Virus record (IMG/VR): IMGVR_UViG_3300021185_001264
Coordinates: 1 to 64,000 of that record
Strand: one strand, 5' to 3'
From: a virus
DNA: 64,000 bases
Part shown: positions 1 to 64,000 of the stretch, piece after piece
How positions within the stretch are numbered: position 1 is the stretch's first letter
Layout of the letters: each line of letters opens with the position of its first letter
The notes under the pieces: model-generated
Seen by the model: only the letters and a program-made list of their open reading frames with translations
What the model was told of the DNA's origin: nothing
The model's database searches: none
Program-made: the position numbers and the translations under genes

Positions 1-378
1 ATCAGCCGACATGTCGAGTATAAGTGCGTCAATAGCTACATTAGGGCTACCAGATTTAGTGCCTCTAAATTTTATATCGCCGTCAACTATTTTAGCGTCT
101 ATTGCTAGATTGTTGCCATTATGATTGAAGTTACCGAACCATACCGTAGCATCTTTCAGCATGATATTGCCGCCATCAGCGTCTAGTATGATATCGCTTC
201 CTGAATCTAGCGTCATATTTGAAGTTGTAGATATTGCGGCTTGATCTATGGTTATGGTATCTACAACGACTGAACCAAATGTTCCTGCCGCAGTTGTGTT
301 GATTGCGATTGCTGAGTGCAAGTCTGCGGCTACGATTGCGCCGTCTGTTATCTGGGATGATTTTATTCTAGTTGCCAT
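1..378 (-). CDS. Tail-fibre-like virion protein, 3' end outside window
   Basis: An open frame starts at the ATG at 378 and runs leftward off the window edge, giving 126 residues without a stop. The N-terminus reads MATRIKSSQITDGAIVAADL, a style seen at the start of many phage fibre proteins. It is followed by short Gly/Asp/Asn-rich beta-type segments such as GSDIILDADGGNIMLKD. The start lies 1 nt beyond the stop of the next gene upstream (380-1342), so the two are almost certainly co-translated. Function beyond a structural or fibre role cannot be told. The C-terminal part is missing from the window, so any chaperone or receptor-binding domain cannot be judged. Confidence 0.75.
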   Translation of the reverse strand, partial: MATRIKSSQITDGAIVAADLHSAIAINTTAAGTFGSVVVDTITIDQAAISTTSNMTLDSGSDIILDADGGNIMLKDATVWFGNFNHNGNNLAIDAKIVDGDIKFRGTKSGSPNVAIDALILDMSAD

Positions 379-379
379 G

Positions 380-1342
380 TTACACTCCCACCGTCAATCT
401 TTGAATTTTTATAGTTGTATTCGCATTTGCAGGAGTCACTAGTAGTCTCACTGAGCCAGAGTTGATGTCTCCGTCAATCGTACCTAAGCTTGCGTTAGAA
501 AATATTGTTCCGAATTCTGTCATGTAAACTGTTGTTCCGTCATGAATAAGTAAAACTTCTGTTGCGTGGAAATTAGAACCACTTGTCATCTGCACTAAGT
601 ATTTAGCTGTTCTGTACGATTGTGCTGGAAAAGTATCTGCAACTTGGTTTGCTGTAGTTGCTGTGAATGAAGTTGATACTGGCTTAAGTGAGTCATGATC
701 TGCGAAAGAAGCACGTGATAGAGATACAACTTCAACTGTGCCCGTGATCGTTTGCGATCCTTGAAAGACAATGCTTGTGCCATTCGTAGCGGCATAGTCT
801 GATCCGTCTACAAGTCTAACACCGTTGGCGTAGACTTCTACTTTACCAATATCATATGCAAGTGTGAGACTGTTATCGTCTGCACCAGATACTGAAGTAG
901 CATTTGTTAAGCCACTATACACGTATTGCTGATAATCTCTTACAACTATAGAAGAAGCTTCTGTTGCTACAACTCTAATTTCAATGTCATCTGAGGCTAA
1001 AGGAGCTGATGTAAATCTGAGAGTATTACCATTTACGAGTGAGAATTCTGATGTATGTTGAAGAACACCATTAAGATGTGCAAATACGTTTTGTTCGGAT
1101 ACTGGAATTGTAGGCAGAACAAAGTCTGTATCACTACCATTTCCTGTTGCTGTAAAAAGATATACAGTAGACTCGGAAGCAGGAGACCCGCTAAACGTGA
1201 CGATGGATTGTGTACCACCGACATCTTTCTTTACGTACAGTCTTCCGTCGTAGGTATTAAGTGCTATTTCACCTAAATCCAACTGAGCAATAGTTGGAGT
1301 TTTACCCGCAACGCCACTGCGTCTTAGTTTAATTGTTGACAT
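380..1342 (-). CDS. Tail fibre protein with two NGV-type beta domains
   Basis: 320 residues. The N-terminus (IKLRRSGVAGKTPTIAQLDL, then GEIALNTYDGRLYVKKD) is the common attachment segment of phage fibre proteins. Two similar beta-rich domains follow, around residues 60-125 and 145-215, each with a V-x-x-NGV core (VFAHLNGVLQ and VEVYANGVRL). The last 100 residues are another beta domain. The start ATG is preceded by GAGGAC, a good ribosome-binding site. The gene lies at the 3' end of a leftward fibre cluster, downstream of a 95-nt gap. It is probably a virion-surface protein. No enzymatic motif is visible. Confidence 0.8.
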   Translation of the reverse strand: MSTIKLRRSGVAGKTPTIAQLDLGEIALNTYDGRLYVKKDVGGTQSIVTFSGSPASESTVYLFTATGNGSDTDFVLPTIPVSEQNVFAHLNGVLQHTSEFSLVNGNTLRFTSAPLASDDIEIRVVATEASSIVVRDYQQYVYSGLTNATSVSGADDNSLTLAYDIGKVEVYANGVRLVDGSDYAATNGTSIVFQGSQTITGTVEVVSLSRASFADHDSLKPVSTSFTATTANQVADTFPAQSYRTAKYLVQMTSGSNFHATEVLLIHDGTTVYMTEFGTIFSNASLGTIDGDINSGSVRLLVTPANANTTIKIQRLTVGV

Positions 1343-1364
1343 CTGTCCTCACATCTGATATAAT

Positions 1365-1376
1365 GGCTATATAGCC
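1365..1376. repeat. 12-bp palindrome in the gap between two fibre genes
   Basis: GGCTATATAGCC is a perfect palindrome in the 95-nt gap 1343-1437. Neither strand has a T-run after it, so it is not a clear terminator. The rest of the gap is AT-rich, and I see no exact late-promoter box in it. Confidence 0.3.
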
Positions 1377-1437
1377 TGCGTATATTATCAATTAGTGTTT
1401 ACGGTATATACCTACACTTCATAACTATTTTAACTAT

Positions 1438-3510
1438 TTAGAACGTTCCACCATCAATAGTATCGATAGTGACTACACCTCCGGATGATACATCAAAGTT
1501 TGTTGCGTTATATGTACTTGTACCAATTCCGCCTGCGGCATCTGCAATATTAACCTTAACTGTTACTGCCGCAGTCTCAGATCCTGATCCCGTTACTACG
1601 ATACCGTTTGAAGTTGTGCTGTTAGCATCTGTCTGGCCTCCTGTACCTTGTACAATAGTAGCTACATAGTTACCAGTTGTATCAGTACCTAAAGCAACCG
1701 AGTTCGGTTGAATTGTAGTTGCTATACTATGTGCAGTAGTGCCGAAGTCTGAAATTGTGATTTGACCAGCAACATCACCAGTAAGACTGAATGTCTTTGA
1801 AGCAAACTTAACAGTATCAACATTCAACTTAGCTAGACTAAACGAAGCATCTGACATATTAACAACATTATCAGTTAAGTCAGTATCGATATACTCATCG
1901 AATATATGCCATTCACCAGCAGTTGCGTCTCTAAAGATACCAGTAAACTGATCGTTGGTTCCATCACTGTATCTACCAACAACACCAATATCAACTGAGT
2001 CGGATGTGTTACCGGATGCTAATCTAATCAGAGCATCTTCAACATCAAGTACGTCAACGTTAACTGAGGTTGTAGTACCGTTGACAGTTAAGTCACCGCC
2101 AACAATCATATTACCAGCAGTTTCAGCGTTACCGTTTGATGCATCTACAGTAAAGTTAGTTGCGCCTACTCTGAAATTACCAGTTACGTCAGTAGGGTTA
2201 TTAATAGTTGTCTTACCAGTGGCAGCACCTATACTAATCGCTGTACCAGCACCGAATGCGTTAACTGTAGTTGCAGTAGTGTTAAGTAGGTTAAATGTAG
2301 TTGCAGTAGTGGTAATGTCTCCGCCATTAACCGCAAGATCAAGCGTGATCACTCCGTTTCCAGCAACATGCAAGTTTTCAGCGATACCAACACCACCGGC
2401 AACTGTTACTGCGCCTGTAGTAGCACTTGTAGAAGTAGTTGTGTTAAGAACAGCAAGTGTGTCCTCATCAAGCGTCATTGCTTGTTTGTTTGTCGTATTA
2501 CCAGTTGCAGTGTAGAAATGTAGTGTATCGTCTGAGTTACCTGGACTAGTCTCTGCAATAATGAATGTGAGACCATCAACTGATCTTACGCCACCCAAAG
2601 ATGACCAGTTAGAATTTGAATATCCTTCAAACTGACCGCTTGTAGAGTTTAATCGAATAGCACCATTAACTGCTGGTCCTTGTTGTGCGTTTGTGCCAAC
2701 TGGAATAACAAGTCCGTTAGTTCCAGAAATAACAACATAACCGGTACCATTTGGTGTTAATGTTAGATTGCCGTTTGTATTTGTCGTAGATAATACATTA
2801 CCGTCAAGACGTAAATTATCTACATTCCATTGACCAGTTACAGTACCAGTACCAGTTTGAGTAAAAGCACTAGTAATTGCTAATGTGGTGCCGTCAAAGG
2901 TAAAGTTTGCATCGTCTTCTAGTGAGCCTGCTGTGCCAGCAATTACAACACGATTGTTAGTAAGGTCGCTTACCGTTGCAGATGCGAGTGTTGATTCGCC
3001 TGTAACTCCTAAAGTACCTGCAATTAAAGTATTACCGGTTCCGTCTGCTACAGTAAATTTATTTGTATCTACTGCAATACCACCGTTTGCATTAAGTAAG
3101 CCAGTAAATGTAGACGCACCAGAAAAGTTAACTGGTCCATTTAAGTCAATAGTACCTGTTCCAGCAGGATCAAGTACAATGTTACCGTTAGTATCTGTTG
3201 AAGTGATTGTATTACCGTTAAGAGTAAGATTATCGACATTAAGTACATCGATCTTCGAACTCGCATCTACGATAATTGCAGACGATGCAGTAAGTGTACC
3301 GTGTGCGTGATCAGTTAGATTAGTAAAATACTTACCGCCAACTACGTCAATTGCACTCGCAACACCGCCGTTTTCGCCGCCTGTACCTAAGTATAATCTA
3401 TCTCCGCCGTTTGCTTGTGTGCCAGTGCCATATGCATAACCGAACTCACCTAATGCGAGTGCAGATGGTGCAGTAGTACCACTGGATCTTTTGATCTTAA
3501 TAATAGACAT
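1438..3510 (-). CDS. Long tail fibre shaft protein
   Basis: 690 residues of low-complexity, Thr/Asn/Gly/Val-rich beta sequence. The N-terminus (MSIIKIKRSSGTTAPSALAL, then GEFGYAYGT) is a fibre attachment segment like that of the 380-1342 protein. Internal repeats are evident: the unit around residues 90-125 (NVDNLTLNGN, then TDTNGNIVLDPAGTGTIDLNG-like) recurs near residues 228-262 (NVDNLRLDGN, then NTNGNLTLTPNGTGYV). A further stretch carries GNMIVGGDLTVNGTTTSVNV, typical of trimeric fibre shafts. The C-terminus ends IDTIDGGTF, resembling the end of the small upstream protein (INTIINGGNF). The start is preceded by GGAGG, and an exact late-promoter box lies 27-34 nt upstream. No S74 domain is visible. 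Confidence 0.8.
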   Translation of the reverse strand: MSIIKIKRSSGTTAPSALALGEFGYAYGTGTQANGGDRLYLGTGGENGGVASAIDVVGGKYFTNLTDHAHGTLTASSAIIVDASSKIDVLNVDNLTLNGNTITSTDTNGNIVLDPAGTGTIDLNGPVNFSGASTFTGLLNANGGIAVDTNKFTVADGTGNTLIAGTLGVTGESTLASATVSDLTNNRVVIAGTAGSLEDDANFTFDGTTLAITSAFTQTGTGTVTGQWNVDNLRLDGNVLSTTNTNGNLTLTPNGTGYVVISGTNGLVIPVGTNAQQGPAVNGAIRLNSTSGQFEGYSNSNWSSLGGVRSVDGLTFIIAETSPGNSDDTLHFYTATGNTTNKQAMTLDEDTLAVLNTTTSTSATTGAVTVAGGVGIAENLHVAGNGVITLDLAVNGGDITTTATTFNLLNTTATTVNAFGAGTAISIGAATGKTTINNPTDVTGNFRVGATNFTVDASNGNAETAGNMIVGGDLTVNGTTTSVNVDVLDVEDALIRLASGNTSDSVDIGVVGRYSDGTNDQFTGIFRDATAGEWHIFDEYIDTDLTDNVVNMSDASFSLAKLNVDTVKFASKTFSLTGDVAGQITISDFGTTAHSIATTIQPNSVALGTDTTGNYVATIVQGTGGQTDANSTTSNGIVVTGSGSETAAVTVKVNIADAAGGIGTSTYNATNFDVSSGGVVTIDTIDGGTF

Positions 3511-3729
3511 TTAGAAATTGCCTCCGTTTATAATTGTATTTATATTATCCATTTCAGTGGTCGATTGCCACTTTGCGGCAGTGCTGTCATACATGATAAC
3601 AGATCCGTCTTTTTGATTAGTAGCGTCAACGTCAAAGAGGTCGCCAAGCCTGATAGAGGCAGCATTAATCTGGTAATTTGTTACCATAAAGTTTTGATTT
3701 GGTGTAAGTTTTGCCTTAATGTTTGCCAT
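3511..3729 (-). CDS. Small virion-associated protein, 72 aa
   Basis: 72 residues. I do not recognise a named family. The N-terminal half (NFMVTNYQINAASIRLGD) shares a QINAA-x-I pattern with residues around 103-115 of the leucine-rich-repeat protein at 7549-10035. The C-terminal half (MYDSTAAKWQSTTEMDN) looks like the unit often found in phage fibre sequences. The tail INTIINGGNF resembles the C-terminus of the neighbouring 690-aa fibre. The stop codon directly abuts the start of that fibre (TAA followed by ATG). Probably a small structural or fibre-connecting protein. Confidence 0.7.
   Translation of the reverse strand: MANIKAKLTPNQNFMVTNYQINAASIRLGDLFDVDATNQKDGSVIMYDSTAAKWQSTTEMDNINTIINGGNF
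3537..3544 (-). promoter_or_regulatory. Late promoter box TATAAATA for the 690-aa fibre gene
   Basis: On the minus strand the exact T4-type late box TATAAATA lies inside the end of the 72-aa gene, 27 nt before the ATG at 3510. The GGAGG ribosome site is between them. T4-like late transcription (gp55/gp33/gp45) uses this octamer as its -10 element with no -35. Confidence 0.6.
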
Positions 3730-3731
3730 CT

Positions 3732-4064
3732 TTATGTCCTTGTTATGCCGGCTGTTACTGTCGCTGTTCCTTGTACAACACGTGATTTAGAGCCGCCAGG
3801 TGAGGTAATTTCTATATCATATAAGTATCTACCAGGAGATAAGTTATTAGTTACGCTACTACTTAGAGTGATAGAAATTTGACCGAGTACTCCGTTATGC
3901 GAACAGCCAATGTCCGTTGCAGTTGCCGAATTATACGTTTTTCTCATTTGAGCGGCAACAGTAAATCCAGTAAGATTGAATACGGCATCTGTAGCTGTTT
4001 CTACATCAATCAACGCCGAGAAATCTGTACCTTGGTCTATTACAATATTTGCTTTAACTGCCAT
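3732..4064 (-). CDS. Small Ig-like virion protein, 110 aa
   Basis: 110 residues, all beta by pattern. It has a layout common in small tail proteins: IDQGTDFSALIDV at the start, then LTGFTVAAQMRK, GQISITLSSSVTNNLSPGRY, LYDIEIT and GTATVTAGIT at the end. This resembles the small immunoglobulin-like or BppU-N-terminal-like domains of phage tail proteins. It is the first gene of the leftward unit that starts at the divergent late promoter (4091-4098). AGGGA precedes the ATG. The family assignment is by pattern only. Confidence 0.7.
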   Translation of the reverse strand: MAVKANIVIDQGTDFSALIDVETATDAVFNLTGFTVAAQMRKTYNSATATDIGCSHNGVLGQISITLSSSVTNNLSPGRYLYDIEITSPGGSKSRVVQGTATVTAGITRT

Positions 4065-4090
4065 GTTTTTTCCCTAATCTATGCTACATG

Positions 4091-4098
4091 TATTTATA
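4091..4098 (-). promoter_or_regulatory. Late promoter, leftward half of a back-to-back pair
   Basis: TATTTATA on the plus strand is TATAAATA on the minus strand, 27 nt before the ATG at 4064. It overlaps the rightward box at 4095-4102, so 12 bp (TATTTATAAATA) carry two perfect late boxes facing away from each other. Confidence 0.7.
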
Positions 4099-4102
4099 AA
4101 TA
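4095..4102 (+). promoter_or_regulatory. Late promoter, rightward half of a back-to-back pair
   Basis: Exact TATAAATA, 34 nt before the ATG at 4137. It is the only visible promoter for the single rightward gene 4137-6596. It shares four bases with the leftward box. Confidence 0.7.
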
Positions 4103-4136
4103 ATAAGAACAGAACCTTTAACCAATTGGATTTAAA

Positions 4137-6596
4137 ATGACCTCAAAGTACATCAAATTCGGACTTAGAGCCGATAAGAACTTAGCAGACCTAACAGTCC
4201 CCACAACGGCTTTAGCTAATCTACTAGACGATATATCGCTAAAGGTAAACGATCAAAATGTTAGCACTGGTTTCTTTGTACAAGACATTGAGCCTATAAA
4301 AGGCTTAAGAAACACTGGACTATCAGACTTCACTGACGAAAACGGGCGGTCTAATGATCTCGTTAACTTAAACGGCACTATAGTAACTTTTACGAATACG
4401 TCAAATTCAGTACTACCTGTCGAACCTTTAGTCACTCTTCAAGATAACATAAGCAATTTTAAATCAATTTTGGGTAAGCCTCCTTGGATAAATGGTGGTG
4501 ATGGACTCGTATGTAAATTCGTGGGAAGCGATAGAATTAAGTCAACCGCTCTCACTCCTTCCATAACTGGTAATTCTGCTAACGTAAGTGCTATCAGCGG
4601 TCTATCTGCCAGTCAACTATGGACATCATCTACAACAGGCAATTTAACTAGACTTATTGGACCAGTTGACTTCTGGAACAACGGAGTATTTGCCTTTAGT
4701 GCAAAGCTTCATCCTGAAATGAAAGATACGTATGGTCTTGTACAATGGACTGGATATCTTTCAACTAGATTTAATCAAAACTGGGGCTCTACAGGGTTAT
4801 TTATCATAGAGGAAGATACGGTTGATGACGGAACTGAAAACAATTGGACACAACTAAAATCAGTTTTTAGTGCATCCCAAACGATAGATAACCTCAGCTT
4901 TAGTTCTCCGTCAGGTGGAATTGTCACAATGAACTTCGGTAGTGCTACATCAGGTGGTGTACCTATAAGAAATTATATATGTACTGGAATGAAGTTTGGC
5001 AGTAGCTCCGAATATACTGTAGTTGGTGTTAATCAAGCAGGTAAAACTGCAACAGTGGAATCGTCCAGCGCCATCTCTGGTACTACACATACATTTACTT
5101 TCGCATTAGGTCAAGATGAGGTGTCTACGCCTGTAAACTTTACTAGTCAAAAAGCAGGAAACAGGGTTAGAGTGAGATACACTCTCTGGTATCCAAAAAT
5201 TAATAACGGTAGTGCTTACAGACAAAAAACGTTTAGAGAAGTCACTTCCAACTCCAATAGGGCGCCATTTTCAGATTTCTATAAAGAGTTTGATAGAAAT
5301 CAAGTATTCGGCCCATACACGTACAAATACTTTAGCGATAATAAAGCAAGCGAATTAAATCAAACATCAAATTCAAAACTAACGGTGCTTGATACAATAT
5401 CTCTCTTGGTAGATCCTCCCAAAGCTTTGACTGATAAAGTATTATACAGCACAGCGACAGGAGCTACTCCTAAAACTATTACAGTCAGAGATGGATTTGG
5501 CAAAATATCCGCAAGCAACTTCACAGGAGTTAGCGTAGGAGACTGGATGGCATTCGAACGAGGAGGCAGAATGTTTGCATATCAAATACTCGATATTAGT
5601 GGAAGCGATATTGCAGGGAATCCATATGCTTACGTTAAGGAAAATTTCAACCAGGATACAGATAACAGCAATCAAAAGTTTAGCATCGGAGATACAGAAT
5701 CAGTACTCTTCTTTAAGAATTTAGGTCTTATAGGACTGTTTAGACTCTCTTCAGCTGGAAACTCCACTGGATCTCTCTATCAACTTTATCCGCAAACTTC
5801 AGATACCGTTAATCCAAATACGACAGTATTCACTGATCAAATTATAATGTCTATTAATCCTAACGGTACGCAGGGAATGCCGTCGAAAAGAGTGTTTAGT
5901 GCAACTGGCACATCACCGAGAACCGTAGTAATAAATGATTATTTAAGTAGCGGTACTAGTGCTTTTTTTGCTAGTACATCGACCAATCACTTTGCCGCAG
6001 TTTATGCTTCTAGAGGACTAGACGATAAGGCATCATATCTTCAATGTAATGGAGTTTACGGAAGAGAAGTGAACGCTACTGCGGGAAGCGGTCAAAGCCA
6101 AATAGAGTTAACTACAACAGAAGGAGTGACTATAGGAGATTACGTACACTTTTACGGTAGCGGTAGTGCAGGAGGTACAGGAGCTGTACCTGGATCACCA
6201 GACTTCACCAACAATAAAGTTGGTACTACCACAACAGTGCAATCTATAAACAACAGTACTAAAACGATAACATTAACCGCACCTCTTACAGCCGCCATAC
6301 CTAAGGCTCGCACTATAGTTTTCATAAAATCAACAAATAATCCAGGAAGTGCTAATAAAGAGTTCTGCGTCATTCCCCTAAACACTGCTCCTCCATTTGA
6401 AGGTACCACTATCGGACTTAAAACGCCTAGCGCAAACGCAAACTTAGTTGTAGTCGGATTGACATTTGGTACTCTAAAAATACAAACTCCTACTTCAAAG
6501 CTTGTCGCAATATCAGGTAGTCCAGAAGAAAATAGTTCAGCGTATTTTCCTATAAAATATGGTAATAGTGCTATCTACAAAGCCCTTATAGTTTAA
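4137..6596 (+). CDS. Large virion structural protein, inverted relative to neighbours
   Basis: 819 residues, and the only rightward gene in the first 42 kb. The N-terminus reads MTSKYIKFGLRADKNLADLT. The rest is beta-rich, Ser/Thr/Asn/Gly-rich sequence typical of phage tail proteins, with recurrent DYV/GDWM-type segments (GVSVGDWMAFERGG near residue 465, GVTIGDYVHFYGSG near residue 665). No enzymatic motif or membrane segment is visible. It is placed between fibre genes and driven from its own late promoter, so a tail or fibre role is likely. The 3' end overlaps the convergent gene 6586-7536 by 11 nt. I cannot assign a named family. Confidence 0.75.
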   Translation: MTSKYIKFGLRADKNLADLTVPTTALANLLDDISLKVNDQNVSTGFFVQDIEPIKGLRNTGLSDFTDENGRSNDLVNLNGTIVTFTNTSNSVLPVEPLVTLQDNISNFKSILGKPPWINGGDGLVCKFVGSDRIKSTALTPSITGNSANVSAISGLSASQLWTSSTTGNLTRLIGPVDFWNNGVFAFSAKLHPEMKDTYGLVQWTGYLSTRFNQNWGSTGLFIIEEDTVDDGTENNWTQLKSVFSASQTIDNLSFSSPSGGIVTMNFGSATSGGVPIRNYICTGMKFGSSSEYTVVGVNQAGKTATVESSSAISGTTHTFTFALGQDEVSTPVNFTSQKAGNRVRVRYTLWYPKINNGSAYRQKTFREVTSNSNRAPFSDFYKEFDRNQVFGPYTYKYFSDNKASELNQTSNSKLTVLDTISLLVDPPKALTDKVLYSTATGATPKTITVRDGFGKISASNFTGVSVGDWMAFERGGRMFAYQILDISGSDIAGNPYAYVKENFNQDTDNSNQKFSIGDTESVLFFKNLGLIGLFRLSSAGNSTGSLYQLYPQTSDTVNPNTTVFTDQIIMSINPNGTQGMPSKRVFSATGTSPRTVVINDYLSSGTSAFFASTSTNHFAAVYASRGLDDKASYLQCNGVYGREVNATAGSGQSQIELTTTEGVTIGDYVHFYGSGSAGGTGAVPGSPDFTNNKVGTTTTVQSINNSTKTITLTAPLTAAIPKARTIVFIKSTNNPGSANKEFCVIPLNTAPPFEGTTIGLKTPSANANLVVVGLTFGTLKIQTPTSKLVAISGSPEENSSAYFPIKYGNSAIYKALIV

Positions 6597-7536
6597 CTAA
6601 TAAAAAGAATTGTTCTCCGTTTATGGTAATAGGCAATTTGTGGGTATAAGAAGCTGTTGTATTTGATTGACTTACTATATTCGTTGATGTAGTAGTAAGT
6701 CTAGGCGCTAGGCTTGCATTACTAGGCTTTAAGTGTAGTACATTGGGCTGAGAATTAGCGTTTGTCGTAGATATAGAATTTGCTGTTGTTTGGTCACTCC
6801 ATGGGTTAGATGCATCGCTGAATGCTCTCTGTGCGGCAGCACTAGGATTACTTGGGTCTATGATAAACAGCCCAGGAGTATTATTTGCTGGCTGAGTACT
6901 TGATGTCGCATCTAAATCAGCAATCACAACTCCGCCTTTAAACTTTACAACTGTATCAAACGTACTGTCTTCAAACGTTAAAGGAATTCGACTTCTCTTG
7001 TAGTAAAATAGTCCTAGTTGCGAATTGATATAATTAACTTGTTCAGATGCATTATATTCATTAAACAGATCCGATGCACCATCATCTTGACTAACTCCAC
7101 TACTTGCAGATGGATTAGTTTCCAATCTCTTTTTACTTAAATTAGATAGATTCTCAGCCGTTACTCCATCATTTCTTCTTAAAATGCCAGAAGGAGCAAT
7201 TGCGGCGTTTTGAGCGTTCACAACTTTGAATTTATCTATTCCATTAGATTCAGTAATTGTATGATCGAATACTGTTGGAGAACCCGCTACAGAAACCTTA
7301 GTGCCGTCTGAGAATGCAGTTTTACCTTGAACAGTAACGGTTACTACCTTAGTAGTGGCATTTACTGTATAATCCGTACCGTCTAGCTTAGAAATGACTC
7401 TAAAATTTCCATCAAAAAGCATAATATCTGCTTTGATGTTAGGTCCGCCTAAGTTGTTAAGTATTTTTTCATCTCTTATACCAGTATCACTTTCTACGAA
7501 GTTTAAGTCTCTTACAAATCCTTGTTGTCCTGACAT
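6586..7536 (-). CDS. Virion structural protein, 316 aa
   Basis: 316 residues with no recognised domain. The N-terminus is MSGQQGFVRDLNFVESDTGI. A segment DYTVNATTKVVTVTVQGKTAF resembles small beta modules of fibre proteins. The C-terminus ends in a beta hairpin-like ITINGEQFFLLVKL. It lies directly downstream of the leucine-rich-repeat gene (12-nt gap) in the leftward fibre operon, and its stop overlaps the end of the convergent rightward gene. Probably a tail or fibre component. Confidence 0.7.
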   Translation of the reverse strand: MSGQQGFVRDLNFVESDTGIRDEKILNNLGGPNIKADIMLFDGNFRVISKLDGTDYTVNATTKVVTVTVQGKTAFSDGTKVSVAGSPTVFDHTITESNGIDKFKVVNAQNAAIAPSGILRRNDGVTAENLSNLSKKRLETNPSASSGVSQDDGASDLFNEYNASEQVNYINSQLGLFYYKRSRIPLTFEDSTFDTVVKFKGGVVIADLDATSSTQPANNTPGLFIIDPSNPSAAAQRAFSDASNPWSDQTTANSISTTNANSQPNVLHLKPSNASLAPRLTTTSTNIVSQSNTTASYTHKLPITINGEQFFLLVKL

Positions 7537-7548
7537 ATTACCAAATTC

Positions 7549-10035
7549 CTATGTTAAATCTAAAAGAATGGTCCAGAATTGTTCTAGATACTTAAGTTTT
7601 GCTATCGTACTATTCTCTTCCTGACCACTTCCATCATTGATAATGGCATCTCTACTTAATCCGTTATTACCTAATAAGTTAATGCTAACTCCCGATCTAG
7701 GATTAAGGAAATAGTTATCGTATAAATCACTGATGATATTTGTGCCAACTCCAGCGTTCAAGGCATTATTACTCATGTCGAGCGTTCGTAGAATAGTATT
7801 ATACTTTAACGCCTCTGGAGTATAGCCTACTATAGAGTTATTATTTAAGTACAAGATTTGAAGTCTAGTTGCTCCAGACATATCAGGCAAATTACCAGAA
7901 ATTTGATTATTATGTAAATCTAGTATGTATAGATAAGGAGTATTCAGTGCAGGTAAAGATCCTGCAAACCCATTATTGTATAGATAAGCATAAGTTAACC
8001 TATTACTAGTCCAACTTGGAATAGTTCCGGTCATGGAATTACTATTAAGTCTCAAATAGTATAGATTGTTATTTCCTACTAATAGAGGAAGATTTCCGTT
8101 TATTCCAGTGTTTGCTATATACAAGCCCCGTAAATTTGCGTTGCTTGAGAAATTGGGAAGAGGTCCTGCGATATTAGAGTTACTATACGTATATAACCAT
8201 TGCAAATTTCCCATTTCGGCAAATACTTCTCCAGTGCCTCCTCCCGCTATAGATGCTGTTGTTCCAAAGAAGTCGGTGCCCGTGTGTCTAGATCCTGCAA
8301 ATAAAATAGTCGATAGACTATCAGCTCCTATGAAACTACTATCCCTCAGTTCTCCTGATGCGGAGGTCCACCTAAGATCAAGGTAAGATAGTGAAGATAA
8401 TCCTTTGTTTGAGAAATCTGCGCCTATGTTAGACGCAACGGTAGAAGATCCGTACATGTGTATAGTATCGAGTGATGTACAGCCATTAAATTTACCATTC
8501 AAATTTCTGCTTCTATTAGAGTCAGGGTGAGAATGCGTTTGCCGGTATATTCTGATCACAGTATTACCAGATACATCGACCACATTATGAGCATTACCAT
8601 CAGAGACAAATGAATCCAATAATGTACTTGCAATAGTAATATCTCCTCCTCCTTGTTTTTGCGTAATGCCGCACGAAGTAAAACTAAGTGAAGTCAAATT
8701 AGGACTAGCGCAAACACCGTTATCTAATTGACTAAAAGGTTGATGATCTAAGCTATAGCTTTTTATTCCCTTTACCCCATTTGAATCAACAAATGTCTGA
8801 GGACTAATTACGGCTCCGCTAATCATTGTTCTTCGTGCATCTCTACTGTATAACGATCCTAGTGATATATGTTCCAAATCTTGATAATCAGTTAAGACAA
8901 TTGGAGTGCTATCCCTAAATGTTCCATTCATAGTCAAATGGGTAAGTGTAGTAGGAAGAGTATTAAGTTGAGTGTTAGCGGGTATTTGATTACCGTTGAC
9001 ATCTTCTGCTCTAGACATATCGTTTGAAGATATATTTATTTTTAAAAGAGCAGGAGCTAGATTGTCTCCATTTCTAGTTGAGTTTCCAAATTTAGGCAAT
9101 TCGTAAAAATCGTTATTGTTAATATCTATTCTTTTTATCGCAGGCAAACTTACATTTGTCCACTCTGATAAATTAACGAAAGGAATACGCAGTTCAAGAA
9201 TGTTAGCAGGATTATAAAAGAATTCTAATGTTCTGGCTCTCGATGTGTTGTCATTAAAAGAGTATGTTCCTGGCGCAGTATCATATACTCCTAAGGCTCT
9301 ATCGCCGCTTTCATACACTTGTCCTCCAGCTTTATTTGTAATTCTGTATACGGGAGGAATATTGCCTGCACTATCTTGTATAGGAGTGACTGTATGACTA
9401 AATGTATTACTTCTGAAAAACGTATTGAATACTAAAGGAATTCCTTTCATAACTAAGAATTTTTTAGTTGAGAAACTACTAGTATTGTCCTTAATATCTA
9501 TAGATAGTTCATGTGTTGCGACCTCTGCCCTATACTTCTTTTCAATTGGCGCTTTCGTAGTACCTAAAGAAGAAAAAGTAATGTCCTGTCCTGTTACTTC
9601 AACTTCTCCGCCATATGTAATTGAACTTCCTATTGAGGACCAAGATGACACTCTAGATGTAGAGATATCGGCAACACTCATATTATGCTTACCGTTCACT
9701 AGTGGGTTAGAATAATCTAAGTAATTGTATTTTATAGCGGCGGCATTGATCTGGTTGTTTATCTGTAGATTAAAGTTTAATGGCTGACCAATATCTTTTA
9801 AGCTAGTGAGTAATCCTCCTACGGTATTTGAGGACCTAGAAAGAGATGCTAATTCTTTTTTCTGATCTTCAACAAGTCCAGAAATAGTGTGTAATTCGTC
9901 AGAGTTTATGCCTGCGGAAGATAGACCTGAAATCAGATCCAAATCTCTTTGGTCTAATCCTAAATTGTTGAGAGCTTCTGCTGAATTATCGACATCATTC
10001 AAAGCTAACTGTACGTTGAGACCTCTAAATGCCAT
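7549..10035 (-). CDS. Leucine-rich-repeat tail fibre or adhesin protein
   Basis: 828 residues. Residues 1-120 form an alpha-helical N-terminus (LNNLGLDQRDLDLISGL, then VEDQKKELASLS) that probably attaches to the virion. From roughly residue 350 to 790 there is a series of leucine-rich repeats. The clearest are the last ones, with the plant-receptor-like pattern L-x-x-L-x-L-x-x-N-x-(I/M/F)-x-G-x-(I/L)-P: for example LYYLRLNSNSMTGTIP, LYILDLHNNQISGNLP and LQILYLNNNSIVGYTP. Earlier repeats are more irregular and contain N-ISSND-type turns. The start overlaps the stop of the upstream structural gene (TAATG). An LRR solenoid on a phage tail is best read as a ligand-binding surface; that role is inferred. 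Confidence 0.85.
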   Translation of the reverse strand: MAFRGLNVQLALNDVDNSAEALNNLGLDQRDLDLISGLSSAGINSDELHTISGLVEDQKKELASLSRSSNTVGGLLTSLKDIGQPLNFNLQINNQINAAAIKYNYLDYSNPLVNGKHNMSVADISTSRVSSWSSIGSSITYGGEVEVTGQDITFSSLGTTKAPIEKKYRAEVATHELSIDIKDNTSSFSTKKFLVMKGIPLVFNTFFRSNTFSHTVTPIQDSAGNIPPVYRITNKAGGQVYESGDRALGVYDTAPGTYSFNDNTSRARTLEFFYNPANILELRIPFVNLSEWTNVSLPAIKRIDINNNDFYELPKFGNSTRNGDNLAPALLKINISSNDMSRAEDVNGNQIPANTQLNTLPTTLTHLTMNGTFRDSTPIVLTDYQDLEHISLGSLYSRDARRTMISGAVISPQTFVDSNGVKGIKSYSLDHQPFSQLDNGVCASPNLTSLSFTSCGITQKQGGGDITIASTLLDSFVSDGNAHNVVDVSGNTVIRIYRQTHSHPDSNRSRNLNGKFNGCTSLDTIHMYGSSTVASNIGADFSNKGLSSLSYLDLRWTSASGELRDSSFIGADSLSTILFAGSRHTGTDFFGTTASIAGGGTGEVFAEMGNLQWLYTYSNSNIAGPLPNFSSNANLRGLYIANTGINGNLPLLVGNNNLYYLRLNSNSMTGTIPSWTSNRLTYAYLYNNGFAGSLPALNTPYLYILDLHNNQISGNLPDMSGATRLQILYLNNNSIVGYTPEALKYNTILRTLDMSNNALNAGVGTNIISDLYDNYFLNPRSGVSINLLGNNGLSRDAIINDGSGQEENSTIAKLKYLEQFWTILLDLT

Positions 10036-13000
10036 TATTGTTCCTTTACCGTAAGCGTCATTTCTATATTGCCGACAGATAATCCATCTACTGCCGATGC
10101 AGTAAGATACACTGCTCTATTATTTAGTAGTCCTCTAGCTATTCCCTTTCTGTCTCTATTGAAAATATTAGACAAGTCAAATTTTTCTGGTGATCCACCT
10201 TTAACGTATAAAGAATATATCACTGTACCTGGTCGCAAAGGATTTAAACATTGATCATCAAATCTCACGCTAGACAGCCTATTATCACTTTGAAAGGCCG
10301 CTGGCGTTAGAGCGTTACTTGATGATGGGCCTCCTGATTGACTAGAATTGACTATTGTTAGTGTAGACGCATCTTTAATAAACACTGGAGTATGAGTGCG
10401 AACTGTTTCTGGAGTAAATTCTTCAACTATGATATTATTTACTTTCGCATTATCTTTCAAGGCAAATACGAGATATAAAGGCTGAGAATTAAATTTAACA
10501 GCTTTAGATTTGTTAAATGAGTCACCATTTAGGTCGCTGTCAAGTTGCCAATCGTCTTTGATTGTTATGATTTTAGTGTTAACTGAGGCAACAGTTCTGT
10601 TTCCGCCATTAGTAGGATCTCCATCTACATAAGCAAAAGTGCCTTCTCCATCTACAGTGATAGGAACAGTGTGATAATATACTCCTATACCAACTCCGCC
10701 CACTCCAACTTCTGTGCTTTGAGGCACAACAGCTCCAGAACTATCAAGAGTGAAAAGTGAAGAGTCAGGACCGTTATTATTATCAAAATTAATTCTCCAT
10801 TTACCGCTAAATTGTCCTGAAGTTATAGCCGTTACGCTACTGACTGCATTGCTTAAAATTCTTACTTCGCCTATAAGAGTAGATATGTATCCTGAATCAG
10901 GACCTTCTGGGCTTCCTAATCTGTAATCGACCATGAACATGTCCGATAATCCTGGATCCCATTCATACTTATCTGCTTTTACTGAATAGTCTGGTGCTGT
11001 TCCTTCTGAAGAATATTCCTGATGGAGTTCATCATATAAAGAGTATGGAGCTTTTACTCCACCGGCATCTTCAAACTTTAGAACATTGGGATTGACGGTC
11101 GTATCAATTTCTGGTACTTTAGATGTGACTGACACTGCAAAATCTGCAAAGTGTTTACTTCCGTCTCCGCTCCTAGGATTTAAAAAATGTATCTTAAAGT
11201 TGTTGCTATATATCGGAACAGTAGATGCCGCAATAGCATGATAATTAGAAAGTCTCCCGGTAAAAGTAGGTCCAGTAGAAGTGTCTAATAAAGTACCATC
11301 AGCTTTAATTCCTTTTAATTCAAACGAAATTGGAGAAGAAAGTGTTTGACTACTAGTTCGCCTTCGTATAACTGTAGAATTTGTAAGATTACTATCAAAG
11401 TTGACATACGCATTATACACTCCATCTGCTATCAAATGCGCTTTATCATCCTTCAACGTTAAATTATCTCCTCCTAAAATATTTAACTGACTGCCGAGTG
11501 GAGCTATAGCCTGAAAAGTTAAGGTTCTAGAATTTGGATGAACTCCATTATGAAGAGAGGGAGAAAAGTTATAATGAACTCCATCGGGAGAACCTCGTAT
11601 TTCTTCGATATCAACTCTAGTATCTATACTACTAGATATAGACATTGTAGTTGGATAAGCCTTTTTAAAGTTAGGTATTCCTACTCCATCTTGGTTAAAA
11701 ATCTCTTGTTTAGGAAGAATTCCCAAAATTGGAGTCCGTTCATCGCCAGAGAACGATTTAGTGTCTACTGTCGTTGTCGCAAGTCTTATTGTTCCCTCAT
11801 CTCCTCCATCAACATAATAACTACTACCGTACTTATACAAAACTACCGGCTTTTCCATAGTCTTATTTTCTTCAGTGGAAATCAGATATTTGAATTTAAA
11901 ATCTGGATTATTAAGAATAGGCAACCCCAAACCATTCTCGATGATAAGTCGATGCATCAATACCCAACGGGCTTCACCGTTATTAACAGGAACATAAGCG
12001 TAAAACTTTGCTCCAATAGCTCCATACCAAGAAAACTCAATTTTATACATGGTAACATCTTCGAATGAAAGTATGTATCCAGAATCACCGCCGCCCAAAA
12101 GCTTATCGCCGTTAAACTTGGTTCTAGGTATAACAGTCTCCCACATAGCTTCACGAACTTCTACACCTTTAGTCTCAATAGGAGATGAACCTTGATCTGA
12201 TACAGCAAGTCCTTGCTTAAGTAACAAATCGTCTGGTAATTTTATAGTGCTTCTGCGTACAATGTTGAATTTCGATCCTACTAATTGAAACATATATTCA
12301 TCTGTAGAGTTTGAACATCCCCACTCGATAGTATTTGTCGGTGATGTAGGATCAGTCTCTTGTCTTACGCCAAAAGTGAATCCGCTTGCTCTGCCAGGCT
12401 GATATCTAAAAGTTTTTTTACTTTCCAATATAGCAAATTTTGGCTGAATTGATGATCCACCAGGTCGAGATTCTTCTTGCAAGAATTCTTGTATTATCTT
12501 GTATAATGCCAGCTCGGTAAAGTCTGTTACCGCTGAACCAGTTAGGATAGGAAAAGTAGCCACGCTGGCAATAATCTTGTCGTATAATGCAGTCCATCTT
12601 TCAACCTGATCAAATGAATCTTGTAAATCTGCTCCATACTCTACATCGTGAAAATTAGTATCATTATCAAAAAATCTTGTAGTCTCATTAAATGAAATGG
12701 GTATTACTGCCTCTGATGCGTTCACAATAGTTATGTTTCTATTGATAAGGTTTCTTTCAGCAAATTGTGTGGCGGCATCTAAATCAAGTTCTAAGAAATA
12801 TTCATACAGCCATTTACCCATAGCAATAAAGTTCATGTATGCTACCATAGTGCTACTAGCACTCGATAGCTTGTCTACTATCGTGCTACCTGGAAAGGCG
12901 TATTGAGATGGAAAAGAAGAAAGAGAGAGTGCTTGTTCTTCAGATTCTTCTTGAAATTTCGGATCGAATCTTCTACCATATACAGGATTCTCTTTTCTAT

Positions 13001-13385
13001 ACCACTCTCCAGGATAACTACCAGTTGGGCCAAGATACACGCTCCAATTATCAGTGTCTAATCCATATGTGGATACGTCCGAGAAAAGACTTAACTGTTC
13101 CTCTGAGCGAGGAACACCTAAAAGAGAACTACTTACTTCTGATTCAGAAGAAAATTGCTCGGCAATTGGAATAGATAGAACAGGATTATTGTCATAGTTA
13201 TTAGCGTAAACAGGTGTAGAATAATCCGATTTGGAAAACGATCCTACTACTGCCTCGTCTTCAGTGTAAATCGGATTACCTGCAACGTCTACAAGTTTGT
13301 TGCCCTCGATGTCAATAAGCTGTATGAACTGCTTAGTGACTGGAGCAGGTACTTTATCCAGTCCAAGTTTTATCTGCTTTGGCAT
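10035..13385 (-). CDS. Large virion protein, paralogue of 13389-17537
   Basis: 1116 residues. It shares several collinear segments with the next gene upstream. These are SSSLLGVPRSEEQLSLFSDV (here) against ALSLLGIPRAEVALGIFADV, FRYQPGRASGFTFGV against FRYQPGRVSAATFGV, YKIEFSWYGAIGAKFYAYVP against LKIEFSWYGAVGALFLAYVP, and KYGSSYYVDGGDEGTIRL against KYGASYYIDGGDRGTVRL. This establishes an ancient duplication. No enzymatic signature is seen. The conserved middle block with Trp-Tyr-Gly and GGD motifs may be a folded receptor or tail domain. The gene lies in the leftward fibre operon with 1-nt overlap or few-nt spacing to its neighbours. Likely a tail or fibre subunit. Confidence 0.8.
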   Translation of the reverse strand: MPKQIKLGLDKVPAPVTKQFIQLIDIEGNKLVDVAGNPIYTEDEAVVGSFSKSDYSTPVYANNYDNNPVLSIPIAEQFSSESEVSSSLLGVPRSEEQLSLFSDVSTYGLDTDNWSVYLGPTGSYPGEWYRKENPVYGRRFDPKFQEESEEQALSLSSFPSQYAFPGSTIVDKLSSASSTMVAYMNFIAMGKWLYEYFLELDLDAATQFAERNLINRNITIVNASEAVIPISFNETTRFFDNDTNFHDVEYGADLQDSFDQVERWTALYDKIIASVATFPILTGSAVTDFTELALYKIIQEFLQEESRPGGSSIQPKFAILESKKTFRYQPGRASGFTFGVRQETDPTSPTNTIEWGCSNSTDEYMFQLVGSKFNIVRRSTIKLPDDLLLKQGLAVSDQGSSPIETKGVEVREAMWETVIPRTKFNGDKLLGGGDSGYILSFEDVTMYKIEFSWYGAIGAKFYAYVPVNNGEARWVLMHRLIIENGLGLPILNNPDFKFKYLISTEENKTMEKPVVLYKYGSSYYVDGGDEGTIRLATTTVDTKSFSGDERTPILGILPKQEIFNQDGVGIPNFKKAYPTTMSISSSIDTRVDIEEIRGSPDGVHYNFSPSLHNGVHPNSRTLTFQAIAPLGSQLNILGGDNLTLKDDKAHLIADGVYNAYVNFDSNLTNSTVIRRRTSSQTLSSPISFELKGIKADGTLLDTSTGPTFTGRLSNYHAIAASTVPIYSNNFKIHFLNPRSGDGSKHFADFAVSVTSKVPEIDTTVNPNVLKFEDAGGVKAPYSLYDELHQEYSSEGTAPDYSVKADKYEWDPGLSDMFMVDYRLGSPEGPDSGYISTLIGEVRILSNAVSSVTAITSGQFSGKWRINFDNNNGPDSSLFTLDSSGAVVPQSTEVGVGGVGIGVYYHTVPITVDGEGTFAYVDGDPTNGGNRTVASVNTKIITIKDDWQLDSDLNGDSFNKSKAVKFNSQPLYLVFALKDNAKVNNIIVEEFTPETVRTHTPVFIKDASTLTIVNSSQSGGPSSSNALTPAAFQSDNRLSSVRFDDQCLNPLRPGTVIYSLYVKGGSPEKFDLSNIFNRDRKGIARGLLNNRAVYLTASAVDGLSVGNIEMTLTVKEQ

Positions 13386-13388
13386 GAG

Positions 13389-16300
13389 TTATTGTTCTTC
13401 CCACGTGCAACCTATGCTTACCTTGTCAGCGGTATGTCCTGCCGATGTATCAGAATCTACTGCAAAATAAAGACTATCCGCTTGATTTGTTAGCGGGAAC
13501 GATAGATATTCTTTATTATAATCAAAGTATGGGCTTAGGTCAAGTTGCTCTGTTCCCTGTTGTAAGTATATAGTTGCTACGTTTACACCGCTATTAGGAA
13601 CAGGCACTACTGTATTACTCGAAATTTTAATTGAACTTAAACCTTCTTTTTCTGAAGAAACTTTGGTCGCTACTGATTGAGCGGCAATTGCTCTTGCTGG
13701 ATGCGTGCCAGTTGTAAAGTTTTGGGCAGAGCCTGATCCAGGATATTTTCCATCTGCCTCGAATCTAGCATCTGGCAAGAATGATCCAGCTTTCAACTGT
13801 ATTGTGCCATTATATGATTCGAGAAGTTCGAAGTAGTACTCATCAGATTCTTTATACAGTCTACCAAACACTGTGACATCATCTGATCCAACAATTGCTT
13901 GGAACCAACCAAAGAGACTTTCATTATTATCAAAATATGATCCAGCGCCAGTCGATTCAGTTACTCCGACTGTACTCAGAGGATCGTTTAAAGCCGTGAG
14001 TGTATAAGGAGCATTTAAAGTAAACGAGCCAGAATACACAGTGTCAGTTTGGAAAATAGGAGTCTTTTTAAATCTCATACGAATAGGATTATTTCCTAAA
14101 TTCGATGTTGATAATTTAGTTGGATAAACCTGAACTCTATTTCGGACTGCATTCGAATCCTGCGTACTCAAAATTACTTTCTTAGTTTCAAGTTCATAAG
14201 TAGCATTTGCTCTATCCACAAGAAGTTGTACGCTAGTAGTACTTGAAGGAACACCGTCAAGATAAACTTTAGTTGTATCAGCCCAAATAACTTTAATATT
14301 CTGATCTGTTCTGTTACTACTTTTAAACTTAGCTCCCATAAAGAATCTAGGGTCAACTGCGGTCGAAGGATTGGTATAAGCTACACCTCCTATAGTTTCT
14401 CCTGATAATGTAGTTGCATTAATATTAATAGCATTATTTGCAGAGTCATAGTTACTTGTGTTCTTAATCGTCCACTGTTTGCCGTAAGCGTCTTGAGTGT
14501 CTTCGTTGTTATGACTGTACAATCTAACTGTACCTCTGTCACCACCATCGATATAGTATGAAGCACCGTATTTTACGATTGAATGTGAATCAGATCCATA
14601 GCCTCTATTGACGTAATTTATATCTTCTTGATCGCCTAGAGATTTTTGATCACCGCCACCATATGTGTTGTATGTAATGGGAAGTGTCGCATTACCTAGA
14701 GAGGCGTTCTTGTATTGATTGGAAGCACGTAAATGATGGACTCGTACCCACCTTGCTTCTCCGTTATCGACAGGAACGTATGCTAAGAACAATGCGCCAA
14801 CAGCTCCATACCATGAGAATTCAATCTTAAGCATGGTAACTTTAGTAAAGTCAAAGTTGTATAGGCTTTCCGTAAACTTGGCCTCGCCTAATACTTTGTA
14901 TATTTCTCCTGGGCGGGCAGTACCTGTCTCTCCAGTAGCAACATCACTATACACTCTTTGTTTAGCAGGAGGAGTTGTTAATTCAGTTCTTCCGTCTAAA
15001 GTGTCATGACTGTATCTTGATCTAGGCACACGATAATCGTATACACCCCAATACTCAGGCTTAACATTGAATCTTACCCAAGTAACAAAATGTGGATCAA
15101 AGTTTATGTAATCAATTTGTTCACATACTTCATTTAACTTAGCGCCATCAGATAAATCGTTTGCAGTGTTTATGTATCCAACACGTTTACTTGTCGTAGC
15201 ATTATCGCTCTTAAGATTGCCGTCAAGTGCGTACATGTAAGGAAATACCATTCCTTTTGGGAATACATCGTCATTTACATCAGTAATGCCCAAAGCTGTC
15301 CTATAACTAGTGGGATTGTATCCATGATATCCCTTTTCAATAGCAGGAATATATGAATTGGCGCCAGTTAAATCTTGTTTTATCTTTTGACCCGAAGATG
15401 TCGAGTCAGGAAGAGTCGTACCGGTACTAGGGAAGATGAACGGAACAACTGTTTCTACTTTAAGGTTGTTAACACTCGTTGCGAGGAAGGTTTGAGCAGT
15501 ACCGCCTTCATCTTCTAACGTAAATTCGTTGCCCTTTGGTCCAATAACACTTTTCACTTTATACACTTGACCTGCTACGAGTCCTGTTTTTCCGCCAGTA
15601 TTTGCCACAGTAGTTTTAACTTTGACGTGTCCCTTAAACGGAACTACGCCTTTAGTCAGTTTAAGTTGATCGTTAGTATCAGAGACTGCCACAATTTCTT
15701 CAATTGGATTCAATAAATCTGGATCATATACAGCAGAGTGTGTTAAGATAATGCCGTCTCGCATCGCTACTAAGTTACCCGCAAACCCATTACTGCCGAT
15801 TTCCATCTTCAGAGTATCTTCTCGGCTAAAATTACTAATAACTCTGCCTGCAAGAGCAGTAAGTTTAGCGTGTTCTGCGGTTGAAGAACTATAACCTAAT
15901 CCACCAGAGTTGTTGTTACTTGCGTTTATAGTAGACCCGGCGATATTGGCCGTTCCGGCAAAGTCAGCAAGTATCAGAGTCCTCAAATGAGTGTGTCGTT
16001 CAATTTCTAAGGCCGCAGTCGCATTCTGTGAGTAAATTGACATTCCGTAACCAGGAGTATCACTACTGGGTCTTCCTCCTTTGAAGTACATAGACATGTT
16101 ATATTTCGTTTCTGCATCACCACCGCCATCAATATCATTTCCATATCCACCTATGATATAACCTAAGTCTCTTTGACACTTGTATTTTATTTCTTCTGGT
16201 GTAAATCCTGGAGCCGAAGACAGTGTTGCCGCTTGGCCATTGGCTTTGTAGTTAGTTACGTAATATGCCCAGTAATAAGACTTAGCCGCAAAGATCGTAT

Positions 16301-17537
16301 CGATTTTGCTTCTTGTTCCATAATCATTATTTGATATAGTAGGAAGTGCTGGCTTGGTATTAGCTGATACGTTAAAGGCTGTTATTACGATATCAGCTAG
16401 AGTAGTTATTTTAGCTGTAGCCGCTGAAGATATACCAGCAAACGCAAGCAACTTAGCTTTCAGTGCTGTATGGGTGATCTTCTCATAACGCTGTGGATTA
16501 GGTAAGATTGCGTTTGCATAGTTACTAAGGTTAAGTATAGTGTGGTTCTTACCGCCGTATTCCATATCTAGTAGATAAAAATCTATCCAGTAGTCTAGAT
16601 CACGCTTACACTTCTCTTCCACTATCGCCTTGTTCGCCGCTGAGCCTTGCCCACTGCCGTAGATTGATACTGCTAGATCAGCATAGTAATCCGCACTACT
16701 ACCTGTGCCACTTATACCCTGATATAGTCCAGTGCCGGCGGCATAGTCCCCTACGACTTGAGTCAAAGCACTATTAATAATCGTAAATCTATTTCTGAGA
16801 ATAAGTTCACGATCTTTGACTAGAAGCACACTAGGCTCAATACCTTCGCTTGCACCTTGACCTATAATACGAAAATCGTCAAATTGTGTTGTGCCCAAGT
16901 TTTGATTACCGGGTGCTCCGCCTTTAAGTTTTTGTGTTGCGATTCCTGTTGGAGAATTTGGACATTTTGTCAACGACTGTGAGCGCCTAACTACAGCGAA
17001 GTTATCGCCTTCCGAGTTATTTCTAGTTTCCCAAAAGTATCCGTCAAAATTATCAAAGATTCCGAATTTGCGAACAGATGGATTCTGTGAAAAGTCTGCA
17101 ATACCTGTAGTACTTTTAACTCCAAACGTTGCGGCTGATACACGACCAGGCTGATATCTAAAGAAACGCTTAGATGTGAGAACTGCTGTTTTGTTTCTAG
17201 GTGCTTCCACCAGTGCGCCAGCTTCTGTCGGTATGTGTTGAATACCGTGCCCAGTAATATGATACTGAGGCGAAGATGACCACTCTGTAGGGTTAACATC
17301 ATATGTGTTAACGTCTGCGAAGATGCCTAAAGCAACTTCGGCACGTGGAATACCTAAGAGAGAAAGCGCAACTTCCGACTGTACCTTGTTTTGCTCCTCA
17401 ACCGGAATAGCAGCCTGATCTGTAGCCATTACGACTGGGATCGATTTAGAAGCAGGCTGTGCACCAGGAGAAACAGGCGTGGTACGTCCGACGTTGACTA
17501 CGCTTGCGTTATTATTTACATTTGTTATACTTGACAT
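13389..17537 (-). CDS. Giant virion protein, paralogue of 10035-13385
   Basis: 1382 residues. The N-terminus (ASVVNVGRTTPVSPGAQPAS, then KSIPVVMATDQAAIPV) is a low-complexity attachment segment of a type seen in phage structural proteins. The conserved core shared with the 1116-aa neighbour follows: LLGIPRAEVALGIFADV near residue 62, FRYQPGRVSAATFGV near 128, FSWYGAVGALFLAYVP near 910, YGASYYIDGGDRGTVRL near 990. Between residues about 230 and 560 there is an insertion absent from the paralogue. It has KCQRDLGYIIGGYGNDIDGG and a second related block with CKRDLDYWIDFYLLDMEYGG, which suggests an internal duplication. A structural tail role is inferred from context. Confidence 0.8.
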   Translation of the reverse strand: MSSITNVNNNASVVNVGRTTPVSPGAQPASKSIPVVMATDQAAIPVEEQNKVQSEVALSLLGIPRAEVALGIFADVNTYDVNPTEWSSSPQYHITGHGIQHIPTEAGALVEAPRNKTAVLTSKRFFRYQPGRVSAATFGVKSTTGIADFSQNPSVRKFGIFDNFDGYFWETRNNSEGDNFAVVRRSQSLTKCPNSPTGIATQKLKGGAPGNQNLGTTQFDDFRIIGQGASEGIEPSVLLVKDRELILRNRFTIINSALTQVVGDYAAGTGLYQGISGTGSSADYYADLAVSIYGSGQGSAANKAIVEEKCKRDLDYWIDFYLLDMEYGGKNHTILNLSNYANAILPNPQRYEKITHTALKAKLLAFAGISSAATAKITTLADIVITAFNVSANTKPALPTISNNDYGTRSKIDTIFAAKSYYWAYYVTNYKANGQAATLSSAPGFTPEEIKYKCQRDLGYIIGGYGNDIDGGGDAETKYNMSMYFKGGRPSSDTPGYGMSIYSQNATAALEIERHTHLRTLILADFAGTANIAGSTINASNNNSGGLGYSSSTAEHAKLTALAGRVISNFSREDTLKMEIGSNGFAGNLVAMRDGIILTHSAVYDPDLLNPIEEIVAVSDTNDQLKLTKGVVPFKGHVKVKTTVANTGGKTGLVAGQVYKVKSVIGPKGNEFTLEDEGGTAQTFLATSVNNLKVETVVPFIFPSTGTTLPDSTSSGQKIKQDLTGANSYIPAIEKGYHGYNPTSYRTALGITDVNDDVFPKGMVFPYMYALDGNLKSDNATTSKRVGYINTANDLSDGAKLNEVCEQIDYINFDPHFVTWVRFNVKPEYWGVYDYRVPRSRYSHDTLDGRTELTTPPAKQRVYSDVATGETGTARPGEIYKVLGEAKFTESLYNFDFTKVTMLKIEFSWYGAVGALFLAYVPVDNGEARWVRVHHLRASNQYKNASLGNATLPITYNTYGGGDQKSLGDQEDINYVNRGYGSDSHSIVKYGASYYIDGGDRGTVRLYSHNNEDTQDAYGKQWTIKNTSNYDSANNAININATTLSGETIGGVAYTNPSTAVDPRFFMGAKFKSSNRTDQNIKVIWADTTKVYLDGVPSSTTSVQLLVDRANATYELETKKVILSTQDSNAVRNRVQVYPTKLSTSNLGNNPIRMRFKKTPIFQTDTVYSGSFTLNAPYTLTALNDPLSTVGVTESTGAGSYFDNNESLFGWFQAIVGSDDVTVFGRLYKESDEYYFELLESYNGTIQLKAGSFLPDARFEADGKYPGSGSAQNFTTGTHPARAIAAQSVATKVSSEKEGLSSIKISSNTVVPVPNSGVNVATIYLQQGTEQLDLSPYFDYNKEYLSFPLTNQADSLYFAVDSDTSAGHTADKVSIGCTWEEQ

Positions 17538-17538
17538 A

Positions 17539-20500
17539 TTAGATTATCCTTCCTTGCGCCATCACAAAGCTATCGATTATATTTAGCGTACCACCTGAAC
17601 CTGCGGACAGCCCCTGTTTATTATTATTATCGTTGCCTCCTCCGGCGCCAAAAAACTGAATTGTTATAGTTTTCTCTCCTGTTTCTGGACCAGTAATCTC
17701 ATCGACAATGCCGTCAATGACATTTCCATTATTTCCCCAACCGCTGTGTCCAAAGAACCTAACTCTTTGTCCACTAAACAGATATTTGGGATTCGTTATT
17801 TGTACTTTATATTTAGGATTACCCGATGATGCTGAAGAACTAGCACTCGCATCTGCTACCCACGGATCACTCGTAACAGTTACAGTACCAGCAGAAACTT
17901 CATGTCTATATGATGAAGACCATCCTATTCCTACATGTAAAGGATTTTTAGATTTTAGTTCTGAATAACTGTGTATGCCTCCATTCTCTAGAGCGGCACC
18001 ATCTCCGGATGTGCCGACTGCGGCTGCAACAAAACTCATACCAGCAACATATGTAACGTTAGACGTACCAGCAGCCGTATTCCAATGAGCCTGAGTCGTT
18101 GTAGTACCCACACTTGTTATTCTATATCTTCTTCCTACTATAAAACTACCTATAGATTTTACGGTGCCCGCATCTTTAATTTGAGTGACAGTGGGAGCAT
18201 CTATAGTGAACTGGAATTCTCCCTCACTTCTAGTCTGATTTTGATTAACGAGAACAATGGTATCAACACCTCCCGTTGTTGCTGTTCCAGGTGTTCCTGA
18301 ACTTGTAGCTCCAGCTGTTATTGCATTAAAAGTATCTCCTACACGATACACTTTATTAGTTGTCCCAGCAAGCGTATTCCACTCACCCTGAGTCGTACCA
18401 CCTAATGTGAGAATAGTATATCTTAATTTAGCACCATTTTGTGTAACAACGAAGTTTCCTACATCTGTAGTTGTTCCGTATACCTCTTCAACTCCTGATG
18501 AAGTCTTTTGAATGTAGAATGCTCTGTGAGTGATATCTGATATAACTCCGTCTGTTTTCGTTAGATCAAAAACAGCTCCGTCTTCTTGGTATACCAATCC
18601 CGCAGTTGATGCAAACGATGCACCAGAATTTCTAGCCTCAGTTAAATCATAGTTTATGAGATCATATTCAGAGTTTAAAATATCTGGCGTTGGCAAAAAC
18701 TCTCCAGCTGGGCCCATGAGAACATTAGGAGATGATACAAAGAAAACTGATCCATATACGAAAAGACCACTGCCACAGTTATTAATAACGTTGTTTGCCA
18801 CGATGCCCTTATTTGTTACTGATACGTCAACATTATCTGAATAGTTCTGAAATCTATTTCCCACAATCATTGTGTCAGTGCCGCCGTCGGCAACCAATGC
18901 TTTGTATGGATATCTATCAGTCACACCGCTATTAACAATCTCACTAGTGCTTATCTTTAACTCAACGGGACTAGTTGCCCAAATACCGCCTGCAGGAGCA
19001 TTCGTAATTCTTGCCCTGTCTATCAAAAGAGAGTTACAATTTGACCCAAAATCTAAAAGATAATTTGTCTGTGGTATACTTTCATCTGGCCAAAGAAATT
19101 GGTTCGCCGCTTCTCCGTCTAGATCGACTCCGACAATTGATATCGATGATGCTCCAGTGGTTGACTGAGATACAATGAACTTACTGTTATTTTCTCCTAT
19201 TGCACCGCCTGACCATGGCAACTTTCTAATCTTTGTAATATATGCTGTTCCTACTAGGCCAAAGGTATCTGGCAATTGTAGCTGAGATGTAACATAAGTT
19301 TTTGCATTTAAAGTAATGTTCTTTTTGCCTGCTAGAGCATTATTGGTTATAGCAGTTTGTATTAAAGATGTGTCATTATGGCAAATTTGAGCAGTGACAT
19401 CACTGTTAACGAACACAGTGTTATCTAATGTCAAATCAAAATTATTCGTATTGTTTGTTATTCCAGAAATAGTTTTATCTGTCCATCCACGTCTCGCAAC
19501 AGATGGTGCTGTAAGAGGAAAGTGAATAATACTTGAGAATGTGTTATCTACGATATTTTTACCAGACCAAGAAGTGTAATCAAATGTGCCGTAGTCAATC
19601 CAATTACCTGAAGCTACATCTTTTCTGCCTAATACAGCAGTGAGTTTATAGTCACCAGAAGTGCCAATACGCCTGTAGACTACAATTCCTTTATCAGCAG
19701 GAGTTCCGTTGAAGCCAAGTCTAACAAAGTGAGCTACGTTAAACTGAGTTGCTATGCTATTTCCTCCTCCGGTTGCAGGAACATAAATAATTTTGGTAAT
19801 TGCAGAACTAGCAGGAGAAATCTCTCCAGTCTCTAGATCAAACTCTGCAATCTTATATGAGTATGTTCCTTTATAAGCTCCAGTGCCGTTACCTTTTACT
19901 CCAGAAGGAACAGTATTACCTGAGCCTTCTATAAAGCCTGAAGTAACAACAGAAAGTGTCGTAGCTGATGCAAGGCTTACAAATTGATCCTGCGCTCCAT
20001 AAATTCGGATAGTTTGTCCAACTGCAAATTGCTGCCGAACAGCAGAAGTCGGTAAAGAGTTTATTCGTAATTTTTGAGACTGAGTTTGTTGTCCGGCCAC
20101 TTGAGGATCCTGAAACGTAGCACTCATTCCATACACGCTGTCTCTTACGTCACCTTCATCAAAGGTAGTGTTGTATATATTAAACTGTTCTGCAAAATTT
20201 GCTTCTAAGCTTGCCTTGGCTCTTGCTTCAGTATAGTAAAGATTGTTCGCACCCTCTGATAGGTAATTAGTCGTAATAGGAAATGATTGGTCGTTGTCAC
20301 GTAACCATTCAATTGAGCCATTATTATTTGCGTTATATCTTAAAAATCCAGTCGTGTTGTTTAGATTATCTAAGTCTGTGGGTATTGTAGGCTTACCAGA
20401 AAGATTGGCATACGTTAAAAAGTATGAACCTTCTTGATAGTCAGTTTCGCCATTTGAGCCTGAACCAGGAGCATATAGTCGAGTTGCATAAAGACCATTC

Positions 20501-20700
20501 TTTCCATCATTAGATGGATTGTGTGCATTTAATTGAGATACAAGAACGCCATAATCAAAATCAGCCTCATCTAGAATAGAATTCTTTAAGTCCTGGAATG
20601 TTATTCTCTTTGATTCTGCCGCAGAAGAATCCGAAACCGCAAAAAGATCGCCAGATGCGGGCGTTGTGATCGGTTCTAGTGTGCTAAATTTTTTAGTCAT
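17539..20700 (-). CDS. Tail fibre/tailspike-like protein with beta-helix region
   Basis: 1053 residues. The N-terminus (MTKKFSTLEPITTPASGDLF, then AVSDSSAAESKRITFQDLK) is an attachment domain with the DLFAVSD motif typical of phage tail proteins. Residues about 450-690 have the irregular Asn/Gly/Val pattern of a right-handed parallel beta-helix (for example TMIVGNRFQNYSDNVDVSV, then NKGIVANNVINNCGSGLFVYG), as in pectate-lyase-fold tailspikes. The region 780-940 contains two copies of an R-x-x-I-x-x-x-G-T-T-T-x-x-x-W-N-T-x-A-G-T module (LGGTTQGEWNTLAGTTNKVY and VGTTTTQAHWNTAAGTSNVT). It starts 37 nt downstream of an exact late box. Polysaccharide binding or cleavage is possible, but catalytic residues were not identified. 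Confidence 0.75.
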   Translation of the reverse strand: MTKKFSTLEPITTPASGDLFAVSDSSAAESKRITFQDLKNSILDEADFDYGVLVSQLNAHNPSNDGKNGLYATRLYAPGSGSNGETDYQEGSYFLTYANLSGKPTIPTDLDNLNNTTGFLRYNANNNGSIEWLRDNDQSFPITTNYLSEGANNLYYTEARAKASLEANFAEQFNIYNTTFDEGDVRDSVYGMSATFQDPQVAGQQTQSQKLRINSLPTSAVRQQFAVGQTIRIYGAQDQFVSLASATTLSVVTSGFIEGSGNTVPSGVKGNGTGAYKGTYSYKIAEFDLETGEISPASSAITKIIYVPATGGGNSIATQFNVAHFVRLGFNGTPADKGIVVYRRIGTSGDYKLTAVLGRKDVASGNWIDYGTFDYTSWSGKNIVDNTFSSIIHFPLTAPSVARRGWTDKTISGITNNTNNFDLTLDNTVFVNSDVTAQICHNDTSLIQTAITNNALAGKKNITLNAKTYVTSQLQLPDTFGLVGTAYITKIRKLPWSGGAIGENNSKFIVSQSTTGASSISIVGVDLDGEAANQFLWPDESIPQTNYLLDFGSNCNSLLIDRARITNAPAGGIWATSPVELKISTSEIVNSGVTDRYPYKALVADGGTDTMIVGNRFQNYSDNVDVSVTNKGIVANNVINNCGSGLFVYGSVFFVSSPNVLMGPAGEFLPTPDILNSEYDLINYDLTEARNSGASFASTAGLVYQEDGAVFDLTKTDGVISDITHRAFYIQKTSSGVEEVYGTTTDVGNFVVTQNGAKLRYTILTLGGTTQGEWNTLAGTTNKVYRVGDTFNAITAGATSSGTPGTATTGGVDTIVLVNQNQTRSEGEFQFTIDAPTVTQIKDAGTVKSIGSFIVGRRYRITSVGTTTTQAHWNTAAGTSNVTYVAGMSFVAAAVGTSGDGAALENGGIHSYSELKSKNPLHVGIGWSSSYRHEVSAGTVTVTSDPWVADASASSSASSGNPKYKVQITNPKYLFSGQRVRFFGHSGWGNNGNVIDGIVDEITGPETGEKTITIQFFGAGGGNDNNNKQGLSAGSGGTLNIIDSFVMAQGRII

Positions 20701-20740
20701 CTTTTGCTGCCTTTAAAAAATATGTAATGTTATCTGTCTT

Positions 20741-20748
20741 TATTTATA
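20741..20748 (-). promoter_or_regulatory. Late promoter box TATAAATA for 17539-20700
   Basis: Exact TATAAATA on the minus strand in the 62-nt gap between 20700 and 20763, 40 nt before the ATG at 20700. It would start the left part of the fibre cluster. Confidence 0.65.
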
Positions 20749-20762
20749 TCATCAATCAGTAG

Positions 20763-22445
20763 CTATGCTGTTTCCCACGATACATTAACTGGATCAATAC
20801 TAAGCTTAAAGTCTGGGTCATTAGAGCCGGTATATACTTGATTATGAGCATAGTCGAATGCCAGATATACAATAAATCTTCCAGTATCATTTGTCGCTGA
20901 CGAAGTATATGAACTTCCTGAAGTTTCCGAACCATCTTCGTTCAGATATCTACTAAACGTTTTCATGTTGCCATTATTACCTTGTGCAGAAAAAAGAAAA
21001 GAACCGTTTCCGTTCGGTCCGCCTGTATAAAATAGAGCCGCCCTTCCCGATGGATGATGATCTATTCTAATTCCGATATTTTTGACCTTAATGTAGCCAT
21101 TACTTCCGTCATCATCGATCTTACCATCATATTTAATATCACGTTGCGCTATAGAAGAAGCCTTTAGTGTAAATTTAATACCAGAAGGAAATGTTGCTGG
21201 ATCTACGTAGAGTGTGCCTAAGGGTACACTCATAGTTGTAAAGTTGGTACCGTTTGTTAAGTCTCTATAAGCAAGAGCGCCAGGTAAAATTCCACTTCTA
21301 ATTTCTGTCCCATCTGTAGTTATGTTAGCAGGATAAAGACTACTGTTCCATATATATCCTTCATCTGCCGGGCTATGACCTGGAATATCTACGTTAGCTT
21401 CCTGTATGTTTGCAGATCCATATAACTGAGAAAATGAAATTGGTCCACTTAGCGGCACTAAATTATTTATGGGAACTGTTTGATTATTAATAGCATCAGC
21501 AGTGGTTCTTCTTTTAATGTAATATCTATCATACCAAGTATTATAGATTGGTTGATTCTCATACCTAAATTGGAATTGTTTATTTCCATAAGGAGTATTA
21601 GGAGGATAGAATCCCATTACTTCGCCTGTTTCTTCTTTTAAAACACTCACTCCACTCGCATCACCTCCAGTCGTGTATGTGTATCCGTCATGTTCGTACT
21701 CTTCGCCTATGATTCCATTTGGAATTTTAAAAGTGTATCCGTGCTTTTCAACACCATTTGTTGGATATTGCCAAGCAAAAAGTAAATCGCCTACTTGGGC
21801 TGGCTCACTTGTAGACATAGAATAATCTCTCTGATAGATGCTACCTGTATTTGGAGATTCTTCAATGCGAGCCAGACTGCCTTTAGTATAAGTTATACCA
21901 TTAACTGTCAGTTCAGTAATGGCATCAATAGTCTGTGTTTGCCCTAAAGTACCAGTAAAATATACTCTGACGGCATTGTCAAAAATACTTATGTATGCTC
22001 CAGCACCTTGACTCTGATTGTAGTTTACTCTCCATTGATTTACGCCTTTTTCAAATTCCACTGGAATATTAACAGCTGGTACGGGTGCTTGTGTGGTTTT
22101 AACTTTTCTTACATAAAACAAATTATCTGGAGGAGAGTTATTTATCTCCGATGGGAAGCCGCTACGTCCTGCATCGAACGTCCACCTAGATTCGATAAGT
22201 TGAATATCTCCATACGCACTTTGATTTTGACCTTCTACTAATGCCGAAGATGGTACAACACCTCCACCCCCATAATATTCGCTTAAAGATGCTCCGGGTC
22301 TAGGTTGACCATCTGGTCCGGTATCAGTCTCATGAGGAAACTCTTTACGCAAGCTTTGGTTCCCAGAGTCATTGGGTGTACCAAACTTTAATGAAGGTCT
22401 GGGTGTAGCAGGATTGTTGTCTGGATCTGCGGACGTGATAGCCAT
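20763..22445 (-). CDS. Virion structural protein, 560 aa
   Basis: 560 residues. The N-terminal region (SLRKEFPHETDTGPDGQP, then GASLSEYYGGGGVVPSS) contains the S-L-S-x-Y-Y-G-G motif common in tail proteins of T4-like phages. The rest is beta-rich with many aromatic residues. It lies between an S74 fibre gene (adjacent, 0-nt gap) and the beta-helix protein in the leftward operon. No known enzyme motif is visible. A tail or fibre-connector role is likely from position only. Confidence 0.7.
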   Translation of the reverse strand: MAITSADPDNNPATPRPSLKFGTPNDSGNQSLRKEFPHETDTGPDGQPRPGASLSEYYGGGGVVPSSALVEGQNQSAYGDIQLIESRWTFDAGRSGFPSEINNSPPDNLFYVRKVKTTQAPVPAVNIPVEFEKGVNQWRVNYNQSQGAGAYISIFDNAVRVYFTGTLGQTQTIDAITELTVNGITYTKGSLARIEESPNTGSIYQRDYSMSTSEPAQVGDLLFAWQYPTNGVEKHGYTFKIPNGIIGEEYEHDGYTYTTGGDASGVSVLKEETGEVMGFYPPNTPYGNKQFQFRYENQPIYNTWYDRYYIKRRTTADAINNQTVPINNLVPLSGPISFSQLYGSANIQEANVDIPGHSPADEGYIWNSSLYPANITTDGTEIRSGILPGALAYRDLTNGTNFTTMSVPLGTLYVDPATFPSGIKFTLKASSIAQRDIKYDGKIDDDGSNGYIKVKNIGIRIDHHPSGRAALFYTGGPNGNGSFLFSAQGNNGNMKTFSRYLNEDGSETSGSSYTSSATNDTGRFIVYLAFDYAHNQVYTGSNDPDFKLSIDPVNVSWETA

Positions 22446-23729
22446 CTATTTGTCCTTCTTAAGTTCTTCTATCTCTGCCTTTAATTCTTTAATAGATTCG
22501 ATCAGCAGACCTACGATATTACCATGACGAACTGCTTTGCTTTGTATACCATCTGGTGATTCTGTTTCGTAAACAACTTCTGGTAAAACTTCTTCTAACT
22601 CTTGTGCGATAACACCAGTCATAGGAGTATCATCACCGATATAATTAAATGTGTATCCAGAGATTTGTGATACTTTGTCTAGAGCATTCTCAATCTTAAC
22701 GATATTCTCTTTACGGTTTCGATCAGATACAGTACCGAATGCTGTGATGTCGCCTTTTGCTACAAAATTTCCATTTGCACTTGCGAATGAAAATTTTCCA
22801 GTAGCTCCACTGTTGATGATAAGGTTTTTGTCAGCTAGATCAATTTTTATTCCTGCAGTTTGTGTACTGCCAGTACCGGTACCATCAACCATAGCAATAG
22901 CCAACTCACGACTAGAATTATATTGAATCGATGCGTGTGCGACAGCGGCGCTTGCTGTTTTTCCAAAATATAATTGTTTCTCCGCATTGATTGTAACAGC
23001 TTCAGTGAATACTGCGGCGTCTGCTTGAATATAACGTGAGTCTGATTCTGTTTCGGTAAAATACCGGCCATCATGGGTATGACTATCATTTGCTACAACT
23101 AGCTTTACATTAGCAACGTCTCCCGAGCCATCTATATCAAAGCTACCAGTTACATCACCACTATTATCTGTGTCTCGGATAAAAGTTACTGTGCGAGCGG
23201 TTGCCCATTTCGTTGCTGTTCCGGCATTACCTGTAGTAGCTAGACCAATCGTTCCTGTTGCTGGAAGTAAATCTAAGTCAAGCTTAATGTTTGCACCAGT
23301 AATCTCCCCGGCAGTATTCCCACTGGGACTGGTCACTCTCAGGTACTTTGTGCCTTTCTTAATATCAATACTGGAATGATTAGCCGAAGTTTCGATCTTC
23401 CAAGTATCAGTGTTATTTTCTCGAAACACGATCTTGCCTGCTACACCAGTCGCTTGATCTAAAAATACATTTCCATCGCCATCGCCGGTGACAACTAATT
23501 TTGAGTTTACAGTAATAGTATTAGCACTATTACCTGTAACCTTTTCTATAGTGTTAGTGTTTATCTTTCCAGTTGCAGTGATGTCTCCAGTAATTTTAAC
23601 GTTTCCCGAATTAGTTTCACTGTTCCCTATAGTGACAACATCACCAAGAACGCCGATGATATCATTCGTTCTGGTTTTCCATACACCGAAAGTATTTTGA
23701 TTAGTTATCTGTGTTAGTGTTCTACTCAT
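22446..23729 (-). CDS. Tail fibre with C-terminal S74 self-cleaving chaperone
   Basis: 427 residues. The body is a Gly/Thr/Asn-rich fibre shaft (GNVKITGDITATGKINTNTI and similar). The last ~95 residues are the peptidase_S74 intramolecular chaperone: SDRNRKENI starts at Ser335 with Lys340 (the Ser/Lys dyad of the family), then YTFNYIGDDTPMTGVIAQEL, LPEVV, VRHGNIVGLLIESIKELKAE and a coiled-coil end. In this family the domain trimerises the fibre and is then cut off at the Ser. The gene overlaps the small coiled-coil gene upstream by 8 nt. This is the best candidate here for a classical trimeric host-recognition fibre. Confidence 0.9.
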   Translation of the reverse strand: MSRTLTQITNQNTFGVWKTRTNDIIGVLGDVVTIGNSETNSGNVKITGDITATGKINTNTIEKVTGNSANTITVNSKLVVTGDGDGNVFLDQATGVAGKIVFRENNTDTWKIETSANHSSIDIKKGTKYLRVTSPSGNTAGEITGANIKLDLDLLPATGTIGLATTGNAGTATKWATARTVTFIRDTDNSGDVTGSFDIDGSGDVANVKLVVANDSHTHDGRYFTETESDSRYIQADAAVFTEAVTINAEKQLYFGKTASAAVAHASIQYNSSRELAIAMVDGTGTGSTQTAGIKIDLADKNLIINSGATGKFSFASANGNFVAKGDITAFGTVSDRNRKENIVKIENALDKVSQISGYTFNYIGDDTPMTGVIAQELEEVLPEVVYETESPDGIQSKAVRHGNIVGLLIESIKELKAEIEELKKDK

Positions 23730-23907
23730 TGGTTATCTCTTTGCATGTTTTTTGTAGTGTTAGTACTACTAATTCTAGATTATTTAGTCGAGCTTCCAGA
23801 GACTTAATCGTTTTAGTCTGCTCAATTCTTGCCTTAGCTGATCTAAAGGCTGATAAATCCTTGCTGACAACTCCAGCTTCTCTTCTGATGTATACTTCGT
23901 CTATCAT
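23722..23907 (-). CDS. Small coiled-coil protein, 61 aa
   Basis: 61 residues, highly charged and helical, with a C-terminal heptad stretch (IKSLEARLNNLELVVLTLQK). The start overlaps the stop of the 1760-aa gene (ATGA), and the end overlaps the S74 fibre start by 8 nt, so it is translated as part of the operon. It may be a fibre assembly or connector factor. No named family is recognised. Confidence 0.65.
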   Translation of the reverse strand: MIDEVYIRREAGVVSKDLSAFRSAKARIEQTKTIKSLEARLNNLELVVLTLQKTCKEITNE

Positions 23908-26900
23908 GTCAGTGCAATCGCTCTATAGTCGTAAATGTGTGCAAAAATGTTTTCTGCTGTTGAAAGAGGCAATGCTGAATTTAATGGATCTTTTAAATCG
24001 AGAGTATTGATTTCACTAGTAGTCGCATGTCTAATCTCAAACTTTAATTGAAAACTGCTATAGTCCTTACTCGCATTGCTTAACTCTGTAAGATCATATT
24101 GGAACTCTCTATAGTCTGAAGTGTTTGATTGATTAGAGTACATATCTTCGTTAGAGTTTACCAACTTAATCCAATCACTTTGAACCTCAGCATCAGTGAG
24201 ATACACAAGTCTAGCATACACATCTACAAATGTACCAGCCGGTCTGTATGCACTTAAGTATACCCTAAGTCCCCTAGCGTCTATCTCTTCTTGCAGAATA
24301 ACTTCTTTAGTTACCCAACTCGAAGTTGATGCACTAGAATCTGAAATTTTATATTTATAGACGTTTAGTATAGACAGATCAGGATCAACAATAGGAGTTG
24401 CTGCCTGATATCCACTATTACTCATATTGACTCTAATCTTGAAGTCATCTGTAGGAGCACTATCGGTAACAACAATATTCGATGTGCTATTAATAACACG
24501 TAACTTATTCGTATTGTATACATTACCGTTGTATGGTATTTTTTTATCTATTCCCTGATCATCGTATAGAACTAACTCTGTTGAAGTTCTAGCAGTATTA
24601 CTCACTAGAATTTGAGGCTGAAAGTATGATACGGGCTCATTATCTACTGAAGCAATGGTTGTCACTGTACCTGTTCTATATCCAGTTAGTATTTCTCCCG
24701 CCGCAAATATATTACCTCTTTTAGCAGAACTCTTCCGCAAGAACACTCTATCGTTTCTTCTTTTGTTAAAGTATGATATTCTACCAGCAACTGCAAGTGT
24801 CGCTGTAGTACCTGTATTGCTATTTGTAGAGTTGTATGCCGTGCGAATAGTAATCTCATTTCCTGAATTATTAACCGATTCAACTTCAGATAAGAATACG
24901 TTATTACCACTCTCAAGTAATATATAATCGCCTATAGCAAATACGCTTGATCCTTGAATCGTAACAGTACGATTATTAACTCCACAATCGTATGAAATAT
25001 TCTTTTTAACATATGCTAGTTCATCGATTCTAAAGCCTCCAGTTGTGTTGTTAACTGTAAGAAATTCTACGTCATTAGGAGATAAGTCAACCCAACCTGG
25101 ACCTGCTTGATGTTGATATCTCTTCAGTGTAAACTTAATGTCTTCATCTTGATAAGATTTCCAAGCACTATCGTTTGTAGATGTAAACAGAACTCCATCA
25201 CCCCAATCGTTAGTTATTGATGCGCCTGTTGTTAAATCATTGCCGCCAACCTTAGATGTAAATACTAAGAAATCTGGCGAGTTAGCATCCGGAATAATAA
25301 CAAAACAATATTCTTTGTTAGTATTAAGTTTCACTGGATTTTTAAATTCGAATGAAGTAACTACTGAGCCGTTATCAGACGTATTAATTTGACTAGGGCG
25401 TAAATGCTTTGTTCCGAAAGGAAGAGTAGCCGAAGATGGATACCCATTCACAACTTCCCTCAATTCAAGTGTTACGCCTACGCTTGTAGATTTGGATTTA
25501 AAATAAACATCTACACTACTAATCATAGACATATTTGCACCTAAAGCTTGTGCGGGTCTAACTATGAAAGTTTGTGCAAGAGGATCTCCTCCTTCTTGCC
25601 ATCGTCTAGTAAACGATCTAGTTGTAACATTTCTTTCTATATCGAAAGTAGGTGTACGAGTAGTTTGAGTTAGATCAGATTTATTTACTTCAAAGTTATA
25701 CGCCCTATAGATTGCTTTAGTGTATGAAGTCTTACCACTATCGATGCTTGAATACTGATCAACGTCAACTATTTCGATTGATCGTTCACCGACAAAGAAT
25801 GTAGCTTCAGGTATCACAAATAATGCCGCAAGAGTTCCTTCTGCGTCTGTACGAACAGCTCCTCCAAGAATACCTAAACCTCCACCTTGTACGTCCACTT
25901 CACTAACATTGTACTCTAATTTAGACCCAATGACAGTAGGATTAACTTCACCAGGATAAACGTGATCATTAATTGCAGTGCCATCTAAGAAGAAGTAATG
26001 TCTTGTGTTTGGTCTCAGACCAGTTACGAGTATTTTAACTTCTCTTGATTGAATATAAGGAGACATAGTAACATCCGTCACAAAGTTTCCTACGGCGCTA
26101 GTAGTAGTTTGGCTATCACCCGCAACTAAGCTGGTAGAAGTTGTCGTAGTTGTCGTAGTCTGAGCGAATGAATTTCCATTCTGCACAATAGCACCAGTAA
26201 TAGAATTTACTTGCTCTCTAGTTAAAGGAAGAACTTCTTGAAGATTGTCAACTAAATCTAAAAGAGGAGTTGCAATATCGATCTCTAAATTGATAGCTGG
26301 ATTCTGAATAACATCATAACCAGCATCAAACGGAGGATCGATTGCCGCTTTGCCTCTGAAGTTATAGAAGTTAGATACACAGTTTCTAAAGTTTGTCGCA
26401 AAAGGCTGATTAATTACAGTAATACGACTTCCCTCATCGCCCAATGTAACTACGTCTTGGTATACATTTGCTCCCTGTGAAGCATTTACCTTAAGATCAA
26501 TTGGGAACTGTGTGACTGCAGGAGTTGCAACAGTTCTAGACTTATCGACAGCGGCGCCAAATTCAGGATCTGCTACATCGCCTACAGCAAGACTCTTAAA
26601 GCTGTCTACAAGAATACCATTCTTAAATCTATTAAGTCCGTCTCCATCTGGAATAAACAGACTATTCGTTTCGGCTTCTAATAAGCTGAGTGTAACTAAA
26701 TCAGTAAGTCTGTCGATCTTCTGCTCTATGCCACCAATATCTTTCATCGTGTAGTTTTTGTTAGTTACATCTACAACACGGATTGGATTGTTACCTGTAA
26801 TCTTAGTGACATTACCAGGAACATAGATATTACTTAATGCGTATAGTCCAGGTATGTCCGGAATACTTGGATTCTCAGATTCGCCACCTTTGTATATAAT

Positions 26901-29186
26901 TGTATCTCCGAACTCATCTAGCACAACACTGTCAATACGTGACATGTAGTAAGACTGATTCGATATAATCAGAGACTCGTAAGAAGGAGAAACTCCAGCT
27001 GTTATGGAATACGTCAACGAATTGACAGTCGAAGCGCCAGCGGCACTGAGCGCATAAGAAGCCGAAGGCTGTTTATAAGGTCTGAAGTCAAAAGAGTTTA
27101 CTAGATTATATACTTTTCCATCTTTACTTTCAAAATTCTTGACTAAATTTTTATTAGTAAGTGAACTGTAACTATTCGCAGTTAAGTATCCACTACCTTG
27201 AGTTGATTGTCTACGTAAAACTTTTACTTTTACTTTGAGTGTGTTATTAGCTAACGTTTCACCTGCTTTAAGTGTGATGAACGAGTGGTCGTATAGATGC
27301 TCTTTCTGATTGTTAACTAATTTAAATTTGCTAGTAACGTCTACAGAAGGTGTACGTCCGTCCATAACTTCAAGAAGCTGTATGGCATTAGGTAGACCAA
27401 GTGACGCCATATTAGGAACGCCAAAGGCTCCCGTTCCATCTAAGTCGTAAGATGTGTTGACGTAGACATCGAGTTCTTGAAATACGTCTGCTTGTGTTGA
27501 TGATACTAGTGCATCGAAATATACAAACTCTACATTTGCACCTCCGATCTTAGTAAATGAGATCGTTAAGTCACCTGTACCCTCATTCGCATTTGCAAAA
27601 GAGCGAGAACATGCTACTATCTTATTATTCGAATCAACTGCATATATAGACGAATTGGAAAGAGGTCTGAAGTCTGAAGTGTTTCCGACAATAATACTAG
27701 TACCAGTGCCTATTCCACCTAGCCTTACTCTTTTCGTAAAGGTAACATTTGATATGGAATTAATGCTTCCTTTTCCAGCATCAAATATTTTTGGTCCACC
27801 ACTAGTTTCATGTAATTTTCCACTGCTTTGCAGATCAACGAATGCGGATCCAGTTCCTAGTCTTGTAGGAGAGGCATTCTTCTGCGAAGCTTCTTTCTTT
27901 ATATTATAAACGAATATTTTACCTAAAGTGCCAGTAGTTGCTGGAACTATGTTAGAAATAGAGCATGACCCTATAAGAGTTGAGCCATTATAGAGTGGGT
28001 ATACCGTACCATCTATAGCAAAATCATTAAGTACTTGACCTACCGTTGAAGTGTAATGAAAGTATTGTCCGTATCGTGAGGTAGTGTACTGCACATTTTT
28101 AGTTTGTGTGGCAGTAACAGGATCGATTAATAGTTTTCTAGCGGATACGTTAGTAGTCTCACGTCCAAATACATAAGCTTTACCTGGAGACACGACTGCA
28201 TAAGAATTGCTTCCCTCTTGATCAAGCGTCACTTTAAGTCCATGTGTTACATAGTTACCAGACTCATCGTAAGTTCTACGTGCAAGTTCATCTCCCAATA
28301 CGTTGAATTCGGTTCTATCACGAATTCGTACTGCTTCACCTCCAACATATCTAACTAGAGCAAAGAACTCTTCCGGCTCTGTAGCAGTTGGATAAGTTAC
28401 AAGTTGAGGCACTAACTGAAGTCTGTCTGCGCCTGGTGCGTTTTCATTATTAAAGCCAGCGGCATTGTCTAACAGAGTAGTATCTTGATTAGAGTTGATT
28501 AAATTTTCAGCGACAGTAAAGCCAACTGAAGATGCTCCAGGAATATTAGAGTACTTTGATACGATGATGAATTGATTATCAACAAAGATAAAGTGTCCTT
28601 TCTGATAGACAACACCCTCTTCACATGAAACCCCAAACGATCTACCAGCGTGGGCTGACACGGTAGCTACAGTCACAACTAATTGCTGTGCTCCTGAGGA
28701 ATCTTTAATGATTAAAGGCTCACCTTGCGAAAATTGCTTGACATCAGAAGAGCTGGAGTTTGGCACTGCCACATCATCAAAGCCAATATAGTTGATATAA
28801 AAAGTTTTGAGATCGGGATCTTGAGTTTGAAAGCCATTCTCGCCTAGAATAATTTCAGCTACAAGTCCAGTTGCAGTACCAGTTACGGTGTATATTTCTG
28901 AATCGGTTTGGTTATATAGTGCTGGATTTTCAAACCCAGCAACATCATTAAGCTTCACATAAAAAATATCTGGACGTGAAGTGATGTTGATACCACTAAT
29001 AACTGTACCTTCTTTATATACGTTTGATCCAAAGCGTTCAACCTGCTTCTGAAGAATAGTTTGTAGTTGTGTCAATTCACGTGCTTGTACGGCCTTTGCT
29101 GGCTTAAACAGAATACGGTTAAACTGTTTAGCTTCACTAAAATCGTCATAGTACGGATCAACATTTAAGTCTGTATTAATGCCCAT
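23904..29186 (-). CDS. DUF4815-type giant baseplate or tail-fibre protein
   Basis: 1760 residues, the largest protein in the window. The N-terminus (DPYYDDFSEAKQFNRILFKP, then AKAVQARELTQLQTILQKQV) is the characteristic start of the DUF4815 structural family found in marine T4-like phages. The remainder is a string of beta-rich modules, for example around residues 1240-1320 (DPLAQTFIVRPAQALGANMS, then FKNPVKLNTNKEYCFVIIPD), typical of virion adhesion proteins. It sits directly after gp8, where T4 carries its peripheral wedge genes (9-12), so a wedge/fibre-attachment role like gp10 is plausible. The family name comes from memory of the N-terminal motif and was not confirmed by search. Confidence 0.75.
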   Translation of the reverse strand: MGINTDLNVDPYYDDFSEAKQFNRILFKPAKAVQARELTQLQTILQKQVERFGSNVYKEGTVISGINITSRPDIFYVKLNDVAGFENPALYNQTDSEIYTVTGTATGLVAEIILGENGFQTQDPDLKTFYINYIGFDDVAVPNSSSSDVKQFSQGEPLIIKDSSGAQQLVVTVATVSAHAGRSFGVSCEEGVVYQKGHFIFVDNQFIIVSKYSNIPGASSVGFTVAENLINSNQDTTLLDNAAGFNNENAPGADRLQLVPQLVTYPTATEPEEFFALVRYVGGEAVRIRDRTEFNVLGDELARRTYDESGNYVTHGLKVTLDQEGSNSYAVVSPGKAYVFGRETTNVSARKLLIDPVTATQTKNVQYTTSRYGQYFHYTSTVGQVLNDFAIDGTVYPLYNGSTLIGSCSISNIVPATTGTLGKIFVYNIKKEASQKNASPTRLGTGSAFVDLQSSGKLHETSGGPKIFDAGKGSINSISNVTFTKRVRLGGIGTGTSIIVGNTSDFRPLSNSSIYAVDSNNKIVACSRSFANANEGTGDLTISFTKIGGANVEFVYFDALVSSTQADVFQELDVYVNTSYDLDGTGAFGVPNMASLGLPNAIQLLEVMDGRTPSVDVTSKFKLVNNQKEHLYDHSFITLKAGETLANNTLKVKVKVLRRQSTQGSGYLTANSYSSLTNKNLVKNFESKDGKVYNLVNSFDFRPYKQPSASYALSAAGASTVNSLTYSITAGVSPSYESLIISNQSYYMSRIDSVVLDEFGDTIIYKGGESENPSIPDIPGLYALSNIYVPGNVTKITGNNPIRVVDVTNKNYTMKDIGGIEQKIDRLTDLVTLSLLEAETNSLFIPDGDGLNRFKNGILVDSFKSLAVGDVADPEFGAAVDKSRTVATPAVTQFPIDLKVNASQGANVYQDVVTLGDEGSRITVINQPFATNFRNCVSNFYNFRGKAAIDPPFDAGYDVIQNPAINLEIDIATPLLDLVDNLQEVLPLTREQVNSITGAIVQNGNSFAQTTTTTTTSTSLVAGDSQTTTSAVGNFVTDVTMSPYIQSREVKILVTGLRPNTRHYFFLDGTAINDHVYPGEVNPTVIGSKLEYNVSEVDVQGGGLGILGGAVRTDAEGTLAALFVIPEATFFVGERSIEIVDVDQYSSIDSGKTSYTKAIYRAYNFEVNKSDLTQTTRTPTFDIERNVTTRSFTRRWQEGGDPLAQTFIVRPAQALGANMSMISSVDVYFKSKSTSVGVTLELREVVNGYPSSATLPFGTKHLRPSQINTSDNGSVVTSFEFKNPVKLNTNKEYCFVIIPDANSPDFLVFTSKVGGNDLTTGASITNDWGDGVLFTSTNDSAWKSYQDEDIKFTLKRYQHQAGPGWVDLSPNDVEFLTVNNTTGGFRIDELAYVKKNISYDCGVNNRTVTIQGSSVFAIGDYILLESGNNVFLSEVESVNNSGNEITIRTAYNSTNSNTGTTATLAVAGRISYFNKRRNDRVFLRKSSAKRGNIFAAGEILTGYRTGTVTTIASVDNEPVSYFQPQILVSNTARTSTELVLYDDQGIDKKIPYNGNVYNTNKLRVINSTSNIVVTDSAPTDDFKIRVNMSNSGYQAATPIVDPDLSILNVYKYKISDSSASTSSWVTKEVILQEEIDARGLRVYLSAYRPAGTFVDVYARLVYLTDAEVQSDWIKLVNSNEDMYSNQSNTSDYREFQYDLTELSNASKDYSSFQLKFEIRHATTSEINTLDLKDPLNSALPLSTAENIFAHIYDYRAIALT

Positions 29187-29200
29187 GTGTTACTCTTTTC

Positions 29201-31036
29201 CTAGAAGTCGAAAATAAATTTAATTTTTTCTTTACGTGCGGCTTGTCTCTGAATGGGATCGAAGTCTACAAAATGTAAGACTTTTCCGCTATATGGAGAA
29301 TAGTTACCGTACGTAACGTCTGTACTAGCATTATTTATATTAAGCGTAGTACTACTTGTATCACTCAAACTGTCTTTTACTTTAATGCTACCAGTTTGAA
29401 ATTTGTTCTTAAAGTTTCCTGTGTAGTCCACAAGATAGATTTTTGTTTTGGTGGTGGTTGTAGAATAAACACTCTCATGAATTCTCGCTACTATTGTTTC
29501 GCTATTAGATGAATCTAATGCAACTGTTTGCGTGACATACTTTCCAGCAACGGCACCTGATCTCTGATCGCCTGCAATAGTAATAACTGCTCTGTTATCA
29601 AATCCTGTGGGTAATGTGTTGTCAATGAAAGAAGGATTTTTGACAAGTCCTACTTTTGTATATGTGTTAGCATTTGGAATTGCTATATCATCACCCGAGA
29701 AGTTTGTTATTACAGACAATCTACTCATCGATAGTTCAGATATCATATCTGATCCGTGACCACCAGGAGGAGAAATTACGCATCTAAGAGTTGCGGCTGT
29801 ATCAGGAGTGTATAGATTCGAAAGACCGCTAGGCAAAGCCAGAGTAGCAGTAGCGTACTTATATTCATCGCCTCTACTCTTGAAAGATATTCTCTTTAGT
29901 GTACCGAACTGATCTATAATGCCATATGCAATACTAGGAGTGCCAGTAGAAGTGCTTTGTGTTACATCGATTTTGGGTACAAGTTGAAAAGTGAAAGCAT
30001 CGAAAGCATCGAAAGAACTTATAGTTGAGTTAATTAAAACTTTAATTGTTTTATTGTCTGCTGTCGTACTACTCAAAACATCATATACGGTAACTCCATT
30101 AAATGTGTTTACACTGTCCCCTTTGCTGGTTTGCACTAGATACATATTTGTATATGAATCAGTTCCACTGTCGAGTGTAAGTCCAGATTTAGGAATAATT
30201 TCTAAAGTTAATTCTTTAACATTAGAAGTTGATGTTCCAGTAAAGCCTTTGAGTTTAACAGTGCTTGTGTCATTAGCTATTTCTGGATCACCAAATCTGT
30301 AACCAGAAAATAAGTTAGTAACAGTATCCTCGATAATAATCTGCGAAATGCTTTCTTTAGCAGCCGCAATTACTTTAGGGTCTCCATATGAAGGATAAGG
30401 CAATGGTAAACTATCATCAGTGCCAAAAACTCTATCGTCTGCTCTTCGTACAGTAAAAAGATATTTCCAGACATATCCATCCGCTGAATATATTTGCTCG
30501 TAAGAAGTAGCATCTATGCCATTAAAAGTAGGAGATGATGTTGAAGGAGAACCATTATTATTTTCAATGCATTTGAACACTTCATAATCAAGTTCAGCAT
30601 TCGATACAGTTACGATACTATTTAAAGTTGAAGTATCTTGAGTGTCATCAAAGTCATCGTATACTGTACCAGTAGTCCAAGCATTTTTATAAAACATATA
30701 TCGAATGTTTTCATCTGTAACTTTGTTGCCAAAGATAACTCTTCTCTTAAAATCTCTTTGTTCTGATATAGTGTTTTTAATTGAACTTGCCTTATCGATA
30801 CTCGATCCCATGATATAATAAGACGATACTGGAATATTCTCGTTAAGCTGTACTTCTACAATATCTTGTATTTGACCTTTCTGTGAGGTGCTTAAGGTTA
30901 CGCCATTGTTATTAGCAACGTAAGAATCCAGACCCGCCAGAAAGTTTGTCGCAATCGTTTCGTTCTGACTCGTAAAGCTAGAGAATATTTCTTTTGCAGT
31001 CTCTACTCTAAAATTTTCTGTGATAATCTTTGCCAT
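29201..31036 (-). CDS. 8: Baseplate wedge protein gp8
   Basis: 611 residues. The N-terminal third matches the T4 gp8 type in overall pattern: ITENFRVETAKEIFSSF, NIPVSSYYIMGSSIDKA, FGNKVTDENIRYMFYKNAW, FKCIENNNGSPST and YEQIYSADGYVWKYLFTV. T4 gp8 is 334 residues; the long form with extra beta domains is usual in marine T4-like phages. gp8 is a dimer at the outer part of the baseplate wedge, contacting gp7 and gp10. Position next to gp7 and gp6 supports the assignment. Confidence 0.8.
   Translation of the reverse strand: MAKIITENFRVETAKEIFSSFTSQNETIATNFLAGLDSYVANNNGVTLSTSQKGQIQDIVEVQLNENIPVSSYYIMGSSIDKASSIKNTISEQRDFKRRVIFGNKVTDENIRYMFYKNAWTTGTVYDDFDDTQDTSTLNSIVTVSNAELDYEVFKCIENNNGSPSTSSPTFNGIDATSYEQIYSADGYVWKYLFTVRRADDRVFGTDDSLPLPYPSYGDPKVIAAAKESISQIIIEDTVTNLFSGYRFGDPEIANDTSTVKLKGFTGTSTSNVKELTLEIIPKSGLTLDSGTDSYTNMYLVQTSKGDSVNTFNGVTVYDVLSSTTADNKTIKVLINSTISSFDAFDAFTFQLVPKIDVTQSTSTGTPSIAYGIIDQFGTLKRISFKSRGDEYKYATATLALPSGLSNLYTPDTAATLRCVISPPGGHGSDMISELSMSRLSVITNFSGDDIAIPNANTYTKVGLVKNPSFIDNTLPTGFDNRAVITIAGDQRSGAVAGKYVTQTVALDSSNSETIVARIHESVYSTTTTKTKIYLVDYTGNFKNKFQTGSIKVKDSLSDTSSTTLNINNASTDVTYGNYSPYSGKVLHFVDFDPIQRQAARKEKIKFIFDF
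29332..29339 (-). promoter_or_regulatory. Possible internal late promoter ahead of 23904-29186
   Basis: Exact TATAAATA on the minus strand inside the 3' end of gp8, about 145 nt before the next start codon (29186). It could give extra late transcripts of the 1760-aa gene, but chance occurrence in AT-rich coding DNA is possible. Confidence 0.35.
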
Positions 31037-31045
31037 TATGTTACC

Positions 31046-33862
31046 TTAAGTTCCTATCGATGTCTCGATACTATCTGTTAATGATGTATCGAGTTGAATT
31101 ATTTGTGCTACAAGTTCGTCAGAACCAGTATATCCTGGTCGTACTGTAGTGACTGGAGGGTTATTGGTATCAGCATTAAACTCAGTCTTCATGTTCACAG
31201 ATCCAGATCCTTCTGTCATTAAGTTCTCGTTACTTAGATTCCAAACTTGAAACTCTACATCAAGCGTACTGTTTAAATCATTAACACTATTTATGAGAGG
31301 GGAACTGAAGACTTTTGTGCCCGCAACTCCAACAGTATCTTTAATTAGTGTGTTGTATAAATCAGGATCAATGATAGTTGATATGTCGTAAGAGTATTCC
31401 TGATAATAGTCATTGTCATGTAAGTATTTAGAGTCATCGCTAAGAAAAGAAGTGCTTGATTTCCATTTACCTTCTGTCTTACCAATACCTAAAGTCCTTA
31501 CTGTTGCCTTTGCTACTTCACTACCAGCTGAGTTTGTAATAGATACATCTTCTCCATCACTATATCTATAGCCCGTATTGTCTATATTAATACTATCGAT
31601 CTGTCCTTTTTCATAGCTTGCTTGACCAGATATGTTAGCATTTTTGCCCATTGGTAAAGAGTTGATATCTGGTCTAATTCCAGAGAGTGCATAAGCCTTA
31701 CCCTTGATTGTTATAGTATACGCTTCATCGAAATCATAGAACGATAGTTGTCGGAAGTAAAAGTCGTTACCTTCTCTCTTTAGAAATCTTCCCTTTGCAG
31801 TATAGTAAACAATCTGATCATTTGTATTAGGAACAAAATCAGCATTTGGATTTTTTCCGAATTCTGGATCTTCTATCTGAACAACTTGAGTTACTATATC
31901 TCCAGCTTCTAAGATAAAGTCTGGATTTGTGAATGTGATAATAGCGTCTCGCTTATCAAATCTTGATACGTCAATATATTCGATCTCATTGAACACATCG
32001 TTAACGTAATTGAAACCAGTGTTTGTAGGATTAATCGCAGATATAGATCCAATAACAATTGCCTTTGATTTGAATGCATCTTCTAGTTTAGTGTTAAGAG
32101 TCTCTCCGTTAAAGTTCTGATACTCTTTATCACCACTCATGCCATAGTTAGTTGCGACAACATCAGTCACAGTACCATTACCTGTAGCAGTAGTACTATT
32201 TTTAATAAACCTTGTGCCTATATTAGCATTATCAGCACCAATAGCTGTAAAGTTTGTAGCAGTACCACCAACAGTTTCAATTTCGTAGATACCGCTTTCT
32301 ACCATAGCACTAGCATTAATGATAACAGCAAGAGGCTTACTTGTAAAGTCTCCTATGAAATCTGTGATTACGTTCACGGGCTCTATGTCAGATATACTCG
32401 ATATGTCAAATGTTCCGCTATCATTATACGCAGAGATAGTTGTAACTGGCACAGAATTATTATCTTCGACTTTGACGTTTACTGTCTCATCTGCGGCAAG
32501 TAAGTTGAACTTATATCCAAAACCACCAGCATAGATAGCAGGTAACAATCGATCTTCAATCCAGTTAGTCTGTGCAGAAGTCAAACTCTGACTCGTTCTA
32601 TATTTTTCAAATAGATCAAGGTCAGCACTCGTAATGTAACTGTCAGATATAAAATCGTATCCGCTATTGCTTATGTCACCTAGTCTATAGTTAGTAGATA
32701 AATCTTCTGTCTCACGATTAAATATCGAAATCATCTTAGAGTTTACTGTCGAGCTACCACCAACAGCAAGACTCAATTGATCTTTTACGAACTGAAGAAA
32801 CTGAGCCTTTGTTCTATCTTCTGTCTTGAAGTATAAGAGAGGATGATTATATGCTACAACTCTTCCTCCTCCACTAATCACAGTATTCTTTGATCCAGAT
32901 GCGGCTTCCGCCAAAATGTAATTGCCTACTTTAATTGAAGCAATTGCTGTAGCGCCGCTTACAATCATAACCTGATTTGATGTCATCTTATCATTCAACG
33001 CTAACTTCTCAGCCTTCGTTGTATCATCTGCACTTGTCGAAGCAGTAGAGTATCCAAAGCCGCCATCTAAGAGGTCGAAGTCTATCTTACCTGTTGTATT
33101 CGTTGATATAGTTCTTACTGTACCTGTAGCACTCGTACCTTGTTGAGGAGATATAAGTTTTATTTTATCACCAACACTCTGACCAGATGTTCTTTGCGAA
33201 GGCTTGATATTCACTTCGCTGATAGAACCCGATAGAATTTTACCATAGTTATTTGTAACGCCTAGTCGAGTCACGAAAAAGCTGTCATCAGTAATAAACG
33301 TACCTGAAAGATTAGAGAGATACGTAATAGGAGTCAATGCACCCGAGAAGTTTACAAAGATAATATCGTCTACGAATCCAGAAGCATCTGAGATACTTCC
33401 TCGTAGCTTATCACCACGCTGAATAGGATAGTTTTCAACAGAGTTAACAGTCTTGAGTTCGAGATAAACAGCCCCACCCCATATAGAGTCAGAAGGCTTG
33501 AGTATAGCGGTAGAGGGATAAAAGACTTCAATGTCTTCATCAAAGAACATACGGAACAATAGCCGTAAACTTTCTTCAGAACCTTTTCGCTTGTATAAGT
33601 CTTGAATATGTTTTATAATGAATCGTGTATCAACTACAGTATCAATAGGTAAAGACTGAAGATATTTCTTCTTAAAGAATACAAGAAAAGACGCAAGAGT
33701 AGTATCAATGTCACGGAGCTTAGGTACATTCCTATCCATGATAGATTCGTTATGCTCATAATAAGCTTTAACAAACTCTACGAGAAAGTCGCCTTCTTCC
33801 CTATATAGTGCTGGAAACTGATCAGCAATCGTGGGTGATATATGGTCTCTTACACTAAGCAT
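31046..33862 (-). CDS. 7: Baseplate wedge protein gp7-like
   Basis: 938 residues (T4 gp7 is about 1030). The N-terminus (VRDHISPTIADQFPALYREE, then FLVEFVKAYYEH, LRDIDTTLASFLVFFKKKYL and LYKRKGSEESLRLLFRMFFD) is characteristic of gp7-type wedge proteins of marine T4-like phages. A long series of beta domains follows. gp7 links gp8, gp10 and gp6 in the wedge. It is located between gp8 and gp6, as in T4, with gaps of 9 and 3 nt. The assignment rests on position plus N-terminal pattern. Confidence 0.75.
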   Translation of the reverse strand: MLSVRDHISPTIADQFPALYREEGDFLVEFVKAYYEHNESIMDRNVPKLRDIDTTLASFLVFFKKKYLQSLPIDTVVDTRFIIKHIQDLYKRKGSEESLRLLFRMFFDEDIEVFYPSTAILKPSDSIWGGAVYLELKTVNSVENYPIQRGDKLRGSISDASGFVDDIIFVNFSGALTPITYLSNLSGTFITDDSFFVTRLGVTNNYGKILSGSISEVNIKPSQRTSGQSVGDKIKLISPQQGTSATGTVRTISTNTTGKIDFDLLDGGFGYSTASTSADDTTKAEKLALNDKMTSNQVMIVSGATAIASIKVGNYILAEAASGSKNTVISGGGRVVAYNHPLLYFKTEDRTKAQFLQFVKDQLSLAVGGSSTVNSKMISIFNRETEDLSTNYRLGDISNSGYDFISDSYITSADLDLFEKYRTSQSLTSAQTNWIEDRLLPAIYAGGFGYKFNLLAADETVNVKVEDNNSVPVTTISAYNDSGTFDISSISDIEPVNVITDFIGDFTSKPLAVIINASAMVESGIYEIETVGGTATNFTAIGADNANIGTRFIKNSTTATGNGTVTDVVATNYGMSGDKEYQNFNGETLNTKLEDAFKSKAIVIGSISAINPTNTGFNYVNDVFNEIEYIDVSRFDKRDAIITFTNPDFILEAGDIVTQVVQIEDPEFGKNPNADFVPNTNDQIVYYTAKGRFLKREGNDFYFRQLSFYDFDEAYTITIKGKAYALSGIRPDINSLPMGKNANISGQASYEKGQIDSINIDNTGYRYSDGEDVSITNSAGSEVAKATVRTLGIGKTEGKWKSSTSFLSDDSKYLHDNDYYQEYSYDISTIIDPDLYNTLIKDTVGVAGTKVFSSPLINSVNDLNSTLDVEFQVWNLSNENLMTEGSGSVNMKTEFNADTNNPPVTTVRPGYTGSDELVAQIIQLDTSLTDSIETSIGT

Positions 33863-33865
33863 TCT

Positions 33866-35659
33866 TTATTCCGTCAATGTAGTTACGTTAACTGTGATGT
33901 CATCACCACGAATTGTAATAATACGATCTTTAGGTGCCTTGATATCTTTCGCTACTGAGTTAGCAATGAATTTAATTGCACCACCTTCGTAACTATCTAC
34001 AATTAGATTTGACAACTTAATCGCACCTGTGCTATAATCAATCGTACCAACACTACGCTTAAACACTGATACATCAGCAGTCGAAGCAGTCACAGCCATC
34101 ATCTTACCAGCACCATCGTCTTGGAGTGTCACAAGCGTACCTTCGATAGTCATCTTACTAGTACGTACAGCTGGTGTAAATCCTGTCAAGCCTGTTGTAG
34201 CGTCATACGCATATGGCTGAACAAGTGCAGTCTCGTATGAGAAAGCAGGGTTCTGGACAGTACTCAATACAGGTACGTATTGAATAATTGGTGAAGCAAA
34301 GATACTTGAAGAGATAATCGAATTGTCTACAGCATCCAATGCCGCTGCCAAACGAGACTGACGTAGTGTCTTATTAAAGTCAGAAAGAGAATCAGTAGAG
34401 TATGCTGATATGGCATTTGTCACTTCGCTTCGTATCTGTGATGCACTCTTTGTTGTGATATTAGGATCGAATACTACGTCTACTATAGTATCAACAAACA
34501 AGAATTTCGCAGGTACAAACACTGGCTCGATAGTCAATGGTGTCTTGTCTTTGAGGTAATCAGCGAATGATGCAATCTCAAAGTCAGCAGCCCCTTCGCC
34601 GCCAGTCACATCAACAGAGATAATTACCTTACCAAACTGAGGAGGTTCTACTTCGTCTCCACCATATACTGATATCGCTTCGATATTAGGAAAACGATTA
34701 CGTAGTAGTATCTCGTAGTCACGTGTCGTAACAGCACGTTCTTGTACTTGTAGAGCCTTAGGAGCAAATGTTCGAATAGACGCAACACTCTCTGCTGAGA
34801 GCCCGCCATTCGAAATCGTTGATACTGTAATCGTAACATTCGAGGCACCAGTTAAACCATTGCTCGTCATAGACCTAACGCCATTCGCATCTTCTGCTGA
34901 ACTGATACGATACTTTGCTGTAATGATATCACCTTGCGTAGGCTGTTTACCGAACTTGTCTTGTCCAAACTGTAGAGAGTATTTCTCATCTTCTTCTGGC
35001 TGAAGATAGAATACTTTGTCAATAGCAGTAATGCCAAATATGTCTGTCTTATATACGTACTCTTCACCATTCACTTCTACGTAGAGTGAGCGAGTATCTA
35101 TCATACTATTAGACAACACTGTGTCTGAAATGTCAAGTGTTTCTGTAATTAATCTACCTTGAAATGCTTCTACAGCCGCTACAGTGAATGTTCTAGGTAA
35201 GTATACACCAGGTGTATTAGGGCTAGCAAGAGTAGCAACTTGTGATGTGACTGCTGTATATGCTTTCTCAGTAAGGAATGTGAACGTCTTATTGCCACAC
35301 TTACCATTAATCTTTGTATCTTTCGGAATAATAAAGAAATTTCCTGCTTGACTTGCAGTGATATTAAATGTTACAATAGCTTTAGCTGATCTACGTGAAC
35401 GTGGTAGATAGTTTAATTCTTTTGCGTGTGATATCATACTGTTACGCTCTTGAGCAGAGTCAAGGAACATCTCACTAATCATCATGTTATAATAGTAGTT
35501 GTTATAGAACGTATTGTATGCGAGTAAGTCAAGCAATACATTCATGTTAGAGCCTTCGAAGTCGTAGTCAGCAAACCTATCTTGATTGCTTAGATATGTC
35601 TTAAGTGCCGACTTCGTTTCAAAGAAGTCTAAATTTTGTACTGGTGAAATGTTTGCCAT
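33866..35659 (-). CDS. 6: Baseplate wedge protein gp6
   Basis: 597 residues (T4 gp6 is 660). The N-terminus shows the gp6/gpJ-like pattern: LKTYLSNQDRFADYDFEGSN, MNVLLDLLAYNTFYNNYYYN and MISEMFLDSAQERNSMISHA. The central TRDYEILLRNRFPNIEAISVYGG stretch is the baseplate-J core. gp6 forms the inner ring of the baseplate with gp25 and gp53. It starts with a TAATG overlap on the gp25 stop codon, so it is translationally coupled. Confidence 0.88.
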   Translation of the reverse strand: MANISPVQNLDFFETKSALKTYLSNQDRFADYDFEGSNMNVLLDLLAYNTFYNNYYYNMMISEMFLDSAQERNSMISHAKELNYLPRSRRSAKAIVTFNITASQAGNFFIIPKDTKINGKCGNKTFTFLTEKAYTAVTSQVATLASPNTPGVYLPRTFTVAAVEAFQGRLITETLDISDTVLSNSMIDTRSLYVEVNGEEYVYKTDIFGITAIDKVFYLQPEEDEKYSLQFGQDKFGKQPTQGDIITAKYRISSAEDANGVRSMTSNGLTGASNVTITVSTISNGGLSAESVASIRTFAPKALQVQERAVTTRDYEILLRNRFPNIEAISVYGGDEVEPPQFGKVIISVDVTGGEGAADFEIASFADYLKDKTPLTIEPVFVPAKFLFVDTIVDVVFDPNITTKSASQIRSEVTNAISAYSTDSLSDFNKTLRQSRLAAALDAVDNSIISSSIFASPIIQYVPVLSTVQNPAFSYETALVQPYAYDATTGLTGFTPAVRTSKMTIEGTLVTLQDDGAGKMMAVTASTADVSVFKRSVGTIDYSTGAIKLSNLIVDSYEGGAIKFIANSVAKDIKAPKDRIITIRGDDITVNVTTLTE

Positions 35660-36069
35660 TATCTTACCCTATCGATATCGATTGAAAGTGTTTGAGGTGT
35701 CTCATTATTTATGACATAGAATACAACGTTTATTCTTACGCTATTTGAATCAACGTCTCCAATGACTTCTACGTCTACGATGCTACAGCGTGGTTCATAT
35801 GAATTCAATGCAGATTCGATTCTGTCTTTAATGAGTATTGCTGTTACTGGTGTGGCATTCTCGAACAACATACTATTAATATCGCTACCCACAAGAGGCT
35901 GAAAGAGACGTTCGCCCTTATTCGTGAGTAGTATATTCTTAATTGCCTCTTTGACAGAGTTCTCGTTTACTCTTCGTGCAAGATCATTACGACCAGGCAA
36001 TAGAGCCAAGTCCTTATGAAAATCACTGTGAAGTTCACGGCGTCTGGTAAGAGGTGTTATAGTAGCCAT
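35659..36069 (-). CDS. 25: Baseplate wedge protein gp25 (GPW/gp25 family)
   Basis: 136 residues, matching the T4 gp25 length of 132. It has the family signature of a GPW/gp25 lysozyme-like wedge protein: NDLARRVNENSVKEAIKNIL, LLTNKGERLFQPLVGSDI (the conserved E-R-x-x-x-P/x-x-G-x-x-I element) and RIESALNSYEPRCSIVDVEV. It holds the baseplate wedge to the sheath-initiation region together with gp6 and gp53. It is the first gene after the late-like box at 36089-36096. Confidence 0.92.
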   Translation of the reverse strand: MATITPLTRRRELHSDFHKDLALLPGRNDLARRVNENSVKEAIKNILLTNKGERLFQPLVGSDINSMLFENATPVTAILIKDRIESALNSYEPRCSIVDVEVIGDVDSNSVRINVVFYVINNETPQTLSIDIDRVR

Positions 36070-36088
36070 TTAATTTGCCTTTTACTTT

Positions 36089-36096
36089 TATTTATG
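36089..36096 (-). promoter_or_regulatory. Near-consensus late box CATAAATA ahead of gp25
   Basis: Minus-strand CATAAATA (one mismatch to TATAAATA), 19 nt before the gp25 ATG in a 27-nt gap. A weak or variant late promoter is plausible. Confidence 0.4.
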
Positions 36097-37755
36097 TTAT
36101 ACTGAGCGAAGTTTGTCTCGATCATGTCTCGAAACAAGCTCTACCCATCTAGCTGTCTGTGTTTTTGGTACTGGATAATCAGATGGTGTAGTAGGCTCTC
36201 CAGCTACCCATGCTCTACGTCCAGCGATGTCAAGATGTATAAACGAACTATAGACACCGATACCAGTAAAGCCAGCACGTGAGGCAGCAACAACAAACTC
36301 TGCTCTCTTCGTATAGTCACCCGTGACTCGTACATCGATTGCTTGTCCTGTCATATGCTTAGACTTAGATACGCCTCTACCTTTATTGTAATTAGGTGAT
36401 CTATATGCAGAATTTATCTTGACTTCTGTTCCCGTTTGGTCTAATGTACGTAGTAGTTTAAACCATACTTCTTTCTGTACTTTCTTATAACCAGCGCCCT
36501 TGAGATACTTACCTTCGAAGTCGTTCTGATTTACAACTTGTGATTCGAATGTGAACTTGCCTGGTATACCATTCTCGTCTAAGGCAGCTATTTGTTTCAT
36601 CTCATCCCCAGATGGACAGGTAGGACATTCGTAATTACCTGATGCTCCCTCTGATACCTCAGCAAGACTTGGTGCTTCTTTGTTGACTTTCTCGTTAGTT
36701 TCTGTTATAGTCTTTGCTCGTTCATCAGCAGATATTCTCAATGCACCTGCTTCTACTGCTTTCTTTGTCTCTACAAGACCCGCACTCTTAAGGGCAGCTT
36801 GCTCGATTGTCAATGCTGTAGCAAGTTTCTTAATACCATCAACTGGTGCAGTGAGTAGTTCTTGGATGACTTCACTTAACTGGCAGAAACGAAACATCAT
36901 AAGTGCTACGTTCTCGGCTGTTAATCTTTCGAATTGTGCTACTAGCTTAGACATGAACTTCTCGATAGACTTCTTCAAGCCATCTTTATTGACTTCATCG
37001 AAGAATTCTTTGATCTGATCTGCGGCACCTTGTATATGAGCGAATGCAGACTTAGCGGCACACTTAAGATCGTCTGCCATGCCTACGACACTATCTACCA
37101 CCCCCTGTACCTGCTTCATTAACTGTGCGATTACTTTGTCTACAATCTCTAGTATCGTATCTTTAATCTTCTTTAATACAGCAGTGAGAGTCAACGACTT
37201 CGCAAGCTTAATAGGATCTTTCTCTGCTAAGTTCTTGATATCAGCTATTAATTCTTGGGCTGTACTAATGAGTGTAAAGATACCACCGAGTGTGGCAAAG
37301 ATATTCGCAAACGCACCACATAGTCCACTTGATATAGACTTGCCTAGATTCACGTTTAAGTAATAGTCTAGATCGGCTAGATAGGAATCAATAGGAGTAG
37401 AGAGACCTCCACTCATTACGGCAGGCGAATATGCGCTTACTGCTGAGAAGATACCATCAATGTCTTGATTGTTTGACACAATAAAGTCAGCAATCTCAAC
37501 AAACGTTAACGGTGCCTGTAAATGTCTATCACTAAGTGTATTATAACTGGAAGAATCGATGTTGTCAAGTAAATTATTCGTAGCATTTGTTAAATCTACA
37601 ACTGTCTGCCTATTCAATCTCTCAATAGGATTGGCATTAAAGTCTACGAGGCGTGTAAAATCATCGATCTCATTGAACACATCAGAGCCAGCTGTGAGCA
37701 ACGAAGCGTCAAAGCGAGAGGCTAGAGGTGTTGTTGATTCACATAAAGCTGTCAT
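36097..37755 (-). CDS. Virion protein with C-terminal M15 peptidoglycan peptidase
   Basis: 552 residues. The N-terminal ~380 residues are mostly helical and amphipathic (for example DLKCAAKSAFAHIQGAADQI). The last ~150 residues form a peptidase M15 (D-Ala-D-Ala carboxypeptidase-like) domain: VKINSAYRSPNYNKG, SKHMTGQAIDV with zinc ligands His467 and Asp474, and FIHLDI with His507. Zinc peptidases of this type cut peptidoglycan cross-links. The gene lies between gp25 and the gp5-like spike, which lacks a lysozyme domain. It may therefore supply the tail-borne wall-cutting activity during DNA entry. Confidence 0.85.
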   Translation of the reverse strand: MTALCESTTPLASRFDASLLTAGSDVFNEIDDFTRLVDFNANPIERLNRQTVVDLTNATNNLLDNIDSSSYNTLSDRHLQAPLTFVEIADFIVSNNQDIDGIFSAVSAYSPAVMSGGLSTPIDSYLADLDYYLNVNLGKSISSGLCGAFANIFATLGGIFTLISTAQELIADIKNLAEKDPIKLAKSLTLTAVLKKIKDTILEIVDKVIAQLMKQVQGVVDSVVGMADDLKCAAKSAFAHIQGAADQIKEFFDEVNKDGLKKSIEKFMSKLVAQFERLTAENVALMMFRFCQLSEVIQELLTAPVDGIKKLATALTIEQAALKSAGLVETKKAVEAGALRISADERAKTITETNEKVNKEAPSLAEVSEGASGNYECPTCPSGDEMKQIAALDENGIPGKFTFESQVVNQNDFEGKYLKGAGYKKVQKEVWFKLLRTLDQTGTEVKINSAYRSPNYNKGRGVSKSKHMTGQAIDVRVTGDYTKRAEFVVAASRAGFTGIGVYSSFIHLDIAGRRAWVAGEPTTPSDYPVPKTQTARWVELVSRHDRDKLRSV

Positions 37756-37780
37756 AGTTCTGTCCTAATTGTTGTAATTT

Positions 37781-37788
37781 TATTTATC
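37781..37788 (-). promoter_or_regulatory. Possible late box GATAAATA ahead of the M15 protein
   Basis: Minus-strand GATAAATA (one mismatch) in the 36-nt gap upstream of the ATG at 37755. Low confidence on its own. Confidence 0.3.
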
Positions 37789-37791
37789 ACT

Positions 37792-39354
37792 TTATTCCCC
37801 ATCCGCAGTATCATCAGGCATACTACTATTCGATGGTGGTGGTTTTCTTGTTCTTAAATTACCTTTAGTTGTATAACCTGTAGGAACACGACTAGGAGGA
37901 ATATCTCCGGGGTTGACAACTGTAGCAATCTCTGTTATACTTAAAGGAGGTATTGTAGCCGTACCAGATTGAAGTAGCTGTGGTGCTAATGATGCAGACA
38001 CAGTACCAGTGGCTAATCCACTTGTTGCTCCGACTGTACCATTACCAATATTTACAAGACTACCGTCGATATTCACAATCAAACCTGCTCCTATGCCTAG
38101 TTGTGCACCCGCTGATAAGTCCATAGTACCAACAGACTTGACTCCTAGGGCAGCTCCTGCGTTAATACCAAGCGCACCAACAGCATTAATATTCATTGTA
38201 GCAAGAGAGTTCATACGCAAAGATGTCGTACTATTGATGTCAATACCTAAATGACCAGCATCAGGAAAAGGTAAAGTTTGTGTTGACACAGCGGGTATAC
38301 CTGTGCTATGTATCTTCGTATATGCACTACTATACAGATTCATCTTATAACTGTCAAGATGTACATCACCAAACAATGCTTGTCCATATATGCCACCAAA
38401 GTTTAATGGAGTACCAGCTTTCATCTTGATGTTCGCATTAGCGGCTAAGTTAATATCGTCTGAAGTCGCAAAGAGTCCTACTTTACCACCAGATATATTC
38501 GTACCAGCGGCGGCATCAATGTTAGCAGAACCTCTTGCTGTAACATTAAAGTTCTCACACTCGATGTCTAGATTACCATTAATCCATATCTTACCAGAGC
38601 CTCTTTCGACTCTTAATGACCAGTCATCCCCTACATTCGTATGAGAGTCTAACTCGGTACGGTTCATTGTAAAGCCTTCGGTACTATTATAAGTGTCACC
38701 AAAAGACTTGACAAGTATCGTTCCATGTGAGTCTATCTGTATGGCAGAGCCAGAGGCATGTGATATAAGAATGTATGTACCATCTCCCTCTCTACTATCA
38801 CTCAACACCACATAGTTATTATCATTCTTACTGGTATATACAGTGTTGTCAAGATTCTTTTCTGGTGTTATAATAGGTGGTTCATTCCAATCTTCGCCTT
38901 CAATAGCACTCTTAATACCACCCTTAACGGCAGCGGCTTGTAATGGTCCCTGTCCTATCTCTGCATCTTCACCACCTAGATGTCTATGTAAAGGAGGCTT
39001 ACCATACTTAGGCATAGACTCTATAGGGACATAGTTCGCATCACTAGGCGCACCAGCTTCAGGAGGTAATTGTAGATTGACACCAGGTACTCTTCCCATT
39101 ACCATAGGGTGTTGTGCATCGTCTCCATCCATAAAGAATCCAAAGCACCAGTCGCCCACTTCAGGTATCTTCTGTACACCACCATATGAGCCATCGAGTA
39201 CAATCGCCCAGGGTAAATCAGCAGTAGGCATTGCTTGCTTGTCTTCTGTATGAATGCCAAATGCTCTCACTTTCACACGTCCATCATTAGTGGCATCTTG
39301 ACGGTCTTCTACGACTCCCACGAACCACAGTAGATTTCTAAATCCACCACTCAT
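37792..39354 (-). CDS. 5: Baseplate hub spike protein gp5-like (no lysozyme domain)
   Basis: 520 residues. The N-terminal ~110 residues are the gp5/VgrG OB-fold: LLWFVGVVEDRQDATNDGRVK, VRAFGIHT, LPWAIVLDGS, VPEVGDWCFGFFMDGDDA-like with QHPMVMGRVPG. From about residue 230 the chain is a repetitive beta-helix (INGNLDIECENFNV, LRMNSLATMNINAVGALGIN, LVNIDGSLVNIGNG) that forms the membrane-piercing needle. The T4 lysozyme domain that lies between these parts in T4 gp5 is not visible. The start overlaps the stop of the gp27-like gene (TAATG). Confidence 0.85.
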   Translation of the reverse strand: MSGGFRNLLWFVGVVEDRQDATNDGRVKVRAFGIHTEDKQAMPTADLPWAIVLDGSYGGVQKIPEVGDWCFGFFMDGDDAQHPMVMGRVPGVNLQLPPEAGAPSDANYVPIESMPKYGKPPLHRHLGGEDAEIGQGPLQAAAVKGGIKSAIEGEDWNEPPIITPEKNLDNTVYTSKNDNNYVVLSDSREGDGTYILISHASGSAIQIDSHGTILVKSFGDTYNSTEGFTMNRTELDSHTNVGDDWSLRVERGSGKIWINGNLDIECENFNVTARGSANIDAAAGTNISGGKVGLFATSDDINLAANANIKMKAGTPLNFGGIYGQALFGDVHLDSYKMNLYSSAYTKIHSTGIPAVSTQTLPFPDAGHLGIDINSTTSLRMNSLATMNINAVGALGINAGAALGVKSVGTMDLSAGAQLGIGAGLIVNIDGSLVNIGNGTVGATSGLATGTVSASLAPQLLQSGTATIPPLSITEIATVVNPGDIPPSRVPTGYTTKGNLRTRKPPPSNSSMPDDTADGE

Positions 39355-40688
39355 TATCTCTTCTCCTTAAATAGGCTTCGGTCATTCGTATCAGATAGGC
39401 CGCCCTTTGTCAAGCTTATGATCTGCGTAAAGTCGTCCTCAAAGAAGAGGTTCGTTACGTCTGTCACCATATACAGCCCATCTCTCTGTACATCTGGACC
39501 CTTCGTTTCACCAACTTCAACAACAGACACCATTAAAAAAATAACCATTCCTGGAATCAACGGATTACGCCCCTTGATAGAGCAATTAATAGCGTTTTTA
39601 GTCATTGAGTTCATAAATAATTTCTTTGAATTAATTACCTCTCGATAAAAAGGATAATGTCTATTGACTCCCCTGTCTTGACCTGGTACATTATAGTCTT
39701 TTAATGCATATACTTCGTCTATCACAGGCATCCTATCAGATAAAAACTCACTGCTATGAGGTATCTTCAACTCATCTATAGGCATATTGTCTAATATATC
39801 CTCGAGATTAGTAATTGTCCTAGACGTTGTGCGATTTAATAGGTCTATCTCTAGCATTGATGTCTTATACTGACCTTCATTGATCTCATTTAATGTATTA
39901 GATGGATCACCATAGCTTATGCCTGCGACTGTCTGTTGATTTCTTAGCTGACCATTAGGTGAATTATCGTCAGCGATCTTTGCTGTGTAGAATAAAAGAT
40001 TATTATCCTCTAAATTCTTTTCGCTTTCTACTTTATCTTTGTATTTGTTGTATAGATATTCGGGTGTACAGAAATAAAAGTTTTCTTTTGTCTCGAAGAA
40101 CATATAATTGTTTGTAGAACTCTCACCACCGTAGGCTTTTCTGGCGAGGAAACTCATCGTGGCGGCGGGCGTTAGGCTCGGAATTGCATAGGTCTGATTT
40201 CCCACAGTGGGTTCGATCTCAATTGTCTTTGATGAGGTGTCAAAGTAAGTATCGAATACTGATTGTACCATATCTGATATGAGTTGATTCGCAAATGATT
40301 GTCGAACTTCACCTTGATGGGCAGTTAAATGTTCGATTGATGTGAAATTAATTCGATACGATAGCATATCATCTTTATTATCATGTGGTCCTAGATCATT
40401 GGCACCATAGCAAAAGAATTGTTTCTTCGCAACATCACCATAGAAATCTTTCCATTCGATTGTAGCTATCTCTTCACCAATAATAGGTAGGGTACGCATG
40501 ATACCTTCTGCGTCTAATACATTTGCAGAGCCATTAATATTGGTACGGAACATACTCTCGCTGATCTGCCACTGCGTAATGATTTGTTTTAATTCAACAC
40601 CAGTATCAGCCGACGCACTGATCGGTCTTATTTTAAATGAAATAAGTTCGTAGTGTCCCGCTTGAGTAGCAGGTTGATTACTTGCCAT
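39354..40688 (-). CDS. 27: Baseplate hub protein gp27-like
   Basis: 444 residues (T4 gp27 is 391). It contains ELISFKIRPISASADTGVEL, ITQWQISESMFRTNINGSAN and ISDMVQSVFDTYF, compatible with the tube-like hub domains of gp27/gpD. A C-terminal INCSIKGRNPLIPGMVIFL segment is typical of hub proteins. It lies immediately upstream of the gp5-like spike and downstream of gp53, in line with hub genes. gp27 would form the trimeric adaptor between the tail tube and the spike. Assignment is by context and pattern. Confidence 0.7.
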   Translation of the reverse strand: MASNQPATQAGHYELISFKIRPISASADTGVELKQIITQWQISESMFRTNINGSANVLDAEGIMRTLPIIGEEIATIEWKDFYGDVAKKQFFCYGANDLGPHDNKDDMLSYRINFTSIEHLTAHQGEVRQSFANQLISDMVQSVFDTYFDTSSKTIEIEPTVGNQTYAIPSLTPAATMSFLARKAYGGESSTNNYMFFETKENFYFCTPEYLYNKYKDKVESEKNLEDNNLLFYTAKIADDNSPNGQLRNQQTVAGISYGDPSNTLNEINEGQYKTSMLEIDLLNRTTSRTITNLEDILDNMPIDELKIPHSSEFLSDRMPVIDEVYALKDYNVPGQDRGVNRHYPFYREVINSKKLFMNSMTKNAINCSIKGRNPLIPGMVIFLMVSVVEVGETKGPDVQRDGLYMVTDVTNLFFEDDFTQIISLTKGGLSDTNDRSLFKEKR

Positions 40689-41250
40689 TTAATCTTCGCT
40701 CTAATAAATTTGATATCTCACCCATATAGGCAACATTAAATAATTCGATCTGGCGCCTTTGCTCGTTTAATCTAAATTCATAGTCATAAATACGAATAGG
40801 ATTCCACTCGGTTGCTTCAAATGACGGATCTGGTTGAGGTGATGCAGAGAATGTCCTATGATTAATTTGTACATCTGAATTATACTTACTCTCATACCAT
40901 TTAATATTAGTGGTAATTGATGTATTTCGAGTCCAATCGATGACTGCTTGACCAGTGACACCTGATTGTGTCTCGTATTGTTTCTTGATATATTCATCAA
41001 ATGTCGATTGTGTCTTTGGCCAATGCGTATAGGGATCAATAATATCATTGACTGATAGTACTAACCATGCTAATTCTGGATCACCATAATAATAAAAGGC
41101 AACATCTTCTGGCTTCTCGCCTTCTTTTACTGTATATGGTAGATATGCTGTACCACTGTTCGATACTTTTAATTTACCCTTGCGAGTAATGTCTACAACA
41201 GAGTTGCCATCTTTTCTTTTTGTCAGAGGGAATTTACTAAAATAACTCAT
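40678..41250 (-). CDS. 53: Baseplate wedge protein gp53
   Basis: 190 residues (T4 gp53 is 196). The pattern is typical of gp53: SYFSKFPLTKRKDGNSVVDI, YTVKEGEKPEDVAFYYYGDP (a LysM-like part), ELAWLVLSVNDIIDPYTHWP and the C-terminal EQRRQIELFNVAYMGEISNL. It closes the wedge together with gp6 and gp25. The stop overlaps the start of the gp27-like gene by 11 nt; the start overlaps the gp48 stop (TAATG). Confidence 0.9.
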   Translation of the reverse strand: MSYFSKFPLTKRKDGNSVVDITRKGKLKVSNSGTAYLPYTVKEGEKPEDVAFYYYGDPELAWLVLSVNDIIDPYTHWPKTQSTFDEYIKKQYETQSGVTGQAVIDWTRNTSITTNIKWYESKYNSDVQINHRTFSASPQPDPSFEATEWNPIRIYDYEFRLNEQRRQIELFNVAYMGEISNLLERRLNGK

Positions 41251-42311
41251 TATTGGGCTCCGGGTACTGGTTTCGGATCTTGTTTATCACCTAATTCATT
41301 GATTCGATTTTCAAGAATTTCAAGATCAGATTCAGCGGCGGCTTTTTCAGTTGGAGTGGTCTCACCTTGAGGTTGCTCTGGTAACGCTTCAACTGATATC
41401 ATATCGTCTGGTTGATAGTCTGCCTTAGTATGAATAGCGGCTTCTGTCATGATCATATTAATTCGTACTGCACTAGGCTTACCACCTTTATTTAATGCAA
41501 TACCGTTTGGAGTATAGTCAACATTAAATTGTGATACCATACATGTCTTTAATCTGTAAAAAAAGTTCTGATTAATACCATGAAAGAAACAGTCAACCAT
41601 TGCTGGATACTTTAATAGTCCACGACCAAGCGTACCCTTACTCACACTCTCACCTATTACCCCATCCATCTCTGGAGTTACGTGACGTTGAATTGTTCGA
41701 ATAATCTTTCTTAATGTCTCGGCTTCTTGTGGTGTGTCAGGTGATAATAGCCACTCAAATGTGTGTACTTTTAGATCAACACCGCTAAATACAAGAGTTG
41801 CATATGGGTTAATTGCAGTGCCTTGTCCTGCACCCATACCTTTTGCGATGTCGGGAGCAATACCACCTAAACCTGCTCTTGCTAGAAATAGTCCTGATTC
41901 AATACCCTTATTTAATACTTCACCTAAGCTATCGATTGCGGATAGACTTCCCGCTTCTTCTTTTCCTTGTCCAAACATTCTTTTTAATTTAGAGTTTATT
42001 GTACTGGTGTCACTCGCTAATTCTGTACCACCTTGAGTTGCACCAGCTGCCAGTGATCCCATAATACCTAATTCGTCTGCGCCCACTTTAATATTTAAAT
42101 TATCTTGTAGGTTTTTAGGTAGAGGCAGAATAATGCTGTCATTACTGACCTCTTGCATGTGAGTACTACCGCCATATCTATAATTCTTAAAATTAAGTAT
42201 CATGGCATGATGACCAATGTCGTGAGGAAAGTATAAACCTAAATTATTATTTAAGTTCTGCTTTCTTTGTTCGGCAACAGCGGCTGCTGGCTTGATTGTC
42301 TTGTCACTCAT
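41250..42311 (-). CDS. 48: Baseplate tail-tube cap protein gp48
   Basis: 353 residues (T4 gp48 is 364). Typical stretches are YFPHDIGHHAMILNFKNYRY, DSIILPLPKNLQDNLNIKV, EWLLSPDTPQEAETLRKIIR and LKYPAMVDCFFHGINQNFFY, then MVSQFNVDYTPNG. gp48 sits on top of the baseplate hub and starts the tail tube together with gp54. It is the first gene of the leftward baseplate operon, starting from the late box at 42358-42365. Confidence 0.85.
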   Translation of the reverse strand: MSDKTIKPAAAVAEQRKQNLNNNLGLYFPHDIGHHAMILNFKNYRYGGSTHMQEVSNDSIILPLPKNLQDNLNIKVGADELGIMGSLAAGATQGGTELASDTSTINSKLKRMFGQGKEEAGSLSAIDSLGEVLNKGIESGLFLARAGLGGIAPDIAKGMGAGQGTAINPYATLVFSGVDLKVHTFEWLLSPDTPQEAETLRKIIRTIQRHVTPEMDGVIGESVSKGTLGRGLLKYPAMVDCFFHGINQNFFYRLKTCMVSQFNVDYTPNGIALNKGGKPSAVRINMIMTEAAIHTKADYQPDDMISVEALPEQPQGETTPTEKAAAESDLEILENRINELGDKQDPKPVPGAQ

Positions 42312-42328
42312 CTGATTTAATTACCTTG

Positions 42329-42336
42329 TATAAATA
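42329..42336 (+). promoter_or_regulatory. Late promoter for the rightward gp4-tape measure operon
   Basis: Exact TATAAATA, 38 nt before the gp4 ATG at 42375. It is interleaved with the leftward box at 42358-42365. The two transcripts would start inside each other's leader, giving about 10 nt of antisense 5' overlap. Confidence 0.7.
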
Positions 42337-42357
42337 CTATGTTAGACTAATTACAAC

Positions 42358-42365
42358 TATTTATA
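42358..42365 (-). promoter_or_regulatory. Late promoter for the leftward baseplate operon
   Basis: Minus-strand exact TATAAATA, 46 nt before the gp48 ATG at 42311. It probably starts the whole leftward baseplate transcript. Confidence 0.7.
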
Positions 42366-42374
42366 TGAGTTCAC

Positions 42375-42821
42375 ATGGCTTATCAGGGAAAATTTCGACC
42401 AAGAAACCCTTCAAAATATCTGGGTGATCCTTTAAATATCATTTATCGGAGTCATTGGGAATTGAAGCTTATGTCTTATTTAGACAGACACCCGCATGTC
42501 ATGAAGTGGTCAAGCGAAGAGGTTGTTATACCGTATAAGAGTCCGATTGATGGGAGATTACACAGATACTTTCCAGACTTCTATGTGGAACAGATAAATA
42601 AAGATAAGAAGAAAGATAAAATATTAATTGAGGTAAAGCCTAAGTATCAGACTGTACCTCCTATGATAAAAAAGAATGGGACTAAGCCAACTAAGAGATA
42701 TATCAACGAAGTAAAGACATGGGGAATAAATCAAGCAAAGTGGGATGCTGCCCGTGAATTCTGTTTAGATAGAGGCTGGAAGTTTCAAATAATGCACGAA
42801 GATCATTTAGGGATAAAGTAA
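42375..42821 (+). CDS. 4: Head completion nuclease gp4
   Basis: 148 residues (T4 gp4 is 150). It shows an endonuclease core: Glu29 in RSHWELKLMSYL, Asp68 in YFPDFYVE and Glu86/Lys88 in LIEVKPK, i.e. the E...PD...ExK arrangement of restriction-like nucleases. In T4, gp4 (also called gp50/65) is needed to finish filled heads before tail joining. First gene of the rightward late operon; the next start lies 1 nt downstream. Confidence 0.9.
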   Translation: MAYQGKFRPRNPSKYLGDPLNIIYRSHWELKLMSYLDRHPHVMKWSSEEVVIPYKSPIDGRLHRYFPDFYVEQINKDKKKDKILIEVKPKYQTVPPMIKKNGTKPTKRYINEVKTWGINQAKWDAAREFCLDRGWKFQIMHEDHLGIK

Positions 42822-42822
42822 C

Positions 42823-43269
42823 ATGTATGAATATAAATGTAAAGTATTAAGAGTAGTCGATGGTGACACAGTAGATGTTGATATCGATTTAGGATTTGGA
42901 GTTTGGCTTCACCGTGAGCGAGTACGAGTCATGGGTATTGACACCCCCGAATCAAGAACAAGAGATAAAGTAGAGAAGAAGTTTGGTCTTGCCGCTAAGT
43001 CACATGTAAAAGATATGCTACCAATTGGATCTATTCAGATACTTAAGACTGAAGTAGACAAGAGTGGCGAAGACGCTAAGGGTAAGTTTGGTCGTATCTT
43101 AGGCGACTTCTTACTAGATCAAGACGATGGTAGTATCAAGCGTTTAACTGAAATTATGATCGAAGACGGTCATGCTGTACCATATTTTGGTGGTAGTAAA
43201 GAAGAAGTTGATGCGGCACATATGAGAAATCGTGAACGTCTAATCGAAGAAGGTGTAGTAGTACTCTAA
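42823..43269 (+). CDS. Staphylococcal nuclease-like (thermonuclease family) protein
   Basis: 148 residues covering the whole SNase fold: CKVLRVVDGDTVDVDIDLGF with Asp15, then ERVRVMGIDTPESR with Arg35, Asp40 and Glu43, and KFGRILGDFLLD with the downstream Arg. These are the calcium and catalytic residues of the family. There is no signal peptide, so it acts in the cytoplasm or in the virion. It lies in the late operon between gp4 and a gp2-like gene, with the TAATG overlap to the next start, so a role in head or DNA-end processing is possible. The exact role is not established. Confidence 0.88.
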   Translation: MYEYKCKVLRVVDGDTVDVDIDLGFGVWLHRERVRVMGIDTPESRTRDKVEKKFGLAAKSHVKDMLPIGSIQILKTEVDKSGEDAKGKFGRILGDFLLDQDDGSIKRLTEIMIEDGHAVPYFGGSKEEVDAAHMRNRERLIEEGVVVL

Positions 43270-43859
43270 TGGCAACTCTCTTTGACGAAATTCTAACTAA
43301 AGGTGTTCGAACAGGACAAGTACCTGCACGTACTGCTAAAGCACGTGAATGGTATCGTAGCACTGCTAAAGAATATCGAAGAGTGAACGACAGTAAACTC
43401 ATGAAGGGTGATGCTGAAAGATTAACTGCACGACCTATGGTTGGTCAGATGTATATGTATTACTATGATGCGAAGCATAAAGAAACTCTACCATATTTCG
43501 ATAGATTTCCACTTGTATTTCCATTTAAGAAAGTCGCCGGTGGGTTCTACGGACTGAACATGCACTATTTACCTCTACCTTTACGTGCTAAACTCATGGA
43601 CGCACTATACGATACAGCGACCAATTCTAGATTTGATGAGTCTACTCGACTTAAACTTAGTTATAAACTACTAGACAATGCGGCTAAATATAAGGGCTTC
43701 AAACCTTGTGTTAAAAGATATCTAACATCACAACTCAGAAGTCGATTTATGTACATATACCCTTCTGAATGGGACGTTGCTCTATTCTTACCATTAGAGA
43801 GATTCCAGGGAGCATCTAAAACTCAAGTCTGGGCAGACACCAGAAGAAACATAGGATAA
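43269..43859 (+). CDS. Possible DNA end protector gp2-like protein
   Basis: 196 residues, basic, with no classical domain. Stretches such as QMYMYYYDAKHKETLPYFDR, FPLVFPFKKVAGGFYGLNMH and YLPLPLRAKLMDALYD are, as far as I remember, shared by proteins annotated as gp2 (DNA end protector) in marine T4-like phages. T4 gp2 is longer (274). The position close to gp4 fits T4, where genes 2 and 4 are neighbours. gp2 protects the injected DNA ends from RecBCD. The assignment is tentative. Confidence 0.5.
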   Translation: MATLFDEILTKGVRTGQVPARTAKAREWYRSTAKEYRRVNDSKLMKGDAERLTARPMVGQMYMYYYDAKHKETLPYFDRFPLVFPFKKVAGGFYGLNMHYLPLPLRAKLMDALYDTATNSRFDESTRLKLSYKLLDNAAKYKGFKPCVKRYLTSQLRSRFMYIYPSEWDVALFLPLERFQGASKTQVWADTRRNIG

Positions 43860-43863
43860 CAAC

Positions 43864-44643
43864 ATGGCATTCAACATTAATGATTTCTCAGCACAAGTCA
43901 ATAAGCACGGATTAGCACAGACTAACCTGTTTCTTGTGCGTATTGTTCCACCACCTGGATTTACAGGTATCGCTGACGGAAACACTGACGAAGATAACGC
44001 AGTAGAACTCAATCTGGCAAGGGAACTAGAATTCTTTTGTAGAAGCGTAACTTTACCAGAATTAGACGCTCAGACAGTTGATGTACAGAAGCAAGCATTT
44101 GGCGCCATCACTAGACGACCTCAGTCTATACAGTTTCCTATTTTGCCCACAGTGTTTATGGTTGACAGTAACTTTGCTATTCTAAAATTCTTTCACAGAT
44201 GGATGCAGAAGATTGTTAACTATGATACATCTTCTGGTCCTATATCTGAAGTAGACGGAATGTTACCTCACGAAATGGGGTATAAAATAGACTATGCGAC
44301 TACTATAGAGATTATAGTGTACTCTTTTCAATCAGAAAGCATTACATACACGTACAAAATGTCAGGAGCATATCCAATTCAAGTGGGTAACATCACTGAA
44401 GCTTGGGAATCACAAGGCGAGATTATGACATTGCCCGTAGGATTTACATACGATGAACTACAAGTAACTGGCGCTAAGTCAGGTAATGTAGTAGGAGGAT
44501 TGAGTGGTGGAAATGGACTACTCTCTTATCTATCATCTATAAATACATTTACACAAGCGATTCGAGGATTGAGACGACCTAGAGGCATTCAAGACGCAAT
44601 TAACCAAGTCACGAATGTATCTACTATTTTAAAATCTTTTTAA
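43864..44643 (+). CDS. Tail tube family protein, probably tube initiator gp54
   Basis: 259 residues. The N-terminus (FNINDFSAQVNKHGLAQTNL, then FLVRIVPPPGF) and the C-terminal part (YTYKMSGAYPIQVGNITEAW, then PVGFTYDELQV) have the tail-tube pattern shared by T4 gp19 and gp54. The neighbours are hub assembly protein gp26 downstream and, on the other strand, gp48. That favours gp54, the protein that starts the tube on gp48, over gp19, which in T4-like phages lies beside the sheath gene. The length is between gp19 (163) and gp54 (320). Confidence 0.65.
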   Translation: MAFNINDFSAQVNKHGLAQTNLFLVRIVPPPGFTGIADGNTDEDNAVELNLARELEFFCRSVTLPELDAQTVDVQKQAFGAITRRPQSIQFPILPTVFMVDSNFAILKFFHRWMQKIVNYDTSSGPISEVDGMLPHEMGYKIDYATTIEIIVYSFQSESITYTYKMSGAYPIQVGNITEAWESQGEIMTLPVGFTYDELQVTGAKSGNVVGGLSGGNGLLSYLSSINTFTQAIRGLRRPRGIQDAINQVTNVSTILKSF

Positions 44644-44669
44644 TTATTACTATACAATAGGAGTATAAC

Positions 44670-45377
44670 ATGGCATTACCAAAAATTGATCAACCACTAT
44701 TTGAACTTGAGATCCCGTCAACGGGCAAAAAGGCGAAATACAGACCCTTTACTGTTAAAGAGGAAAAAATTCTTCTGATTGCACAAGAATCAAAAGACAT
44801 GGATCAGATCATCTTATCAATCAAACAAGTAATCAACAACTGCATGCCAGAGATTGGCGTGGATACATTATCAGTGTTTGATTTAGAATATATCATCTTA
44901 AACATTAGAGCAAAGTCTGTTAATAACGAGATTGCATTTGGATTCGAAGATGAAGATACAGGAGAAAAAATCGATACAGTAATCGATATAAATGAAGTCA
45001 AAGTTCAGTTTAACGATGAACACACTAAAAAGATCAATATTAACGATCAGTACTACATGATGATGCGATACCCTAGCTTAGAAGAAGTTAGGCAGATGCA
45101 GAATACAGAAGAAGGTTCTACAGAGCAAATGTTCACTACAATGATTTCGTGTATCGATACTCTAGTAGATGAATCATCTGATGAAGTGTTTAAGTTATCA
45201 GACTTTTCCGATGAAGAGGTTTCAGATTTTGTGGATGGATTCACTAGTTCAGTAGTAGAAGATATTCAAAAGTTCTACGTAACTATGCCTAAACTAAAAC
45301 ACACGATTGACTATAAAGACAATAAAGGCAAGAAGAAACAATTTGTAGTGGAGGGTATGGACTCTTTTTTTACATAA
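44670..45377 (+). CDS. 26: Baseplate hub assembly / tail assembly chaperone gp26
   Basis: 235 residues (T4 gp26 is 208). Typical segments are PLFELEIPSTGKKAKYRPFT, VKEEKILLIAQESKDMDQII, FDLEYIILNIRAKSVNNEI and a conserved YPSLEEVRQM. It has a good AGGAG ribosome site. It lies between the tube-type gene and the tape measure, the place occupied by G/GT-type tail assembly chaperones in other tailed phages. The gene ends in tct ttt ttt aca taa, a seven-T run in the right phase for a -1 shift into the overlapping 52-codon frame. Confidence 0.85.
   Translation: MALPKIDQPLFELEIPSTGKKAKYRPFTVKEEKILLIAQESKDMDQIILSIKQVINNCMPEIGVDTLSVFDLEYIILNIRAKSVNNEIAFGFEDEDTGEKIDTVIDINEVKVQFNDEHTKKININDQYYMMMRYPSLEEVRQMQNTEEGSTEQMFTTMISCIDTLVDESSDEVFKLSDFSDEEVSDFVDGFTSSVVEDIQKFYVTMPKLKHTIDYKDNKGKKKQFVVEGMDSFFT
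45365..45371 (+). other. Candidate -1 ribosomal frameshift site (T TTT TTT)
   Basis: Seven consecutive T in the zero frame as T TTT TTT (X XXY YYZ), two codons before the gp26 stop. A -1 slip would read tac ata atg and continue into the 52-aa frame without a stop, adding 54 residues to gp26. That is the arrangement known for G/GT-type tail assembly chaperones. Confidence 0.6.
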
Positions 45378-45535
45378 TGTTGAGCCATAATAATCTTATG
45401 GCATACTACAAAAATGTGTTTTCATTGGCTCAACATCATAAATATAGCATAAGGGATATAGAAAACTTAATGCCTTATGAACGTGACTTGTATATGGATA
45501 TGTTAATTGAATTTATAGAATCAACTAAACAATAA
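45377..45535 (+). CDS. 52-aa tail assembly chaperone extension
   Basis: The frame starts ATG TTG AGC CAT at 45377, overlapping the gp26 stop (TAATG). It ends at the TAA closing at 45535, giving 52 residues. The C-terminal part (IRDIENLMPYERDLYMDMLI, then EFIEST) resembles the small Tyr/Glu-rich proteins with a YER-x-x-x-x-x-x-L motif that follow the first chaperone frame in other tailed phages. It may be made by -1 frameshifting as a gp26 extension, by coupled reinitiation, or both. A ribosome site before the ATG is not obvious, which favours coupling or shifting. Confidence 0.65.
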   Translation: MLSHNNLMAYYKNVFSLAQHHKYSIRDIENLMPYERDLYMDMLIEFIESTKQ

Positions 45536-45553
45536 ACATAGCTAGGAGCTAAC

Positions 45554-45871
45554 ATGGCAAAGAAATTACAAACCGGTTCTAAATTAGAATCAGCAGACAT
45601 GGACGGAGATGGCATCATCACTGATGCTGAATTAGATATGCAAGAACGTATGATTATGCTTGAGAATGAAGATAAGAAGCAGGATGCACAACGAAACATG
45701 GCATGGTTTGCATTGTTCGGTATGCTGTTATACCCCTTTGCTGTGGTAATTGCATCACTAGTAGGACTTGATAATGCTGGTAAAATTTTAGGCGACATTG
45801 CACCCACATACTTTGTATCAGTTGCGGCTATCGTAGCGGCATTCTATGCAAAAGAAGCTATTGGTAAATAA
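45554..45871 (+). CDS. Small membrane protein with an EF-hand loop
   Basis: 105 residues. Residues 15-26 are a canonical EF-hand calcium loop (DMDGDGIITDAE, with ligands D15, D17, D19, T23 and E26). A charged helix (residues 27-47) and two hydrophobic segments follow, about 49-68 (WFALFGMLLYPFAVVIASLV) and 83-100 (APTYFVSVAAIVAAFYA). AGGAG precedes the ATG. It is encoded between the chaperone frames and the tape measure. It could be a calcium-sensing tail or channel protein or a holin-like factor. No family name is assigned. Confidence 0.8.
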   Translation: MAKKLQTGSKLESADMDGDGIITDAELDMQERMIMLENEDKKQDAQRNMAWFALFGMLLYPFAVVIASLVGLDNAGKILGDIAPTYFVSVAAIVAAFYAKEAIGK

Positions 45872-45882
45872 GGTAAAGTAAG

Positions 45883-48300
45883 ATGGCTAGGAAACCACAA
45901 GTAGTAAATCTATCTAAAGAGACGCTGGATCAAATTACTCCAGCGTTACATTCTATGCGTGATTCCCTTAGAAATCAAACTAGACTATTAACAGATACCT
46001 TTAACTTACAGACTAATGAACTCAGAGCGGCAGAGAGAAGAAGAAATCTAGCGCAATCCCAAGCAGACGAACAAGCGTCAGCCCTAGCGGCTGCGGCAAA
46101 CACTTCTGCTAGTCCAGCAGTCGCTGGTGGTAGTGGAGGCGGTGGTGGTCTTGGAAAACTAGGTTTAGCTGGTATGGCAGGATTAGGCGGTCTTGCTATG
46201 ACAGCCATGAAGGGTGTTGGAGGTCTTGCATTACTTGGAGTAGCAATACCTACATTCTTTGGTGGTTTACTAGCTGGATCTGAAACATTAAGTTGGATGC
46301 AAGAAACGAAGGGAATGGATTTTGAGGGTCTGAAGACTGCGGCATTAGGATTCAGTGAAGTCATTCAAGTTATGGATCCTAAAGCGTTTGTGGCATTAGG
46401 TGCAATCACTGCAATAGGAGCAGTCGGAGGCACTAGTGGTGCTATCGGGTTAGGCACAATGGGCTTTGCTATTAGTGCTTTTCTTGGCGGTCTATTAGCA
46501 GGCGATCTTATATTCGCAGGAGTCACAGCATTAGGTGGATCATTAGACTTTGGAGCCATAGGTAAAGCAGTTACCGGTGTCGGGACTATCTTTAACGGTC
46601 TAGATACGAAAGGACTAGTTGTATTAGGTACACTCTTAGGAGGTGCAACATTAGCGTCTGCGTTTGGCGGAGGTAAATCAGCGGCTAAAGGACTCGCATT
46701 TATGGGTCTTGGCATTAGCGGTTTCTTAGCAGGTCTATTAGCAGGCGATCTTCTATTTGCAGGTGCAAGTGCCCTTGGAGCAAGTTTAGATTTTAATAAC
46801 GTAAAGACTATGCTCACTGGTTTCTCTTCAGCTATAGGAGCATTGACTCTTCCTGCTGTAGCCGCACTAGGAGCCCTGATGACAGGTGGTGCGATTGTTG
46901 GATATTCTCCACTGAAAGCAAAATCATTAGCTAAGGGTCTATTTGCGATTAGTGCAGGAATGGTAGCATTAATGGCAGGCTTTGCCGCTACTGATGTCGT
47001 TGGAGCAGGTGCTTTAGCACTAGGCGCAAGTGCCGACTTCAGCAACGTACAGAAATTGATGACAGGATTCTCTGCGGCTGTTGGATCACTAGACACTAAA
47101 TCTGTTGCTACACTAGGCGGTCTGTTAGTCGCAGGTGGAGCATTGGGCGCAATAACAACTGAAAAAATGAAAGCTAAGTTTGTTTTAGGAGCTGGAGCTT
47201 TAGCCGCATCGATTGTAGCGTTCATGGGTGCATTTGCTGTAGGAGATGCAGGTGTTGCCGCATTAGGAGCAGATGGTTCATCAATTGCTACACTCGTTAG
47301 TAATTTTGGATTAGCGATTGACTCTCTCAGTGATAAATCAATTAAAACTCTAGGCGCACTAGTCGGTGTAGGTGGAGTTTTAGGAGCAGTAACAGCCGCA
47401 ACAGGCGGAGTAGGCGCCGCTGTGTTTGCAGGTATACCAGCATTAGGTGCATCGATTGCCGCATTCTTCTTAGCGTTTGAAGGAATAGCCGCTGTTGGCG
47501 ACATAATAGGACTGGACGGATCAAAAACAAAAGCTCTATTAATGAATTTTGGCGAAGGAATTGGGGCACTTACTGGCTTAGATATGGCTAATGCTGAAAA
47601 GGTTGGAGCAGGGTTAACATCTCTAGCCGCAGGCATGACAGCATTCTTTGCCGCTAAAGCAATAGGCGGAGTAGTCGATTTCTTTGGAGGAGTCAAAGCC
47701 GCATTCAAAAATTCTTGGAACTGGTTATGGGGTACCGACTCTGAAACAAAGAGTCCATTTCAAGGAATGCTTGACGCTCTAGAGCCACTTAAGAGTTTAG
47801 ATGATGCTATTATAACTAAGATGGATAAATTTGGCGTTGCAATTGATAACTTCGTCGGTAGTTTTGAAGGATTAAAGAACATTGATGCTTCTGCTGGCTC
47901 TGCGGCTTTAGGAAGAATCATTGCAGATGTCGGAGCTGTTCTGGCGATGATGGACACTCTCATGAAGGGTGGCACATATGATACCGGTACTGGTCCAGCA
48001 TTCAGACTGTTTGGCAATAAAAGAGGACTTATAGACTTTGGTCCAGGCTTAGATAGCTTGGATGAGCCAACTCTAGCTAGATTAACTACAGGTGTAGATA
48101 ACTTACGTGGCGCACTCGGTAGAAGCCAAGCAACAGATCAGGCTGCTGTCGATTCCGCATCAAGAGAGGCTGCCGCAGTTGCCGCACAAGTAAATGTAGG
48201 ACCAACTACTGTAATAAATCAAGGCGGTAGTCAAAGAACAACACTAGTAACAGCTAATCCAAAAGTATCTGCTCAAATGTCATTCGCAGGTGGATTCTAG
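45883..48300 (+). CDS. 29: Tail tape measure protein (gp29-like)
   Basis: 805 residues (T4 gp29 is 590). Residues 1-75 are a charged helix (NLSKETLDQITPALHSMRDS and so on). From residue 95 there are Gly/Ala-rich hydrophobic segments, then six copies of an ~80-residue repeat (residues 154-600), each with a GF-x-x-x-(I/V)-x-x-L-x-x-K-x-x-x-x-LG core. The C-terminal 200 residues are non-repetitive (WNWLWGTDSETKSPFQGMLD and others). Length, hydrophobicity and position behind the tail chaperones identify a tape measure, the protein that sets tail length and threads the tube. Last gene of the rightward operon. Confidence 0.85.
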   Translation: MARKPQVVNLSKETLDQITPALHSMRDSLRNQTRLLTDTFNLQTNELRAAERRRNLAQSQADEQASALAAAANTSASPAVAGGSGGGGGLGKLGLAGMAGLGGLAMTAMKGVGGLALLGVAIPTFFGGLLAGSETLSWMQETKGMDFEGLKTAALGFSEVIQVMDPKAFVALGAITAIGAVGGTSGAIGLGTMGFAISAFLGGLLAGDLIFAGVTALGGSLDFGAIGKAVTGVGTIFNGLDTKGLVVLGTLLGGATLASAFGGGKSAAKGLAFMGLGISGFLAGLLAGDLLFAGASALGASLDFNNVKTMLTGFSSAIGALTLPAVAALGALMTGGAIVGYSPLKAKSLAKGLFAISAGMVALMAGFAATDVVGAGALALGASADFSNVQKLMTGFSAAVGSLDTKSVATLGGLLVAGGALGAITTEKMKAKFVLGAGALAASIVAFMGAFAVGDAGVAALGADGSSIATLVSNFGLAIDSLSDKSIKTLGALVGVGGVLGAVTAATGGVGAAVFAGIPALGASIAAFFLAFEGIAAVGDIIGLDGSKTKALLMNFGEGIGALTGLDMANAEKVGAGLTSLAAGMTAFFAAKAIGGVVDFFGGVKAAFKNSWNWLWGTDSETKSPFQGMLDALEPLKSLDDAIITKMDKFGVAIDNFVGSFEGLKNIDASAGSAALGRIIADVGAVLAMMDTLMKGGTYDTGTGPAFRLFGNKRGLIDFGPGLDSLDEPTLARLTTGVDNLRGALGRSQATDQAAVDSASREAAAVAAQVNVGPTTVINQGGSQRTTLVTANPKVSAQMSFAGGF
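46342..47682 (+). repeat. Six ~80-aa coding repeats in the tape measure
   Basis: Repeat cores begin near residues 154 (ALGFSEVIQVMDPK), 230 (VTGVGTIFNGLDTK), 311 (LTGFSSAIGALTL), 393 (MTGFSAAVGSLDTK), 472 (VSNFGLAIDSLSDK) and 553 (LMNFGEGIGALTG). Spacing is 76-82 residues. Each core is followed by a LG-rich hydrophobic helix and a GLLAGD-type segment. Confidence 0.75.
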
Positions 48301-48302
48301 AC

Positions 48303-48339
48303 AATAAAAAAGGCGACTCACATTTCTGCAAGTCGCCTT
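48303..48339 (-). terminator. Rho-independent terminator after gp32
   Basis: On the minus strand, AAGGCGACT and AGTCGCCTT form a 9-bp stem (48331-48339 with 48310-48318) with a 12-nt loop. Six T follow across the stem base (CCTTTTTTATTG). It lies 24 nt after the gp32 stop. It is also in the convergent gap after the tape measure gene, but on the plus strand no T-run follows. Confidence 0.88.
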
Positions 48340-48362
48340 AGTCGCTTCAACTATTAATCAGA

Positions 48363-49298
48363 TTAATTGTCTTCAGCTAGGCTCTTGAAGAAATCCAGTG
48401 ATTCATCATCACCGTTATCACTAGCAAGAGTTGGAGATGGAGATGCTTCCTGTTCTGGAGCAGAACGCTCCTTGAAATTAGGAGAGAATCCCATCCCCGC
48501 ATTGTCGTCCTCAGCGGTTACTTTGGGTGCGTGTGCACCGCCATCAAGTCCTAGAACCTTATACAGTTTTGCTTTCAGTTCATCATAAGATTTGAAGTTT
48601 TTAGGATCAACAATATCGGAAAGGGAATGTTGCTTGCCCCAAGTTTCTTCAAGTGCTTCATCAGTGAGTTCTGAACCATCTGCACCAGATAGAACACTTA
48701 CACTGTCGAATTCAGACTTATCATAGTTACGATAGCCTTCTACTTGACGAATTTTTAACTTGAAGTCAGCACCTTCCCAAAAGTCAAATGGATTGATAGG
48801 CGATTCATCATCATATTGAGGATTCATCGCATCGTTTAGTTTGTCAAAGATTTTCTTACCAAACTTATAAAGATACACTTGACCTTCCGTTGAAGGGTTT
48901 GCACTATCTTTAACAACATAGATGTTTGCAATGTAGTTCAGCCTACGCTTCTGCTTACGTGCAACTTCTTTGTCCTCATCGTGACCAGAATTCCACAGCT
49001 TAGAGTTATACTCTGAAACTGGATCGTCCTGACTAAGAGTGGTGAGAGAGTTTTCTATGTACCAACCACCTGGTCCTTGAAATCCATGATCCCACATTCT
49101 TACGAATGGCATGTCTTCACCTGAAGGTGCTGGAAGAAAACGAATAACAGCGTAGCCGTTACCTGCTTTATCTACTGTTGGTTTCCAAAAGCGATCATCG
49201 CCTTTGTTACCTGTAGAATTCATCTTCTGGAGTTGAGAATTCAACTTATCGAAAGATGATGTACGTGCCTTTTTAAGGGCTGAAAAAGATTGTGTCAT
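48363..49298 (-). CDS. 32: Single-stranded DNA-binding protein gp32
   Basis: 311 residues (T4 gp32 is 301). The N-terminus is basic (ALKKARTSSFDKLNSQLQKM). The core has FWKPTVDKAGNGYAVIRFLP, GGWYIENSLTTLSQDDPVSE and RRLNYIANIYVVKDSANPS, and the C-terminus is an acidic tail (SDNGDDESLDFFKSLAEDN) for protein contacts. There is no cysteine, so the zinc site of T4 gp32 is absent. It coats ssDNA in replication and recombination. Own sigma70-like promoter and terminator. The leader contains a short hairpin (ACGATAAAATCGT), which might serve translational autoregulation as in T4. Confidence 0.93.
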   Translation of the reverse strand: MTQSFSALKKARTSSFDKLNSQLQKMNSTGNKGDDRFWKPTVDKAGNGYAVIRFLPAPSGEDMPFVRMWDHGFQGPGGWYIENSLTTLSQDDPVSEYNSKLWNSGHDEDKEVARKQKRRLNYIANIYVVKDSANPSTEGQVYLYKFGKKIFDKLNDAMNPQYDDESPINPFDFWEGADFKLKIRQVEGYRNYDKSEFDSVSVLSGADGSELTDEALEETWGKQHSLSDIVDPKNFKSYDELKAKLYKVLGLDGGAHAPKVTAEDDNAGMGFSPNFKERSAPEQEASPSPTLASDNGDDESLDFFKSLAEDN

Positions 49299-49349
49299 AT
49301 GCTTACTCCTGTGTATAGCGGTTTATATTACGATTTTATCGTTTTGTTT

Positions 49350-49365
49350 GTCTAGTATACTAGAC
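49350..49365. promoter_or_regulatory. 16-bp palindrome over the gp32 -10 box
   Basis: GTCTAGTATACTAGAC is a perfect 16-bp palindrome whose centre is the -10 element of the gp32 promoter. A dimeric repressor bound here would block the promoter. Confidence 0.5.
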
Positions 49366-49382
49366 TGCGTTGTATTTGTCAA
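49354..49382 (-). promoter_or_regulatory. Sigma70-like promoter of gp32
   Basis: Minus strand: TTGACA (49382-49377), 17-nt spacer, TATACT (49359-49354). The predicted leader is about 50 nt, ending in AGGAG before the ATG at 49298. Confidence 0.75.
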
Positions 49383-49962
49383 GACATATTTCACGCATTT
49401 TCACTTTATCATAATTTAAAAATGGTCCATATTTCTTAACAATCTTATTTATACTAGGGTAAACTATCGTATCATTGATGGATTTATCCCAGTACTTGAA
49501 GCATCCTGTCAAGTCACTTAATATGACTAGAGTTTCGATGCTTATGCGCTTCATGTTAAAGAGTGACAATACACGAGGATACTGTCCATCTTCAACAATG
49601 AAGTTAGCATTAAAGTCTTCGTTCAATTCGTCTAGTTCATTACTAAACACATATCCCAAAGACTGTTGACGTTTCGACCATTCCATGAAAGTTTCATTTG
49701 CGGTGTCACTGTCAACTAAGTCTCCAATCCAAACGTCTGGATTGTTGACCATGTTAGCTAACAAAAATTCTTTATAGTCCTTTCGCTTTGCCAACTTAAA
49801 GAAGAAAAACTTATCTTTACGATTTTCAAATGCATCGATTCTGGCGTTAACCTTGCCGTTGTATTTGAAGTAATCATAGTTCGAACCAAAGTGCCGCTTC
49901 AAGGCTAGATAGCATATGTAAACGTCAAATGCGTCTTTAGTGCTATACAAGCTTTTCGTCAT
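49360..49962 (-). CDS. 59: DNA helicase loader gp59
   Basis: 200 residues (T4 gp59 is 217). It matches the T4 protein pattern: YDYFKYNGKVNARIDAFENRK, DKFFFFKLAKRK, LLANMVNNPDVWIGDLVDSD (T4 has an equivalent NLVANQDAWIGDISDAD) and FNMKRISIETLVILSDL. gp59 loads the gp41 helicase at forks together with gp32. Gene order 33-59-32 is the same as in T4. The start overlaps the gp33 stop (ATGA). Confidence 0.88.
   Translation of the reverse strand: MTKSLYSTKDAFDVYICYLALKRHFGSNYDYFKYNGKVNARIDAFENRKDKFFFFKLAKRKDYKEFLLANMVNNPDVWIGDLVDSDTANETFMEWSKRQQSLGYVFSNELDELNEDFNANFIVEDGQYPRVLSLFNMKRISIETLVILSDLTGCFKYWDKSINDTIVYPSINKIVKKYGPFLNYDKVKMREICLDKYNAV
49446..49453 (-). promoter_or_regulatory. Late promoter box inside gp59, ahead of gp32
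   Basis: Exact TATAAATA on the minus strand, about 150 nt before the gp32 start. It would add late expression of gp32 to the early promoter. Confidence 0.45.
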
Positions 49963-50153
49963 ACTGGCAACCTTGTAAGTTTCTCTACCATATTTAGTTC
50001 TTCGGCTTCTCTGTAAATCTTAGCTTTCAGAACTGGTGATCGTCTAATAATCTCGCCGACCACTTCTACTTCTAGTCCATACTTCTCTGCGTAATATATC
50101 ACTGCATCGATGTAAGGCACTCCTTTAGAAATATTCTCTGCAATCTCTTTCAT
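49959..50153 (-). CDS. 33: Late transcription accessory protein gp33
   Basis: 64 residues, shorter than T4 gp33 (112). The core aligns by eye with the T4 C-terminal part: ISKGVPYIDAVIYYAEKYGL, EVEVVGEIIRRSPVLKAKIY, then REAEELNM. gp33 bridges RNA polymerase and the sliding clamp gp45 for transcription from TATAAATA promoters. It is located upstream of gp59 and gp32 as in T4. The presence of gp33 agrees with the many late boxes in this window. Confidence 0.8.
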   Translation of the reverse strand: MKEIAENISKGVPYIDAVIYYAEKYGLEVEVVGEIIRRSPVLKAKIYREAEELNMVEKLTRLPV

Positions 50154-50176
50154 GATTGTTTCAGAGTTTAATTCTT

Positions 50177-50365
50177 TTATAAGCCCAATGTTTTTGTTAT
50201 CTGCGATTTTTTATGCTCCCTGCCCATCAAATAGGCTAATTGAAATATGTAAGCTTCACGCTTACTATCATTAATATAAGATTCTCCACCAAGAGAAACG
50301 TTTCCATTATCACTATCTATTACGACATTATACAAATCATCTTCAACATAAGAAATTTTAGCCAT
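50177..50365 (-). CDS. Small hypothetical protein, 62 aa
   Basis: 62 residues. The N-terminal half is acidic and beta-like (SYVEDDLYNVVIDSDNGNVS), the C-terminal half helical (REAYIFQLAYLMGREHKK). I do not recognise the family. It overlaps the upstream 70-aa gene by 8 nt and precedes gp33 in the early operon, which supports it being real. Confidence 0.6.
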   Translation of the reverse strand: MAKISYVEDDLYNVVIDSDNGNVSLGGESYINDSKREAYIFQLAYLMGREHKKSQITKTLGL

Positions 50366-50570
50366 TGAGTACCTTAATACCTAAAGCCCAGTTCTCAGCG
50401 GCATCTTCTACATAAGAAACATGCTTGTCTTCAAACATTTCTGTCTTGAATGGATTAGTATCTCCAATGCCCATAAAGTATCGAATACCATATGTGCCAT
50501 CTTTAACTTCAAAGACTTCTGCTCTAGGACCTTCTGATCCTTCTTTGAAGTGAGTTGTAATGTGTTTCAT
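50358..50570 (-). CDS. Small hypothetical protein, 70 aa
   Basis: 70 residues, beta-rich, with TTHFKEGSEGPRAEVFEVKD and GTYGIRYFMGIGDTNPFKTE. It has the look of small conserved proteins of marine T4-like phages, but I cannot name it. First gene behind the strong promoter at 50603-50631; AAAGGATC-type purines before the ATG may serve as a ribosome site. Confidence 0.65.
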   Translation of the reverse strand: MKHITTHFKEGSEGPRAEVFEVKDGTYGIRYFMGIGDTNPFKTEMFEDKHVSYVEDAAENWALGIKVLNG

Positions 50571-50602
50571 CGTTAGTGATCCTTTGTTCTTTGTATGCGT
50601 CT

Positions 50603-50631
50603 ATTATAACATGCAATAGACGGTCTGTCAA
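50603..50631 (-). promoter_or_regulatory. Consensus sigma70-like promoter (TTGACA-17-TATAAT)
   Basis: Minus strand TTGACA (50631-50626), 17-nt spacer, TATAAT (50608-50603), a perfect consensus. It begins the leftward 70 aa-62 aa-33-59-32 operon. The -35 lies at the very end of the dsbA gene. Confidence 0.85.
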
Positions 50632-50634
50632 GTA

Positions 50635-50892
50635 TTATTTGACAGATTCTAAAAGGGCTTCGATCTCTTCTATCTCAGATACGATTTCACTCATGTTCTG
50701 TTTGTGATAGATACGAGCCATCTTGCCTAAATATTTTTTGGGAATACCAACTTCATCTTCGAGTGAGATGATAGCTTCTTTTACGAACTCACGTTCAGCT
50801 TCTTGTCGAAGATAGGAGTTACTAATCTCTTCCATACAGTCTTTGATCCGCTTGCGATCAGCTTCACTTGATGGGATTATAATTGATGTCAT
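50635..50892 (-). CDS. dsbA: Double-stranded DNA-binding protein dsbA-like
   Basis: 85 residues from the ATG at 50892. The C-terminal half (LEDEVGIPKKYLGKMARIYH, then KQNMSEIVSEIEEIEALL) aligns by eye with T4 DsbA (89 aa), a protein that binds late promoter regions and aids late transcription. An upstream in-frame ATG at 50952 is rejected: it lies in the -35 box of the promoter at 50924-50952, whereas 50892 has GAGGT five nt upstream. dsbA is next to gene 33 in T4; here two small genes lie between. Confidence 0.75.
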   Translation of the reverse strand: MTSIIIPSSEADRKRIKDCMEEISNSYLRQEAEREFVKEAIISLEDEVGIPKKYLGKMARIYHKQNMSEIVSEIEEIEALLESVK

Positions 50893-50923
50893 ACTATACC
50901 TCATATTGATTAAATGAGTGATC

Positions 50924-50952
50924 ATAATAACAGATGTTGATGTCTCTGTCAA
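50924..50952 (-). promoter_or_regulatory. Sigma70-like promoter of dsbA (TTGACA-17-TATTAT)
   Basis: Minus strand TTGACA (50952-50947), 17-nt spacer, TATTAT (50929-50924). It gives a leader of about 30 nt before the dsbA ATG at 50892. Confidence 0.78.
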
Positions 50953-50962
50953 TACATTTTGT

Positions 50963-50988
50963 CAAAAGAGGCGAAATTAATCGCCTCT
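50963..50988 (-). terminator. Rho-independent terminator after the outer-membrane-like gene
   Basis: Minus strand AGAGGCGA (50988-50981), loop ttaatt, TCGCCTCT (50974-50967), then TTTTG. The 8-bp stem is perfect. It ends the transcript coming from the tmRNA/outer-membrane-like gene just before the dsbA promoter. Confidence 0.85.
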
Positions 50989-51015
50989 CTTTATTTCGTA
51001 ATCCTTGTGGGATTA

Positions 51016-51384
51016 TTAGAAGCTAAATGTAGCACCGATGTGAATCTCTTCACGTGCTGTTGCTTCTAGGTTGTACTTTGTCTTTGCATAGTACTCTACA
51101 GAATCCATTGAGCCCATAGTATAGTTTAATTCGAACTCAAGCGTAGGCATAACTTCGATAGTGTTATCTGCTACCAATTCGTTATCCCATATTGCCAACT
51201 CTGTGCTTGTTACAAAGTTCAAGCCTTCAGTTGGCGTAAATGTCAACGCCGGTTCGATGTCAACTGTCATGCGAGCCGCATCTACAGCATAGTTAGCGTC
51301 TATTTCACCACCAAATGACCACATAGAGTCTGCATATGCAGTAGTTGCTGTTAATGCCGCAACTGTTGCGATTACGAGTTTCAT
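51016..51384 (-). CDS. Small exported protein, outer-membrane beta-barrel-like
   Basis: 122 residues with a clear Sec signal peptide (MKLVIATVAALTATTAYA, cut before DS). The mature ~104 residues show about six amphipathic beta strands (GGEIDANYAV, MTVDIEPALTF, LNFVTSTELAIW, TIEVMPTLEFELNYTM, VEYYAKTKYNLEA, EIHIGATFSF) and end with Phe, the usual C-terminal signal of outer membrane proteins. It is short for a full barrel, so it may oligomerise. The gene starts about 25 nt after the tmRNA coding piece and has AAAGGAAAT before the ATG, so it is probably co-transcribed with the tmRNA. A role in changing the infected cell surface (for example exclusion) is speculative. Confidence 0.75.
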   Translation of the reverse strand: MKLVIATVAALTATTAYADSMWSFGGEIDANYAVDAARMTVDIEPALTFTPTEGLNFVTSTELAIWDNELVADNTIEVMPTLEFELNYTMGSMDSVEYYAKTKYNLEATAREEIHIGATFSF

Positions 51385-51458
51385 TAGATTTCCTTTCTTA
51401 TAATTGAAACTTGGTCCGGCATTTTCTGTTCCAAGGCAAGCCGGTCAGCCCGTCAAAT

Positions 51459-51503
51459 TTACGCCGCTAGTGCGTAGTCTGAAGATACAAAGTTATCGTT
51501 TGC
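51459..51503 (-). other. tmRNA tag reading frame ANDNFVSSDYALAA
   Basis: Resume codon GCA at 51503-51501, then 13 more codons and TAA (51461-51459). The peptide starts AND and ends ALAA, as expected for a trans-translation degradation tag recognised by ClpXP-type proteases and SspB-like adaptors. With the Ala charged on the tmRNA the full tag would be 15 residues. Confidence 0.92.
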
Positions 51504-51588
51504 ATTTAGTTTGGTTTCTTGCGTTAACGGAGCTTGCGCCCGGATTCTCCACTTCTCTGCCCTGTCAGTCGATTCCTACTTCAGCCCC

Positions 51589-51670
51589 ATCAAAAATACA
51601 TTGTCTTGGACCCTTGCGAGGTCTGCGTCTCTGCAAAGACACCTTATTGCAGTAAGGCGCAATGTACTTT
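51589..51670 (-). other. Intervening segment of the permuted tmRNA
   Basis: 82 nt between the CCA end and the start of the coding piece. The ends pair (51666-51660 with 51603-51597, 7 bp). Inside are three small hairpins: CCTTA/TAAGG, GTCT/AGAC and GACC/GGTC. In known permuted tmRNAs such a segment is removed after transcription to give the two mature RNAs. Confidence 0.85.
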
Positions 51671-51736
51671 TGGTGGAGCTGTCGGGAGTCGCACCCGAGT
51701 CCTGTCCAGTATTAATCCGCTTCAACGAATCATTAG

Positions 51737-51744
51737 TATTTATA
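51737..51744 (-). promoter_or_regulatory. Late box TATAAATA at the tmRNA start
   Basis: Exact late octamer directly downstream of the -10 of the sigma70-like promoter, so the tmRNA could also be transcribed by late polymerase from almost the same start. Confidence 0.55.
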
Positions 51745-51745
51745 C

Positions 51746-51774
51746 ACTATACGCTATTTTTGAATGGATGTCAA
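51746..51774 (-). promoter_or_regulatory. Sigma70-like promoter of the tmRNA (TTGACA-17-TATAGT)
   Basis: Minus strand TTGACA (51774-51769), 17-nt spacer, TATAGT (51751-51746). The start of RNA would be near 51739, just ahead of the acceptor piece. The -35 lies directly after the stop of the 40-aa gene at 51778. Confidence 0.82.
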
Positions 51775-51777
51775 GAA

Positions 51778-51900
51778 CTAAATTAAGAAATAGTAACCTA
51801 AAAACAACAATAATAGCCATATTAGTCCTTTGATAAGAAAGAAGGCAAAAACACCCCATGCAAGAACCTTAGGAGTAATTAATGCCTTCAATCTTTTCAT
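51778..51900 (-). CDS. 40-aa membrane protein next to the phosphate permease
   Basis: 40 residues: MKRLKALITPKVLAWG, then VFAFFLIKGLIWLLLLFLGY and a short tail. The basic N-terminus is followed by one or two hydrophobic helices. The ATG lies 1 nt after the permease stop (TAATATG), so it is coupled to it. It may be a small partner of the permease. No family recognised. Confidence 0.6.
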   Translation of the reverse strand: MKRLKALITPKVLAWGVFAFFLIKGLIWLLLLFLGYYFLI

Positions 51901-51901
51901 A

Positions 51902-52861
51902 TTATAATCCGTTTGGTATTAGTACGTAATGTATAGTCAGAACTATGGCAACTGAAGCACCTAGTCCAATCATCATCTTCTGAAAGTCTCTTGCCACTAA
52001 CGGGAATACAGATTTCATTTTCATCTTACCTGTAAAAGTTGCGATAGCGAGTTCACGACCAGCAAGCATACCTACGAAGACCCACGTAGTTGACATAGGA
52101 ATGTCGTTGAGTTCTTTGAAGAAATACAGGCATAACCAATAGAACAGGTCGATTAAAGTCGCACTACGGACATATCTTGTGTTATGCTTCTCTAGTACAA
52201 TCTGTTGTATCTTGCCACCACGCTCTCTGAACATGAAGAAAAGACCCACAACAAACACACATGATATTAGCATCATTAGATCAACTGGTACGACACGTGG
52301 TAGAAACACAGCAATATTAGCCATGTCATGCGACAGCCAAGTCCACCAGAGTCCACCTGTTGCGAACCACTGCGCTATTCGCCAATAGTTTTTGTTCTTC
52401 TCTTGCACTGGTTCTGCTTCATCAAGTGTACGTGATACAACGTACCACACACCGTATGCGAACAGAGCGGCAATACCATAACCCATGATGCTCTTCATCA
52501 ACATCTTTTCTAGCACAAAAGTACTCGCAAAAGCACTCAACACTAAAAAGGATGTTGATACTGGTACACCAAGTCTGGTAAGTAGTACGAGTATTCCTGG
52601 TGCGGCGGCATGATACCACTGAACTTCTTGCCAGGGAATCTTATTCAATCGACCATAGCTGATGTCTCCACCGTTTACAGTCCAACCATACCATAGTGTC
52701 GCTAGTAATACAGCACTTGCGGCTGCCCACATAGTCTTGTAATTGAATCGCTCATTGTTTGATGCCATCCAAGTGCCGAGCGTCTGCACTGAATCATTTG
52801 CAATCACCGCATAAGCGGCAAAAAGGAACCCAATAAGGCTCCAGGTAGTTAGTAGTTCCAT
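51902..52861 (-). CDS. PiT-family phosphate permease
   Basis: 319 residues, with about nine hydrophobic helices. PiT (PHO4) proteins have two inverted repeats with a GAND signature. Here the first is AVIANDSVQTLGTW (Asn22-Asp23) and the second WLSHDMANIAVFLPR (Asp179, Asn182). Each is followed by the P-x-S-T motif: GVPVSTSFLVLSAF and DIPMSTTWVFVGMLAGRELA. The family imports phosphate with protons or sodium at the inner membrane. At 319 residues it is shorter than most bacterial PiT (about 400-500). AAGGAG precedes the ATG. A host-derived auxiliary gene that could feed phosphate to phage DNA synthesis. Confidence 0.88.
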   Translation of the reverse strand: MELLTTWSLIGFLFAAYAVIANDSVQTLGTWMASNNERFNYKTMWAAASAVLLATLWYGWTVNGGDISYGRLNKIPWQEVQWYHAAAPGILVLLTRLGVPVSTSFLVLSAFASTFVLEKMLMKSIMGYGIAALFAYGVWYVVSRTLDEAEPVQEKNKNYWRIAQWFATGGLWWTWLSHDMANIAVFLPRVVPVDLMMLISCVFVVGLFFMFRERGGKIQQIVLEKHNTRYVRSATLIDLFYWLCLYFFKELNDIPMSTTWVFVGMLAGRELAIATFTGKMKMKSVFPLVARDFQKMMIGLGASVAIVLTIHYVLIPNGL

Positions 52862-52931
52862 TCACTTTCTCCTTGCTTGCAGTATTTACCACTGCGCTCA
52901 CAAAGTACAAGCGGAATTGCTCGCACATAAT

Positions 52932-53618
52932 TTATTTAATTTCTGGAAATAACGATTCTGATATGAATGCATCGACATCATCCGAATCAAGACCCAAACT
53001 TTTCATCACATTTGGGGTATGTGGATTCATCTTCTGATGCTCTGCATAATAGTTTTGCGATGCTTTGCCTAAATCACTGTCAGCGTATCCGTTATACTTA
53101 CCAATGTTTTTCTTGTAGTAACACAGACCTTCTTTGGCAACCTTACATATCTGATCGATCTCTGCTGGTTCTTTGACCATACCAGCGGCAATCATGCTAT
53201 CACTGAAGATTGCTTTTGCCCATGGCGGCAGTTCTCGTTCTCTTTTCCATTGTAATGGTTTGGCAATTGTTGCGAAGTGTTCCATCATAGGATGTTCTGA
53301 ATTAGACGTAGAAGAGAAATCATAAAATGCACCTGTCATCTTATTGGCACCTGCAATCACATCAAACCCGTATATTGGTCCGTCATTATGTGTATGAGGA
53401 AAGACACATACATGCATCATCCACAGCTTCTTCTCTTCACGCATATCGACCACATCAATGTGTGCCCTACGATAATTGTTATTTGACCATACTCTGTTTA
53501 CCCAACCAGGCTGATTGAATCTATCCATACCAGGCTCACGTATTTCAGTAGCATCTGATGATAGCTGTTCGATTAGATTGTTTTGAAGATCAATCAAACT
53601 ATTCCATATAATAGACAT
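52932..53618 (-). CDS. Ferredoxin-dependent bilin reductase (PcyA/PcyX-like)
   Basis: 228 residues. The family core is clear: WSNNNYRRAHIDVVDMREEK, LWMMHVCVFPHTHNDGPIYG, FDVIAGANKMTGAFYDFSS. His69 and Asp86 are 17 residues apart, the same spacing as the catalytic His88/Asp105 of PcyA, and the remembered phage enzyme PebS lacks that His. It therefore belongs nearer the PcyA/PcyX side, where viral PcyX enzymes turn biliverdin into a reduced bilin. Electrons would come from host ferredoxin. The start overlaps the stop of the small membrane gene (TAATG); heme oxygenase lies one gene upstream. Confidence 0.88.
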   Translation of the reverse strand: MSIIWNSLIDLQNNLIEQLSSDATEIREPGMDRFNQPGWVNRVWSNNNYRRAHIDVVDMREEKKLWMMHVCVFPHTHNDGPIYGFDVIAGANKMTGAFYDFSSTSNSEHPMMEHFATIAKPLQWKRERELPPWAKAIFSDSMIAAGMVKEPAEIDQICKVAKEGLCYYKKNIGKYNGYADSDLGKASQNYYAEHQKMNPHTPNVMKSLGLDSDDVDAFISESLFPEIK

Positions 53619-53764
53619 TACAGCACCGTTGCTCCGACTACTGTCGTAACTATTATTAAGACGTATAAACCATACATCATTATACTTAATTTTTCAAGTC
53701 TTTTCTGTCTCTCTCCAAAAGCAACCATCAATCTTTCGAATGATTCATCCAATTCGCTCTTCAT
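53618..53764 (-). CDS. 48-aa one-helix membrane protein inside the bilin operon
   Basis: 48 residues from the ATG at 53764, which has GAGGAG seven nt upstream; a longer in-frame start at 53833 has no such site and overlaps heme oxygenase more. The N-terminal half is a charged helix (MKSELDESFERLMVAFGERQ), and the C-terminal half one membrane helix (MMYGLYVLIIVTTVVGATVL). It overlaps the heme oxygenase end by 20 nt and the reductase start by one base pair of codons (TAATG). No family recognised; it could tether or regulate the bilin enzymes. Confidence 0.7.
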   Translation of the reverse strand: MKSELDESFERLMVAFGERQKRLEKLSIMMYGLYVLIIVTTVVGATVL

Positions 53765-54302
53765 GCAATAACTCCTCAAATAGTCTAATCGCAAATGCAA
53801 AGCATTTATTTGCTTCATCTGCCATATTATCATTCAACAACAGTCGAACATTCTGCTTCATCTCTTCTTTGTTTTCAAACTGATACATGGTACCACTACC
53901 AGGAACACGTTTTGCAATGATAGCACCACCGTACATATCTCCAAAGTGTCTTACATATAAGTGCGAGATGATTCCGTCTACGTCTTCGTTCATTAAAAGG
54001 TTTTCAATGTGTCCGACATATTCTTGGGTTGACTTGCATATGAGTTCGCTATAGGTAAATCCGTAGATTTCCTCAAGTTCATGCATGTCATCTATGATCT
54101 TTTTTGCCCTAAAAATTGACCTGAACTCTTCTGGAAATGCGAGTTCACGCAACGCTGATTCGAGAACAACGTAGTTCTGGGACTGATTGATTAAGTATCT
54201 GTAATATAGAAAGGGATCAATATTACCACTGAGTAATATCTTGGCAAAATCTTTACGTTCTGCTGATCTATGGTTTTCTGCCGTTAGCTGTTTTAAATTC
54301 AA
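53745..54302 (-). CDS. Heme oxygenase
   Basis: 185 residues. The N-terminal LTAENHRSAER contains the proximal heme ligand His11, and the distal helix reads HLYVRHFGDMYGGAIIAKRV with the G-D-x-x-G-G motif (121-126). The enzyme opens heme to biliverdin, iron and CO, giving the substrate of the reductase two genes downstream. The start is TTG at 54302 with GGAG seven nt upstream; an in-frame stop two codons earlier rules out a longer form. The leader carries a 9-bp inverted repeat. Confidence 0.9.
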   Translation of the reverse strand: MNLKQLTAENHRSAERKDFAKILLSGNIDPFLYYRYLINQSQNYVVLESALRELAFPEEFRSIFRAKKIIDDMHELEEIYGFTYSELICKSTQEYVGHIENLLMNEDVDGIISHLYVRHFGDMYGGAIIAKRVPGSGTMYQFENKEEMKQNVRLLLNDNMADEANKCFAFAIRLFEELLHEERIG

Positions 54303-54321
54303 TTTTCATCTCCAATTCAAA

Positions 54322-54345
54322 ATATGTACATTGTTCTGTACATAT
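54322..54345. promoter_or_regulatory. 9-bp inverted repeat in the heme oxygenase leader
   Basis: ATATGTACA, 6-nt spacer, TGTACATAT: a perfect inverted repeat between the kinase stop and the heme oxygenase ribosome site. It can form a hairpin in the leader RNA or be a dimeric operator. No T-run follows, so it is not a terminator. Confidence 0.55.
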
Positions 54346-54356
54346 CATATATCTCA

Positions 54357-54364
54357 TATTTATC
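54357..54364 (-). promoter_or_regulatory. Late-like box GATAAATA ahead of heme oxygenase
   Basis: Minus-strand GATAAATA (one mismatch), overlapping the kinase stop codon, 55 nt before the TTG start. It could drive the bilin operon late. Confidence 0.35.
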
Positions 54365-55058
54365 TAGTCTTTTTAGCCTTCTCAGATTTAATCCATCTCT
54401 TGGCTACAGCATTATCTGGTTCTGCATTCACAAACTTGGTGATCTCTCTATAGGCACGGGTAGTTTCTTTTTGATAGTCTTTGCCTTCAGAGTTATCTAC
54501 AACAGTAAACTTTTGCTTTCCGAACATAGTCTGAAAAGAACCAATATTCTTTTGAACTGTAGTCCAGTACTTTTCTACTTCATCAGCAGGCAGTGTTCTT
54601 GCTCTCGCTTTGTTACGTGCTTGTGCTGTGGCTAAGTCAGTGTTAACGAAAATCATTGCAACATCGTAACCTAGCTTTTTGAGTTCTTTTGCTTGGTTTG
54701 TCAGCTTTGCTGTGTCTTTACCTGTACCATCGATACATAGACCTAAACGACCTTTTATGTACATCGCTTGCTTAGTCGCTGTCAGCTTCTTGGCTTTGCC
54801 TCGTAACTCTTGACCTTTAACGGAGAAGATGTTATCCGGATCCATTTCCATACCAGCTTTCTTCATAGCTGATTCAAATGCATCGTCTGAGTTCACAACC
54901 TTAAATCCAAGTGCTGGAAGTCCAGTTTTGCCTACAATGAATGATTTGCCAGAGCCAGGTCCACCGGCTAAGAATACTGCTTTGAAGATTGCAGGATCAT
55001 TAACGCCTTCTTCGATTTGTTTTAGTTCTTCTTTAAGATAGTTTTCAAACGATAACAC
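54360..55058 (-). CDS. P-loop kinase / zeta-toxin-like protein
   Basis: 232 residues. The Walker A motif is at about residues 30-39 (LAGGPGSGKS), followed by VVNSDDAFESAMKKAGMEMD and a Walker B-like LGLCIDGTGKD, then NKARARTLPADEVEKYW with the arginine-rich lid of polynucleotide-kinase or zeta-toxin-type enzymes. Such genes are frequent in marine T4-like phages, usually of unknown substrate. The start is GTG at 55058 with AAGGA before it. It could phosphorylate nucleic acid or a small molecule in the cytoplasm. Confidence 0.8.
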   Translation of the reverse strand: MLSFENYLKEELKQIEEGVNDPAIFKAVFLAGGPGSGKSFIVGKTGLPALGFKVVNSDDAFESAMKKAGMEMDPDNIFSVKGQELRGKAKKLTATKQAMYIKGRLGLCIDGTGKDTAKLTNQAKELKKLGYDVAMIFVNTDLATAQARNKARARTLPADEVEKYWTTVQKNIGSFQTMFGKQKFTVVDNSEGKDYQKETTRAYREITKFVNAEPDNAVAKRWIKSEKAKKTR

Positions 55059-55090
55059 TTTACGGTTCCTTATGAATATGTCTAATAATC

Positions 55091-55648
55091 TTATTTATAA
55101 AAAATGTGAGACTCAATTCTGCTAGTTTTACTATATGCTTTAGACCAATAAGGATTAACATATGATGCATGATACATCGTGGCGCCGTCCGTAATGTCTC
55201 GTTCAATGCCATAGTTTTTCATTACCCACTCAGCGTTATACATCGCTTCTTTAAATTTTACTTTATCGTGAGGAGTATCGTTCTTACCGTCACAGTACCA
55301 AGAGAATTGGCACTTATTACGAATAGGATTACCTCTGCTGTTTAAGTGAGACTGATACACTACATCACATATCGTATCTGGATACTTTTCGCTGTAGACA
55401 CGATTCATTGTAACCATGCCTACTGCTTCTTGTCCTAGAGTAGAATCACTTCTTGCTTCATGGTAGATATTAAGAGCCATACATTGTAACTGCTCCTGAT
55501 ACTGTAGGTCTGCAATCTCTGCTTCTATTACTGCATTACGTTCAATGGCAGCCTGTTCTTGTGCTTTAAGTTCTTCGACAGTTAATATCGTAACAGCCAC
55601 TATGGTTATTAAGGATAACGATCCTGTAAGAATACTCGATAGTTTCAT
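55091..55648 (-). CDS. SleB/CwlJ-type cell wall hydrolase, probable endolysin
   Basis: 185 residues. The N-terminal ~27 residues are a hydrophobic signal or anchor (LTGSLSLITIVAVTILTVEE), followed by a short helix and the Hydrolase_2 domain: MALNIYHEARSDSTLGQEAV with catalytic Glu64, MNRVYSEKYPDTICDVVYQS, CQFSWYCDGKNDTPHDK and the C-terminal TDGATMYHASYVNPYW. The family cuts peptidoglycan glycan strands. The uncut N-terminal segment suggests export and membrane anchoring before lysis (signal-arrest-release type). It has its own sigma70-like promoter. Confidence 0.88.
   Translation of the reverse strand: MKLSSILTGSLSLITIVAVTILTVEELKAQEQAAIERNAVIEAEIADLQYQEQLQCMALNIYHEARSDSTLGQEAVGMVTMNRVYSEKYPDTICDVVYQSHLNSRGNPIRNKCQFSWYCDGKNDTPHDKVKFKEAMYNAEWVMKNYGIERDITDGATMYHASYVNPYWSKAYSKTSRIESHIFYK
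55092..55099 (-). promoter_or_regulatory. Late promoter box ahead of the P-loop kinase
   Basis: Minus-strand exact TATAAATA overlapping the endolysin stop codon, 33 nt before the kinase GTG. Confidence 0.6.
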
Positions 55649-55693
55649 AAACTTGCCTCATACTTCTAAGTGTTTTATCAATCTTATAAAGTC

Positions 55694-55721
55694 ATTATAC
55701 ACCATTAAAAGTATATGTCAA
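55694..55721 (-). promoter_or_regulatory. Sigma70-like promoter of the endolysin (TTGACA-16-TATAAT)
   Basis: Minus strand TTGACA (55721-55716), 16-nt spacer, TATAAT (55699-55694), about 45 nt before the ATG at 55648. This is a host-type rather than a late promoter, which is unexpected for a lysis gene. Confidence 0.78.
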
Positions 55722-55744
55722 GTCTTTTCTCACTCAATTCTGCT

Positions 55745-57796
55745 TTATTTAGTCGTTGGGCGATACACTCCATCCCAATCTTTAGGCAGTTCTCTAGTCT
55801 TCATCTCTTTGCATCGATCAATCCATACGTCATAATATCCGTCCATAGTGCCTAAAAAGCACCCCTTTAAGTCATCACAGAACTTGATTGCCATGTCAAA
55901 TTTCTGCATTCGATATAAATCTAGCATCTTTATGTGCTGTTTAGTTTCAAATACATATGCAGAGTTTTCATTCCACCAAGAGTGTTCTCCTAGAACAGTG
56001 AAAATTCGTACACCTTCGTTCTTGCCCTTTACAGCAATACAGTCTAGTTCAAGTGTGGCAAATACATCATCGATCTCTTTTGCCGTCTCTTCTCCAATAA
56101 TAGTTTTCACGCCATATCCTTTCGTTTGTCCTTCGAGTCTGGCTGCCAAATTCACTGCATCTCCTAACACAGAGTAGTCGAACCTTTGCTCAGACCCCAT
56201 ATTACCAACAACGACTGCGCCGCTATTGATTCCTACGCCTATATTTATTGGTAACAAACCGTCACTCTCTAACTCAGCATTTAGGACTTCTAATGCTTCG
56301 TACATTTGTACGGACGTCAAACACGCTTTTCTTTCTTGCTCTTCTACATCAAGAGGAGCATTCCAGAAAGCCATAATACAATCGCCCATATACTTGTCAA
56401 TAGTACCCTCATTCTCCATAATGATATTAGTCATAGGAGTTAAGAATCTATTCACAAGTTCTGTCAGACCCTGTGGATCCGTCTTATATTGCTCTGAGAT
56501 GGGTGTAAATCCACGTATATCACAGAACAAAAATGTCATATGTTTAGTCTCTCCACCGAGTTGCAGTAACTCAGGATTCTTTTGTAGTTTTTCTACCATA
56601 GGTGCTGATAGATATGTGCCAAACTGTTTCTTAATTCGCATCTTGGCGAAGTACTCTTGCCCGTATTTGACTCCATACACGTGAGCAAACACTAGTATAG
56701 CCATCGCACCTTGCATCATTATGATATATAATTCTGCATAATTGTTGAACCAGTATATAGGAAAGTATATCGATGATCCGATCAGCAATAGCGGTGGTAC
56801 CCAACCAAATCTCACATAACTCAATCCAACTATTAGTATACCTAATCCTAGAATAGTTGCAAGTTTAGCAAAATCAGCAAGAGGTGGAGTTACGATGTTG
56901 TATTGGTTTTTGACTGAGGTAAATGCTCTTGCAGTTACATCATGTCCATATGCGGCACCTGATGCTGTCGGCACTGGGTTAGATATTCCGTCTGCTGTTA
57001 CACCCACGAATACTGTTGCACCTTTTAAATCGTCAAACTCTGTAGTTAGATCGTATCGTTTAAAGTCATAGTTTGGATTTATCCATATACGGCTTATTGG
57101 ATCTGTATTGATTGTAGGAAATCCTTTGACACGAACTGCCTGTACTCCAAACTCATTGCTCTTAACCTGAAACGTATTTGACCCAGTGTATGCCTTGAAT
57201 ATCTCTAAGATGATTGATGGGTAGAGTTTATCTTGTACGCCAGCAATCATAGGTAATCTTCGAACTACTCCGTCAATCTCAGGCAATGTGTTTGCAATGC
57301 CTATGCCAGTAGCGGCATTTTCATACTTCTCTAAGTTTGCGGCTATGCCAGGATAATTGTAAATATAATCCAAAGCATCACCACCAACCTGTACAATAGC
57401 TGTACTGTATGCGGATCTATTCTGAGCCTTATTGCTAGGGAAGTGAGAAAGAATGACTCCGTTCGGAAGCATGAGCGTGAAGCCTTCGTCTTCACCTGTT
57501 CGATCTTCTTCTGGAAATGATAGATTAAATACGATAACACCTGCATTCGCTTGACGCAATCTGAGGATTAAATCCCCATAAATGTTTCTTGGTAGTGGGT
57601 ATTGTCCATGTACTTCTAAAGTCTTCTCCGAGATGTCTACGAGAACGACATCCTCAATGAATTGCTTTTCCTTTACGATCAACTGGTCACTGATTCTCAG
57701 ATCAATGCTCTGAAGCAGTGTAGGATTTAATATTGTTAGCCACGTTAGAGTTAACGTAGTGATGATAGCGAATAATGGCGAAAGCAGTATTTTCAT
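55745..57796 (-). CDS. CHASE2-transmembrane-class III nucleotide cyclase
   Basis: 683 residues. N-terminal anchor helix (8-28), CHASE2 sensor in the periplasm (about 30-305: VVLVDISEKTLEVHGQYPLP, VIVFNLSFPEEDR, GATVFVGVTADGISNPVPT), then three membrane helices (about 307-375) and a cytoplasmic cyclase domain (about 415-600). Catalytic residues are visible: metal Asp426 (LFCDIRGFT) and Asp472 (KYMGDCIMAFWNAP), base-recognition Lys468 and Asp546 (SVLGDAVNLAARLE), and Asn549/Arg553. Lys and Asp at the base sites point to ATP, so cAMP is the likely product. It appears intact. GAGAGG precedes the ATG. It follows the curli/FecR genes in the same direction. Confidence 0.9.
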   Translation of the reverse strand: MKILLSPLFAIITTLTLTWLTILNPTLLQSIDLRISDQLIVKEKQFIEDVVLVDISEKTLEVHGQYPLPRNIYGDLILRLRQANAGVIVFNLSFPEEDRTGEDEGFTLMLPNGVILSHFPSNKAQNRSAYSTAIVQVGGDALDYIYNYPGIAANLEKYENAATGIGIANTLPEIDGVVRRLPMIAGVQDKLYPSIILEIFKAYTGSNTFQVKSNEFGVQAVRVKGFPTINTDPISRIWINPNYDFKRYDLTTEFDDLKGATVFVGVTADGISNPVPTASGAAYGHDVTARAFTSVKNQYNIVTPPLADFAKLATILGLGILIVGLSYVRFGWVPPLLLIGSSIYFPIYWFNNYAELYIIMMQGAMAILVFAHVYGVKYGQEYFAKMRIKKQFGTYLSAPMVEKLQKNPELLQLGGETKHMTFLFCDIRGFTPISEQYKTDPQGLTELVNRFLTPMTNIIMENEGTIDKYMGDCIMAFWNAPLDVEEQERKACLTSVQMYEALEVLNAELESDGLLPINIGVGINSGAVVVGNMGSEQRFDYSVLGDAVNLAARLEGQTKGYGVKTIIGEETAKEIDDVFATLELDCIAVKGKNEGVRIFTVLGEHSWWNENSAYVFETKQHIKMLDLYRMQKFDMAIKFCDDLKGCFLGTMDGYYDVWIDRCKEMKTRELPKDWDGVYRPTTK

Positions 57797-57821
57797 CTTG
57801 AACCTCTCAAGTCGTTACATA

Positions 57822-57986
57822 CTATTTATCAATCTTTACACGAGGTCTCCAGTGTGGATTTTCGACATATTCTAGCTTTTTCGTTGGTCTGTACATGAAC
57901 TCTCCATTGTCCATTTTTAGCTTCTCGACCTTTCCAGTGTTTACCCACTTTGATGTCCAACAGACTACAGGAGATTTCTTAGTCAT
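57822..57986 (-). CDS. 54-aa hypothetical protein between curlin fusion and cyclase
   Basis: 54 residues, basic, Trp- and Lys-rich (MTKKSPVVCWTSKWVNTGKV, then EKLKMDNGEFMYRPTKKL). The ATG at 57986 overlaps the end of the curlin-fusion gene by 8 nt, and the stop is 25 nt before the cyclase ATG. No signal peptide, so cytoplasmic. Function unknown; too short for common ORF cut-offs. Confidence 0.65.
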   Translation of the reverse strand: MTKKSPVVCWTSKWVNTGKVEKLKMDNGEFMYRPTKKLEYVENPHWRPRVKIDK

Positions 57987-59265
57987 TTTGATATATCGTT
58001 AAGTTGCAACCACCGGTGGCATTACATGTACCATTCACGCCAGAACCGTCTGTCATGGTATGTGGTAAAGTGTATGTTTTATTAGATGCTCCTGCTTGAT
58101 TTAGTTCGAAGTTCCAAGGCTCTGATCCATCTAGTGCAATTGTGGCTTCGTGGTCTCCACTTCCAGACTGAACCACATCAACCTCATGACTGTCTCCCTC
58201 GACATCTAAGTCTAAGTAATGACTGCCTGAACCAGTCTGACTGACTAGTACATCGTTTAAATCTCCATCAATACGTACAAACGCTCCTTTGTCTCCACTG
58301 CCTTTTTGTATAAGATCAAATTCATTGCTGTCACCTAGAATAGCGATTTCGGTATACCCATGAGCGCCTAGATCCATGTCTTGATCAATGTCGATAGCGT
58401 TGGTATTCCCTAGTATCGATAGTAATACGTAACTGGGACCACCTGCTTGCTCTATGAATATGTCATTACTAGAACCGTCAATGTCCATTTCAATAGTGTT
58501 TCCTTGTCCGTTGTCTGCCAGTACTTGAGCGGCGGCCACTCTCGTTGCTTGTGCTGTTGTTAGTCCTGAAGATCCATATACTGGAGTAGGAGCAGAAGTT
58601 GTAGTAGATGATGCTAAGAAATTTCCCATGTTATCTGCGTAAGTGTGTGTTGACGTTAACTGTCCGTATCCAAACGTCACAATTACCATTCCATCTCCAT
58701 AATCCCATACGTACCAACTATACCAAGTTGACGTTGAACTATTTGCGGCCATTCCTTCACCACCGCTTGCTGTGAATAGGTAATCTGGACCTGGCAGAAC
58801 GTTTTCACTTGAGGTGCTTGACGCATAATCTCCAATTGCCACTGAGCCGTAGCAATTATTACATCCGTTTGATAGAGATATGCTTCCCACGCTCATCACG
58901 TTTTCTATAAGAGATTCGATATTACCGATTCTATTCGTTGCACCATTAGGTGCCGCAATGATTAGTGTTCCACCACCGTCAACATAGCTGTCGTATACGT
59001 TTCTACAGTTACTACCACAGTTTGACGTACCTGCTATATCAATAACCATGTCCATATTACTCACATCGTTTGAACTCACCGATGTCGTATTACTGCCTGA
59101 TACAGTCCAGCCTGCATCCTCTAATATACTTTTTAGGTTAGCGTAATGTGCGCTGGTAGCATTGGTATAATATATAAACACACTATCTGCATAAGCATTT
59201 GTTGGAATGAATAGTAGTAATATGAGTGCTAAACTACTGAGACTGCGTAATATTGATGATAACAT
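57979..59265 (-). CDS. Exported protein: Rossmann-like domain fused to curlin-type repeats
   Basis: 428 residues from the ATG at 59265 (GGAGG five nt upstream); a GTG two codons earlier would overlap that site. Signal peptide to about residue 26 (ALILLLFIPTNAYA). Residues ~28-220 resemble a class I glutamine amidotransferase-like/ThuA fold without catalytic residues (VFIYYTNATSAHYANLKSIL, MDMVIDIAG, YVDGGGTLIIAAPNG, DGMVIVTFGYGQ). Residues ~245-425 contain five to six curlin-like repeats (G-x-x-N-x-x-x-x-x-Q): SSNDIFIEQAG, NTNAIDIDQD, DSNEFDLIQKGSG, DLNDVLVSQTGSG, DSHEVDVVQSGSG and WNFELNQAGASN. The start overlaps the FecR gene by 32 nt. A nucleator or cell-anchored curli subunit is a reasonable guess. 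Confidence 0.8.
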   Translation of the reverse strand: MLSSILRSLSSLALILLLFIPTNAYADSVFIYYTNATSAHYANLKSILEDAGWTVSGSNTTSVSSNDVSNMDMVIDIAGTSNCGSNCRNVYDSYVDGGGTLIIAAPNGATNRIGNIESLIENVMSVGSISLSNGCNNCYGSVAIGDYASSTSSENVLPGPDYLFTASGGEGMAANSSTSTWYSWYVWDYGDGMVIVTFGYGQLTSTHTYADNMGNFLASSTTTSAPTPVYGSSGLTTAQATRVAAAQVLADNGQGNTIEMDIDGSSNDIFIEQAGGPSYVLLSILGNTNAIDIDQDMDLGAHGYTEIAILGDSNEFDLIQKGSGDKGAFVRIDGDLNDVLVSQTGSGSHYLDLDVEGDSHEVDVVQSGSGDHEATIALDGSEPWNFELNQAGASNKTYTLPHTMTDGSGVNGTCNATGGCNLTIYQND

Positions 59266-60340
59266 CGCCACCTCCGTTTAGTGTGATCAGTGCTGGCACC
59301 GCATCTTTGTACATATTTACTTCTCCGTCGGTATCTCTAGTAGTCGTGACACTTGTGATGTGTGTCGAACTTTCACTAAAAACACCAATTGTTTCTTCAT
59401 CATAGTATGCCTGTACGATATCTCTATACTGATTATATGTAGGCAACACTGGATCTATTTCTAACTGTTCACCTCGCAACATTGCGGTGGCATCTAAAAT
59501 GTTTACAAGAAAATCGATGTCTAGTCGGTTGATGTCGAGTTCTAGAAATTCTAATTTATCTTCTTCCAAATTATCGTCATTAAGTTCTGAGTATTCTAGT
59601 AGGTCACTGTCCAAATATTCTGAAGCTTCAGCTTGTGCGATATATCCTACACCCTTCAACTCATCAGGTGGTGCAATGATTAGCATATTGTCAATACCTC
59701 GACCGTCAAGATCAATAATCATGGGCTTCGATGGTAATGACATTCCATCAGACACTAGTGTTGCTTGAAAAGCTTGATTGAGTATTACCATACCAATATC
59801 AGTCGCTACCTCGATTTCTCCTGTCCAACATGGATCACCATTTGAGGGACAAGTAGGAAGAAGTATTACTAGACTCCTGCCTAATTCGTCTACCGTCATA
59901 GTAAAATCTGTTCCTCTTACCGATATAGTAGCAGTGGGTGTTCTAAGTTTGACATTTTCTCTAGAATTTGCGGCAATGGCACCAGAAGAATATCTCACTG
60001 TTCCCAGTGCAACATTCATAGCAAGTTTGCCTGTTCCCGCATTGGGATCGTAAATGAAGTCATCAATCACTAGCGTACTTTGCTCAGATATGCTTACCTT
60101 AGTATCATCTTCAAAAGTAAGACCCATTTTGGTCTTAGCTGTAGATATCTCATCATTCATTGAGATGCCAACACCTTTACGAGATTCGATTATCTCGCTT
60201 TCACCTCTTTTTATCTGTGCGGCATTACCAGTTTGCTCAGTAACGCTTCCTACTTCATCCACACTAGCACTAGCAAATGTGTTTAGTGTAATCAATAAAA
60301 GTGATAGTAAAACACTAGTTCTGTTTAATGTCAATGACAT
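59234..60340 (-). CDS. Exported FecR-domain protein
   Basis: 368 residues. Signal peptide to about residue 25 (LLSLLLITLNTFASA). The FecR domain is at about 30-150: RKGVGISMNDEISTAKTKMG, LTFEDDTKVSISEQSTLVID, VALGTVRYSSGAIAANSREN, VKLRTPTATISVRGTDFTM. The rest (LDRGI-type segments, acidic EYSELNDDNLEEDKLEFLEL) is not recognised. FecR-type domains occur in sigma-regulator systems but also in exported proteins beside CHASE2 cyclases. There is no transmembrane anti-sigma part here. It overlaps the curlin gene upstream by 26 nt and the fusion gene downstream by 32 nt. Confidence 0.85.
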   Translation of the reverse strand: MSLTLNRTSVLLSLLLITLNTFASASVDEVGSVTEQTGNAAQIKRGESEIIESRKGVGISMNDEISTAKTKMGLTFEDDTKVSISEQSTLVIDDFIYDPNAGTGKLAMNVALGTVRYSSGAIAANSRENVKLRTPTATISVRGTDFTMTVDELGRSLVILLPTCPSNGDPCWTGEIEVATDIGMVILNQAFQATLVSDGMSLPSKPMIIDLDGRGIDNMLIIAPPDELKGVGYIAQAEASEYLDSDLLEYSELNDDNLEEDKLEFLELDINRLDIDFLVNILDATAMLRGEQLEIDPVLPTYNQYRDIVQAYYDEETIGVFSESSTHITSVTTTRDTDGEVNMYKDAVPALITLNGGGDVIINITQSQ

Positions 60341-61004
60341 TACTGTTGCCGTCTACTGTCATAGTAATTTTAGGCGAATCGTTACCGTCTTGCAATATAT
60401 CAATACTATTGAAACTACTTGAAGCTGTGCCACCTACCGTAATAGTGTTAACAGCATCAGCGGCATCCAACTCCATATTAATTGAGTTGTAGTCACCATT
60501 TGCAACGATAGTAGTTTTGGTATCCACTACAGCAACTTCAGTTGTACAGCCAGCAATAGTTCCAGATTGTGTTACTGAACTACCACTACCACTTACAGTA
60601 CCAGTAGTAGCCTTTCCGCTGCCGTCGTTAGTTCCACAGACAGTTACTAAGTTACTATCACCAGTTATTGTTGAAGTGATTTCAGTGCCAGTAGAGGCAA
60701 TACCTATTACCGTTTCGTTACTGTCACCAGTATTGACGATTGCAATATCTGTGTCATTGGATCCAGCGGCAGTAGATATGTCTGTCTTGTTGCTGTTACC
60801 TGTTTGAGTGATATCAATATCTTGGCTGTTACCTGTTAATGTTGTTGCCGTAGTTGAATTACCAACTAAGTTGCCATTTCCTGTTTGGACAATGTCAATA
60901 GTAGATGAACTACCAGCCTGATCTATATACACATCACTAGCAAACGCTGGCGCTGTGATTGCACTTAATAGTGCTAAAATTAAAAGTTTCTTATTAAAAC
61001 TCAT
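60315..61004 (-). CDS. Curlin-repeat protein (CsgA/CsgB-like)
   Basis: 229 residues. Signal peptide to about residue 22 (LLILALLSAITAPAFA). The mature chain contains curlin-like repeats with the N-x-x-x-I-x-Q-x-G pattern: DVYIDQAGSSSTIDIVQTGN, GNSQDIDITQTGNSNKTDIS, TDIAIVNTGDSNETVI, and at the C-terminus FNSIDILQDGN plus VDGNSNVIDIKQN. The middle part is less regular and carries two Cys. Such repeats stack into a beta solenoid and form amyloid fibres outside the cell. AAGGGAAAG precedes the ATG. The 82-nt gap to csgG holds a small GTCC/GGAC hairpin but no clear promoter. Confidence 0.85.
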   Translation of the reverse strand: MSFNKKLLILALLSAITAPAFASDVYIDQAGSSSTIDIVQTGNGNLVGNSTTATTLTGNSQDIDITQTGNSNKTDISTAAGSNDTDIAIVNTGDSNETVIGIASTGTEITSTITGDSNLVTVCGTNDGSGKATTGTVSGSGSSVTQSGTIAGCTTEVAVVDTKTTIVANGDYNSINMELDAADAVNTITVGGTASSSFNSIDILQDGNDSPKITMTVDGNSNVIDIKQN

Positions 61005-61086
61005 ATTACTTTCCCTTAAATGTCCACCTGGACTTATTTGTTATGTTAAATTATTCTCCTCTTTTTTCCATATCAAAACAAAAATG

Positions 61087-61875
61087 CTATTTAACGAAGT
61101 CCCAGTATCCTTTTCTGGCACCTTCTTTAATTAACTCTACAACCGATTGCTCGATTGCTACTCTGACTGCGTAGTTTACAGGTTCATTGATAGTGTGTCC
61201 CATCTCTGCCTCTAAACTATTAGTTCCCATATCAAAAAATCTAAAAAATGTCATGGAGGTACCTGTGCTTATAATCGTCTTTGTTGTTGAGACACTTATT
61301 AACACTTCTCCTGACTGTACACTCACCATTCTCATAGTAATAGTTACGATGTCTTGACGATACTGAGTACTAGGACCAACTCCTAAATACCTTGCTCCTG
61401 CTCCTCCAGTCAAAACATTCGAATCATAACCTATGATGCCGCCTTCTACTAATACTCCAGCGAACAACATAGGTCTTAATGCTCTTTCATCTCCGACAGA
61501 TGCTCTACTTTGTCTGATTATCTGCCGTTCTTTTGTTAAATTCTCTAGCCCTACTCTTTCTACTACCTGAAACCATTCACCATTACCTACTTCTTGTAAA
61601 GCCTTAATCAGCCAAACTTCAGCACCTTGAGTTACCGCAGTACTTATATTTGCCATTCTTTCACTCGGCTTTCGTTGACCTGTTTTGTCTTCAAAGCCAT
61701 ACACTGCAACTACTGCTTTGCCTGTTGATGGCCCCTTTATAGTCAAAAACTCAGTATTCTCGTTTTTGATTACTTTAGCAGGTTCCGGCTCAGGCATAAA
61801 TCCAAAGTCTTCAGTAAGTGTAGCACATCCGCTAGTCAGTAGCAAAAGTGCTGATATCATAAAAAAGTGTTTCAT
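61087..61875 (-). CDS. csgG: CsgG-type curli secretion channel lipoprotein
   Basis: 262 residues (E. coli CsgG 277). The lipobox LLTSGC puts the lipidated Cys at 17. The core is clearly CsgG: VVAVYGFEDKTGQRKP, ANISTAVTQGAEVWLIKALQ, WFQVVERVGLENLTKERQII, LFAGVLVEGGIIGYDSNVLT and GGAGARYLGVGPSTQYRQDI, then SGEVLISVSTTKTI. CsgG forms a nonameric outer-membrane pore for curli subunits. In the pore loop the Asn is kept, but the position of E. coli Phe56 is Ile and Tyr51 is replaced. The C-terminus stops right after GYWDFVK, lacking the E. coli tail. The start overlaps the csgF stop (TAATG). Confidence 0.93.
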   Translation of the reverse strand: MKHFFMISALLLLTSGCATLTEDFGFMPEPEPAKVIKNENTEFLTIKGPSTGKAVVAVYGFEDKTGQRKPSERMANISTAVTQGAEVWLIKALQEVGNGEWFQVVERVGLENLTKERQIIRQSRASVGDERALRPMLFAGVLVEGGIIGYDSNVLTGGAGARYLGVGPSTQYRQDIVTITMRMVSVQSGEVLISVSTTKTIISTGTSMTFFRFFDMGTNSLEAEMGHTINEPVNYAVRVAIEQSVVELIKEGARKGYWDFVK

Positions 61876-62354
61876 TAGAATGCAAAATCTCCAACTGGTA
61901 CATCGAACTCAGAAATTATATCACCGTTTGAGTCCTTTATAGTTACATATATTCTTCCGTCTAGTCTCATCCATGATATCTCATCGCCAAAAGGTGACTC
62001 TGCAATATACCATTCTCCGTCAACTGTTCCTTCACCTGTCTCACCAAAAAGTTGGTCCGCAATATTCTTAGATAGAGTAGCATAAATTCTTGATTCCAGA
62101 TTGTTCTGGAATTTGTATGCGTTAGTACTTTTACGTTCTCTCTCTAATCTGTCTTCCTCTGCTTTCGCCTCGTCCTTTAATTCCTTTTTTCTGTTTGCTT
62201 GTATTTGCTCAATGGTCAAAATGTGCGAACTGTATCCTTGACCGTTAAAGGCTGGGGACAAAAAGTCATGCGTCAACTCACTTGCGTTTACCAGATTTGG
62301 TATTAACATTACTGACAGTGTTAGTGTTAGTCCTTTCAATAGTCTCTTTTTCAT
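61875..62354 (-). CDS. csgF: CsgF-type curli assembly factor
   Basis: 159 residues (E. coli CsgF 138). Signal peptide to about residue 24. The mature N-terminus (ELTHDFLSPAFNGQGYSSHI) corresponds to the segment of CsgF that plugs into the CsgG channel (F-x-N-P-x-F-G-G in E. coli). A charged helix (KKELKDEAKAEEDRLERERK) and a C-terminal beta part (DGRIYVTIKDSNGDIISEFD) follow. CsgF links CsgG to the nucleator at the cell surface. It starts inside the end of the upstream gene (77-nt overlap) and ends in csgG. Confidence 0.85.
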   Translation of the reverse strand: MKKRLLKGLTLTLSVMLIPNLVNASELTHDFLSPAFNGQGYSSHILTIEQIQANRKKELKDEAKAEEDRLERERKSTNAYKFQNNLESRIYATLSKNIADQLFGETGEGTVDGEWYIAESPFGDEISWMRLDGRIYVTIKDSNGDIISEFDVPVGDFAF

Positions 62355-62604
62355 TTTTCTCTTTTTCCTGTTTTTCTAGGACAAGGTCTAACTTCGTTTT
62401 AAGTCTAATCAGATCGTTGTCCAGCATACGCACTCTATCGATTAAAGCGATAAGCGTCATATGCGATTCATCTATAACGGGATTAACTTCCTCAGTTACC
62501 CATTTCCAAATATAATATATAAAATACCCTAAACCGCCAGCGGCAATTATTGGGAACCCATACTGACTTACAGCCTGGGCTAAATCTAGCTCTACTACAT
62601 CCAT
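62278..62604 (-). CDS. Holin-like small membrane protein 1
   Basis: 108 residues: one N-terminal membrane helix (YGFPIIAAGGLGYFIYYIWK), then a coiled coil (HMTLIALIDRVRMLDNDLIR, LKTKLDLVLEKQEKEKN) and a Lys/Thr/Asn-rich tail. It shares the G-F-P-I-x-x-A-x-x-G-G-x-x-x-(F/Y) start and an L-(I/D)-x-R-(V/I)-x-x-(L/M)-(D/N)-N-(D/E) helix with the 62819-63097 protein, so they are probably paralogues. The design (one helix plus coiled coil) resembles small phage holins and BhlA/YvrJ-like proteins. The role is not established. Its 3' end overlaps csgF by 77 nt. Confidence 0.7.
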   Translation of the reverse strand: MDVVELDLAQAVSQYGFPIIAAGGLGYFIYYIWKWVTEEVNPVIDESHMTLIALIDRVRMLDNDLIRLKTKLDLVLEKQEKEKNEKETIERTNTNTVSNVNTKSGKRK

Positions 62605-62816
62605 TACTTATTTTGATCCGTATCTGTTGTAGTTCTTATATCGTCTGGGTGTTTAACAAACGTGACTTGCTCATATACTTGACCGTCTCGTTCAATTTTT
62701 GATATCGATGCCATAAACTTATCGCCATGCTTGATCTTTACCAACTCAGGCTTTAGTTCTCTGTCCATCATGATATGCTCACCTACCAAATCAAAGGTGT
62801 AATCTACAAATAGCAT
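62604..62816 (-). CDS. Small hypothetical protein, 70 aa
   Basis: 70 residues, beta-rich and charged, with no signal peptide (VDYTFDLVGEHIMMDRELKP, FMASISKIERDGQVYEQVTF). I do not recognise it. It lies between the two holin-like genes with a TAATG overlap downstream and a 2-nt gap upstream, so it is part of the same operon. Confidence 0.6.
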   Translation of the reverse strand: MLFVDYTFDLVGEHIMMDRELKPELVKIKHGDKFMASISKIERDGQVYEQVTFVKHPDDIRTTTDTDQNK

Positions 62817-62818
62817 TG

Positions 62819-63097
62819 TTAATCCTTCCTTGCATCCTGTTGTCCATCCGCTCTTGAAATGCGGTTTAAGTCAGGTGAAATTCCAAACGCATGGCATACT
62901 GAAACATCAATTCTAACTACTTCATTGTTCATCGTTTTAATTCTATTGTCTAGTGCCTGAGCGAAACCTCTTTGAGTTTTAATATCTCCGAGTACTCCAT
63001 CCAGAATAAACTTAAGTGTGAGAAACACAAAGAAACCTCCAGCTAAGGCAGAGGCTATTGGAAAGCCCACATCAGCTACAAACTGCAACATTTCCAT
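62819..63097 (-). CDS. Holin-like small membrane protein 2
   Basis: 92 residues: membrane helix near the N-terminus (VGFPIASALAGGFFVFLTLK), then a helical region (AQALDNRIKTMNNEVVRIDV) and a charged tail. Probable paralogue of the 62278-62604 protein. First gene after the late promoter 63134-63141 and so the first gene of the operon that continues into csgF/csgG. Confidence 0.7.
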   Translation of the reverse strand: MEMLQFVADVGFPIASALAGGFFVFLTLKFILDGVLGDIKTQRGFAQALDNRIKTMNNEVVRIDVSVCHAFGISPDLNRISRADGQQDARKD

Positions 63098-63133
63098 ATT
63101 GTATTCCTATGAGTTGTTTTCATTATATACGAT

Positions 63134-63141
63134 TATTTATA
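63134..63141 (-). promoter_or_regulatory. Late promoter of the curli operon
   Basis: Exact TATAAATA on the minus strand, 37 nt before the ATG at 63097, directly after a terminator. No terminator or strong promoter is visible between here and the end of the cyclase gene at 55745, so this box could drive all ten genes. Confidence 0.7.
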
Positions 63142-63142
63142 C

Positions 63143-63164
63143 GAAAAGGGCGCCTGAGCGCCCT
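63143..63164 (-). terminator. Rho-independent terminator after 63213-63581
   Basis: Minus strand AGGGCGC, loop TCAG, GCGCCCT followed by TTTT. The 7-bp GC-rich stem lies 49 nt after the membrane protein stop and insulates the curli operon. Confidence 0.8.
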
Positions 63165-63212
63165 AACTTTACAAAATGTGACAATATGAACTAATATTGC
63201 TTTTACAATGCA

Positions 63213-63581
63213 TCATTCATCTGGAGGATCTTTTGATTCTCCTAACTCGATGTATCCTAATAGCAGTAATGTAGAGAAAATGTCGCCTATAATGCCTATC
63301 ACAAAGAATGGTAGTATGTAGTAAAAGACCTCTATGTATCCTTGCATGTACATTATTAACATTGCCATACCCATGATAAATCGAAACTGCCACATCTCAG
63401 ATAGTCCACTCTCCCAGTCAAAAGATATTTGCTTAATGGTCATCATGACGGCTGTAACGTAATAGTAGAATATTGTGGCATACGTTACCATAATACTGAC
63501 TAGAAATAACTCAGTTTCCTCAGCAGGATAAAAGGCGAAGGCTGCTATGCTTAAAAGTAGTAGGTATTGTAATCTTGACAT
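63213..63581 (-). CDS. Four-helix membrane protein, 122 aa
   Basis: 122 residues, with about four hydrophobic helices: LQYLLLLSIAAFAFYP, LFLVSIMVTYATIFYYYVTA, FIMGMAMLIMYMQGYIEVFY and ILPFFVIGIIGDIFSTLLLL. The tail is acidic. No family recognised. It stands alone between two terminators, downstream of the CobS-like gene. A holin or superinfection role is possible but unsupported. Confidence 0.7.
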   Translation of the reverse strand: MSRLQYLLLLSIAAFAFYPAEETELFLVSIMVTYATIFYYYVTAVMMTIKQISFDWESGLSEMWQFRFIMGMAMLIMYMQGYIEVFYYILPFFVIGIIGDIFSTLLLLGYIELGESKDPPDE

Positions 63582-63597
63582 ATTTTATCCCTTGAAT

Positions 63598-63618
63598 TGA
63601 AACAGGAGCCGAAGCTCC
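63598..63618 (-). terminator. Hairpin terminator after the CobS-like gene
   Basis: Minus strand GGAGC, loop TTCG, GCTCC, then TGTTTC. A short stable stem with a UUCG loop and a weak T-rich end; it lies 25 nt after the stop codon. Confidence 0.6.
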
Positions 63619-63642
63619 CGTCAATGGATTATCTAATACTAT

Positions 63643-64000
63643 TTAGAACGAGGTAGAATCCATATTATCAATGAAGTCTTCATCAGTAGGAGTAGGAACA
63701 TCATCGGTCTGGTATGCACCAGTATCGATCTTGGTGTAAAGGTCGATGAACGCCCCACGTGTATCAGTATCGAAACGATTGACACATAACTCAATTGCCT
63801 TCATTCGATCACCGAAGATAGAGAAGGTCTGAACAATGTGGCAGAGACGGCGAGTAGAGATGATCTCATCAACCCCACCATCTTCGAAGGTCTTACGGAT
63901 TGCTTGACCCCACTGTACCAACTTTTCAGCAAACTCAGTATCGTTTGCACCGAACTTGGTCATGTGGTTGTTAACGATTCGCTTCTCAACGGCTGCCGTT
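63643..64000 (-). CDS. cobS: C-terminal part of CobS-like AAA ATPase
   Basis: 119 residues are visible. The reading frame stays open to the window edge (TAAVEKRIVNNH before the internal Met at 63963), so the N-terminal part, including the ATPase core, lies outside. The end (AEKLVQWGQAIRKTFEDGGV, DEIISTRRLCHIVQTFSIFG, DRMKAIELCVNRFDTDTRGA) resembles the C-terminus of the CobS-like MoxR/AAA ATPases common in marine T4-like phages. Despite the name, these are not established cobalamin enzymes. Confidence 0.75.
   Translation of the reverse strand, partial: TAAVEKRIVNNHMTKFGANDTEFAEKLVQWGQAIRKTFEDGGVDEIISTRRLCHIVQTFSIFGDRMKAIELCVNRFDTDTRGAFIDLYTKIDTGAYQTDDVPTPTDEDFIDNMDSTSF

Follow-up and report, generated by a model that had tools for sequence, protein, structure and literature searches.

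The window analysed here, a 64,000-nucleotide stretch of a 66,783-base contig (virus record IMGVR_UViG_3300021185_001264), is, judged by its gene content, part of a T4-like marine phage genome. It holds T4-like tail and baseplate genes, which rule out a bacterial origin, and its baseplate wedge protein (33866-35659) has matches in 2,360 phage records, the closest being the Sinorhizobium phages phiN3, phiM19 and phiM12 (38-39% identity). An operon on the minus strand, running from 62354 to 55745, encodes CsgF, CsgG, a curlin-repeat protein, a FecR-domain protein, the product of what we call the slot gene, and a CHASE2-cyclase (Table 1). The order csgF-csgG-curlin-FecR-second curlin gene-cyclase is common to the window and the phages HTVC008M and Melnitz. 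The small gene before csgF occupies the position of the published 'HK' gene, named a histidine kinase in a passage of PMC9599517; no kinase match was found in it, and its holin-family match is weak. Downstream of the operon, the cell-wall hydrolase is possibly a lysis gene, and the bilin reductase (closest phage record, Pelagibacter phage Mosig, 51%) and heme oxygenase form a pcyX/hemO-type pigment cassette. Of 164 loci, contig copies included, 43 have relatives of these two genes close to the curli operon, so pigment and curli cassettes often travel together.

Table 1 Features of the curli locus and its surroundings in the window.
Feature	Position	Strand	Evidence
Small membrane protein preceding csgF	62278-62604	-	phrog_18771 7.4e-31; phrog_4898 holin 1e-3
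CsgF	61875-62354	-	PF10614 1.7e-10
CsgG pore lipoprotein	61087-61875	-	PF03783 3.5e-54
First curlin-repeat protein, candidate main fibre subunit	60315-61004	-	Curlin_rpt 3e-5
FecR-domain protein, last strand curlin-like	59234-60340	-	PF04773
Slot gene (head-curlin fusion)	57979-59265	-	ATG start; GTG alternative at 59271
Signal-peptide-like start of slot protein	59191-59265	-	By eye
GATase-like (IFT52/OST48-type fold) head and linker	58561-59190	-	Predicted model, fold search
Curlin module: five strict repeats and one degenerate repeat, conserved Cys-containing tail	57982-58560	-	
CHASE2 and adenylate/guanylate cyclase	55745-57796	-	PF05226 2e-30, PF00211 8.2e-18
Cell-wall hydrolase, directly downstream of cyclase	55091-55648	-	Hydrolase_2 1.8e-23
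Bilin reductase adjoining heme oxygenase	52932-54302	-	Fe_bilin_red 8.6e-13; heme oxygenase 9.6e-16

The slot gene is an uninterrupted reading frame from a GTG at 59271 to 57979. The ATG at 59265, which overlaps the FecR stop by 32 nt, is the better start because GGAGG lies just 5' of it (by eye), in agreement with the start chosen in an earlier note on this DNA. From there the protein begins with a putative signal peptide, recognized by eye. The earlier claim that a Rossmann-like head and curlin repeats are fused in one exported protein was borne out as regards the fusion, with the frame open and both folds predicted. An assembly artefact or chance fusion was rejected, as the same fusion turned up in 60 loci and evolves under purifying selection.

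The C-terminal part contains the five to six curlin-like repeats that had been claimed. Five strict copies start at residues 262, 284, 309, 332 and 355 (counted from the GTG; spacing 22-25), whereas none of 10,000 shuffles of the C-terminal part yielded more than one, and a sixth, degenerate copy follows the fifth by eye; the Pfam model Curlin_rpt (PF07012) matches above its cut-off (2.7e-6, 27.6 bits versus 20.7). The full-length AlphaFold model places twelve consecutive beta strands here, with pLDDT mostly 78-93 and lower towards the C-terminus. Modelled alone, the module was predicted better than in the full-length model (pTM 0.81; residues 21-140 at 86-97). Its best VIA matches were SufD/SufB-type beta-helices (Z 13.1-15.6), with mostly pectate lyases and other beta-solenoids below them. 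Foldseek against the PDB gave no match at E 0.001; among the matches listed there was no solved curli structure, and FapC came up at no better than E 1. With this pTM, and with beta-helices as the matches at Z of at least 13, the C-terminal part is a beta-solenoid in the predicted model. Among NCBIfam models the slot protein lies nearer to CsgB (2.1e-4, 21.1 of 165 bits) than to CsgA (3.7e-3, 17.2 of 160), far below both equivalog cut-offs.

The head is an alpha/beta domain in the full-length AlphaFold model (36-row alignment, mean pLDDT 74), with pLDDT of about 70-88 in blocks of ten residues, and is followed by a disordered linker before the beta strands. Fold searches with this predicted model matched the N-domain of IFT52 (Z 16.8, rmsd 3.1-3.3 over 197-200 residues), the middle domain of GH42 (Z 16.2), OST48/Wbp1 (Z 15.2-15.5), a ThuA-like protein (Z 14.5) and true GATases (Z 12.8), with the carbohydrate deacetylase Agd3 also among the matches. 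The N-terminal domain is thus Rossmann-like, as proposed, and related in predicted fold to the ThuA and GATase groups (Z 12.8-14.5), so that neither of the two outcomes named in the earlier note as refuting it, an unrelated head fold or a C-terminal part other than a beta-solenoid, was obtained. No Pfam match to the head was found, and its IFT52/OST48 (GIFT-type) likeness is a fold match alone. Class I GATases have a conserved catalytic Cys and His. Across 27 head sequences the only invariant cysteines are C85 and C89, which by eye, without superposition, lie outside the strand turn expected for a nucleophile, and no histidine position is kept in 24 or more of the 27. The earlier remark that no catalytic residues are obvious therefore holds, as no Cys-His pair is conserved, and 'amidotransferase-like' suits the modelled head as a fold term only: the fold agrees, but no catalytic Cys and His are conserved.

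We compared the slot across 160 loci recruited through FecR or CsgG (the best 80 of at least 506 FecR relatives and the best 80 of 409 CsgG relatives), together with the loci of HTVC008M, Melnitz and L003. Excluding reading frames shorter than 150 aa, starts more than 400 bases after FecR, and exact duplicates or substrings left 77 slot proteins, among which near-copies remain (for example L129/L130, L143/L144, L150/L153 and L011/L096). The curlin module is present in 65 of these, and its Cys-containing tail is kept in 58 of the 65, with or without a head; the first curlin of the window is without this tail (by eye). The 12 proteins without the module comprise nine barrel-ended proteins, a nuclease (L020) and two of no assigned type (L056 and L058). 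This nuclease, a DNA/RNA non-specific endonuclease (L020:6978-7736, 1.6e-58) with a signal-like start, lies directly behind FecR in a phage curli operon.

Heads of the 65 module proteins are GATase-like (6), PA14 (5), X+PA14 (1), F5/8-C (1), X+F5/8-C (9), X alone (7), short beta (7) or of other kinds (two), and 27 proteins have none. Clustering with trimmed linkers and filters separated the GATase-like, short-beta and two single-member groups; untrimmed clustering merged 36 of 38 heads because low-complexity linkers were included. Multi-domain proteins held together a cluster of 23, which inspection by eye, Pfam and BLAST divided into PA14, F5/8-C and 'X'. PA14 exceeded the Pfam cut-off in L001, L012, L092, L110 and L118, and the PA14 part of L041, which Pfam did not call, was assigned by BLAST to other PA14 heads; F5/8-C exceeded the cut-off in the curlin-linked L023 and L034, the other members being assigned by BLAST. 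PDB sequence searches with the X and short-beta heads returned nothing useful.

Closely related loci differ abruptly at the head. The C-modules of L013 and L110 are one residue apart, and at the DNA level L109 (the L013 contig) and L110 share 91% identity as far as the FecR end, do not match across the head and then share 98.7%. HTVC008M, with a PA14 head, and L222, with a GATase-like head, are 69.6% identical in DNA before the break and 75.2% after it, and their C-modules are 90.1% identical in protein. Headless L129 and PA14-bearing L118 have flanks of 81% and 88% identity around an unmatched slot. Even where both heads are GATase-like (L239/L240), synonymous divergence is 1.43 in the head versus 0.13 in the module. 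In eight pairs, head and module are both under purifying selection, with dN larger in the head in all eight. A FecR tree of 85 rows, which includes 19 additional GATase-like rows, was built quickly and drew long-branch warnings; on it, the GATase-like label requires 12 changes, no fewer than nine of them forced by starred branches, and PA14 requires five changes for five rows. Without the additional rows, all labels together need 20 changes. The gene after FecR is a cassette in which a conserved curlin module is kept and heads, several of them unnamed domains, are exchanged or absent.

Heads also occur on slot proteins with another kind of end. Nine exported-looking, partly homologous proteins of 490-1445 aa with mostly unnamed N-terminal domains (L025, L061, L070, L071, L073, L076, L078, L080 and L140) all end in an outer-membrane-barrel-like strand, a motif chosen after the ends had been seen; it occurs in 37 of 1,151 reading frames of at least 200 aa (the nine and their copies included) and in none of the 65 curlin-module proteins. 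All nine loci have csgG, curlin and FecR genes upstream, and an HMM search found the cyclase downstream in seven; in L025 a separate search placed it at the contig end. The X+F5/8-C heads of L070 and L071 match curlin-linked heads at 49-57% identity over 334-409 residues, with F5_F8_type_C above the Pfam cut-off in both (1.6e-12 and 3e-11). When the window model was compared with viral predicted structures, the best match (220 columns) was A0A6J5R861, which comes from an uncultured phage and bears the annotation autotransporter beta-domain protein. Pfam and NCBIfam barrel families did not match the nine proteins, and a PDB sequence search with the barrel part gave nothing useful. From the C-terminal motif and the one annotation, an outer-membrane barrel would be a second anchor for heads; if this is right, it is a strong argument that the cell surface is where heads act.

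A scan with the head alignment found 60 viral loci with a GATase-like N-domain, some of them near-copies. FecR lies directly upstream of the head in 53, the other seven starting within about 310 bases of a contig end, and curlin repeats follow the head in 53, the other seven contigs ending first. Searching 50,697 phage records by tblastn with the window protein, L222 and the HTVC008M FecR returned the same six records each time, all HTVC008M and Melnitz strains and none with a GATase-like head. The viral status of most other contigs, which are mainly fragments, rests on the IMG/VR label; a T4-type portal was found in 4 of 23 viral contigs in one set (plus the L166 genome) and in 4 of 19 in another, and a terminase in 1 of 19.

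Curlin repeats occur in 9 of 289 genomes from the class of the L166 genome (Alphaproteobacteria), in 37 of 296 from the phylum of the L168 genome and in 6 of 274 from the class of the L181 genome. Not every match became a locus; among the 90 distinct bacterial reading frames with at least three strict repeats, one (L295) has more than 200 residues before the repeats. The head-curlin architecture that the earlier note suggested seeking in bacterial curli loci was not found among these 90, and within this sample and motif a fused head seems to be particular to phages. With the head alignment A6, no match was found in 240 Alphaproteobacteria genomes (a search without a positive control) or in plasmids. 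A scan of species genomes with two strict FecR peptide patterns, which can miss divergent bacterial FecR, gave seven close matches (L165-L171) on curli-operon MAG contigs of 6.8-60.8 kb that carry the labels of six unrelated groups, Flavobacteriaceae, Maricaulis, Neomarinimicrobiota, Saprospirales, Planctomycetaceae and Synechococcus; these are probably misbinned phage contigs in reference genomes.

The FecR-domain neighbour may itself belong to the fibre. FecR signalling regulators have a cytoplasmic anti-sigma part; none was found in the window protein, which matches PF04773 only and has a signal-like start by eye. Its curlin-like last strand is conserved across 11 sequences with an invariant Q, and the NCBIfam models closest to it, at scores well under cut-off, are the surface proteins Lsa33 and LipL45. 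A regulator role for the phage FecR protein is suggested in a passage of PMC9599517; from these sequence features a secreted structural part seems likelier.

We think it somewhat probable that the product of the slot gene is a minor component of phage-encoded curli, bearing an exchangeable binding head. A Sec signal would take the slot protein into the periplasm of the infected cell and the phage CsgG/CsgF pore would export it; the C-terminal module would form a beta-solenoid and join the fibre of the neighbouring curlin protein. Outside, the linker-borne head would bind a glycan or protein on neighbouring cells, on particles or on the infected cell itself, and recombination of head cassettes with the amyloid module kept would change the bound target. 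The phage could benefit, for example, by having new hosts held close. Many members of the PA14 and F5/8-C families bind glycans. The swapping of unlike heads among related viruses suggests, at the level of sequence, a display of interchangeable hooks on the infected-cell surface. The case for this reading draws on the complete operon, the two predicted folds, purifying selection, head swaps in close relatives and like heads on barrel-ended proteins. Part of the evidence weighs against display. In E. coli the CsgG-targeting signal comes right after the signal peptide, a place that the head occupies in the slot protein. CsgG-type pores take unfolded chains, and a head of 200 residues, possibly with a disulfide, would need to cross the pore, a possible further obstacle. 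The head is not essential to the curli system, since 27 of the 65 module proteins have none. No clumping was seen in Melnitz-infected cultures, according to a passage of PMC9004378; the Melnitz slot protein has no head.

The earlier note had offered a nucleator or a surface adhesin on an amyloid base, and the adhesin is the better supported because heads are swapped and like heads occur on barrel-type proteins. That note did not mention that the gene belongs to a phage, that its operon type is published or that the head is one of several exchangeable kinds. As a CsgB-like nucleator or anchor, the slot protein would dock by its tail at CsgG/CsgF and template the main curlin with its solenoid, and the head would serve assembly, as a pore plug, periplasmic hold or spacer, and not binding. 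The weak likeness to CsgB and the retention of the Cys-containing tail point this way, but unrelated heads on near-identical modules and head types common to barrel-ended proteins are left unexplained, and we regard such a role as unlikely. It is very improbable that the head is a fibre-immobilized enzyme (an amidotransferase, deacetylase or glycan-processing enzyme): although its fold includes GATases, the ThuA-like group and Agd3, the Cys-His pair is unconserved, the best fold matches (IFT52, OST48 and the GH42 middle domain) are domains that we take to be non-catalytic, and PA14 and F5/8-C, which are not known as enzyme families, sit in the same slot.

The recognition-type diversity of the heads would also suit superinfection exclusion, proposed for phage curli in a passage of PMC9599517, in which heads mask the infected cell's own receptors or glycans and keep other phages off; a fibre is a costly receptor mask, however, and we consider this improbable. 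Given swappable heads, sibling capture or exclusion fits better than a bare pore. That the curli genes are a repurposed lysis-timing pore, with the curlin-like proteins as relics or plugs, was proposed for Melnitz in a passage of PMC9004378 and would accord with the weak holin match of the small upstream protein. Relics would decay, yet the curlin module is the slower half of the protein, under strong purifying selection with its repeats kept, and the premise that csgA/csgB are missing misfits both the window operon and the Melnitz record, which lists two curlin-repeat genes; of all these readings we give this one the least credence.

Returning to a curli subunit with an exchangeable binding head, a wider version can be held only tentatively, at somewhat less than even chances: a dedicated surface-display locus of aquatic T4-like phages, with a fixed slot behind FecR in which heads pass from phage to phage and are set on a curlin module exported by the phage CsgG pore or on an outer-membrane barrel. 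If true, viruses would encode an adhesin system that is rapidly exchangeable and acts before lysis, with a logic comparable to tail-fibre shuffling, but on the host surface.

Both phage curli and their second curlin gene have been described before; new is the slot after FecR as a head cassette. Proposals for phage curli, in passages of the respective papers, include 'sibling capture' (PMC7029224), a lysis-timing pore (PMC9004378), and superinfection protection or cofactor import (PMC9599517). Those passages, supplements aside, mention neither heads nor head exchange; head fusions are likewise unmentioned in the consulted part of a bacterial curli survey (PMC3521004), where 'fusion' and 'N-terminal' have zero occurrences, and no mention of curlin heads was found in wider literature listings, which cover few subscription journals. 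What phage curli do has so far been a puzzle, with a lysis pore, nutrient uptake and 'sibling capture' all suggested and none agreed upon. Exchangeable heads, and like heads on barrel-ended proteins, point to infected cells displaying binding domains and render the question of function testable, with the cultured HTVC008M (PA14 head) and Melnitz (headless) as natural comparison phages.

The closest known system is the type VIII secretion (curli) cluster of pelagiphages (HTVC008M and Melnitz, in passages of PMC7029224 and PMC9599517), which shares the operon order and likewise belongs to T4-like phages; its slot carries a PA14 head in HTVC008M and none in Melnitz, whereas that of the window carries a GATase-like one. 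Bacterial CsgA/CsgB share curlin repeats and the CsgG/CsgF partners with the slot protein, but their repeats come without a large folded head, which here precedes them. The head has the same predicted fold as the IFT52 N-domain, OST48 and ThuA/GATase-like domains, at about 10-12% identity; unlike them, it is fused to amyloid repeats, would lie outside the cell and has no conserved catalytic pair. Autotransporters (type V) offer a parallel through those slot proteins that bear X+F5/8-C heads and have barrel-like C-termini; the window protein, by contrast, has a curlin module at its end. In engineered curli display a binding domain is likewise placed on a curlin subunit, and single-domain antibodies function as curli fusions in E. 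coli, as reported in PMC9477280. If the binding-head reading is true, the phage proteins would be a natural counterpart to such display; they differ from it in being natural, in having an N-terminal head and in exchanging that head through recombination.
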